Shown: positions 1 to 35,132 of the stretch, piece by piece
Layout: each line of letters starts with the position of its first letter
Numbering within the stretch: the first letter of the stretch is position 1
NCBI GenBank assembly: GCA_025356015.1
Contig: JANXYO010000139.1
Span: 1 to 35,132, forward strand
Source: Spirochaetaceae bacterium
GTDB lineage: Bacteria; Spirochaetota; Spirochaetia; Treponematales; Rectinemataceae
DNA: 35,132 bases
Direction: 5' to 3'
The notes under the pieces: model-generated
Databases searched by the model: none
What the model saw: only the letters and a program-made list of their open reading frames with translations
What the model was told of the DNA's origin: nothing
Made by a program: the position numbers and the translations under genes

Positions 1-651
1 CGCGAGGGCCGCGGCCGAGGCGAGCTCGCCCGCCACTGCCCCGAGGGCCGTGGCGAGCTCGGCCGCGATGAGTTCGCGGGCCTTCCTGCCCATGGCGGCG
101 AAATCCGAGGCCGTCCCGCGCTCGGGGGAGCAGAGGCGATAGGCGACATCGGCGAAGAGCTCCTTCCAGGCGCGCTCGAAGCCGAGCCGTGCGAAGATCT
201 CGGCGAGATCAGGATCCTCGCGCCTCTCGAGGAGGAAGGCGAGGGCCTCGGTCTCGGACAGGGAGCGGGCCGCCTTGTCGTCGACCGAGAAGTCGGGGGG
301 ATAGCCGTAGTCCTGGGCGGCGCTCCTCAAGACCAGGGAGCAGAAGGCGTCGATGGTGGAGATCTGGGCCTCGGCGAAGCGCTCGACCTGGGGCCGCGCG
401 CGCGGATCGGAGCTGGCAAGCAGCTCGCGGTAGATGCGCGAGCGCATCTCGGCCGCGGCCTTCCTCGTGAAGGTGAGGCAGAGTATGGAGCCGACCTCGG
501 CCCCCTCCTCGAGGACCAGGCGGAGGTAGCGGGCGGCGAGGACGGTGGTCTTGCCCGAGCCAGCCCCGGCCGACACCGTGCCGTTCAAAGCGAGGCGGAC
601 CGCCGCGAGCTGGTCGCCATCGAGGGCGGCGAAGATGTCCCGTGTTTCCAT
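1..651 (-). CDS. UvrD/AddA-type superfamily 1 DNA helicase, N-terminal part
   Basis: ATP-dependent DNA helicase or helicase-nuclease subunit, expected to act on DNA double-strand ends with the nuclease encoded just upstream. Only the first 217 residues are present; the gene continues past base 1. The protein begins METRDIFAALDGDQ, with a Q-motif-like DQ at residues 13-14. A textbook Walker A (SAGAGSGKTT) lies at about 27-36, motif Ia (LTFTRKAAAEM) at about 60-70, and a TIDAF motif (motif Ic of UvrD/RecB/AddA helicases) follows. The ATG lies 5 bases after the stop of the AddB-like gene, so the two are surely co-transcribed. The pairing with a RecB-family nuclease favours AddA over plain UvrD or PcrA. 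The C-terminal nuclease domain that would settle this is outside the window. Confidence 0.88.
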   Translation of the reverse strand, partial: METRDIFAALDGDQLAAVRLALNGTVSAGAGSGKTTVLAARYLRLVLEEGAEVGSILCLTFTRKAAAEMRSRIYRELLASSDPRARPQVERFAEAQISTIDAFCSLVLRSAAQDYGYPPDFSVDDKAARSLSETEALAFLLERREDPDLAEIFARLGFERAWKELFADVAYRLCSPERGTASDFAAMGRKARELIAAELATALGAVAGELASAAALA

Positions 652-656
652 TGGCC

Positions 657-3389
657 TCACTCCGTCGCGTAGCGGCAGCGGCAGACCGCGGCCCAGTTGC
701 AGGATTCGCAGGCGAGGGAGTCGCCCGAGGCCAGGCTGAAGTCGCCCGCAGCAAGCCCGGCGGCGATATAAGCGATGGCCTGGTCGAGGGCGGCGAGTTC
801 CCCCTCGTAGCCAGATTCTGCCCGCAGGCCTCCGGGCCCGAGGACGACAAGGCGCTTCGCCTCCTCGATCGACCAGTACGCGGCCCTGACGACCTTACCG
901 CGCGTGGCCTCGCAGAGGGCTACGTAGGCGGCGATCTGGAGCTTCGCAAGGCTCCCTGCGTCTGGTTCCCCGGCCGGGTCCGCGGGCGCGACGATGAGCT
1001 CGGCCTTGCGCGGAAGGGCTTTCTTCTTGAAGTCGATGATGGCCCAGCTCCCGCCCGAGCTCGCGAGGCGGTCGGTCCTGCCCTCGAGGACGAGGCCCAG
1101 CTCGGGGTAGTCCTTCTGGAGCTTGGCCTCGAACTCTCCGGCCTCCCAGCCCTCCATCCAGGTCTCGGCCTCCACGAGGCGATTGAGCCTGTCCTCGAGG
1201 AGGGGAGCGTAGGCCGAGAACATGGGGACGAGGAAGGGCCCCTTCTCGCGGGCGAAGACGGGCAGGACCGAGGCGATGGCCGGGCCGACGAGGCCCCGGT
1301 AGGCCGGCAGGCGGGCCGTCTCGAAGGGCCCTGTGTCGCCTATCGCGGCGAAGAGCCTTCGTATCGCGGCGTGGGCCATCTCCCCGGCGAGCCTTGCGTC
1401 GAAGAAGCCGACCCCGCCCGGCTCCTCCTCGAGGCGCAGCCCCCTCGACAGGAGCCATGCGAAGGGACAGGAGAGGTATTCCTCGAGCTGGGTGGCGGGG
1501 AGGCGCAGGCGGCCGTCGGGAAGCCTTCGCCTTGAAAGCACGAGCTCCCGGGCCCCGGGCCCGGCCAGGGTCCCCGCGGCCCCGTAGTCGACGCCCTTCG
1601 GGCCCAGGCTGACCGCCGCGTGGGCTGCCGCCCTCTTTTGCATGCCAAGGAGCCTCCGGGGCAGGGCGGCCTCGCCGCGGAAGGCTGCCGCCTCGGCCCT
1701 GAGCGGGTCTCCCTCGCGCAGGGCCTCGTAGTCCTCGCTCTCGGCCACCGGGGGGGCTCCGGGGGCGAGGAAGAAGGGGGCGGGAGCCGACCAGCCATCG
1801 AAGCCCTCCTCGGCGTAGCTGAAGATGCTCCTGCCGTCGTGGGCGTAGGCGGTGGCGAAGTCGGCCGTCGCCTCGCGGTCCTTTCGTCCCAGCTCATCCT
1901 TCTGGTCCTCGCGGAGGAAGGGTATGGGGGCGTAGCTCACCCTGGTCGCGTTCTGCGAGCAGCCGAGGACAAAGTGCTGCTCGACCGCGAGGAGGGCCGA
2001 GACCCGGTAGGGGTACACCGATACGGATCGGCCCTCGCCGCGGGGGACATAGCGCAACTCGCCCAGGACCCTGAGGAAGAGATCGAGGGGCTCGGGGAGT
2101 GAGCCCTGGGCGCCGAGTTCCTTCTCGGTCATGGCCAGGTCGGCGAGCTCGGCCATGATCCTTTCGACGCGGCGCCTCTCCTCCTCGGGCCAGAGCGACT
2201 CATCGAGCCAGGAGGACCTAAAGGCGAGGATCGCCTCCCTCAGGGCCGAAAAATGCGGGGCCTCGGCGATCCTGCGAAGATCGCGCTTGAGCCTCCGGTA
2301 GAAGTCGCGTAGGGGCAGGTTCGCCGGGCCGCCGCAGAGGGCGAAGCTCTCCTCCCAGATGTCGATCCTCTTTCCCTTCTCGACATAGGGCGCGTAGGCG
2401 TGGTACTCGATGCCAAAGCCGACCAGGTCCCGGGCTGCCTTGGCCGCGCCGGGCTTCCAGGCCGCGAAACGATCAAGAAGGAGGGCCTTGGTCTCCTCGA
2501 AGGCGAAGCCCGAGGAGACGGCCTTGGCGATCGCCGCGAGGACCCTGGCATAGGGCGAGGCGGAGAGGAACTCCCCCTCGCGGATCGCCACCGGCACGCC
2601 GGCCAGCCAGGCCGCCCTGCCGACCTGGGGGGCGGACTGGTCGAGGCCCGGTATGGTCACTGCGATGTCCTCGGGCCTGGTGCCCGAATCGAGGAGGGCC
2701 GCGACCTTGAGGAAGACCCAGCGAAGCTCCTCGAAGGCATTGGGGAAGCGGTACAGCCTCGCAGGCCGCGCCCCGGGGAGGGGGACGAGCTCGACTGCCG
2801 GTGCCGCGGCGGCGAGGAGCTCGGCATAGGTATCGAAGTCCTCGATGAGGGGGCTCGCGATGATGTACCAGCGCTCGTCCACCTCGGGAACGGGGAGCTT
2901 TTCCCAGGCGGGTTCGTATAGGCCCTTGTCAGCGAGGAAGCGGGCGTACTCGCCATGGAGGATGGCGAGGTCCGCGAGGCCATCATCGGCAGGGGCTGAG
3001 CGCGCCGCGAGGGCCAGGAGGGGAAGGGCGGGCGGGAGGCGGGAGAGCCATGAGACGAAGGCGCTCGAGGGCTTGCCCGGACCGAGGATCCGGGACAGGA
3101 AGGGCTGCTTCGCCTGGCGGGCGACTATCCCCGCGGCCCAGAGGGTCCGCGAGAGACGCTCGGCCGGGCGCTCGCTCTTTTGCCTGGAGAGGAGGAGCTC
3201 CTTGAAGCGGTCCCAGGAGACGAAGCGGCCCGTCTCGACCGCCTTGAGGCCAAAGCGGCGCGGGACCGAGCGGGCCCAGCTGTCGGCGGCGGCCTGGCTG
3301 GGGAAGACAAAATGCGCCTCCCTCTGCCCGAGCCGTGCCCGGACAAAGTCCTCGATCTCACTTCCCGGGTCTTGCTGGATGGGGCTCAA
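657..3389 (-). CDS. AddB-like PD-(D/E)XK nuclease with probable Fe-S cluster
   Basis: About 910 residues. The C-terminal third is a RecB-family nuclease: GRTDR, then IDFKKK (catalytic Asp and Lys) and a QIAAY motif. One cysteine lies before the domain (EEYLSCPF) and three at the extreme C-terminus (ACESCNWAAVCRC), the spacing of the four-cysteine iron-sulfur clasp of AddB and Cas4-like nucleases. The N-terminal two thirds resemble a degenerate, inactivated helicase body as in AddB, without a clear Walker A. Known role of the family: end resection for recombinational repair together with AddA. The reading frame stays open far upstream (to 3803), but that part is antisense-like and covers the flavin reductase gene. 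I place the start at TTG 3389, where TTGA overlaps the upstream stop, implying translational coupling. A GTG 15 bases earlier is an alternative. Confidence 0.82.
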   Translation of the reverse strand: MSPIQQDPGSEIEDFVRARLGQREAHFVFPSQAAADSWARSVPRRFGLKAVETGRFVSWDRFKELLLSRQKSERPAERLSRTLWAAGIVARQAKQPFLSRILGPGKPSSAFVSWLSRLPPALPLLALAARSAPADDGLADLAILHGEYARFLADKGLYEPAWEKLPVPEVDERWYIIASPLIEDFDTYAELLAAAAPAVELVPLPGARPARLYRFPNAFEELRWVFLKVAALLDSGTRPEDIAVTIPGLDQSAPQVGRAAWLAGVPVAIREGEFLSASPYARVLAAIAKAVSSGFAFEETKALLLDRFAAWKPGAAKAARDLVGFGIEYHAYAPYVEKGKRIDIWEESFALCGGPANLPLRDFYRRLKRDLRRIAEAPHFSALREAILAFRSSWLDESLWPEEERRRVERIMAELADLAMTEKELGAQGSLPEPLDLFLRVLGELRYVPRGEGRSVSVYPYRVSALLAVEQHFVLGCSQNATRVSYAPIPFLREDQKDELGRKDREATADFATAYAHDGRSIFSYAEEGFDGWSAPAPFFLAPGAPPVAESEDYEALREGDPLRAEAAAFRGEAALPRRLLGMQKRAAAHAAVSLGPKGVDYGAAGTLAGPGARELVLSRRRLPDGRLRLPATQLEEYLSCPFAWLLSRGLRLEEEPGGVGFFDARLAGEMAHAAIRRLFAAIGDTGPFETARLPAYRGLVGPAIASVLPVFAREKGPFLVPMFSAYAPLLEDRLNRLVEAETWMEGWEAGEFEAKLQKDYPELGLVLEGRTDRLASSGGSWAIIDFKKKALPRKAELIVAPADPAGEPDAGSLAKLQIAAYVALCEATRGKVVRAAYWSIEEAKRLVVLGPGGLRAESGYEGELAALDQAIAYIAAGLAAGDFSLASGDSLACESCNWAAVCRCRYATE

Positions 3390-3901
3390 GCTTCCCGCTT
3401 CCACGCCTCTTCGATGGCCCCGACATAGAGCCTGTGCCAGTCCTTCGCGGGGTAGTGCTTCGTGAGCCCCGGATCCACGAAGCACCCAGGATCGATGTCC
3501 TGGGCATGGACCTTCCTGCAGGAGAGGACAAGCCTTGCCTCGTCGAAGGAGACCCTGGCCGGGGCTTTCCCGAAGGGCCGTGCGCCGATACCCGCGGCCT
3601 TGGCCTTGTCGGTGTCGGCTCCGCTGGTGGAACCGCATATCTGCAGGATCCTGCGGTCCTCCTCGTGGAAGAATGAGAGGGTGAAGCCCTCGGCCTTCTC
3701 CATGAAGCCGAAGCTGTGCCTCGTGGGCCTCACGAAGACGAAGACGACGTCCATGTTCCAGAGCTGGCCGAAGCCGCCCCAGGACGCAGTCATGGTGTTC
3801 CATGAGCCCAGGCTTCCCGCGGTGATGAGCATCCAGTCGTCCCCGATGAGCTTCCAGGGATTCTCGTCGAGGGTCTTCCAGTCAATAGCTGTAAAATCCA
3901 T
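3386..3901 (-). CDS. Flavin reductase family protein (FMN-binding split barrel)
   Basis: 171 residues. The segments NTMTASWGGFGQLWN and VFVRPTRHSFGFMEK are typical of the flavin reductase-like FMN-binding split-barrel family, in which the (T/S)AS segment contacts the flavin phosphate. Members reduce or carry FMN, often serving an oxygenase or an anaerobic redox partner; the partner here is not evident. A late cysteine (LSCRKVHAQDID) is also usual in these proteins. The ATG at 3901 directly abuts the TAA of the amylase gene (3902-3904) and the TGA overlaps the AddB-like start, so it is the middle gene of the leftward operon. No functional link to starch metabolism or DNA repair is visible; co-location may only reflect dense packing. 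Confidence 0.85.
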   Translation of the reverse strand: MDFTAIDWKTLDENPWKLIGDDWMLITAGSLGSWNTMTASWGGFGQLWNMDVVFVFVRPTRHSFGFMEKAEGFTLSFFHEEDRRILQICGSTSGADTDKAKAAGIGARPFGKAPARVSFDEARLVLSCRKVHAQDIDPGCFVDPGLTKHYPAKDWHRLYVGAIEEAWKREA

Positions 3902-6900
3902 TTAGCGCTTCTTTCCCTTCACCTGGCTCCCGATGCCCTCGATGAGCTCGTCCAGGCGGTAGCCCGATCTTTCCGCGGCATCGAGGAAGTATCGCGCCAT
4001 CGCTTCGGCCTGCTCGAGGGGTTTCTCTGCCTTGGTCTTGGACCTGGCCGCGGTCTTGGGCCAGGCTGCCGTGATCGCGGCCATGAGGGCGCCGATGCGC
4101 ACTGTCTCCTCGAACCTTTCCTTGTTGAACCAGGTGACCCCGTCGAAGAGGTTCACGCCGAGGATGGAGCGCAGGTCCTCGTCCTCGAGGCCCCTGGCGG
4201 CCAGCTCGGCAGGCTTGCCGGAGCCCTGGGCCGGGACGCCCGTCCATGAGAGGAGGATCCTGGCGAGGTGGACCCCGCGGTAGGCCTCGTCCCCCGCGAT
4301 CCCGGCCTCGCGCAGGGCTTCCCTGAGCTTGCGCTCGAGGTAGAGCTTCTCGGCCAGGCGGCGGGATTCCTCTCCGGCTTTTTTCGCTCCGACCAGGGCT
4401 CGAAGGCCATCGAGGACCAGGTAGCAGAGGGCGAGCTCGGCCATGCCGGGAAGGGCGAGCTGGGAGGCTACTATGCCTGGGCCGCCAAGCCCCTCAAGGC
4501 TGGCGAAACCCGCGAGGAAACGGTCGGCAGCAGCCCTGACCACGGCCTTGTCGCGCTTGGCGAGGATGAGAGCCTGGGCCGCGGGGGCCGTCTTCTTGTC
4601 GGCCGGGGCCGGGTCGCCGGGCAGGCCCTCCTCGGCAGCCTCCACCCTCAGGATGGAGCGCACAACGCGGTAGAATTCCAGGGCCGCCGCCGCGAGGACT
4701 TCGCTCCCGCCCTCAGACTCGGCCGCTGGCTCGGCTGCGGCCTCGGCTTCGGCCGCGGGACCCGCAAGGGAGGGAGCCGCGCCTGCCGGCTCAGTGCCGT
4801 ACGCGTTGGGCCGTTCCGCGGCCTCCGATGGGCGGATCCTCCTGCCAAAGGCGCGCAGGAAGCCAGGGGAGAGGAAGTCGGCGAGGGCGGCGTAGAGCTC
4901 CTTGAGGGCGACGTCCTGGATCGCGGCCGCGAGGTCGCCCGTACCGGAGCCGCCGAGGCCATCGTAGACGGCGCGGTAGAGCCCGCGAGCGTCGTCGGCG
5001 ATCTCGAAGATGTCGAGGAAGACCTGGCTCTGGTAGCCCTCCAGGATTATGGAGAGGCCCTCCTCGGCTATCTCCCGCGAGCGGCGGAGGTACCAGAGCC
5101 CTGAGCGCTGTTCGCGCATCGCGACAAAGCATTCGTTCCCCGGGGCAGGCTCCCGCCCACCCTTGTCGGCGTCGCGCAGGCCAAAGGCGCTCGCGAGGCT
5201 CCTGCGCCTGGAATGCTTGGCGCCCTCGGTCTTCTCGGCGAAGGAGCATGACACCCTGATCCTGCCCTCGGCCCTGGCGTAGGCGTTGTTGTAGACCACG
5301 AGGGCGTGCTCGCCCCCCTGGGCGTTTGAGTAGGCGAAGACATTCTCGTTCACCGAGCCGCCGGGGCCGACCAGGTCGTACAGGAGGAATTCCTTGACCT
5401 CGGCGAAGAGGCGGCGGCGCTTCAGGAGTGGGAAGATCTCGTGCTCGTGCCGCTCGACGAGTGCCCGGTCTGGCTTCTCGTCGCGGTAGGCGCGGCGGTA
5501 TTCCATCCCGTATTTCTCTTCGAAGCCCTCAAGCTGTCCGTGGCCGAACATGGGCAGGCCGGGCATGGTCGCCATCATGGTGCAGACCCCGAAGTACTTG
5601 TCGCCCTTGCCGAACTGGGCGACGGCGGTCTCCTCGTCTGGGTTGTTCATGAAGTTGACGAAGCGCTTGAGGATGTCCTTGTCGAAGTCCTGGGTGTTCT
5701 TGATCGTATCCCGGTACTTCGAGTTCTCCTCCCGCTTGAGCATGTTCATGAAGGCCGAGTTGTAGACCCGGTGCATCCCCAGGGTTCGGACAAAGTAGCC
5801 CTCCATCATCCAGAAGGCCTCGGCGAGGAGGAGTGTGTCGGGGGCCTCCTTGGCGCAGAGGTCGACCACCTCCCTCCAGAACTCCTCGGGCATGGCAGCG
5901 TCGAAGGCATCGCGGGGTAGGGCGGCCTCGGCGCGCGAGGGGACGTCCCCGCCTGAGCCCGGCTCGGGGTACCAGAGCCGGCGGAAGTGCTTGCGCGCGA
6001 GGATCATCGCGGCGTCGAAGCGGATGATGGGGAAGTTGCGCGCGACGTGGAGGATCCTCTCCTTGACCGCCTCCCGCGACTCAGCCTTGAGGAAGTCGAT
6101 CTGGGCGGTGTCGCTCCAGGGCAGACCCGTGCCGTCGTTGCCGTGGTAGATGTAGGACACGGCTCCCGTGGAGCGGTCGAGGCGCTTGAAGACGACTGCG
6201 GCGTCGCTGCGGTCGTAGTAGTGGTCTTCTATCCACAGGCCGATGCGCGGGTCTCCGGAGAGGTCGCCGCCGTTGAAGCTGTAGCCGGGGTAGGGGCAGC
6301 GGTCCGACTGGACAAAGAGGCCAGGCCTCTCTCGCACCCATGAAGAGTCGATGCCGGTGTGGTTGGGTACCATGTCGGCCGCGAGCCTTATGCCTCGCCA
6401 GCCGCAGCGCTCGCGAAGACGCTCGAGTGCCGGCCAGCCGCCGAGCTCCCCGGCTATCTCGTAGTCGAAGAGGGAGTAGGCGCTCGCCGCCGCCTCGGGG
6501 TTGCCGCAGCGCCGCTTGATCTCGGCGCTCGCCCCGCTGCGCTCCCAGAGCCCGATGAGCCAGAGGGCGTTGAAGCCCCTGGACGCGAGGCTGTCGAGCT
6601 CCTCGTCTGGTATCGCGTCTAGGGTCCTCAGCTCGCGGCCGTGCTGGACCGAAAGCTGATGGAGCCAGACCAGGCTCGACTTCGCCATCATGACGACGTT
6701 TGGCATCCAGTCGCGGTCGGCGCTGAATCTCTCGTACTCGTGCTCCATCCCCGAGTAGACATAGGCCCTGGTGGGCCCCGGGCCGGGGAAGCGGGGCTTC
6801 TCCTCCTCCCTGATCAGGTCGAGGCCACCCAGGAGGCGCAGGAGCTTGTCACCCAGCAGGAGGCCCCAGCGGGAGCGGATGTAGTCGAGCTGGCCGGGCA

Positions 6901-7675
6901 GGGAATAGGGGGCGGCCAGGGCGGGGCTCCGGAGCATCGTCACGAGGTCCTGGCTGTCGGGGCCAAAGCTCGGCAGCAGGGCGAAGCGCCGCTCGATGAT
7001 GGGTATCGATGCGGCGTAGTCGGCGGCGACCGACTCCGGGGCGCCGTCGAGGAGGGTCTCGTCGAAGAGGAACTTGAAGGGTCCGAAGGCCGGGTTCTCG
7101 TTCGCGAGCCGCAGGAGGAGGAGCTCCTCGAGGGCCTGCTCGTGCCTTAAGGACGCCGTCTCCTGGCCCCCGCCCGCGAGCGCGACCGCAGGCAGGCCTG
7201 CGAGCCAGTCCTGGGCCGAGGCCTCGCCGCGGTAGACCTCGATAGGCGGAAAGCGCTGCACAAAGATGAGGAGGAGCTGCTCGGTGGCGGCCGTGCCAAG
7301 CTCCTTGTCCAGGTCGGCGAGGACCTGGGCGAAGGCCCCCGGCTCGGCCTTTTCCCGGTAGAGGCGGGCGACGTCGTGGAGGATCTCGTCGATGAGGGCC
7401 ATCGCGTTGAGCCGGCCCGCCCTGACCGTCCGCTCGGGCAGGATCGAGGCGTCGACCCTCTCGTTGATCCGCCTGGCGAGGGCGCGGGAGGCGTGGAAAT
7501 CCGGGAGGATGATGTTGCCGGTGGTGGTGAAGAGGGCCTCGTCGAGGGCGAGGAAGTCCCTGGCCTCGCGGGACACGTGGAATTCCATCCTGCGGTCGCC
7601 GGGCCGCGCCTCGAGCGGTCCAGGTCCCTCGAGGGCTGTCAGCCTGATGATGAGCGCCCTGTCAACACCGTGCAT
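3902..7675 (-). CDS. Very large GH13 alpha-amylase family protein
   Basis: 1257 residues, two to three times a simple alpha-amylase. The GH13 barrel is in the middle. Region I is DMVPNH (about 434-439). Region II is IIRFDA (about 549-554, nucleophile Asp). Region III is LLLAEAFW (about 615-622, acid/base Glu). Region IV reads NNPDE (about 677-681), with Pro where most GH13 enzymes have His of the NHD motif. Residues 1-330 form a helical N-terminal region of no recognised type. After the barrel come a beta domain, an Ala/Glu/Pro-rich linker (AEAEAAAEPAAE) and a helical C-terminal region. There is no signal peptide, so action on internal glycogen or maltodextrin is likely. The ATG follows a GAGGGGG ribosome-binding sequence. 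It is first in a leftward operon. Exact substrate specificity cannot be read from the sequence. Confidence 0.85.
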   Translation of the reverse strand: MHGVDRALIIRLTALEGPGPLEARPGDRRMEFHVSREARDFLALDEALFTTTGNIILPDFHASRALARRINERVDASILPERTVRAGRLNAMALIDEILHDVARLYREKAEPGAFAQVLADLDKELGTAATEQLLLIFVQRFPPIEVYRGEASAQDWLAGLPAVALAGGGQETASLRHEQALEELLLLRLANENPAFGPFKFLFDETLLDGAPESVAADYAASIPIIERRFALLPSFGPDSQDLVTMLRSPALAAPYSLPGQLDYIRSRWGLLLGDKLLRLLGGLDLIREEEKPRFPGPGPTRAYVYSGMEHEYERFSADRDWMPNVVMMAKSSLVWLHQLSVQHGRELRTLDAIPDEELDSLASRGFNALWLIGLWERSGASAEIKRRCGNPEAAASAYSLFDYEIAGELGGWPALERLRERCGWRGIRLAADMVPNHTGIDSSWVRERPGLFVQSDRCPYPGYSFNGGDLSGDPRIGLWIEDHYYDRSDAAVVFKRLDRSTGAVSYIYHGNDGTGLPWSDTAQIDFLKAESREAVKERILHVARNFPIIRFDAAMILARKHFRRLWYPEPGSGGDVPSRAEAALPRDAFDAAMPEEFWREVVDLCAKEAPDTLLLAEAFWMMEGYFVRTLGMHRVYNSAFMNMLKREENSKYRDTIKNTQDFDKDILKRFVNFMNNPDEETAVAQFGKGDKYFGVCTMMATMPGLPMFGHGQLEGFEEKYGMEYRRAYRDEKPDRALVERHEHEIFPLLKRRRLFAEVKEFLLYDLVGPGGSVNENVFAYSNAQGGEHALVVYNNAYARAEGRIRVSCSFAEKTEGAKHSRRRSLASAFGLRDADKGGREPAPGNECFVAMREQRSGLWYLRRSREIAEEGLSIILEGYQSQVFLDIFEIADDARGLYRAVYDGLGGSGTGDLAAAIQDVALKELYAALADFLSPGFLRAFGRRIRPSEAAERPNAYGTEPAGAAPSLAGPAAEAEAAAEPAAESEGGSEVLAAAALEFYRVVRSILRVEAAEEGLPGDPAPADKKTAPAAQALILAKRDKAVVRAAADRFLAGFASLEGLGGPGIVASQLALPGMAELALCYLVLDGLRALVGAKKAGEESRRLAEKLYLERKLREALREAGIAGDEAYRGVHLARILLSWTGVPAQGSGKPAELAARGLEDEDLRSILGVNLFDGVTWFNKERFEETVRIGALMAAITAAWPKTAARSKTKAEKPLEQAEAMARYFLDAAERSGYRLDELIEGIGSQVKGKKR

Positions 7676-7723
7676 CGATCCCCCTCTCGCCTTTGGACCC
7701 CTTCCAGGGCCGCCTCAAACTGG

Positions 7724-7752
7724 ATAGTAGCCCAGAGCCGGGGCAGGCACAA
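7724..7752 (-). promoter_or_regulatory. Candidate promoter of the leftward amylase/AddAB operon
   Basis: Reading leftwards, TTGTGC (7752-7747) and TACTAT (7729-7724) are separated by 17 bases and lie about 50 bases before the amylase ATG. The match is moderate (3 of 6 and 4 of 6 to the sigma-70 consensus). It is back to back with the regulator promoter, so a protein bound between them could control both directions. Confidence 0.35.
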
Positions 7753-7784
7753 GCACGGCCGCCCTCAAGTCCCGCCCTCCTTAC

Positions 7785-7813
7785 TTACCCAAGGAGGCAA
7801 AAGTGGCTATACT
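7785..7813 (+). promoter_or_regulatory. Candidate promoter of the TetR-lipA operon
   Basis: TATACT at 7808-7813 is a good -10 box. TTACCC at 7785-7790, with 17-base spacing, is a weak -35. Transcription would start near 7820, giving a short leader that carries the GGAGG at 7825-7829. Confidence 0.45.
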
Positions 7814-7837
7814 AACATCTCGACGGAGGTGGTGAAG

Positions 7838-8578
7838 GTGTCAATCACTGTTGAGCACGAGAAGCGCAAACGCGAGATCCTGGAAAAGGCCCTCGAGGTC
7901 TTCGTCGACGAGGGCTACGAGGACACGACCTTCCAGAAGATAGCGGAGCGCTGCGGCATCACCCGGACCATCCTCTACCTCTATTTCAAGAACAAGCGCG
8001 AGATCTTCACCTTCAGCATCAAGCTCTTTGGCGAGAAGCTCGAGACCGAGATCAGGAAGATCGTTGCCGATCCCGCGCGGAACCACGTCGACAAGCTCTG
8101 TGCCACCCTTGCCATCATATTCGACGGCTGCGCCCGCAACCGGCAGCTCCTCGCGGTCATACTCGACTACCTTGAGCACCTCCGGACCTCGGGAGGCGAC
8201 CCCGGAGAGAGGGTTCGCCGAAGGACGATACGCATGCGACACATCATTGCTGGATTGATCATAGAAGGTCAGAAGTCCGGCGAATTCGCGAAGGTGCCGG
8301 TCAAGGCCGCCGCCGATGCGTTCTACGCCCTCATGGAGGCGGCGATCTTCAGGATCGCCGTCCTCGGCGGCGACGAGTCCTCGGGGCTCCATGCCGCCGC
8401 CAGGCTCATCGCCACCGGCCTCCTCGCCCCGGCACGGGTGGAGGCGAGGGCCGAGGCCATTGCCTCCGCGCCCGGGAAGACGGCGGTGAAAAGCCGCTCC
8501 ATCGAGGCAAGACCCAAGAGCGCCACGCGGAGCTCCTCGTCCGACGCATCGGGCAGCACAGCCAGGGCGCGACGATGA
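7838..8578 (+). CDS. TetR/AcrR-family transcriptional regulator
   Basis: 246 residues. The N-terminal TetR helix-turn-helix is clear: REILEKALEVF, then TTFQKIAERCGITRTILYLY followed by FKNKREIF (about residues 10-60). The C-terminal ligand-binding part is all helical, ligand unknown. The open frame extends upstream, but GTG 7838 is chosen because a strong GGAGG (7825-7829) sits 8 bases before it and the TetR domain starts there. The last ~45 residues are a Ser/Arg/Ala-rich basic tail (RSIEARPKSATRSSSS), unusual for TetR proteins. The gene ends in an ATGA overlap with lipA and is divergent from the amylase operon, so it may control lipoylation genes, the amylase operon, or itself. TetR regulators often sense small acyl or aromatic ligands; that is not evidence for this one. 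Confidence 0.88.
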   Translation: MSITVEHEKRKREILEKALEVFVDEGYEDTTFQKIAERCGITRTILYLYFKNKREIFTFSIKLFGEKLETEIRKIVADPARNHVDKLCATLAIIFDGCARNRQLLAVILDYLEHLRTSGGDPGERVRRRTIRMRHIIAGLIIEGQKSGEFAKVPVKAAADAFYALMEAAIFRIAVLGGDESSGLHAAARLIATGLLAPARVEARAEAIASAPGKTAVKSRSIEARPKSATRSSSSDASGSTARARR

Positions 8579-9465
8579 GCGGCGGCCCTCCCGTCGCCGC
8601 GGGCCGCAAGCCCGACTGGCTCAAGATCAAGGTCCCCTCGGGGGAGAACTGGCTCAAGATGACCGAACTCCTCGAGCGCCGGGGCCTCACCACGGTCTGC
8701 GACGCCGCCCGCTGCCCGAACAAGGCCGAGTGCTGGGGCGAGGCCACCGCGACCTTCATGGTCCTCGGGGCGACCTGCACCCGCAATTGCCGCTTCTGCG
8801 CCTGCACCCGCTCCCGCAAGGGCGACGCTGTCAACCCCAAGGAGCCCACCGAGCTCGCCGAGGCCGTCGCCGAGCTCGAGCTCAAGTACGTCGTCATCAC
8901 GAGCGTCGACCGCGACGACCTCCCCGACCGCGGCGCCGCCCATTTCGCGGCCTGCATCCGCGAGGTCAAGGCGCGCAATCCCGGCGTGGGCATCGAGGTC
9001 CTCATCCCCGACTACCGCGAGGGGGAGATCTCTCCCCTGCTCAAGGCAGGTCCCGACGTGATCGCCCACAACCTGGAAGTCGTCGAGCGTCTCCAGGGCA
9101 TACGGGATGTCCGCGCCTCCTGGGCGGCGAGCCTCCACACCCTCCGCCTCGCCGCCGAGCACAGGGTCGCGCGCGGGGGCGGCTCCCTCGTGAAGTCGAG
9201 CCTCATGCTCGGCCTGGGCGAGACAGAGAGCGAGGTGCATGCCGCGATGGATGCCCTGGTCGGCGTTGGCTGCAAGGCCCTGGTCCTCGGCCAGTACCTC
9301 CAGCCCACTGCCGAGCAGCTTCCCGTGGTGGAGTACCTGACTCCCGAGGCCTTCGAGGCCTACGCCGAGGTCGCCCGCTCCAAGGGCTTCGAGTCCGTCG
9401 TCTCGGCCCCCCTGGCCCGCACGAGCTACCACGCACGCGAGGCCTTCGTCTCCCACGTCAAATGA
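8575..9465 (+). CDS. lipA: Lipoyl synthase (radical SAM)
   Basis: Inserts two sulfur atoms into protein-bound octanoyl groups to make lipoyl cofactors. 296 residues, normal length. The radical-SAM cluster motif CTRNCRFC gives Cys 68, 72 and 75. The auxiliary cluster cysteines specific to LipA are at 42, 47 and 53 (CDAARCPNKAEC). The C-terminal RTSYHA holds the serine that coordinates the auxiliary cluster. EVLIPDY and SSLMLGLGET are family hallmarks. The ATG overlaps the regulator stop (ATGA), and the stop overlaps the next ATG the same way, so expression is coupled with the ligase genes. Neighbours indicate that the octanoyl or lipoyl substrate is attached by the LplA/LplB pair downstream; no LipB-type transferase is present in the window. 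Confidence 0.97.
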   Translation: MSGGPPVAAGRKPDWLKIKVPSGENWLKMTELLERRGLTTVCDAARCPNKAECWGEATATFMVLGATCTRNCRFCACTRSRKGDAVNPKEPTELAEAVAELELKYVVITSVDRDDLPDRGAAHFAACIREVKARNPGVGIEVLIPDYREGEISPLLKAGPDVIAHNLEVVERLQGIRDVRASWAASLHTLRLAAEHRVARGGGSLVKSSLMLGLGETESEVHAAMDALVGVGCKALVLGQYLQPTAEQLPVVEYLTPEAFEAYAEVARSKGFESVVSAPLARTSYHAREAFVSHVK

Positions 9466-9749
9466 CCCTGCGGAAGGACCACAAGGTGGCCGCGGGCAAG
9501 CTCATCAGGGTGAGGATCGAGGTCGAGCAGGCCAGGGCCCTCGAGGTGAGGGTGGGGGGGGACTTCTTCGCCCACCCCGAGGATGCTTTTGAGGAGGCCG
9601 AGGCCTCGCTCTCCGGCACGGGCCTCGCGGCCCTGCCCGCCGCGGCGGCTGCGGCCTTCTCGAGGCCCGGCCTCGTGATCTTCGGGGCCGGGGCTGCCGA
9701 CATAGCAGAGGCCCTGCGGAGGGCGATCGATGAGAATCAGGCTCCTTGA
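9462..9749 (+). CDS. Stand-alone lipoate-ligase accessory domain (LplB-like)
   Basis: 95 residues. The pattern KLIRVRIEV, then LEVRVGGDFFAHPEDAFEEAE, resembles the C-terminal accessory domain of lipoate-protein ligases, which in some archaea (Thermoplasma LplB) is a separate protein needed for lipoate adenylation. No membrane segment or metal motif. The ATG overlaps the lipA stop (ATGA), and the 3' end overlaps the ligase gene by 20 bases, as expected for two subunits made in equal amounts. The same frame is open upstream across lipA, but that part reads as arginine- and proline-rich antisense-like protein and is not used. The alternative is a small unknown protein, but the GGDFF-HPE signature and the neighbour argue for the accessory domain. 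Confidence 0.75.
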   Translation: MTLRKDHKVAAGKLIRVRIEVEQARALEVRVGGDFFAHPEDAFEEAEASLSGTGLAALPAAAAAAFSRPGLVIFGAGAADIAEALRRAIDENQAP

Positions 9750-10497
9750 TACGGGGCCCTCGGCCGGCGCCCTCAACATGGGCATAGACGAGGCTGTCCT
9801 GCTCTCGGTCTCCCGCGGCGAGTCCCCGCCATCATTGAGGTTCTACGGCTGGAAGCCCTCCTGCATCACCGTCGGCTACTTCCAGTCGATGCAGGAGGAG
9901 GTCGACCTCGGGGCCTGCAGGCACAGGGGCATCGATGCCGTGCGCAGGATCACCGGAGGCGGAGCCGTCTTCCACCAGGCCGAGATCACCTACTCGATAG
10001 TCCTTCCGGCGGGGCGCGGCCTCGCCTGCGACGACATCCTCGAGTCCTACCGCGGCATCTGCGGAGCCCTCGTGCTCGGTCTCGCCCGCCTGGGGATCGA
10101 GTCCGCCTTCTCCCCCATCAACGACATAACTTCAGGTGGCAGGAAGGTATCGGGCAACGCGCAGACGCGGAAGCAGGGCTGCCTCCTCCAGCACGGGACC
10201 GTCCTCCTCGACCTCGACCTCGACCTGATGTTCTCCCTGCTCAAGGTCCCTGCCGAGAAGCTGAAGGGGAGGCTCATCGAGGACGCCAAGGCGAGGGTCG
10301 TCTCCCTTCGGGACCTCCTCGGGAGACCCGTGGGCTTTGAGGAGGCGCGCTCTGCCCTCGCCTCGGGTTTTGCGGCGGTGCTTGCGGGGAGTGGGGATGA
10401 GCTTGAGGAGGGGGAGCTTTCGGGGAGCGAGCTCGCCGAGGGCCGGATCATCGCCTCCGAGCGCTTCTCGAGCCTCGCCTGGAACCTGCGCCGCTAA
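9730..10497 (+). CDS. lplA: Lipoate-protein ligase A, catalytic domain only
   Basis: Activates lipoate or octanoate with ATP and transfers it to the lysine of 2-oxoacid dehydrogenase E2 or GcvH domains. 255 residues. RRITGGGAVFH (72-82) is the adenylate-binding loop; NDITSGGRKVSGNAQ (131-145) holds the catalytic Lys139; LQHGTVLLD follows. The cysteine that LipM octanoyltransferases carry before the lysine motif is absent (FSPINDITS), so a ligase is favoured over LipM. The protein lacks the C-terminal accessory domain, which the preceding small gene supplies. GGAGG at 9718-9722, inside the upstream gene, lies 7 bases before the ATG. The last part (VGFEEARSALASGF) is also LipM/LplA-like. Confidence 0.9.
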   Translation: MRIRLLDTGPSAGALNMGIDEAVLLSVSRGESPPSLRFYGWKPSCITVGYFQSMQEEVDLGACRHRGIDAVRRITGGGAVFHQAEITYSIVLPAGRGLACDDILESYRGICGALVLGLARLGIESAFSPINDITSGGRKVSGNAQTRKQGCLLQHGTVLLDLDLDLMFSLLKVPAEKLKGRLIEDAKARVVSLRDLLGRPVGFEEARSALASGFAAVLAGSGDELEEGELSGSELAEGRIIASERFSSLAWNLRR

Positions 10498-10520
10498 GGC
10501 TGAACCCGCGCCGCCAAGGC
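10481..10520 (+). repeat. 20-base imperfect tandem duplication at the lplA 3' end
   Basis: Bases 10481-10500 and 10501-10520 match at 17 of 20 positions (shared core GCGCCGC-AAGGC). The first copy contains the lplA stop codon; in the second TAA has become CAA. A weak GCCCC/GGGGC stem (10537-10553) without a T tract follows, in the gap between two convergent genes. Confidence 0.6.
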
Positions 10521-10565
10521 GCCCCAGCGGCCGCGTGCCCCTTACGTGGGGGCGGGCCAGGCTCC

Positions 10566-11297
10566 CTACTGGGTCTTGAGGCCGAAGCCCGCGAAGCTGA
10601 ACCTCTCGCGGTTCAGGGCTGCCTCGCGCAGGCGGGGACCCGCTATCACCTTGGCGGCGAAGAGGGCCTTGATGTTCTCCTCGTACTTGAGGATGCGGTA
10701 GACATAGTTGAGGGTGCGCTGGGGCGTGCGCCCGCTTGAGACCGAGCCGTTGCCCGCGTTGTACATGGCTAGGGCCGAGACCTCGTTCCCCGCCGCTTGA
10801 AGGTTCCACTGGAAGTGGGAGAGGCCGAGCCTGGCGTTGAGCTTGGGGTCGAAGAACTCTGACAGCTTGACGTCGGGGAAGGAGCGTGAGTTGAGCTGGA
10901 AGAGACCGCGGTCCACCGAGTCGCCATTGCGGTTCACAGCGTTGATCTGGAAGCGGCTCTCCTCGTAGGCGAGGGCGAAGGCGATGGAGGTCGGCACGGC
11001 GCAGCGATCGGCGTTCTCGAGGATGGCCTGGGCCACCTCCTGGGAGCCGGCGAGGGACACAAAGAAGTCCACCGTGGCCTTCCTGGTCGCGCCGTCGCGG
11101 TAATAGGAAGCGATCAGGTCGTCCCTGTCGAGGTTCTGGATGACGCTCGGGAAATCGCTCTCGTCGAGTGAGGCGAGCCTGATGACTTCCTTGTCGAGGT
11201 CGGGATGGTAGCCTGTCGCGGAGCAGGAAGTAATGCCCAGGGCGATCATGGCAGCGAAGATCAAGGTCAGGCAACTTTGGCAAAGCTTAGTGTGCAT
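10566..11297 (-). CDS. Lipoprotein lytic transglycosylase (SLT domain)
   Basis: Cleaves peptidoglycan glycan strands to 1,6-anhydro ends, acting in the periplasm. 243 residues from ATG 11297. A signal peptide ends in ITSC, giving lipidated Cys25. The SLT domain shows the catalytic glutamate in YEESRFQ (Glu113-Ser114), DRGLFQLN (129-136) and AMYNAGNG (177-184), the three hallmark motifs. Residues 30-100 form a helical pre-domain. The C-terminal YVYRILKYEENIKALF is also seen in this family. A TTG 30 bases upstream is in frame but has no ribosome-binding site; the chosen ATG has GAGGAG about 12 bases before it, a rather long spacing. It is transcribed alone, convergent with lplA. The AT-rich gap 11298-11443 must hold its promoter, but no clear match stands out. 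Confidence 0.9.
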   Translation of the reverse strand: MHTKLCQSCLTLIFAAMIALGITSCSATGYHPDLDKEVIRLASLDESDFPSVIQNLDRDDLIASYYRDGATRKATVDFFVSLAGSQEVAQAILENADRCAVPTSIAFALAYEESRFQINAVNRNGDSVDRGLFQLNSRSFPDVKLSEFFDPKLNARLGLSHFQWNLQAAGNEVSALAMYNAGNGSVSSGRTPQRTLNYVYRILKYEENIKALFAAKVIAGPRLREAALNRERFSFAGFGLKTQ

Positions 11298-11479
11298 TCG
11301 AGGGATTCGCTCCTCACTTGGTTTCAATTAACGTGGACATAACAAAATAAACCCGCATATCGTGACGTTTGATTGAAGAAACCCACAAACCCATGCAATT
11401 TTCTGTCTAGCCTCGTGAGGGCGCTATTGTAGCTTTTTAGGCCTTGTGGTCAATCCCCTATCGGGCGGGACGCTCCGGC

Positions 11480-11508
11480 TTGTCACTCTGCCCGGCCGCG
11501 GGCATACT
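11480..11508 (+). promoter_or_regulatory. Promoter predicted to give a leaderless asparaginase-like mRNA
   Basis: TTGTCA (11480-11485, 5 of 6 to the -35 consensus), a 17-base spacer and CATACT (11503-11508, 4 of 6). Only 7 bases separate the -10 box from ATG 11516, so transcription should begin at or next to the start codon. No properly spaced ribosome-binding site exists. Confidence 0.55.
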
Positions 11509-11515
11509 GGTGGAC

Positions 11516-12010
11516 ATGGATACAAGCGCGATCCGCGTGATAGTAACAGGCGGGACCTTCGACAAGCACTACGACGAGATCAGGGGCGAACTCACCTTCA
11601 AGGACAGCCACCTGCCCGAGATACTACTGCTTACCAGGGTGACCCTGCGGGTCGAGGTGGAGCTAAACCAGCTGATCGACAGCCTCCAGATGCAGGATGG
11701 AAACCGCATCAGCGTCCTTGACTCCTGCAGGACCTCACCCGAGAAGAGGATCATCATCACCCACGGCACCGATACCATGTCGGAAACAGCCCGGCTCATC
11801 GGCTCGGCGGCCCTGGGGAAGACCGTGGTGCTCACCGGGGCGATGATCCCCTACAAGATCCAGGGCTCGGACGCCCTGTTCAATTTCGGGACAGCCTTCG
11901 CCGCAGTCCAGATCCTGCCTCCCGGGACCTACATCGTAATGAACGGCCGGGTCTTCGAATGGGACAAGGTCCGCAAGAACCGGGAACTAGGGATCTTCGA
12001 ATCGATATGA
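11516..12010 (+). CDS. Single-domain asparaginase-like protein
   Basis: 164 residues, about half a type I/II L-asparaginase (320-350). It holds the N-terminal Rossmann domain with both active-site loops: VTGGTFDK (TGGT loop with nucleophile Thr) near the start and ITHGTDTM (HGTDT triad). The smaller C-terminal domain, which completes the active site in classical enzymes, is absent; the frame ends cleanly with RELGIFESI, and no remnant follows. Stand-alone asparaginase N-domains are a recurring family, so this need not be a broken gene; its reaction is uncertain (asparaginase, glutaminase or another amidohydrolase). ATG 11516 is chosen because the domain begins there; GTG 11510 is also possible. 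The next gene begins 79 bases downstream and may be co-transcribed. Confidence 0.8.
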   Translation: MDTSAIRVIVTGGTFDKHYDEIRGELTFKDSHLPEILLLTRVTLRVEVELNQLIDSLQMQDGNRISVLDSCRTSPEKRIIITHGTDTMSETARLIGSAALGKTVVLTGAMIPYKIQGSDALFNFGTAFAAVQILPPGTYIVMNGRVFEWDKVRKNRELGIFESI

Positions 12011-12089
12011 AGGCCCCAGCCGCCGTCCTGCAATCCCGATTCCCTCGCTTATCATTCAAGCGCGCCATGCCGACAATGGTAGCGGTGGA

Positions 12090-13421
12090 ATGATGGCAAT
12101 GAAACGAAGGGACATCCAGGACATCGTCTTCAAGATCGATGTCGAGCTCGGCAGGATCCAGGACGCCGACATTCTCCTCGAGCGGATCCTCCTCGAGGCA
12201 AGGCGGGTCGTGAACGCCGACGCGGGCACGATCTACGTGAAAGAAGGCGACAACCTCGTCTTCAAGTACAGCCAGAACGCCACCCTCGAGCGCAGGCTCC
12301 CTCCGGGCCAGAAGCTTCCATATAGCAACCAGCACATCCCGATCGATGAGTCGCGCATTGCCTCCTACTCGGCCATGCACAAGACGGTCCTGCGGATCGA
12401 CGACGCCTACGCCATCCCCGCCGACAGACCCTACAAGTACAATCCCTCCTTCGACAAGGCCAATGAGTACATATCCATGTCCATGCTGGCCGTCCCTCTG
12501 GTGACGAGCGCGGGCAATCTGCTCGGCGTCATCCAGGTCATCAACGCCCTGGACGAGGAGGGGAGGGCGATGCCCTTCACCGCCGACGACGAGAACCTCG
12601 TGGGCCATTTCGCGGCAAGCGCCACGAATGCCCTCCAGCGCGCCTACATGACCCGGGCCATGATCCTGCGCATGAACAAGATGGCCGAGCTCCGCGACCC
12701 CAAGGAGACGGGGGCCCACGTCAACCGGGTCGCGGGCTACGCCGCCGAGATCTACGAGCGCTGGGCCTTCAACCGCGGGATCCAGGACAAGGAGAGGGAG
12801 AAGGCCAAGGACGCCCTCAAGATGGCCGCCCTCCTCCACGATGTGGGCAAGGTCGCCATCTCAGACCTCATCCTCAAGAAGCCCGCGCGCTTCACTCCCG
12901 AGGAGTACAAGGTCATGCAGGCCCACACCTGCTTTGGCGCGAGGCTCTTCGACGATCCCCAGTCCGAGATCGACGTCCTCTCGGCCCAGGTCGCCCTCAC
13001 CCACCACGAGAACTGGGACGGCACGGGCTATCCGGGCATGGTGGACATCTGGGCGGAAAATCCGATCGAGACTGCCCTCGAGACGGACGCGGAGGGCCAT
13101 CCCCGCCGCCTGGTCGGCGAGGAGATCCCCCTTGCCGGGCGGATAGTCTCGGTCGCCGACGTCTACGATGCCCTGAGCTGCAAGCGGGTCTACAAGGAAG
13201 CCTGGGACGTGGACAAGGTCTACGAGGAGATTCAATCCCTCTCGGGCACCAAGTTCGATCCCGAGGTGGTCTCGGCCTTCTTCGCCGTCAGGGCCCGCAT
13301 CGAGGAGATCAGGAGCCGCTACCCCGACCAGGAGGCCTTGGAGCCCGCGACCGCCGCCTTCATCGTCGGCCCTCCTGCGTCCCCTGGCCCCGCGGCTCCC
13401 CAGACGCCCCCGCCCAAGTAA
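12090..13421 (+). CDS. GAF and HD-GYP domain protein, probable c-di-GMP phosphodiesterase
   Basis: 443 residues. A GAF sensor domain (about 20-185; ADAGTIYVKEGDNLVFKYSQN) is followed by an HD-GYP domain (about 190-410). The metal-site HD pair is in HDVGK (His250, Asp251), and the HD-GYP signature is complete: HHENWDGTGYPG (from His305). VADVYDALSCKRVYK completes the fold. Members hydrolyse c-di-GMP to pGpG or GMP under control of the GAF ligand, unknown here. A charged insert (AENPIETALETDAEGHP) follows the GYP motif. The last 40 residues are a Pro/Ala-rich tail. The start may be ATG 12090, 12093 or 12099; GGTGG at 12084-12088 fits 12099 best. With the GGDEF protein at 15392 it brackets alaS. 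Confidence 0.92.
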   Translation: MMAMKRRDIQDIVFKIDVELGRIQDADILLERILLEARRVVNADAGTIYVKEGDNLVFKYSQNATLERRLPPGQKLPYSNQHIPIDESRIASYSAMHKTVLRIDDAYAIPADRPYKYNPSFDKANEYISMSMLAVPLVTSAGNLLGVIQVINALDEEGRAMPFTADDENLVGHFAASATNALQRAYMTRAMILRMNKMAELRDPKETGAHVNRVAGYAAEIYERWAFNRGIQDKEREKAKDALKMAALLHDVGKVAISDLILKKPARFTPEEYKVMQAHTCFGARLFDDPQSEIDVLSAQVALTHHENWDGTGYPGMVDIWAENPIETALETDAEGHPRRLVGEEIPLAGRIVSVADVYDALSCKRVYKEAWDVDKVYEEIQSLSGTKFDPEVVSAFFAVRARIEEIRSRYPDQEALEPATAAFIVGPPASPGPAAPQTPPPK

Positions 13422-13453
13422 GCTGGCCTTCCGCCTACAGTCCGGGCACTGGA

Positions 13454-13482
13454 TTGACTGGCCCGGCGGCCTTCTTTACACT
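13454..13482 (+). promoter_or_regulatory. Strong alaS promoter, predicted leaderless transcript
   Basis: TTGACT (13454-13459, 5 of 6), a 17-base spacer and TACACT (13477-13482, 4 of 6). ATG 13491 is only 8 bases after the -10 box, and the intervening CTCGCCTACC has no Shine-Dalgarno sequence, so the mRNA should start at or within a base or two of the ATG. Confidence 0.6.
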
Positions 13483-13490
13483 CGCCTACC

Positions 13491-15344
13491 ATGATCACGA
13501 TTCACGAGCTGCGCAGCAAATACATCGAGTTCTTTAAGTCCAAGGGCCATGTCGAGATCTCCGGCAAGTCCCTGATACCCGAGAACGACCCCACGGTCCT
13601 CTTCACGACAGCCGGCATGCACCCCCTCGTGCCCTATCTCCTCGGCGAGCCCCATCCCGCGGGCAAGCGCCTCACCGACTACCAGAAGTGCATCCGCACG
13701 GGCGACATCGAGGCCGTGGGCGACGCGAGCCACCTCACCTTCTTCGAGATGCTCGGCAACTGGAGCCTCGGCGACTACTTCAAGAAGGACGCCCTCGCCT
13801 GGTCCTATGAATTCCTCACCGACCCCAAGTATCTGGGCATCAGCGTCGACAAGCTTTCGGTCACCGTCTTTGCAGGCGAGGAGGGGATTCCCCGCGACGA
13901 AGACTCGGCCGCCATCTGGGCCTCCCTCGGGATCCCCAAGGAGCGCATCTACTATCTTCCCCGCGAGGACAACTGGTGGGGTCCCGCGGGCGAGACCGGC
14001 CCCTGCGGACCCGACTCCGAGATGTTCGTCGACACGGGGAAGGCCCCCCACGGGCCGGATTGCAGGCCAGGCTGCCACTGCGGCAAGTACTTCGAGGTCT
14101 GGAACGACGTATTCATGCAGTACGAGAAGACAGCAGAGGGCAAGTACGTCCCCCTCGCCGCCCCTTGCGTCGACACGGGCATGGGCATCGAGCGCACCGT
14201 GGCCATGCTCCAGGGCAAGAAATCCGTCTACGACACCGAGGCCTTCACCGGCGTCCTCGCCGCCATCGGCGCAGCCTGCGGCAAGACTTATGCCGCTGAC
14301 GACGAGTTTGGCAAATCCTTCCGCATCGTCGCCGACCACGCCCGCACCGCCACCTTCATCCTGGGCGACCCCAGGGCCGTCACCCCCTCGAACGTCGGCG
14401 CGGGCTATGTCCTGCGGCGGATCATCCGCAGGGCGGTGCGGCATGGGAGAAAGCTCGGCATCGGCCCATCGGGCCGCAGCCGAGAGGAATCGATCGATGT
14501 GTCCGCTGCCGCGGGCGGCGGCGTGGAGGGCACATTCCTTCCCGCGATCGCCGCCGCCGTCGTCGAGAACTACGCCGCTCCCTATCCAGAGCTGGTGCAG
14601 AACCGCGCGCGGATCATGGAGGAGCTCGCAGGCGAGGAGGCCAAGTTCCTCGAGACCCTCCAGAAGGGCGAGCACGAGTTCGAGAAGATGCTTCCCAACC
14701 TCCTCAAGAACCCCCAGAAGATCATGTCGGGCCGTCTGGCCTTCAAGCTCTACGACACCTACGGCTTTCCGATCGAGCTCACCGAGGAGCTCGCCACCGA
14801 GAGCGGCATGACGGTCAACAGGACCGAGTTCGACGAAGCCTACAAAAAGCATCAGGAACTCTCAAGGGCCGGCTCCGAGCAGGTCTTCAAGGGCGGCCTG
14901 GCCGATCACGGCGAGATCGCCACCCGCTACCACACGGCGACCCACCTCCTGCACAAGACCCTCAAGACCGTCCTCGGCGAGCATGTGGCCCAGAAGGGCT
15001 CGAACATCACCGCCGAGCGGCTTCGCTTCGACTTCTCCCACCCCGCGCCGATGAGCCCCGAGGAGCTCAAACGCGTCGAGGCCATGGTCAACGAGCAGAT
15101 CGCCCGCGACCTCCCCGTATCCATGGCGATGATGAAGCTCGACGAGGCTGTCGCCTCCGGGGCCATCGCCCTCTTTGGCGAGAAGTACGAGGAGCACGTC
15201 AAGGTCTACGCGATCGGGGACTTCTCGAAGGAAGTCTGCGGAGGGCCCCACGTTGAGCGCACCGGCCTCCTTGGCCGCTTCCGGATCCAGAAGGAGCAGT
15301 CCTCGAGCTCGGGTGTCCGGAGGATTTACGCCGTCCTGGAATAA
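13491..15344 (+). CDS. alaS: Alanyl-tRNA synthetase, short form
   Basis: Charges tRNA-Ala with alanine and edits mischarged Ser or Gly. 617 residues against about 870 in E. coli. The catalytic domain begins MITIHELRSKYIEFF, with motif 2 around FTTAGMHPLVPYL and IRTGDIEAVGDASHLTFFEMLGNWS. The tRNA-recognition and editing domains follow, with the zinc ligands of the editing site (HTATHLLH and VCGGPHVERT). The chain stops right after the editing domain (SSSSGVRRIYAVLE), so the coiled linker and C-terminal C-Ala domain are missing. Short AlaRS is known in spirochaetes such as Borrelia, so this is probably a lineage trait rather than a truncation. A serine- and glycine-rich insert (SGRSREESIDVSAAAGGG) lies mid-protein. 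It is a single gene with its own promoter. Confidence 0.97.
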   Translation: MITIHELRSKYIEFFKSKGHVEISGKSLIPENDPTVLFTTAGMHPLVPYLLGEPHPAGKRLTDYQKCIRTGDIEAVGDASHLTFFEMLGNWSLGDYFKKDALAWSYEFLTDPKYLGISVDKLSVTVFAGEEGIPRDEDSAAIWASLGIPKERIYYLPREDNWWGPAGETGPCGPDSEMFVDTGKAPHGPDCRPGCHCGKYFEVWNDVFMQYEKTAEGKYVPLAAPCVDTGMGIERTVAMLQGKKSVYDTEAFTGVLAAIGAACGKTYAADDEFGKSFRIVADHARTATFILGDPRAVTPSNVGAGYVLRRIIRRAVRHGRKLGIGPSGRSREESIDVSAAAGGGVEGTFLPAIAAAVVENYAAPYPELVQNRARIMEELAGEEAKFLETLQKGEHEFEKMLPNLLKNPQKIMSGRLAFKLYDTYGFPIELTEELATESGMTVNRTEFDEAYKKHQELSRAGSEQVFKGGLADHGEIATRYHTATHLLHKTLKTVLGEHVAQKGSNITAERLRFDFSHPAPMSPEELKRVEAMVNEQIARDLPVSMAMMKLDEAVASGAIALFGEKYEEHVKVYAIGDFSKEVCGGPHVERTGLLGRFRIQKEQSSSSGVRRIYAVLE

Positions 15345-15378
15345 CGCGGGCGCGCTTTCAGTCGAGGCGCATATTCAC

Positions 15379-15384
15379 TATCAT
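15379..15384 (+). promoter_or_regulatory. Candidate -10 box before the GGDEF gene
   Basis: TATCAT (5 of 6 to TATAAT) lies 7 bases before ATG 15392, the same geometry as at alaS, dxs and the asparaginase-like gene. The -35 region (TTTCAG, 15356-15361) is poor. No spaced ribosome-binding site is present. Confidence 0.4.
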
Positions 15385-15391
15385 TTAGGGC

Positions 15392-16603
15392 ATGGGTGGC
15401 AAGACCGGGGACAAGGACCTCCACGCAGGGCTTGAACCCGGAGTCCGCCCTGTCGCCGTCATAGGCATGCAGGAAGGCCAACTGCTTTACTCGGCCTTTG
15501 ACCTGTGCACCCGGGTCGGGATCTGGGATGGGCAGGCTGCCGTCGCCCTCCTCCAGGAGGAGGGGCAGAAGCCGATGCGGTCCTGGTCAGAGATGGACGG
15601 CTTCGCGGCCGACCTCAAGGCCCTCCACGAGGTCTCCCTCGAGCTCGCCCGTTCCGCCGACGAATTCGAGCTCTGCCGCAGCGCCGTCGAGCTCGGGAGG
15701 AAGCGCTTCGGCTTCGACCGCATCGAGCTCAAGACCGTGGATCCCAAGGACTCCCAATGGTACGTGGGCAGATGGTCGACCGATGACAAGGGCAGGATCA
15801 GGGACGAGAGGGGTCTCAGGACGGCCCGGGGGATAGGCCGCCGGCCCCCCGGATTCTACGACGGCTCCATGGCCCTGATCTGCGAGGACGAGGAATCGGG
15901 CCTCCCCCGCCCTGGCCCCTGCACCGCCCTGGCCCCCCTCTGGGACGGCCGGCGCTTCCTCGGGGAGCTCGAGGTGGCTGGCAGCCTTGGCCAGGAACTC
16001 GGCGAGGCGAAGCGGGAGGTCCTCGTCCTCTTCGCCAGGGTCGTGGCCCAGCTCACCAGCCTCAAGCGCGCCGAGGCCGAGCTGCGGATCCTCGCATCGA
16101 CGGATTCCCTCACCGGGGCCGTGAACCGCCGCGTCGCCCTCATCATCCTCGAAAAACAGCTTGGCCTGGCCCTCCGGAACAAGACCCCCCTCACCGTCTG
16201 CGTCGCCGATCTCGACCACCTGAAACGGGTGAACGACGGCTTCGGCCACGCGGCGGGTGACTCCTACATCACCTCGGTCTGCCAGGCCCTGGTCAAGAAC
16301 TCCCGCTCATCTGACACGGTCGGCCGCCTGGGCGGGGACGAGTTCCTCGTCCTCCTGCCAGACTGCGACCGCGAGGAGGCAGCCGCCCTCATGGGGAGGG
16401 TTGAGCTCGACATCGCGGCCGCCGCCTCGGGCCTTCCCTATAGCCCCTCCCTGAGCTGGGGCCTCGCGTCTATCGAGGAGCTCGGGCCGGGCAGCTGCGC
16501 AGATCCTCCCGTCGTGCGGCGCTGCATGGACGACATCATCGCCCTCGCCGACAGGCGCATGTACGATGTGAAGCGGAAGCGCCAGGCGAGGCGCAGGGCC
16601 TAG
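15392..16603 (+). CDS. GGDEF domain protein, probable diguanylate cyclase
   Basis: 403 residues. Makes c-di-GMP from two GTP. The C-terminal GGDEF domain (about 235-395) contains ADLDHLKRVNDGFGHAAGD and an intact GGDEF (314-318). An RxxD inhibitory site (RSSD) lies five residues earlier, so product inhibition is expected. Residues 60-230 look like a GAF-type sensor (FELCRSAVELGRKRFGFDRIEL), preceded by a short N-terminal segment of no known type. There is no membrane segment, so it is cytosolic. It stands alone behind alaS, and its stop overlaps the stop of the convergent small gene by 3 bases. With the HD-GYP protein before alaS it forms a local make-and-break pair for c-di-GMP. Confidence 0.92.
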   Translation: MGGKTGDKDLHAGLEPGVRPVAVIGMQEGQLLYSAFDLCTRVGIWDGQAAVALLQEEGQKPMRSWSEMDGFAADLKALHEVSLELARSADEFELCRSAVELGRKRFGFDRIELKTVDPKDSQWYVGRWSTDDKGRIRDERGLRTARGIGRRPPGFYDGSMALICEDEESGLPRPGPCTALAPLWDGRRFLGELEVAGSLGQELGEAKREVLVLFARVVAQLTSLKRAEAELRILASTDSLTGAVNRRVALIILEKQLGLALRNKTPLTVCVADLDHLKRVNDGFGHAAGDSYITSVCQALVKNSRSSDTVGRLGGDEFLVLLPDCDREEAAALMGRVELDIAAAASGLPYSPSLSWGLASIEELGPGSCADPPVVRRCMDDIIALADRRMYDVKRKRQARRRA

Positions 16604-17055
16604 TCGCTGCAGCGGCGCAGGTACTGGACGGCCGTCCTGCCATCTTCCCTGAGCCGCCTGAGGAAGAATGGGCCCTCGAGCTTGATGCCCTCCCACCAGG
16701 CATCCCTGGCAAAGGCCTCGAGAAAGGAGAGCAGCTCGGCCTCGTCGGCCGGCCTTGCCTGCATGAAGGCGTAGCGCCCGGCCGGGAGCTCGTATTCCTC
16801 GCCCCTGCCCTTCGAGCTTCCCTCGAACTCTGGCCTCGGGAGCGAGGCGATGCGGGGCCCCTCATCGTCGTCGGGCCCGAAAAGGAGGACGCTGTCGAAG
16901 ACCAGGAGCTCCTCCTCACCTTCGGTCATGGAAGGGCTCCGAAGGTCCTGAGCGGGAGCGCGGAAGAGGAGGGGGGCCCTGAGGTTGAGGACGAAAAGCT
17001 CGCTGCCGCTCATGGGCAATACTTGCCCGGCTCCGGCTCGGACTTCAAGGGGCAT
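16600..17055 (-). CDS. Conserved-looking small protein of unknown function
   Basis: 151 residues, not recognised. It is acidic and soluble, with no signal peptide, membrane segment or metal motif. It contains GSELFVLNLRAPLLFR near the start, an acidic stretch (TEGEEELLVFDSVLLFGPD), then AGRYAFMQARPADEAELLSFLEAFAR and WWEGIKLEGPFFLRRLREDG. This mix of beta-like and helical parts looks like a folded domain. It faces the GGDEF gene tail to tail, with stops overlapping by 3 bases. ATG 17055 has AGGAGG only 2 bases upstream, which is close; ATG 17013 (MSGSELF) is an alternative without a ribosome-binding site. Codon use matches its neighbours, supporting a real gene. Confidence 0.65.
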   Translation of the reverse strand: MPLEVRAGAGQVLPMSGSELFVLNLRAPLLFRAPAQDLRSPSMTEGEEELLVFDSVLLFGPDDDEGPRIASLPRPEFEGSSKGRGEEYELPAGRYAFMQARPADEAELLSFLEAFARDAWWEGIKLEGPFFLRRLREDGRTAVQYLRRCSD

Positions 17056-17099
17056 GGCCTCCTGCAGAATGGTTAACTAATCATTTTCTAAACAATATC

Positions 17100-17129
17100 T
17101 TGCGGAACTCGGACTTTTGCGGCTAGTAT
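17100..17129 (+). promoter_or_regulatory. Candidate promoter of the DUF47-PiT operon
   Basis: TTGCGG (17100-17105), an 18-base spacer and TAGTAT (17124-17129, 5 of 6). It lies in the AT-rich divergent gap 17056-17178, leaving about a 43-base leader with GGGAG 5 bases before the ATG. Confidence 0.4.
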
Positions 17130-17178
17130 GCGGCTGCAAAGCCCCAGCCAAATCGGGCCTGGAAACCAGGGAGACCAC

Positions 17179-17832
17179 ATGCGCTTCAATCTTCTTGACC
17201 TCCTCTTTCCAAGGGAGACCAAGTTCTACGATCTTTTCAACGACCACGCGGCCCGCCTCATCGCGGCCGCGAAGAAGCTGCGCGAGCTGGTCGACGTCCT
17301 CAATTCAGGCGAGGGCGCATCCAGGGAGACGATCCGGGCGGCCGTCGCCTCGGTCAACGAGATCGAGCGCGCCGCCGACAAGGTCGAGGCCAAGCTCAAC
17401 GACGCGATCGAGGAGAGCTTCATCACGCCCTTCGACCGCGAGGACATCCACCTCATCGGCAGCGTGGTCGACAACTGCGTCGACGCGATGAAGGCCCTCA
17501 CCCACAAGATCGACAACTACGCGATCACCAGGCTCCCCCCGCGCTGCCTCGACTTCGCCGAGCTCATCGTCGACGGTTCCATGTGCATCGCCGAGGCCTT
17601 CAAGGGCATGGAGAAGAAGTCCTCAATCACCACCACGGTCAAGAGCATCGGCGAGATCGAGCGCAAGGGGGATTTTCTCTTCTCGATCTGCATCGGTGAC
17701 CTCTTCAAGGGTGGCCAGGATCCCATCGAGGTGATCAAGGCCAAGGAGATCTACGAGGGCCTCGAGGACACCCTCAACAAGATCGACGGGGCGGGCAAGG
17801 TCCTGCGCCGCGTCATGATCAAGCAGGGCTAG
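17179..17832 (+). CDS. DUF47 (PhoU-like) phosphate transport accessory protein
   Basis: 217 residues, all-helical. The opening FNLLDLLFPRETKFYDLFNDHA is typical of the DUF47/Pit accessory family, distant relatives of PhoU. Members are almost always encoded next to a PiT transporter and are thought to adjust its activity. TPFDREDIHLIGSVVDNCVD is another family signature, with the acidic residues that bind metals in PhoU-type helices. Start ATG 17179 has GGGAG 5 bases upstream. An in-frame ATG at 17128 would add 17 residues with no family similarity and no ribosome-binding site. The PiT gene begins 11 bases after the stop, so the two form an operon. Confidence 0.92.
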   Translation: MRFNLLDLLFPRETKFYDLFNDHAARLIAAAKKLRELVDVLNSGEGASRETIRAAVASVNEIERAADKVEAKLNDAIEESFITPFDREDIHLIGSVVDNCVDAMKALTHKIDNYAITRLPPRCLDFAELIVDGSMCIAEAFKGMEKKSSITTTVKSIGEIERKGDFLFSICIGDLFKGGQDPIEVIKAKEIYEGLEDTLNKIDGAGKVLRRVMIKQG

Positions 17833-17843
17833 GGCCTAGGAAC

Positions 17844-18839
17844 ATGACCGAGATCCTCATGATCGCCGTGATCGCGGCCGCCCTCGCCTTCGACTTCTTC
17901 AACGGCTTCCACGATTCGGCCAACGCCATCGCCACGATCGTCATCACCAAGACCCTCAAGCCAGGCCAGGCCGTGATCCTCGCCGGCCTCGCGAACTTCG
18001 TGGGCTATTTCGCCTTTGGCGTGGCAGTGGCCTCGACGATCGGCAAGGGCGTCATCGGTGTGCAGTACATCAGCCTGCCCATCCTCATCGCGGCCCTCGT
18101 GGGGGCCATCATCTGGAACATCATCACCTGGCTCCTCGGCCTGCCCACTTCCTCGAGCCACGCCCTCATCGGCGGCCTCGTGGGCGCGGCCGTGGCCTCT
18201 GCCGGGATCAAGGCCGTCATCGTCGCGGGTCTTGGCAAGATCGCCCTCTTCATCGTCCTCGCACCCCTGTTGGGTATGCTTGGCGCCGTGGTCTTCACCA
18301 ACATCGTCCTCGCCATCTCGCGCAAGGCCAAGCCGGTGCCCGCGAACAAGGTATTCAAGCGTCTCCAGCTGCTCTCGGCCTCGGTCTACGCCGTCGCCCA
18401 CGGCACGAACGACGCCCAGAAGTCCATGGGCATCATCGCCCTCGCCCTCGTCGCGGGAGGGGTCAACGCCGAGTTCAGGCTCGACGAGTGGGTCGTCCTC
18501 TCCTGCTATTCGGCGATGGCGATCGGCACCATGTTCGGAGGCTGGCGCATCGTGCGCACCATGGGCTCGAGGATCACGAAGATAAGGCCCATGGAGGGCT
18601 TCTGCGCCGAGACCTCCTCGGCCGTGGTGATGCTCCTCACGGCCCATTTCGGAATCCCTGTGTCCACAACCCACGTGATTGCGGGCTCGATCATGGGCGT
18701 AGGCACCGTGGAGCGGGCCTCGGCCGTCAGGTGGATAACGGCGCGCAGGATAGTGTGGGCCTGGTTCCTGACGATCCCCTTCACGGCCCTGGTCGCGGCC
18801 GCTGTCTTCTCCCTCCTCAGCCTCGTCCTCCCGAAGTAG
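17844..18839 (+). CDS. Inorganic phosphate transporter, PiT family
   Basis: 331 residues with about ten hydrophobic helices. It takes up phosphate (as a metal-phosphate complex or with a cation) across the inner membrane. The two inverted family repeats are clear: FFNGFHDSANAIATIV near the N-terminus with LPTSSSHALIGGLVG, and VYAVAHGTNDAQKSMGIIALAL with HFGIPVSTTHVIAGSIMGVG in the second half. The paired GxxDxAN-like and PTSSSH/PVSTTH motifs carry the substrate. Length is that of the short bacterial Pit proteins. Coupling with the DUF47 gene is the standard arrangement. The following 121 bases hold the direct repeats described separately and no clear terminator. Confidence 0.95.
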   Translation: MTEILMIAVIAAALAFDFFNGFHDSANAIATIVITKTLKPGQAVILAGLANFVGYFAFGVAVASTIGKGVIGVQYISLPILIAALVGAIIWNIITWLLGLPTSSSHALIGGLVGAAVASAGIKAVIVAGLGKIALFIVLAPLLGMLGAVVFTNIVLAISRKAKPVPANKVFKRLQLLSASVYAVAHGTNDAQKSMGIIALALVAGGVNAEFRLDEWVVLSCYSAMAIGTMFGGWRIVRTMGSRITKIRPMEGFCAETSSAVVMLLTAHFGIPVSTTHVIAGSIMGVGTVERASAVRWITARRIVWAWFLTIPFTALVAAAVFSLLSLVLPK

Positions 18840-18855
18840 GCTGCCCCGCCGGCGG

Positions 18856-18932
18856 CGGAGCTCAAGCCCCGCCGGGGGCAAAACTCAGAGGGCCCCGGCG
18901 GGACGGAGCCTTAGCCCCGGCGGTAGCAAAAC
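18856..18932 (+). repeat. Two 29-base GC-rich direct repeats before dxs
   Basis: Bases 18856-18884 and 18904-18932 match at 23 of 29 positions with no gaps: both begin CGGAGC, centre on AGCCCCG-CGG and end GCAAAAC. The period is 48 bases. Each unit can pair internally, or with the CCGGCGG/CCCCGGCGGG segment between them. A third partial copy (GCCCCGCCGG, 18843-18852) precedes them. They end just upstream of the dxs -10 box. Confidence 0.6.
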
Positions 18933-18952
18933 AGGGAATGCTGTGCTATCGT
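18924..18952 (+). promoter_or_regulatory. Candidate extended -10 promoter of dxs, predicted leaderless
   Basis: TG-C-TATCGT (18944-18952) is an extended -10. TAGCAA (18924-18929) is a weak -35 at 17-base spacing. ATG 18961 is 8 bases after the -10 box with no ribosome-binding site between, matching the alaS geometry. Confidence 0.45.
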
Positions 18953-18960
18953 TCTTCCCG

Positions 18961-20886
18961 ATGGCAATTCTCGACTCGATCGATTCACCCTCAGACCTGA
19001 AGCGGCTCAGCCCGCGGGAATTGCTCGCCCTCGCCTCGGAGATCAGGGACAGGATAGTGGCCACTGTCGTGCGCAACGGGGGCCACCTGGCCTCCAACCT
19101 CGGCGTGGTCGAGCTCACCCTTGCCCTGCACCGCGTCTTCGATTCGCCGGGCGACTCCATCGTGTGGGACGTGGGCCACCAGTGCTACACGCACAAGCTC
19201 CTCACCGGCCGCAGGGAGTCCTTCTCCTCGCTGCGCAGGAGCGATGGCATATCGGGCTTCCCCAAAAGATCCGAGAGCCCCCATGATTCCTTCGACACCG
19301 GCCACGCCTCGACCTCGATCTCGGCGGCCCTCGGGATCCTCCAGGCCAGGGTCAGCAGGGGAGAGGGCGGAAAGGTGATAGCGGTCATCGGCGACGGGGC
19401 CCTCACCGGGGGCATGGCCTTCGAGGCCCTGAGCCACGCCGGCCACCTTGGCCTGCCCCTGGTCGTCGTGCTCAACGACAACAAGATGTCCATATCGGCC
19501 AACGTGGGAGCCCTTTCCCGCTATCTCTCGAGGCTCTCGGCGACGGCGCCCTACCAGGCCTTCCGCTCGCGCACAGACAGGCTTGTCCGCGGCATTCCCC
19601 TTGTCGGCCCCTGGCTCTACGCCCTCATGTACCGGGGCAAGCGGGCGGTGAAGGCCCTGCTGTACAAGGAGAACCTCTTCTCCGACCTCGGATTCGAGTA
19701 TGTCGGCCCGATCGACGGCCACAACCTCCCTGTCCTCCTCGACGTGTTCAAGGACGTGAGGGTCTTGAGGCGTCCCGTCGTCGTCCACGTCCTTACCAGG
19801 AAGGGCAAGGGCTTCGAGCTCGCCGAGGAGGATCCCGCCCTCTACCACGGTCTGTCGCCGATGCGCTGCTCCGACGGCGAGGTCGAGCCCCGTCAGGCCT
19901 CCTCCTTCACCGAGGCCTTCTCGGAGGCGATCATGAAGGAGGCCTGCGCGGACGAGAGGGTCGTCGCCGTCACCGCAGCCATGACCAAGGGCACCGGCCT
20001 CGAGCCCTTCCGCGCCTCCTTCCCCAAGCGACTCTACGATGTCGGGATAGCCGAGCAGCACGCGGTCACCTTCGCTGCCGGCCTCGCCGCCGGGGGCCTA
20101 AAGCCCGTGGTGGCCATCTACTCGACCTTCCTCCAGCGGGCGGTCGACCAGGTCTTCCACGACGTCGCCCTGCAGGGCCTTCCAGTCGTCTTCGCCCTCG
20201 ACCGCGCCGGGGCCGTAGGGGAGGACGGCGAGACCCACCAGGGCATCTACGACATCGCCCTTCTGCGCTCCTTCCCAGGGCTCGCGATCCTCGCCCCGGC
20301 GAGCGCCGCCGAGCTCGGCCTCTGCCTCGGCTGGGCCCTCTCCTCGGGCCTTCCCGCCGTCATCCGCTACCCGAAGTCCGACTGCCCCGCCGAAGAGGGG
20401 GCCTTCTTCGAGCAGCTCTCACCCGGGAGGGGCAACTTCGTCAGGCGCTCCGGCGCCGAAACCCTCCTCGTGACGATGGGTGGACTCGTCCAGCTTGCGA
20501 CCGAGGCCTCCGATATCCTCGCCGCCGAGCCGGGAAGCAGGACCTTGGCCGATGTCTACTCCCTGCGCTTCATCGCTCCCCTCGACGAGGATGCCTTCCT
20601 GGACGCCATCGCCCCCTACAGGCGGGTGATCGTCCTCGAGGAAGGGGTGGTGCGGGGCGGCATCGGCGAGCACCTCGCCGCCCTGGCCTCGCGGCGCCTG
20701 CCTCGGATATCCTTCAGGACCGCTGGCTTCCCGGCCGAGCCCTATGCCCAGGCCAGCAGGATGAGGCTTCTCGAGCTGGCCCGCCTGACGAGCCTCGCCA
20801 TCGCGGAGCGGGTGAGGGAGGCCGAGTTCGAGGACGAGGCCGGGAACGGCCGCATCTTCCTCTTCCGCGCCGAGGGCGCCAGGTAA
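18961..20886 (+). CDS. dxs: 1-deoxy-D-xylulose-5-phosphate synthase
   Basis: Thiamine-diphosphate enzyme condensing pyruvate and glyceraldehyde 3-phosphate, the first step of the MEP isoprenoid pathway and a supply for thiamine and pyridoxal. 641 residues, normal length. GDGALTGGMAFEAL and LNDNKMSISANVGALSRYLS bind the cofactor and metal; DVGIAEQHAVTFAAGLA holds the glutamate of the pyrimidine-domain site; AGAVGEDGETHQGIYD and RYPKSDCP are standard. The start is ATG 18961 (MAILDSID). GTG 18943 would add six residues (start-LSFFP) and has a GGGA at closer spacing, so it remains possible. The TAA shares a base with the ATG of folP (TAATG), so dxs probably leads the operon that runs to the HAD gene. 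Confidence 0.97.
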   Translation: MAILDSIDSPSDLKRLSPRELLALASEIRDRIVATVVRNGGHLASNLGVVELTLALHRVFDSPGDSIVWDVGHQCYTHKLLTGRRESFSSLRRSDGISGFPKRSESPHDSFDTGHASTSISAALGILQARVSRGEGGKVIAVIGDGALTGGMAFEALSHAGHLGLPLVVVLNDNKMSISANVGALSRYLSRLSATAPYQAFRSRTDRLVRGIPLVGPWLYALMYRGKRAVKALLYKENLFSDLGFEYVGPIDGHNLPVLLDVFKDVRVLRRPVVVHVLTRKGKGFELAEEDPALYHGLSPMRCSDGEVEPRQASSFTEAFSEAIMKEACADERVVAVTAAMTKGTGLEPFRASFPKRLYDVGIAEQHAVTFAAGLAAGGLKPVVAIYSTFLQRAVDQVFHDVALQGLPVVFALDRAGAVGEDGETHQGIYDIALLRSFPGLAILAPASAAELGLCLGWALSSGLPAVIRYPKSDCPAEEGAFFEQLSPGRGNFVRRSGAETLLVTMGGLVQLATEASDILAAEPGSRTLADVYSLRFIAPLDEDAFLDAIAPYRRVIVLEEGVVRGGIGEHLAALASRRLPRISFRTAGFPAEPYAQASRMRLLELARLTSLAIAERVREAEFEDEAGNGRIFLFRAEGAR

Positions 20887-21821
20887 TGTCGCACAACGTG
20901 TCCGGGGACCAGGCCGCCTCGATCCCCCTGCCGCGGGGCCGCTCGCTTCGCCTGGGAGGGCGCAGCCTGGTCATGGGCATCATCAACGTGACGCCAGACT
21001 CCTTCTACCCGGGGAGCCGGATCGCCCCCGCCCCGGGCGCAGCGCCCGCCCAGGGTGGTCAGGCCTCCCAGGCCGAGCGGGCCTGCGCCGCGGCCCTCGC
21101 CATGTTCGAGGCCGGGGCGGCCATAGTCGATGTCGGCGGCGAGTCGACCAGGCCAGGGGCGGCGGCAGTGAGCCTTGACGAGGAGCTCTCCCGGGTCATT
21201 CCGGTGATCAGGGCGATACGCCGTGAGAGCGACGTACCAATATCCGTGGACACGCGCAACTCCGCGGTCGCCCAGGCGGCGATCGAGGCCGGCGCCGACA
21301 TCATCAACGACGTGTCCGCCCTGGGCCATGACAGCGCGATGTGCGCCCTCGCGGCCGCCAGCGGCCTCCCCCTGGTCCTCATGCACATGAAGGGCGAGCC
21401 TGGCAGCATGCAGGACTCCCCCTTCTACGAGGACTGCCCCGCCGAGGTCCTCTCCTTCCTCCTGGGCGCGGCCGCGAGGGCCGAGGCCGCCGGCGTTGCC
21501 CGCGACCGCATCATCCTCGATCCGGGCATCGGCTTCGGAAAGCGGCTCAAGGACAACCTCGCCCTCATCGCCCGCCTGGACGAGCTCGTGGCCGCTGGCT
21601 ACCCCGTCCTCGTGGGCCTCTCGCGCAAGCGTTTCATCGAGGCCCTCACCGGGAGACCCGTCGAGGGGCGCCTGGCGGGCAGCCTCGGCGCAGCCTGCGC
21701 GGCATGGCTCAAAGGGGCGAGGCTTTTCCGCGTCCACGACGTGGCCCAGACCGTCGACGCCCTGGCCGTCCTCGAGGCCTCCCTCTCGGGCCGCCGCCCC
21801 CAGGGAATGGTCTCGCCGTGA
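20886..21821 (+). CDS. folP: Dihydropteroate synthase
   Basis: Joins p-aminobenzoate to dihydropterin pyrophosphate in folate synthesis. 311 residues, slightly longer than the usual 270-285 because of an N-terminal extension and a Pro/Ala-rich insert (RIAPAPGAAPAQGGQ) right after the first motif. All pterin-site motifs are present: GIINVTPDSFYPGS, VDVGGESTRPGA, DTRNSAVAQAAIEAGADIIN (split over the DVSA turn), LMHMKGEPGSMQ, ILDPGIGFGK and VGLSRKRFI. The start overlaps the dxs stop by one base, and the stop overlaps the cdaA GTG (GTGA). Placement of folP directly before cdaA is seen in several lineages. Nothing suggests a sulfonamide-resistant variant. Confidence 0.95.
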   Translation: MSHNVSGDQAASIPLPRGRSLRLGGRSLVMGIINVTPDSFYPGSRIAPAPGAAPAQGGQASQAERACAAALAMFEAGAAIVDVGGESTRPGAAAVSLDEELSRVIPVIRAIRRESDVPISVDTRNSAVAQAAIEAGADIINDVSALGHDSAMCALAAASGLPLVLMHMKGEPGSMQDSPFYEDCPAEVLSFLLGAAARAEAAGVARDRIILDPGIGFGKRLKDNLALIARLDELVAAGYPVLVGLSRKRFIEALTGRPVEGRLAGSLGAACAAWLKGARLFRVHDVAQTVDALAVLEASLSGRRPQGMVSP

Positions 21822-22624
21822 GCATGGGCGAGATCGTCTCTGTCTTCGCGGTCTATGTCAGGCCGGCCCTCGACATCATCCTCCTCGCCTTCCTGGTCTT
21901 CAAGACCTACGAGCTCCTCGTGAGGACCCAGGCAGTCCAGCTGGTCAAGGGCGCCCTCATCCTGGCCGCTTTCTACGGCGCGGCCTTTTTCCTCCAGCTC
22001 GCGACGGTCACATGGATCCTCAACGTCCTGGGGCCCGGCCTCATCATCGCCCTCGCGATCGTCTTCCAGCCCGAGCTCCGCAAGATATTCATGCGCCTGG
22101 GCCAGGGAGGCCTGTTCCGTGGAGGCTCGAGGCCCCGGGTAACCCAGATAGAGGCTGCCCTCAACGCCGCCGAGATGCTCTCCTCCTCGAGGAGGGGGGC
22201 CCTTATCGTCTTCGCGCGAAACGTCGGCCTCAAGAACATCATAGACACCGGCACCAGGCTCGACGCCCTGCTCTCCTCGAGCCTCATCCTGACCATCTTC
22301 GGCCACGACACTCCCCTGCACGACGGGGCCCTGATCGTCCAGGAGGGGAGGGTGGCCGCCGCCGGCTGCTTCCTGCCCCTCTCCGAGCAGCAGGACATAC
22401 GCAAGAGCTTCGGCACCCGCCACCGAGCCGCGCTTGGCCTCTCGGAGGAGGCCGACGCCGTCGTCCTCGTCGTCTCGGAGGAGACGGGTGCCCTCTCCCT
22501 GGCCTACGAGTCCAAGCTCTACTACGGCCTCACCCTCGACCTCATACGCAGGAGGCTCGGGGAACTGCTCGAGTTCCCCGAACCCACGGCAGACGAACTC
22601 GAGGAGGCCCCCGTTGCGGAGTAG
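21818..22624 (+). CDS. cdaA: Diadenylate cyclase CdaA (c-di-AMP synthase)
   Basis: Membrane-bound enzyme making c-di-AMP from two ATP. 268 residues, normal for CdaA. Three N-terminal transmembrane helices (about 10-90; IILLAFLVFKTYELL, LVKGALILAAFYGAAFFLQL, TWILNVLGPGLIIALAIVF) precede the DAC domain. Its DGA motif is at 169-171 (HDGALIV) and RHR at 201-203 (GTRHRAALGLSE). The open frame runs upstream into folP but shows no sensible protein there. GTG 21818 overlaps the folP stop as GTGA; ATG 21824 two codons on is the alternative. The 3' end overlaps cdaR by 11 bases. c-di-AMP generally controls potassium and osmolyte balance. Confidence 0.95.
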   Translation: MSMGEIVSVFAVYVRPALDIILLAFLVFKTYELLVRTQAVQLVKGALILAAFYGAAFFLQLATVTWILNVLGPGLIIALAIVFQPELRKIFMRLGQGGLFRGGSRPRVTQIEAALNAAEMLSSSRRGALIVFARNVGLKNIIDTGTRLDALLSSSLILTIFGHDTPLHDGALIVQEGRVAAAGCFLPLSEQQDIRKSFGTRHRAALGLSEEADAVVLVVSEETGALSLAYESKLYYGLTLDLIRRRLGELLEFPEPTADELEEAPVAE

Positions 22625-23570
22625 AAACTGGGCCACCCGCCTGCTTTCGAGCTGGCCCGCGAAGGTCCTCTCCCTCGCCGCCGCCCTCCTTCTGTTCTTC
22701 TTCTACCGGCTCAACCGCCTCGAGGACCGCTACATATCGGTGCCCCTGTCGGTCTCGATGAACGACGAGTTCGTGCCCGCGAGCGAGTATCCCCGCTCGG
22801 TGCGCATCACCCTGCGTGGAGAGTCAAACAGCCTCTTCAAGATCCAGGAGAACGACATCAGGGCTGCCCTTGACCTGAGCGGTTTCAGGAGCGAGGGAGT
22901 GTTCAGGGTTCCCGTCCAGGTCGAGAAGATAGGCAGCGCCCTGGGGGTCGATCCCCTCGAGATCCAGGCCGAGCCCAGCGATGTGGCCGTGGGCATGGAG
23001 AAGCGGGTGAGCAAGACAGTCCCCATCACCCCATCCTTCCGCGGCTTCCTCGAGCCGGGCTTCGAGCTCGTCTCCTTCGATTTTGTCCCGCCCGAGGTCG
23101 AGATCTATGGGCCCGCAAGGGCCGTGGCCCGGGTCGCCGACATGACCACCGACTTCATCGAGCTCACGGGCAAGAACTCCGACTTCGCCTCGAGGATCAG
23201 GCTTCTCAAGAAGGAGAGCCTGGTGAATTTCTCGGGCATCGATTCGGTGGAGTTCAGGGCCGTCGTCCAGAAGTCCCTTGCTGTCAGGACCTTCCCCGCT
23301 ATCGAGATAGCCGTGCGCGGCCTGCCAGAGGGCCTTCAGCTGGTGACCCCCCTGCCCAAGGGCTGGGTGGGTGTGAGGTCCGCGAACTCCGACATCTCGG
23401 GCTTCAGCCCCGGGCCCGACACCCTGAGCGTGGACCTCTCTATCGCGCGAAAGAGCGGTAGCTATACCATACCAGTCACGGCCTGGGCCCCAGAGGGCTT
23501 TGTGGTCGAGCGCTTCGAGCCGAGGTCCCTGACCGTCGTCCTCGAGGCGCGTAAGGACTTCCAGCCATGA
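22614..23570 (+). CDS. cdaR: YbbR-domain regulator of diadenylate cyclase
   Basis: 318 residues. One N-terminal membrane anchor (AKVLSLAAALLLFFFY, about 13-28), then an extracytoplasmic part with about three YbbR repeats, seen as VPLSVSMNDEFVPASEYP, VPITPSFRGFLEPGFEL and FPAIEIAVRGLPEGLQL. The repeats share hydrophobic-strand and GP(A)-type turns. Family role: binds the CdaA membrane part and adjusts c-di-AMP output. Start TTG 22614 is chosen because GAGGAGG (22601-22607) lies 6 bases before it. The frame is open far upstream, but that is shadow of cdaA. It overlaps acpS by ATGA. A rare TTG start may keep the level low relative to cdaA. Confidence 0.88.
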   Translation: MRSRNWATRLLSSWPAKVLSLAAALLLFFFYRLNRLEDRYISVPLSVSMNDEFVPASEYPRSVRITLRGESNSLFKIQENDIRAALDLSGFRSEGVFRVPVQVEKIGSALGVDPLEIQAEPSDVAVGMEKRVSKTVPITPSFRGFLEPGFELVSFDFVPPEVEIYGPARAVARVADMTTDFIELTGKNSDFASRIRLLKKESLVNFSGIDSVEFRAVVQKSLAVRTFPAIEIAVRGLPEGLQLVTPLPKGWVGVRSANSDISGFSPGPDTLSVDLSIARKSGSYTIPVTAWAPEGFVVERFEPRSLTVVLEARKDFQP

Positions 23571-23938
23571 TAATCGGAATTGGCGTGGACGTCGTCCACG
23601 TGAAGCGCATCCACCACTGGCTCCAGACCCCAGGCCTCGTCGACCGTTTCTTCCACCCAGACGAGATCGAGGCCTCGAATGCGAGGGGACACGCCGCGGC
23701 CCTCTCGCTCGCCGCCCGCTTCGCCGCCAAGGAGGCCTTCGGCAAGGCCGTCGGCACGGGCCTGGCAGGGATAAGGCTCAAGGACATCCAGGTCATCAAC
23801 AACCACAACGGCAGGCCCGACATCGTCCTCCACGACACAGCCCTCGCAAGGCTCGGCGCCGTGAAGGGGGGCAAGGTCCACCTGTCAATGACCCACGAGA
23901 GCGACAACGCGATAGCCATCGTCATCATCGAGGAGTAG
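23567..23938 (+). CDS. acpS: Holo-[acyl-carrier-protein] synthase
   Basis: Transfers 4'-phosphopantetheine from CoA to a serine of acyl carrier protein. 123 residues, normal. The two magnesium and CoA-site motifs are present: GIGVDVVHVKRI (4-15, Asp8) and LAARFAAKEAFGKAVGTG (about 49-66, Glu in KEAF). It ends with a typical HLSMTHESDNAIAIVIIEE strand. The ATG overlaps the cdaR stop (ATGA), and the DUF2225 gene begins 4 bases after the stop. Its position after cdaR, where firmicutes carry glmM, is a different arrangement. Confidence 0.95.
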   Translation: MIIGIGVDVVHVKRIHHWLQTPGLVDRFFHPDEIEASNARGHAAALSLAARFAAKEAFGKAVGTGLAGIRLKDIQVINNHNGRPDIVLHDTALARLGAVKGGKVHLSMTHESDNAIAIVIIEE

Positions 23939-23942
23939 TGCC

Positions 23943-24824
23943 ATGGTCCGCTACGCGCCCAAGCCGGAGAGCGACAAGGAGAAGAAGGTCACCTTCCTCT
24001 CGAAGGACCCGATCAAGTGCCCGGTCTGCGGCGTCGCCTTCCACCGCGAGGAGCTCTTCCTCGGCCGGGTGAACGCCGGCGAGCTGACCGACGAGCTCCA
24101 CCGCACCTACATCCCCATGCAGGCCTACGGGGAGGTACACCCCCTCGTCTACGAGGTGACAGTCTGCCCCTCCTGCTGGTACGCCGCCTACAAGACCGAT
24201 TTCCTCGGCATCCAGCCAAAGGTCGTCATACCCCTCTTCGAGGCCACGGCGGCCCGGGTCGAGGCGGGGCAGCGTCTGTTCAGCGGCCTGGACTTCGGGA
24301 CGGCCAGGGGCCTCGTGGAAGGGACCGCCTCCTATTACCTCGCCATGCTGTCCTACGATCACTTCACCAAGGAGCACGCCCCCACGATGAAGCAGGGCAT
24401 GTCGGCCCTGCGCGCGGCCTGGTTGGCCGGCGAGCTCCACGCGAGGAAGCCCAGGGAGAACTACGACTATGTCGCCAAGGTCTTCTACTCGAAGGCGAGA
24501 TTCCTCTACAAGCTGGCGATCGAGCACGAGCAGAAGGGCAAGGAGCAGCTCGCCACGGTGAAGTGGCTCGGCCCCGACACCGACAAGAACTACGGCTACG
24601 AGGGCGTGCTCTACCTCGAGGCCCTCATGGAGCTCAAGTACGGGCCCCAGGACGACGATGCCAAGCGCCACGAGCGCCTGGTCGAGTCCAAGCGCACCAT
24701 AGCGAAGATGTTCGGCCTGGGGAAGAAGAGCAAGACCAAGCCCGGCCCCCTGGTCGACAAGGTCCGCGACCTCTATGACAGGCTCAAGACCGAGGTGAAG
24801 ATCGAGGACGACGATGACGAGTAG
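23943..24824 (+). CDS. DUF2225 family protein with a putative zinc site
   Basis: 293 residues, cytosolic. Function unknown; DUF2225 proteins are frequent in spirochaetes and firmicutes. Two CxxC pairs, KCPVCG (about 27) and VCPSCWYAAYKTDF (about 78-91), probably bind zinc as in the family. Residues 95-240 are helical with TPR-like character (SYYLAMLSYDHFTKEH, VFYSKARFLYKLAIEHE). The chain ends in a highly acidic EIEDDDDE tail. GAGGAG about 7 bases before the ATG, inside the end of acpS, serves as ribosome-binding site. It overlaps truA by 11 bases. Confidence 0.88.
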   Translation: MVRYAPKPESDKEKKVTFLSKDPIKCPVCGVAFHREELFLGRVNAGELTDELHRTYIPMQAYGEVHPLVYEVTVCPSCWYAAYKTDFLGIQPKVVIPLFEATAARVEAGQRLFSGLDFGTARGLVEGTASYYLAMLSYDHFTKEHAPTMKQGMSALRAAWLAGELHARKPRENYDYVAKVFYSKARFLYKLAIEHEQKGKEQLATVKWLGPDTDKNYGYEGVLYLEALMELKYGPQDDDAKRHERLVESKRTIAKMFGLGKKSKTKPGPLVDKVRDLYDRLKTEVKIEDDDDE

Positions 24825-25689
24825 GCGCAACGTCCGCCTGGTGCTCTCCTATGACGGGACAGCCCTGGGTGGCTGGCAGCGCCAGTCCAACGCGAGGTCG
24901 GTGCAGCAGGACCTCGAGGCTGCCCTCGCGACGATGCACGGCCACGAGGTGCCCACGATCGGGGCCGGCCGCACCGACGCAGGCGTCCACGCCCTGGGCC
25001 AGGTCGCCAACTTCTACACCGACATAGCCTCGATCCCGCCCGAGCGCTTCGTGCCCGCCCTCAACGGCCTCATGAGCGGGGACATAAGGGTCCTCGAGGC
25101 CCGTGAGGCCGACTGGGACTTCCACTCGCGCTACGACGCCCGCATGCGGCGCTACCGCTACTACTGCCTCTGCGGCGGGCCCAAGGACCCCTTCAGGCTA
25201 CGCTACGCCCAGCACCTGGGCCGCCGTCCCGACCTCGATTCCCTCAACGCGATGGCCGCCCTCATCCTCGGGGAGAGGGACTTCACGGCCTTCTCGAGCG
25301 CGGGCGACGCGAGCGCGAACCGCTCGCGCTTCGTCCACGAGGCGAGCTTCCGCTGGGAGGGCGACATGCTGGTCTTCGAGGTGGCGGCCAACGCCTTCCT
25401 CTGGCGCATGGTCAGATCCCTCGTCGGGTCGATCCTGTACTACGAGGAGGAGTCGAGGCGGGCCCTGGGGGAGGACCTGGCGGCGAGGCGAGCCATGTGC
25501 GCCGCGCGCATGCTCGCGGCCCTCTCCTCGCGCGACCGCCGCCTCGCCGGGCCGACCGCCCCGGCCCGCGGCCTCTTCCTCTGGAACGTCGAGTACTACC
25601 CCAGGCCGACCCGGCCCGGGCGCGGTGACTACTGGGTGGAGCGCGGCTCCCCGGGCCCCGGGAAGAGCGATGGCAAGGAAGGCGGATGA
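24814..25689 (+). CDS. truA: tRNA pseudouridine(38-40) synthase TruA
   Basis: Converts uridines 38-40 of the tRNA anticodon stem-loop to pseudouridine. 291 residues, near the usual 250-290. The catalytic aspartate is Asp55 in AGRTDAGVHALGQVANF. LVLSYDGTALGGWQRQ at the N-terminus, DFHSRYDARMRRYRYY, RDFTAFSSAGDA and FLWRMVRSLVGSIL are all family segments. The last ~35 residues (PTRPGRGDYWVERGSPGPG) are a low-complexity extension. The start overlaps the DUF2225 gene by 11 bases, and the TGA overlaps the next ATG (ATGA). Confidence 0.96.
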   Translation: MTSRRNVRLVLSYDGTALGGWQRQSNARSVQQDLEAALATMHGHEVPTIGAGRTDAGVHALGQVANFYTDIASIPPERFVPALNGLMSGDIRVLEAREADWDFHSRYDARMRRYRYYCLCGGPKDPFRLRYAQHLGRRPDLDSLNAMAALILGERDFTAFSSAGDASANRSRFVHEASFRWEGDMLVFEVAANAFLWRMVRSLVGSILYYEEESRRALGEDLAARRAMCAARMLAALSSRDRRLAGPTAPARGLFLWNVEYYPRPTRPGRGDYWVERGSPGPGKSDGKEGG

Positions 25690-26411
25690 GGGCGGACAGG
25701 GAGATCAGGGCCGCGATATTCGACCTCGACGGGACACTGGTCGACTCCGAGCCCCTCTACGCCGAGAGCGACACTCCCTTCCTCGCCGAATACGGCATCG
25801 TGCTGGACAAGGGCACGGAGGCGCGCCTCGTTGGCATAGGAATACGGGACTCCTTCCTCCTCCTTGAGCGCCTCTTCCCCGAGTCCCCGCTGTCCGCCCT
25901 CCCCCTCGCGGAGCGCATCGGGCGCAAGGACCTGCAATACCTCGGGTATTCCGAGGGCCGGGATATCCTGTTCCCCGCCACAGGCGAGCTCGTCGCCGAG
26001 CTCAGGGGCCGGGGCCTGCGCCTCGCCATCGCCTCGGGCTCGAGCCCCCTGGTGGTCGCCACCATGCTCGCCCGGATAGGTCTCGCCTCCAGCTTCGACC
26101 AGGTCGTCACAGCCTCCGAGGTGGCGAGGGGCAAGCCAGCGGGGGACATCTTTCTTGAGACGGCGCGGCGGCTCGGCTTCGAGCCTGGCTCCTGCCTCGT
26201 GTTCGAGGACTCCGTCCCCGGCCTCCTAGCCGCGGTCCGCGCGGGCATGCCCTGCGTGGCCCTGCCCGAGCCCGGTTCCGAGCTCGGCGGCTTCGCCCAG
26301 GCCCAGCTCATTGTCGAGGGAGGTCCCGCGGCCCTCGACGTCGCCGCCCTCCTTGGGAGCCTCGAGACCCGGGGCTTCAGGGTAGGGACAAAAAAAGCCA
26401 CCCCGGCGTGA
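25686..26411 (+). CDS. HAD-superfamily phosphatase, beta-phosphoglucomutase-like
   Basis: 241 residues. Motif I DLDGTLVDSEP (nucleophile Asp14, acid/base Asp16), motif II SGSSP, motif III lysine in RGKPAGDIF, and motif IV FEDSVPGLLAA are all present. The helical cap between motifs I and II marks subfamily IA, close to the CbbY/GPH/beta-phosphoglucomutase group. Substrate (sugar phosphate, phosphoglycolate or nucleotide) cannot be assigned. The last residues (GTKKATPA) and the stop codon are encoded within the terminator hairpin of the opposing gene, with TGA in the loop. It is the last gene of the long rightward operon and is coupled to truA. Confidence 0.88.
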   Translation: MRADREIRAAIFDLDGTLVDSEPLYAESDTPFLAEYGIVLDKGTEARLVGIGIRDSFLLLERLFPESPLSALPLAERIGRKDLQYLGYSEGRDILFPATGELVAELRGRGLRLAIASGSSPLVVATMLARIGLASSFDQVVTASEVARGKPAGDIFLETARRLGFEPGSCLVFEDSVPGLLAAVRAGMPCVALPEPGSELGGFAQAQLIVEGGPAALDVAALLGSLETRGFRVGTKKATPA

Positions 26412-26423
26412 ACCGGGGTGGCT
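26390..26423 (-). terminator. Rho-independent terminator of the cyclic-nucleotide-binding gene
   Basis: On the minus strand a perfect 11-base-pair stem (AGCCACCCCGG / CCGGGGTGGCT, 26423-26413 with 26406-26396), a 6-base loop and a run of six further T residues. It sits 44 bases after the minus-strand stop. The plus strand has no T run after the stem, so it is mainly one-directional, though the stem could also stabilise the HAD mRNA end. Confidence 0.9.
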
Positions 26424-26466
26424 TCGGCGCCTGGGGCTCTACCCTGCTGCCCCGGCGACCCTGCCA

Positions 26467-26916
26467 TTATCCGTGCTTGATCGATCCCAGGCCGATGAGG
26501 GCCTCGTTGGTCTGGCGGAAGCGCGCGACCACGATCGGCAGAAGCTCGAGGGCAGCCTCGGGGTGGGCCTTCAGGAAGGCGTTGAACTCCCAGGACGCGA
26601 GGACGAGGGCGACCGTCTCGGTGACGGCGGTGACGCTCGCCGAGCGGGGAGCCCCATCAAAGACCGTCATCTCGCCCAGGATGTCGCCAGCGCCGTTCTC
26701 GGCGAGCTCGACCTGGTGGCCGCTCGAGTCGGTCTTCTCGACCTTGACCTTGCCCGAAAGGATTATGAAGAGGCCGATTCCGCTCTCACCCTGCTTCATC
26801 AGGTGCTCGCCCGGCATGAATGTCCTTTCTGTGCAGATGCCGGCCAGTCCCTTTGTGTATTTCGGGTTCAGGTTCTCAAAGATGCTTACTTTCAAAAGCG
26901 CCTGTTCTTTGTCCAC
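26467..26916 (-). CDS. Single-domain cyclic-nucleotide-binding protein
   Basis: 149 residues comprising only a CRP-type cyclic-nucleotide-binding domain. The beta roll (GEHLMKQGESGIGLFIILSGKVKVEK, in part) leads to the phosphate-binding cassette LGEMTVFDGAPRSASVTA, with Gly81-Glu82 and Arg91 in place, so cAMP or cGMP binding is plausible. No helix-turn-helix follows, so it is not a CRP/FNR transcription factor; it may be a regulatory subunit or act through a partner. Start GTG 26916 has AAGGAG 7 bases upstream and lies behind a near-consensus promoter. The frame is open to 27078, but that stretch is the promoter region. It is a monocistronic unit ending at the terminator. Confidence 0.9.
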   Translation of the reverse strand: MDKEQALLKVSIFENLNPKYTKGLAGICTERTFMPGEHLMKQGESGIGLFIILSGKVKVEKTDSSGHQVELAENGAGDILGEMTVFDGAPRSASVTAVTETVALVLASWEFNAFLKAHPEAALELLPIVVARFRQTNEALIGLGSIKHG

Positions 26917-26937
26917 GTGTGCGCTCCTTATATCGGG

Positions 26938-26966
26938 ACAATAGGGAATGGCGTTCCAGCTGTCAA
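26938..26966 (-). promoter_or_regulatory. Promoter of the cyclic-nucleotide-binding gene
   Basis: On the minus strand TTGACA (26966-26961, perfect), a 17-base spacer and TATTGT (26943-26938, 4 of 6). Transcription should start near 26931, giving a 15-base leader with AAGGAG. Confidence 0.7.
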
Positions 26967-27084
26967 GGACCGTCCTTCCCCGTCTCTCCGCGTAGAGCCG
27001 GAGGATATTCCACGCACAACTATGGCAAAACGCATATTGAAACGGCAATATAACCATCAAAACGAAGGTGGAATCCAAAAAAAA

Positions 27085-27112
27085 TTGACAAGTTGCATAT
27101 TGTGCATATAAT
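27085..27112 (+). promoter_or_regulatory. Near-consensus promoter of the ridA-liv cluster
   Basis: TTGACA (27085-27090) and TATAAT (27107-27112) are both perfect, with a 16-base spacer. It is by far the strongest promoter in the window and lies in an AT-rich island, divergent from the cyclic-nucleotide-binding gene. The spacer and -10 contain a direct repeat TGCATAT-TG-TGCATAT (27094-27109). Confidence 0.85.
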
Positions 27113-27124
27113 ACCCTTAAGGGT
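27113..27124 (+). promoter_or_regulatory. Perfect 12-base palindrome at the ridA start site, possible operator
   Basis: ACCCTTAAGGGT is its own reverse complement. It begins one base after the -10 box and covers the expected start of transcription (about 27119), a classic repressor position. No regulator gene in the window is tied to it. Confidence 0.45.
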
Positions 27125-27159
27125 GGCAGCCGCCTCCCTTCCCGTTCCAGGAGGCAGGA

Positions 27160-27537
27160 ATGAAAGAGAAAATCAGCACGACGGCCGCGCCAGCCGCGGT
27201 CGGACCATATTCCCAGGCCATCCGCCGTGGGGATCTCCTCTTTGTCTCAGGCCAGATCCCCATCGACCCCGCGACGGCCAAGCTCGTCGAGGGCGACATT
27301 GTGGCGCAGACCGAGCAGGTCCTGAAGAACCTCGGCGCCGTCCTCAAGGCAGCCGGCATGGGTTTCGACAACGTCCTCAAGACGACCTGCTTCCTTGGCA
27401 ACATGGACGATTTCGCCAAGTTCAACGAGACCTACGCCAGGTATCTGGGCGAGAGCGCCCCCGCCAGGGAGACAGTCCAGGTGGTCAAGCTGCCCAAGGA
27501 CGCCAAGGTCGAGATCTCGGCGATCTGCGGAGCCTAG
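27160..27537 (+). CDS. ridA: RidA family reactive intermediate (enamine/imine) deaminase
   Basis: Hydrolyses enamines and imines released by PLP enzymes to keto acids and ammonia, preventing PLP damage. 125 residues, normal. AAPAAVGPYSQAIRRGDLLFVSGQ and the C-terminal VEISAICGA are diagnostic, and KLPKDAKVEI follows the family pattern. The active-site arginine common in true RidA (R105 in E. coli, with the motif ARxxVxVxxLP) is seen as PARETVQVVKLP, so the deaminase-competent form is likely. GGAGG lies 5 bases before the ATG. It is first in a run with a racemase-like and a PLP enzyme, which fits scavenging of their by-products. Confidence 0.95.
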   Translation: MKEKISTTAAPAAVGPYSQAIRRGDLLFVSGQIPIDPATAKLVEGDIVAQTEQVLKNLGAVLKAAGMGFDNVLKTTCFLGNMDDFAKFNETYARYLGESAPARETVQVVKLPKDAKVEISAICGA

Positions 27538-27539
27538 CC

Positions 27540-28295
27540 GTGGTGCGTGGCGGGTTCGTGACCTATGGCAAGGTCGCAGGCATCCTCATGCTCGACTCCC
27601 GCATCCCGCGGACACCCGGCGACCCCGGCCACGCCCAGACCTTCTCCTTTCCCGTCGTCTACGGAGTAGTCGAAGGCCTCCCCTTCTCCGACCTGGTTGA
27701 GGGGCGCTACGAACGCGTCGGCCTGGCCATCGCGGCGGCCAAGGCCCTCGAGGCCCAGGGCGTGTCCTTCATCGCGGCCGACTGCGGCCTCTTCTCCATC
27801 TTCCAGGAGAAGGTGGCGGCCGAGCTTTCTGTCCCCTTTGTCGGCTCTGCCCTCTCCCTGATCCCCTTCCTGTCCAGCTTCCTGCCGCCTGGCCAGGTTG
27901 TCGGAGTCCTGACCGGCCACACGGGCATCCTCATGCCCGAGCACCTGAAGGCCGCGGGGGCCGATCCGGGGCTCATCGTGATGGCCGGCATGGATGACTC
28001 TCTTGAGTTCAAGAAGGTCGTCATCGACCGAGGCCAGGAACTGGATACCGGGGCCATGAGGCGCGACGTCGCAATCGCCACGGCAGCCCTCGCCGCGGCC
28101 GCCCAGAAGGCCGGCTCAAGGCTCGGGGCAGTAGTCATCGAGTGCACCAACCTCATAACATTCCGCGACACGGTCCAGGAGACCGCGGGAGCGCCGGTAT
28201 ACGACCTCGTGAGCCTCATCGAGCTCCACGCAGGCGGCTACCGGACGGTCCGCTTCGACGAGGCCTACCGCTCGTTCAGGAGCCTCGCACGATAG
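27540..28295 (+). CDS. Aspartate/glutamate racemase-like protein
   Basis: 251 residues. Two cysteines lie in the positions of PLP-independent racemases: Cys82 in AADCGLFSIF and Cys202 in VVIECTNLITF, each at the end of a strand. LTGHTGILMPEHLKAAG between them is a typical linker. The N-terminal YGKVAGILMLDSRIPRTPGD, with HAQTFSFPVVYGVVEG, matches a subfamily of Asp/Glu/hydantoin racemase-like proteins of unknown substrate. The reaction could be racemisation, or decarboxylation or isomerisation as in related maleate isomerase and AMDase. Start GTG 27540, with GGAG 8 bases upstream; GTG 27543 and 27558 are also in frame. It is 2 bases after the ridA stop. Confidence 0.8.
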   Translation: MVRGGFVTYGKVAGILMLDSRIPRTPGDPGHAQTFSFPVVYGVVEGLPFSDLVEGRYERVGLAIAAAKALEAQGVSFIAADCGLFSIFQEKVAAELSVPFVGSALSLIPFLSSFLPPGQVVGVLTGHTGILMPEHLKAAGADPGLIVMAGMDDSLEFKKVVIDRGQELDTGAMRRDVAIATAALAAAAQKAGSRLGAVVIECTNLITFRDTVQETAGAPVYDLVSLIELHAGGYRTVRFDEAYRSFRSLAR

Positions 28296-28324
28296 AGGCC
28301 GCGATGCGGCCAAAAGGAGATCTG

Positions 28325-29527
28325 ATGGACTTCAAGAGCGCCCGAGCCAGCTTCCCTGGGCTCGCCGACAAGACCTTCCTCGACGCGGCCTGCGTGAGCC
28401 TCATACCCCGCCAGGCCTACGAGGGGATCAAGTCCTTCCTGGACATGGCCATGTCCTGCCCCGAGGCCGACGCCTCCATCCACCACATCGCCATGGACGC
28501 TTTGCGCCGCGAAGCCGTCGTCGAGGCCGCGAAGCTCATGCGCGTCCCCGAGAACCGCATCTCCCTCGTGGAGAGCACCACCCACGCCCTCAACATAGCC
28601 GCCAACTCCATCCCCCTCCAGAAGGGCGACGAGATCCTCATGGCCGACACGGAGTTCCTCCAGGTCGCCATCCCCTGGGTGAAGAAGGCCGAGGCGATAG
28701 GGGTCGTGGTCAAGCCCGTCCTCTCCCACGATGAGGGGGTCCTTGAGCTCGCCGACTTCGAGAAGGCCATTACACCCAGGACCAAGGTCCTCTGCGTCTC
28801 ATCGGTCCAGTGGTGCTCGGGCTACAGGCTCGACTCGAAGGCCCTGGGCGAGCTCTGCGCCTCGAAGGGAATCTGGTTCGTCCTCGACGCCATCCAGGAG
28901 CTCGGGGCCCTGGACATGGACTTCTCCTCGATCAAGGCCGACTTCGCGATCGCGGGAGGCCACAAGTGGCTCAACTCCCCCCACGGCTGCGGCATAATGG
29001 CCCTCTCCGAGCGCGCCCTGCGCGAGCTCGAGCCCACGTCCTGGGGCTATCTCGCCCTCGAGGATCCCGAAGGCGGCTGGGGAGAGTACTTCCGCACTCC
29101 CAGCATCACCCCCTACCGCGAGTACCGCTTTCCCCGCAACGCCAAGAAATTCGAGATCGCCGGCACCTCCAACTACCCGGGGGCGATCGGCCTCGGGAAA
29201 TCCCTAAAGCTCGTGAACGACCTTGGCATCGCGAAGTCCGAGGCCCACATCATGGAGCTCACCGCCTACCTCCACGAGGCCCTCAAGGCCATGAAGCTCC
29301 ACGTCGTCTCGAAGAGCGATCCCAAGCTCCGCTCGGGCATCACGATCTTCCGCGCCTTCCCGGGGGCCAAGGAGAACCAGGCCCTGCTCCAGAAGCTCCT
29401 CTCAGACAGGATCTACGTGGCCATGCGCTACACCTCCGAGGTCGGGGGCATCAGGGTGTCGACCCACTATTTCAGCGACCACGAGGACATCGACAGGCTC
29501 GTCGCCTCGCTCAAGCGCCACCTCTAG
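28325..29527 (+). CDS. Class-V PLP-dependent enzyme (cysteine desulfurase/epimerase-like fold)
   Basis: 400 residues. PLP lysine is Lys214 in AGGHKWLNSPHGCG. FVLDAIQELGALDMD holds the aspartate that contacts the pyridine nitrogen, and VESTTHALNIAANSI binds the phosphate. The C-terminal RVSTHYFSDHEDIDRLVASL is typical of the family. Relatives include cysteine desulfurases, isopenicillin N epimerase, kynureninase and serine-glyoxylate aminotransferase. A SufS-type active-site cysteine loop is not recognisable, so a desulfurase role is less likely than amino acid lyase, epimerase or aminotransferase activity. ATG 28325 has AAGGAG 5 bases upstream. It follows the racemase gene by 29 bases. Confidence 0.85.
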   Translation: MDFKSARASFPGLADKTFLDAACVSLIPRQAYEGIKSFLDMAMSCPEADASIHHIAMDALRREAVVEAAKLMRVPENRISLVESTTHALNIAANSIPLQKGDEILMADTEFLQVAIPWVKKAEAIGVVVKPVLSHDEGVLELADFEKAITPRTKVLCVSSVQWCSGYRLDSKALGELCASKGIWFVLDAIQELGALDMDFSSIKADFAIAGGHKWLNSPHGCGIMALSERALRELEPTSWGYLALEDPEGGWGEYFRTPSITPYREYRFPRNAKKFEIAGTSNYPGAIGLGKSLKLVNDLGIAKSEAHIMELTAYLHEALKAMKLHVVSKSDPKLRSGITIFRAFPGAKENQALLQKLLSDRIYVAMRYTSEVGGIRVSTHYFSDHEDIDRLVASLKRHL

Positions 29528-29636
29528 GGCTCGGGAGCGGAGACGCCAAGGACGCCCGGCCGCTGTCGGGCAACTTGCAGGAAGCTGCGTTTTAGTGCAA
29601 TTCTTGAGAAGATCAATTCTAATAGGAGGATTCCGC

Positions 29637-30806
29637 ATGAGACTGAACAAGTCGCTCCTGGTCATCCTGGGCATCGCAATGATCCTGAGCCTCGCGCTCG
29701 TGGGCTGCGGCGCGCCGAAGGAAACCGTCGTCCGCATCGGCGCCGCCGGTCCCTTCACCGGTTCCCTTTCCAAGATCGGGCTTGACTCCCTGAACGCCAT
29801 CAAGATGGCGGTCGACGAGTTCAACGCCTCCGGCAAGCTGAAAGGCGCCAAGGTCGAGGTTGCCGTCGGCGACGACGGCGCCGACCCCGCCAAGGCAGCC
29901 GCCGTGGCCGAGAAGTTCGCTTCCGACACCACCCTCGTGGGCGTCATCGGCCCCATGACGAGCTCCGGCGTCGTCGCGGCCCTGCCGATCCTCGAGAAGA
30001 ACAGCATCGCCCTCATCACCCAGTCCGGCACCAACCCCAGCCTGACCGAGCAGGGCTACAAGGTCATGCACCGCGTCTGCCCGCGCGACGACGACCAGGC
30101 CCCCGCGGCCGCGTCCTTCATCGTCAACGACATCAAGGCGAAGAGCGTGTACATGATCGACGACAAGGGCACCTACGGCCAGGGCCTCGCCGACGAGGTC
30201 GAGAAGAACCTCAAGGCCCTCGGCGTCACCAAGATCACCCGCGCGCAGATCACCTCGGACGACAAGGACTTCTCGGCCATCCTCACCAAGATCAAGGCCT
30301 CGAAGCCCGAGCTCCTCTACCTCGCCATCCCCAGCCCCGCCCAGGCGGCGACGATCATCAAGCAGCTCGTCGGCATGGGCATCAAGACCTCCATCATGGG
30401 CGGCGACGGAATCCGCGAGAAGGACGAGCTCATCATGGGCGCCGGCGGAGCCGCAGAGGGCGTCTACGCGACCAGCATCGGACCGATCATCGAGTCCGTC
30501 CCCCAGGCCAAGTCCTTCATCGAGAACTTCACGAAGAAGTACGGCGCCATCTCCATGTACTCCGGCCAGAGCTACGAGGCCGCCTCCGTCCTCCTCGCGG
30601 CCATCGCGAAGGCCGGCGTGACCAACGGCAAGGTCGACCGCAAGGCCGTCAACGACGCGGTCAGCGCCACCAAGGACTTCCAGGGCGTGCTCGGCGTTCC
30701 CATCACCTTCACCCCCAAGGGCGACCTCCAGGGCAGCGCGATCTTCGTGGTCCAGGTAAAGGGCAACGATTTCGTCCAGCTCAAGGCCGTCCAGGTCGTG
30801 AAGTAA
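29637..30806 (+). CDS. Branched-chain amino acid type ABC transporter, substrate-binding lipoprotein
   Basis: 389 residues. The lipoprotein signal peptide LLVILGIAMILSLALVGCG gives lipidated Cys24. The periplasmic binding fold type I (Leu/Ile/Val-binding family) shows VRIGAAGPFTGSLSKIG, VGVIGPMTSSGVVAALPI, YMIDDKGTYGQGLADEV and GQSYEAASVLLAAI. The ligand may be a hydrophobic amino acid, but this family also binds amides, urea and aromatic acids. AGGAGG (29624-29629) is 7 bases before ATG 29637. It lies 109 bases after the PLP enzyme; that gap holds CAATTC repeats and a weak GCCCG/CGGGC stem but no good promoter. The transporter genes follow after a large hairpin. Confidence 0.93.
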   Translation: MRLNKSLLVILGIAMILSLALVGCGAPKETVVRIGAAGPFTGSLSKIGLDSLNAIKMAVDEFNASGKLKGAKVEVAVGDDGADPAKAAAVAEKFASDTTLVGVIGPMTSSGVVAALPILEKNSIALITQSGTNPSLTEQGYKVMHRVCPRDDDQAPAAASFIVNDIKAKSVYMIDDKGTYGQGLADEVEKNLKALGVTKITRAQITSDDKDFSAILTKIKASKPELLYLAIPSPAQAATIIKQLVGMGIKTSIMGGDGIREKDELIMGAGGAAEGVYATSIGPIIESVPQAKSFIENFTKKYGAISMYSGQSYEAASVLLAAIAKAGVTNGKVDRKAVNDAVSATKDFQGVLGVPITFTPKGDLQGSAIFVVQVKGNDFVQLKAVQVVK

Positions 30807-30820
30807 GGCTTTCCCGAAAA

Positions 30821-30880
30821 GGGGCGGGCGGCGGAAGGGCGGAACCACGGGTTCCGGCCTCCCGCCCGCCCCCTTTGTTT
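30821..30880 (+). terminator. Nested hairpin with T-rich tail between binding protein and permease
   Basis: Outer stem GGGGCGGGCGG (30821-30831) with CCGCCCGCCCC (30862-30872), 11 perfect pairs. An inner stem CGGAACC/GGTTCCG (30840-30846 with 30850-30856) has a 3-base loop. CTTTGTTT follows. This is likely a partial terminator or 3' RNA-stabilising structure that raises binding-protein level over the membrane parts. Confidence 0.75.
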
Positions 30881-30911
30881 CCGGTCCTATGTCCCGGGGA
30901 GGGGACCGCAC

Positions 30912-31841
30912 GTGGATGATCTCTTCGCCCAACTCCAGCAGCAGCTCGTGAACGGCCTTACCCTTGGAAGCGTCTATGCCCTCATCGCCCTCGGCTACTC
31001 CATGGTGTACGGAACCCTCGAGATGCTCAACTTCGCCCACGGCGAGGTCTTCATGATCGGCGCCTTCATGGGCTGGGGCGTGCTCGGCCTCTTCCTCCAC
31101 GGCACCGCCCTCCTGGCCTCGCCCATCATCGTCATACCGCTCATGATCATCATAGCGATGGCGGGGACCTCGGCCCTCGGTGTCGGCATAGAGTGGTTCG
31201 CCTACAGGCCCCTGCGCAACGCGCCGCGCCTCGCGCCCCTCATCAGCGCCCTCGCCGTCTCCATCTTCCTCCAGAACTTCGTCGTCCTCACCATGAGCGC
31301 CAGGGCCAAGGTCTACGCGACCCAGCTCCTCATCCCCATGACCTGGCAGATCACCATCGGCGACGCGACGATCTCTTTCATCAGGATCCTCGTGGTCGGA
31401 GTGTCGATCGTCCTCATGATAGGCCTCGACTACTTCATCAGGCACTCGAAGATGGGCAGGGCAATGCGGGCCACCGCCCAGGACCGGGAGGCAGCCTCCT
31501 TCATGGGCATCTCCGTGGACAAGGTCATCTCGATGACCTTCCTCATCGGCTCGGCCCTCGCCGGAGCCGGAGGCGTCCTGGTGGGCCTGTACTACACCCA
31601 GATCGACTTCTACATGGGCTTCGCCGCGGGCATGAAGGCCTTCACGGCGGCGGTTCTTGGCGGCATCGGCAACATCCGCGGAGCCATGCTCGGCGGACTC
31701 CTGCTTGGCCTCGTCGAGAGCCTTGGCGTCGCCTTCATCTCCCCCGTCTACAAGGACGTCATCGCCTTCTCGATGCTCATCATCCTCCTCATCTTCAAGC
31801 CATCCGGCCTGCTCGGCGAGCAAGTGCCCGTAAAGGTGTAA
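30912..31841 (+). CDS. Branched-chain amino acid ABC transporter permease, LivH type
   Basis: 309 residues, about eight transmembrane helices. QQLVNGLTLGSVYALIALGYSMVYG and LNFAHGEVFMIGAFMGW are diagnostic of LivH. In the second half FMGISVDKVISMTFLIGSALAGAGGVLVG is the cytoplasmic-loop region that meets the ATPases, and GGIGNIRGAMLGGLLLG closes the fold. It forms the channel together with the LivM part of the following fusion protein. Start GTG 30912 is used, with GGAGG 9 bases upstream; no ATG precedes the conserved region more closely. The fusion gene begins 4 bases after the stop. Confidence 0.94.
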   Translation: MDDLFAQLQQQLVNGLTLGSVYALIALGYSMVYGTLEMLNFAHGEVFMIGAFMGWGVLGLFLHGTALLASPIIVIPLMIIIAMAGTSALGVGIEWFAYRPLRNAPRLAPLISALAVSIFLQNFVVLTMSARAKVYATQLLIPMTWQITIGDATISFIRILVVGVSIVLMIGLDYFIRHSKMGRAMRATAQDREAASFMGISVDKVISMTFLIGSALAGAGGVLVGLYYTQIDFYMGFAAGMKAFTAAVLGGIGNIRGAMLGGLLLGLVESLGVAFISPVYKDVIAFSMLIILLIFKPSGLLGEQVPVKV

Positions 31842-31845
31842 GGAA

Positions 31846-34452
31846 ATGGCCGGCATGCTCAGCGCCCTCAAGACCAGCTACGACCGCGCCGCGGGCGCGG
31901 TCGCCAAGATAGACAACAGGATACTCTGGGCCGCCCTCGCGGTGGTGTTCCTCGCCTTCCCCTTCGGGGCCTCGAACGCCTACATCGTGCGCATAGGCGG
32001 CACGATCCTCCTCTATGTCGTGCTCGGCACGGGCCTCAACTTCGTGGTCGGCCTCGCGGGCGTCCTCGACATGGGCTACACGGCCTTCTACGCGATGGGG
32101 GCCTACAGCTACGCGCTGCTCGCCTCGCCCCTGCACCACATGCACGTGTCCTTCTGGATCCTCATGCCCTTCGCGATGTTCGTCGCGGCCTTCACCGGCC
32201 TCATCATCGGGGCGCCTTCCTTGCGGCTCCGGGGCGACTACCTCGCGATCACCACCATGGGCTTCGCCCAGATCACGAGGCTCCTGCTTCTCAACCTCGA
32301 CAAGCCGGTCAACATCACGAACGGCCCCAACGGGATCGTCAAGGTCGACCCGGCCAAGATCTTCGGCTATGTCTTCGACGGCTCGACTGCCTACTACTAC
32401 CTGATCGGCTTCTTCGCCATCGTGGTGGTGGCGGCGACCTACAGGCTGCGCTTCTCCCGCATCGGCCGTGCCTGGGGCGCCATCAGGGACGACGAGGTGG
32501 CCGCCACCTGCATGGGCATCAACCCCTCGTTGTACAAGCTCCTCGCCTTCGCGGTCGGCGCCTCGGCGGCTGGCATCGCTGGCGTCCTCTTCGCGGCCTG
32601 GCAGGAATCGGTCTTCCCCGAAGTCTTCAGCATGAACGAGCTGATAAACATCTACTGCATGATCGTCCTGGGCGGGACCGGCAACCCCCTCGGGCCCCTC
32701 CTGGGCAGCCTCCTCCTCGTGACCCTCGGAGAGGCCCTGCGCGAGTACTCGATCTACAGGATGATCATCTACTCCGTCATCCTCCTATTGATGATGCGCT
32801 ACAGACCCCAGGGCCTCCTGGTCTCGAAGCCGCGCAAGAGCGAGGTCGATGTCGAGGCAGTCCTCGCCGAAGAGGAAAGGGAAAAAGAGAAGCACTCGCG
32901 CAAGCTCGGACCCACCAAGGAAGTCCTCCTCACGGTGAAGGATCTCACCAAGGCCTTCGGCGGGATAAAGGCTGTCACCGGTGTGTCCTTCGAGGTCCGC
33001 AAGGGGGAGATCCTCTCCATCATCGGGCCAAACGGAGCAGGGAAGACCACCCTCTTCAACCTCATCACGGGCATGCACCGCCCCGATTCGGGCAGCGCCA
33101 TCTTCGACGGCCACGAGCTCGTGGGCAAGAAGGCCTACCAGGTCGTCAAGTTCGGCCTGGCCCGCACCTTCCAGAACATCCGCGTCTTTCCCCAGATGTC
33201 GGTCCTCGACAACGTCATGACCGGCCTCCACCCCAGGCTCAAGATCATGCTCGGTGGAGCCATCTTCCAGCCGCCCTGGGTCAAGAAGGCCGAGGCCGAG
33301 GGCGAGCGCGAGGCAGCCCGCCACCTGGCCTTCTTCGGGCCTGGCCTGCTCTCGCGCAAGAACGACTTCGTCTCGACCCTGAACTACGCGGACCGCCGCC
33401 GGGTCGAGGTAGCCCGGGCCCTCACCCTTGGCCCCAAGATGCTCCTCCTCGACGAGCCGGCCGCGGGCATGAACATGGGCGAGATAGCCCAGATCACGCG
33501 CCACATCTCCGAGCTCCGCGACAGGGGCTACACCATCGTCCTCGTCGAGCACCAGATGTCGGTCGTCATGAACATCTCCGACCGCATCGTCGTCATGAAC
33601 AAGGGCGAGAAGCTCGCCGAGGGCAGCCCCGCCGAGATCCAGGGCAACAGGGCCGTCGTCGAGGCCTACCTTGGCACCAAGCGCGAGGTCGAACCGATCT
33701 CGGCCTGGGAGACGATCGACGCCGAGGGCAAGAAGCCCCTGCTCAGCCTCAAAGGGGTGAACGCCCAGTATGGGCAGATCAGGGTCCTGAACGACATCTC
33801 CCTCGATGTCTTCCGCGGCGAGACGGTCTGCCTTCTCGGGGCCAACGCCGCCGGCAAGTCAACCACGATCAAGACCATCATCGGGAACGTGAAGGCCACC
33901 CACGGCGAGATCGAGTTCGACGGGAAGAGGATCGAGGGCAAGACGACGCCCGAGATCATCAACTCGGGCATCGCGATCGTGCCCGAGGGCAGGCGCATAT
34001 TCTCGCGGCTCACCGTCGAGGAGAACCTCGAGGTCGGCGGCTTCATCACCCCCGACCCTGCCAAGATCAGGCGGGGCATCGAGAGGGCCTACGAGCAGTT
34101 CCCGATCCTCAAGGAGAGGCGCCAGCAGAAAGCGGGCACCCTCTCGGGCGGGGAGCAGCAGATGCTCGCCATCGCCCGAGCCCTCATGACCGAGCCCATC
34201 CTCCTGTGCCTCGACGAGCCCTCGATGGGACTTTCGCCCATCCTCGTCGAGCAGGTCTTCGCGATCATCAGGGAGATCAACAAGGCGGGGACCACGGTGT
34301 TCATGGTCGAGCAGAACGCCACCCAGGCCCTCGCGATCGCGCATCGCGGCTATGTGATCCAGACCGGCTCGATAGTCATGGGGGACAGGGCCGACAAGCT
34401 CCTGGCCAACGAGGACATGAAACGGGCCTACCTGGGCGAGACCAGCGCCTGA
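31846..34452 (+). CDS. LivM-LivG-LivF triple fusion: ABC permease with two ATPase domains
   Basis: 868 residues. Residues 1-328 are a LivM permease (GTGLNFVVGLAGVLDMGYTAF, LRLRGDYLAITTMGF, MIVLGGTGNPLGPLLGS). A charged linker (about 330-355, AEEEREKEKHSRKLG) leads to LivG (about 358-615): Walker A GPNGAGKTT near 394, Walker B LLLDEPAAGMN near 534, H-loop VEHQ, and C-terminal EAYLGT. Its signature is the divergent LNYADRRRVEVARAL. LivF follows (about 630-865): Walker A GANAAGKST near 664, canonical LSGGEQQ near 765, LCLDEPSMGLSP near 786, VEQN. So two of the three normally separate subunits join the permease, and only LivH stays separate. The frame is uninterrupted, codon use is constant, and AAGGA precedes the ATG. 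ATP hydrolysis should be competent at LivF. Confidence 0.95.
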   Translation: MAGMLSALKTSYDRAAGAVAKIDNRILWAALAVVFLAFPFGASNAYIVRIGGTILLYVVLGTGLNFVVGLAGVLDMGYTAFYAMGAYSYALLASPLHHMHVSFWILMPFAMFVAAFTGLIIGAPSLRLRGDYLAITTMGFAQITRLLLLNLDKPVNITNGPNGIVKVDPAKIFGYVFDGSTAYYYLIGFFAIVVVAATYRLRFSRIGRAWGAIRDDEVAATCMGINPSLYKLLAFAVGASAAGIAGVLFAAWQESVFPEVFSMNELINIYCMIVLGGTGNPLGPLLGSLLLVTLGEALREYSIYRMIIYSVILLLMMRYRPQGLLVSKPRKSEVDVEAVLAEEEREKEKHSRKLGPTKEVLLTVKDLTKAFGGIKAVTGVSFEVRKGEILSIIGPNGAGKTTLFNLITGMHRPDSGSAIFDGHELVGKKAYQVVKFGLARTFQNIRVFPQMSVLDNVMTGLHPRLKIMLGGAIFQPPWVKKAEAEGEREAARHLAFFGPGLLSRKNDFVSTLNYADRRRVEVARALTLGPKMLLLDEPAAGMNMGEIAQITRHISELRDRGYTIVLVEHQMSVVMNISDRIVVMNKGEKLAEGSPAEIQGNRAVVEAYLGTKREVEPISAWETIDAEGKKPLLSLKGVNAQYGQIRVLNDISLDVFRGETVCLLGANAAGKSTTIKTIIGNVKATHGEIEFDGKRIEGKTTPEIINSGIAIVPEGRRIFSRLTVEENLEVGGFITPDPAKIRRGIERAYEQFPILKERRQQKAGTLSGGEQQMLAIARALMTEPILLCLDEPSMGLSPILVEQVFAIIREINKAGTTVFMVEQNATQALAIAHRGYVIQTGSIVMGDRADKLLANEDMKRAYLGETSA

Positions 34453-34527
34453 ACGGGAAAGTATGAAGACAAGAGAAATGCAACCACGGAGCAGGGCCCC
34501 AGCTGGCGCAGGGAACTGGAGTAGCCC

Positions 34528-34998
34528 ATGAGGCGCAAGGACAGGGAAGTAAGTGACAGGGCGGGTCTCGAGGCGATCCTGGAGGGCTGCGACGTCTGCC
34601 ACCTGGCCTTCGCGGACGGGGACTTCCCCTACATCGTCACCATGAACTTCGGCTGGGAATGGACGGCCGAGCTGCCCCTGCTCTTCTTCCACGGCGCCCG
34701 CGCGGGGCGCAAGCTCGAGATGATGAGGAAGAAGCCCCGCGTCTGCTTCGAGATGGACATGGGCCACGTACTCATCGAGGGCCCCTCGCCCTGTGACTGG
34801 GGCATGAAGTACTCGAGCCTCGTGGGCTATGGAACCCTCTCCGAGCTCGAGTCGCCCACTCTGAGGACCGCCGCCCTCGAGCGCATCATGCTGCACTACG
34901 GCTGGCAGGGCCAGGGCGGATATGAGGCGATGCTCGCGGCCACCGCGGTGCTTTCCCTCCGCGTCGACGAGATGAGCGGCAAGCGCAAGAGCGACTGA
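34528..34998 (+). CDS. Pyridoxamine 5'-phosphate oxidase-like flavoprotein (Nim family)
   Basis: 156 residues, FMN-binding split barrel. ILEGCDVCHLAFADGDFPYIVTMNFGW is cut by the usual strand order, then LLFFHGARAGRKLEMMRKKPRVCFEMD, the region carrying the flavin phosphate contacts in the NimA/PNPOx-like family. Some members reduce 5-nitroimidazoles; most have unknown substrates. A conserved-looking cysteine-rich segment (GPSPCDWGMKYSSLVGYG) covers the second conserved block. GGAG lies about 8 bases before ATG 34528. The 75-base gap after the transporter gene has no terminator, so read-through from the liv cluster is possible. Not obviously part of the transport pathway. Confidence 0.88.
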   Translation: MRRKDREVSDRAGLEAILEGCDVCHLAFADGDFPYIVTMNFGWEWTAELPLLFFHGARAGRKLEMMRKKPRVCFEMDMGHVLIEGPSPCDWGMKYSSLVGYGTLSELESPTLRTAALERIMLHYGWQGQGGYEAMLAATAVLSLRVDEMSGKRKSD

Positions 34999-35037
34999 TT
35001 CCCTCCACGCCTCCGTGGTCCTCTTACCCCAGCCAAA

Positions 35038-35132
35038 TCAGGAAGACGGGTTCTCCTGGCGGCTCGATCCGTAACGCAGCCCATCGACGAGGAGGGCGAC
35101 CATGGCCTGGCCCACGTTCGTAGGCGGAACAG
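35038..35132 (-). CDS. C-terminal end of a minus-strand gene, possibly a TetR-type regulator
   Basis: The last ~31 codons of an open frame running in from the right edge read VPPTNVGQAMVALLVDGLRYG and end at TGA (35038-35040). G/C-rich third positions fit the neighbours. The amphipathic helix AMVALLVDGLRYG is like the last helix of TetR-family regulators, but this is too short to assign. It converges with the Nim-like gene, leaving a 39-base gap. Confidence 0.35.
   Translation of the reverse strand, partial: VPPTNVGQAMVALLVDGLRYGSSRQENPSS

Follow-up and report, generated by a model that had tools for sequence, protein, structure and literature searches.

The window, by which we mean the whole analysed stretch of 35,132 nucleotides from contig JANXYO010000139.1 of a Spirochaetaceae bacterium, carries a run of overlapping genes on its plus strand. 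A gene for a TetR-family regulator (7838..8578, GTG start) overlaps with its stop the start of lipA by 4 bases. The lipA gene (8575..9465) encodes a canonical lipoyl synthase of 296 aa, as seen from its TIGR00510 and PDB lipoyl synthase matches. It is followed by lplB (9462..9749) for a free accessory subunit of 95 aa, which was recognised by NF053749 and, by sequence and fold, by 3r07_C, and by lplA (9730..10497) for a catalytic subunit of 255 aa without the accessory domain (PF21948, 2ars, 3r07_A). In the window sequence lipA and lplB share the 4 bases ATGA, while lplB and lplA share 20 bases. An earlier note on this DNA had described overlaps of these lengths between lipA, a 95-residue reading frame and a ligase gene, and the coordinates bear this out. 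Within lplB a Shine-Dalgarno-like GGAGGG, read from the sequence, lies at 9718..9723 of the plus strand, 6 bases ahead of the lplA ATG.

The tetR gene is probably the first gene of the lipA operon. In about 20 relatives, those without lplBA among them, it was found immediately 5' of lipA, and its product is a candidate regulator of lipoyl assembly. Elsewhere in the window (11510-12010) we noted a short asparaginase-like reading frame of about 167 aa that corresponds to the N-terminal half only and is conserved beside the gene for SLT in a number of relatives (L068, L150, L165).

Properties of LipA, LplB and LplA

LipA scored 313.4 bits against the equivalog model TIGR00510 in an NCBIfam scan (cut-off 310.25) and contains both Cys motifs as well as the terminal RTSYHA motif. 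Lipoyl synthases in the PDB matched with E-values of 1e-71 (8tsk) and 1e-70 (4u0o). The LipS2 model gave 25.9 bits against a cut-off of 270, a comparison that covers the linked synthase of the operon only.

LplB matched NCBIfam NF053749 with an E-value of 9e-18 and 64.2 bits, marginally below the 65-bit cut-off, and Thermoplasma LplB (3r07_C) with an E-value of 6e-6 in a sequence search of the PDB. The same chain was the best Foldseek match (E 3e-6, TM 0.76/0.81) of its AF2 model, which had a pLDDT of 95.9. LplB thus is a separate, homologous accessory subunit of the kind that characterises bipartite LplABs, and it is kept across dozens of genomes. Conservation, family match and fold rule out that the 95-aa protein is a chance reading frame of GC-rich DNA. 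A likeness of LplB to IscU, also seen with Foldseek, was discarded as a clue to Fe-S delivery to LipA, since LplB has no conserved cysteines.

LplA belongs to PF21948 (2e-47) and matched 2ars with 5e-30 in the sequence search of the PDB. Its AF2 model (pLDDT 91.9) had 3r07_A as best fold match (E 3e-26). A domain scan found no PF10437 (Lip_prot_lig_C) domain in LplA, which according to the window sequence is a single-domain protein with LplB encoded in the same operon. The best PDB fold matches of LplB and LplA are chains C and A of one entry, 3r07, which identifies the two proteins as homologous to the paired subunits of the bipartite ligase of Thermoplasma.

The residues of LplA agree with this assignment. 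It contains RR72-73 and GGG76-78 of the RRxxGGG motif, the ND pair N131-D132 and the catalytic lysine K139, which together with the missing accessory domain are the marks of a bipartite LplAB catalytic subunit. In an alignment of 38 spirochaete ligases K139, N131, D132, R72-R73, G76-G78 and H82 were invariant in all 38 sequences, and none of the cysteines was. Cysteine-based transfer at C63 or C151 was considered, as both are (nearly) invariant in the first 12 sequences, and was rejected because each is substituted in some of the 38. LplA also lacks the LipM-type catalytic cysteine upstream of the lysine, whose position we take from the LipM literature and from the motif of the LipM-like protein of genome G009 (see below), and TIGR00214 (LipB) was not among its NCBIfam matches. 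The earlier statement that the ligase has the LplA lysine, here Lys139, and is devoid of the LipM cysteine was hence correct. The chemistry of LipB and LipM is cysteine-dependent. The invariant lysine, ND, RR, GGG and H82 in absence of an invariant cysteine therefore fit the acyl-AMP chemistry of a ligase and not that of LipB or LipM. A different arrangement was seen at a Micrarchaeota locus (L145, 3650-4747), where one reading frame encodes an N-terminal LplB joined to LplA.

Distribution of the operon and of further ligases

The source genome is 99.4% complete, and the PF21948 profile search used here was positive in 13/14 control genomes. In the source genome it returned two proteins only: the LplA of the lipA-lplB-lplA trio and a longer second ligase of 298 aa (C63:20334), which is TIGR00545-like but stays under the TIGR00545 cut-off. 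An assignment of the latter as LipL, LipM or LipB was not supported by an NCBIfam scan and motif comparison. No match to LipB (TIGR00214) and, with both PF21948 matches examined, no LipM was found in the source genome; likewise, the PF21948 search and the NCBIfam scan of the second ligase gave no sign of LipL. The check for LipB and LipM elsewhere in the genome, which the earlier note had asked for, thus came out in favour of its idea by the PF21948 and LipB searches and the motif comparison. The second, longer ligase lies outside the window and has to be added to the earlier picture. As likely targets the source genome encodes GcvH, within a gcv cluster, and the E1-E2 pair of a pyruvate dehydrogenase.

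LplB was present in 37/59 close relatives. At 29 further loci lipA had the same order and strand in every case, and lplA came next in 28, the contig ending at the other. According to the 66 spirochaete loci inspected, three families of a single order of spirochaetes have lipA-lplB-lplA as a fixed operon. Across the order LplB was detected in 59/294 genomes and 37/73 genera, belonging to families f1, f4 and f5, while LipB exceeded its cut-off in a single one of the 294 genomes, which had no LplB match. Most of the named carriers of the trio belong to the Spirochaetota, among them Breznakiella homolactica with a complete genome and a MAG of Gracilinema caldarium. Among the close relatives the trio occurred in 36/45 genomes with lipA vs 0/14 without it, counts that ignore shared ancestry.

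Seven trio genomes that lack a full dehydrogenase E2 (G008, G015, G017, G035, G043, G051, G057) had no PF21948 protein other than the trio ligase. All seven have lipA, and all except G015 have GcvH. A second ligase was found in 25/28 trio genomes with E2 vs 1/8 without (Fisher p 1e-4, shared ancestry ignored), frequently within a few kb of the E1-E2 genes. From this co-occurrence and proximity we infer a split of targets, with GcvH being served by the trio and E2 being associated with the second ligase. The split is imperfect, as G005, G020 and G046 have E2 and the trio ligase only.

Several loci deviated from these patterns. At L148 (G030:C84) a trio-type lplA that keeps K and ND follows lipA directly with no lplB between them, and LplB was not found in the G030 genome, which is 83% complete. 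Some lineages may do without LplB, or it may have been missed; the arrangement is a possible step to an LplB-free enzyme or an assembly loss. At L194 (G033:C14, 689-1645) lipA contains an in-frame TAA and the genome has no PF21948 ligase, which possibly reflects pathway decay. In family f3, which is without LplB, lipA adjoins a fused Lpl(AB)-type ligase at L166 (G050) and L190 (G034), a parallel coupling of LipA and ligase. L174 (G018:C175, 3785-4804) encodes a second PF21948 protein, in which the motif is altered to RRPNPGGAVFQ; no dehydrogenase is linked to its gene.

Loader replacement, fusions and the proposed pathway

The ancestral order of the block is GH(-), tetR, lipA, lplB, lplA, SLT(-). 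In two genomes the block is retained with lplBA missing. G009 keeps GH, tetR, lipA and SLT, and its only PF21948 protein is LipM-like (GGRAILH, PVCFEVPSSYE). G054 keeps the flanks and has LipB with 150.9 bits against TIGR00214 (cut-off 83.55). In the LipA tree LipA of G018, a trio genome, is the sister of the G009 protein (SH-aLRT 99). The G054 protein is nested among the trio LipAs of family f4. Given the conserved tetR-lipA synteny and this nesting, LipA stayed while its loader changed twice, to LipM in G009 and to LipB in G054. No other evidence speaks as strongly as these two swaps for LplAB fulfilling the role of LipB and LipM. In G045, a congener of G054, lplBA was also lost, and neither LipB nor LipM was seen.

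At 6/66 spirochaete loci (L015, L097, L112, L200-L202) lipA and lplB lie in a single frame. The scanned junction contains no ATG, GTG or TTG at L112 and L201; at L015, L097, L200 and L202 two separate proteins could still arise from an internal start. We give a rather small chance to the idea that LplA, LplB and LipA are physically joined in a single complex, with LplB belonging equally to LipA and LplA and the carrier being octanoylated and sulfurated without release. If such a complex exists, the LipA-LplB fusions would be its covalent form.

Taken together, lipA-lplB-lplA is in our judgement probably a self-contained operon for lipoyl assembly, whose bipartite ATP-dependent ligase loads octanoate for LipA in replacement of LipB or LipM. 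The earlier note had raised this idea for the ligase, and comparative genomics supports it by the genomes with the trio ligase as sole protein of its fold, by the replacement of lplBA by LipM or LipB and by the fusions; octanoate as the substrate is a deduction.

Two other readings have to be weighed. LplA-LplB may serve salvage only and attach scavenged lipoate, with LipA being fed by another, unrecognised octanoyl loader or being little used. Lipoate is indeed bound by ligases of this fold (2c8m), and Thermoplasma LplAB occurs in an organism without lipoyl synthase (PMC10332631). However, a pure salvage enzyme would hardly form a fixed operon and co-occur almost strictly with lipA, nor would one expect that lplBA is gone where LipM or LipB occurs though lipA remains, that LipA-LplB fusions exist, and that several lipA genomes have no other protein of the ligase fold. 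We therefore regard it as improbable.

Alternatively, LplA could be an ATP-independent, LipM-like octanoyltransferase acting on octanoyl-ACP, with LplB as docking or structural subunit. The stretch HxxE(I/L/V)TYS of LplA resembles the LipM-like protein of G009, no LplB was found in G030, and LipM was derived from LplAB ligases according to PMC10332631. Against this stand the missing LipM-type cysteine, the lack of any invariant cysteine in 38 sequences and the invariance of the ligase lysine and ND motif in the same set. Moreover, LplB is kept almost everywhere, whereas transferases have no small domain (PMC6067878). We consider a transferase similarly improbable.

For a ligase that loads octanoate, the pathway would proceed as follows. 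LplA together with LplB would activate free octanoate, and probably lipoate too, to the acyl-AMP and attach the acyl group to the GcvH lysine, perhaps also to E2 lipoyl domains. LipA would then insert two sulfurs into the octanoyl-lysine, so that LplAB would take the place of LipB and LipM. That octanoate is the substrate, GcvH the main target and LplB required is presumed here, octanoate use and LplB dependence from the Thermoplasma and Thermococcus precedents (PMC10332631, PMC6067878). The second ligase, which most relatives that encode a dehydrogenase E2 also have, would probably act on E2 and in salvage; that of the source genome might also load octanoate.

Comparison with known systems

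Bipartite LplABs are mainly archaeal with some bacterial cases and cluster with lipoyl synthases in archaea, and combinations of Lpl and LipA occur in 14% of bacterial genomes (PMC10332631). With these precedents the general route is already known. Spirochaetes are not mentioned in the main text of that paper, and our literature search on spirochaete lipoate synthesis gave nothing relevant. In the literature searched we found no description of a fixed spirochaete lipA-lplB-lplA operon as main loader of a bacterial order, of a replacement of lplBA by LipM or LipB, or of LipA-LplB fusions. Judged from the genomes, a bipartite ligase of archaeal type that is firmly tied to canonical LipA would be the main route of lipoyl assembly in three families of an order nearly without LipB (1/294 sampled genomes). 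The natural LipM and LipB replacements and the LipA-LplB fusions make it possible to test directly if ligases in bacteria take part in de novo synthesis. Genes of the lplB-lplA type are easily mistaken for those of plain salvage enzymes.

The ligase tree places the spirochaete sequences together in one group (SH-aLRT 83) that lies among those of archaea and has the LipA-linked ligases of Thermoplasmata and Diapherotrites as neighbours. A transfer between archaea and this spirochaete order is likely from the tree topology, with moderate basal support. The trio is also present on a contig labelled Altiarchaeota (L073), whose LipA branches as sister of the spirochaete LipAs as a whole (SH-aLRT 99) and whose ligase groups with archaea. 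This contig represents either the donor lineage or a mis-binned contig. Archaeal and Chloroflexota lipA-lplB-lplA loci (L075, L083, L090, L096, L098, L100, L123, L129, L144) have the gene order and strand of the spirochaete locus in different hosts, and the Chloroflexota ligases are placed elsewhere in the tree.

The LplA-LplB of Thermoplasma acidophilum (3r07, 2ars) shares with the spirochaete pair the separate catalytic and accessory subunits, and its two chains are the best matches by sequence and fold at about 30% identity. The earlier note had called a separate LplB best known from Thermoplasma; a separate LplB is, however, common in archaea and not Thermoplasma-specific. Thermoplasma has no lipoyl synthase (PMC10332631), whereas here the pair overlaps lipA. 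In Thermococcus, LplAB is the octanoate/lipoate ligase and LipS1/S2 the lipoyl synthase (PMC10332631). The likeness to Thermococcus kodakarensis lies in octanoate being loaded by a ligase before a radical-SAM lipoyl synthase acts (PMC10332631). There the synthase is LipS1/LipS2, and lplA and lplB are unclustered (PMC10332631), while the spirochaete system is bacterial, has canonical LipA and is contained in one operon. A loader physically fused to LipA is also known from NCBIfam NF053790 (bifunctional lipoate-protein ligase/lipoyl synthase). That family fuses the ligase itself, whereas the spirochaete fusions have only the small subunit LplB in frame with LipA.
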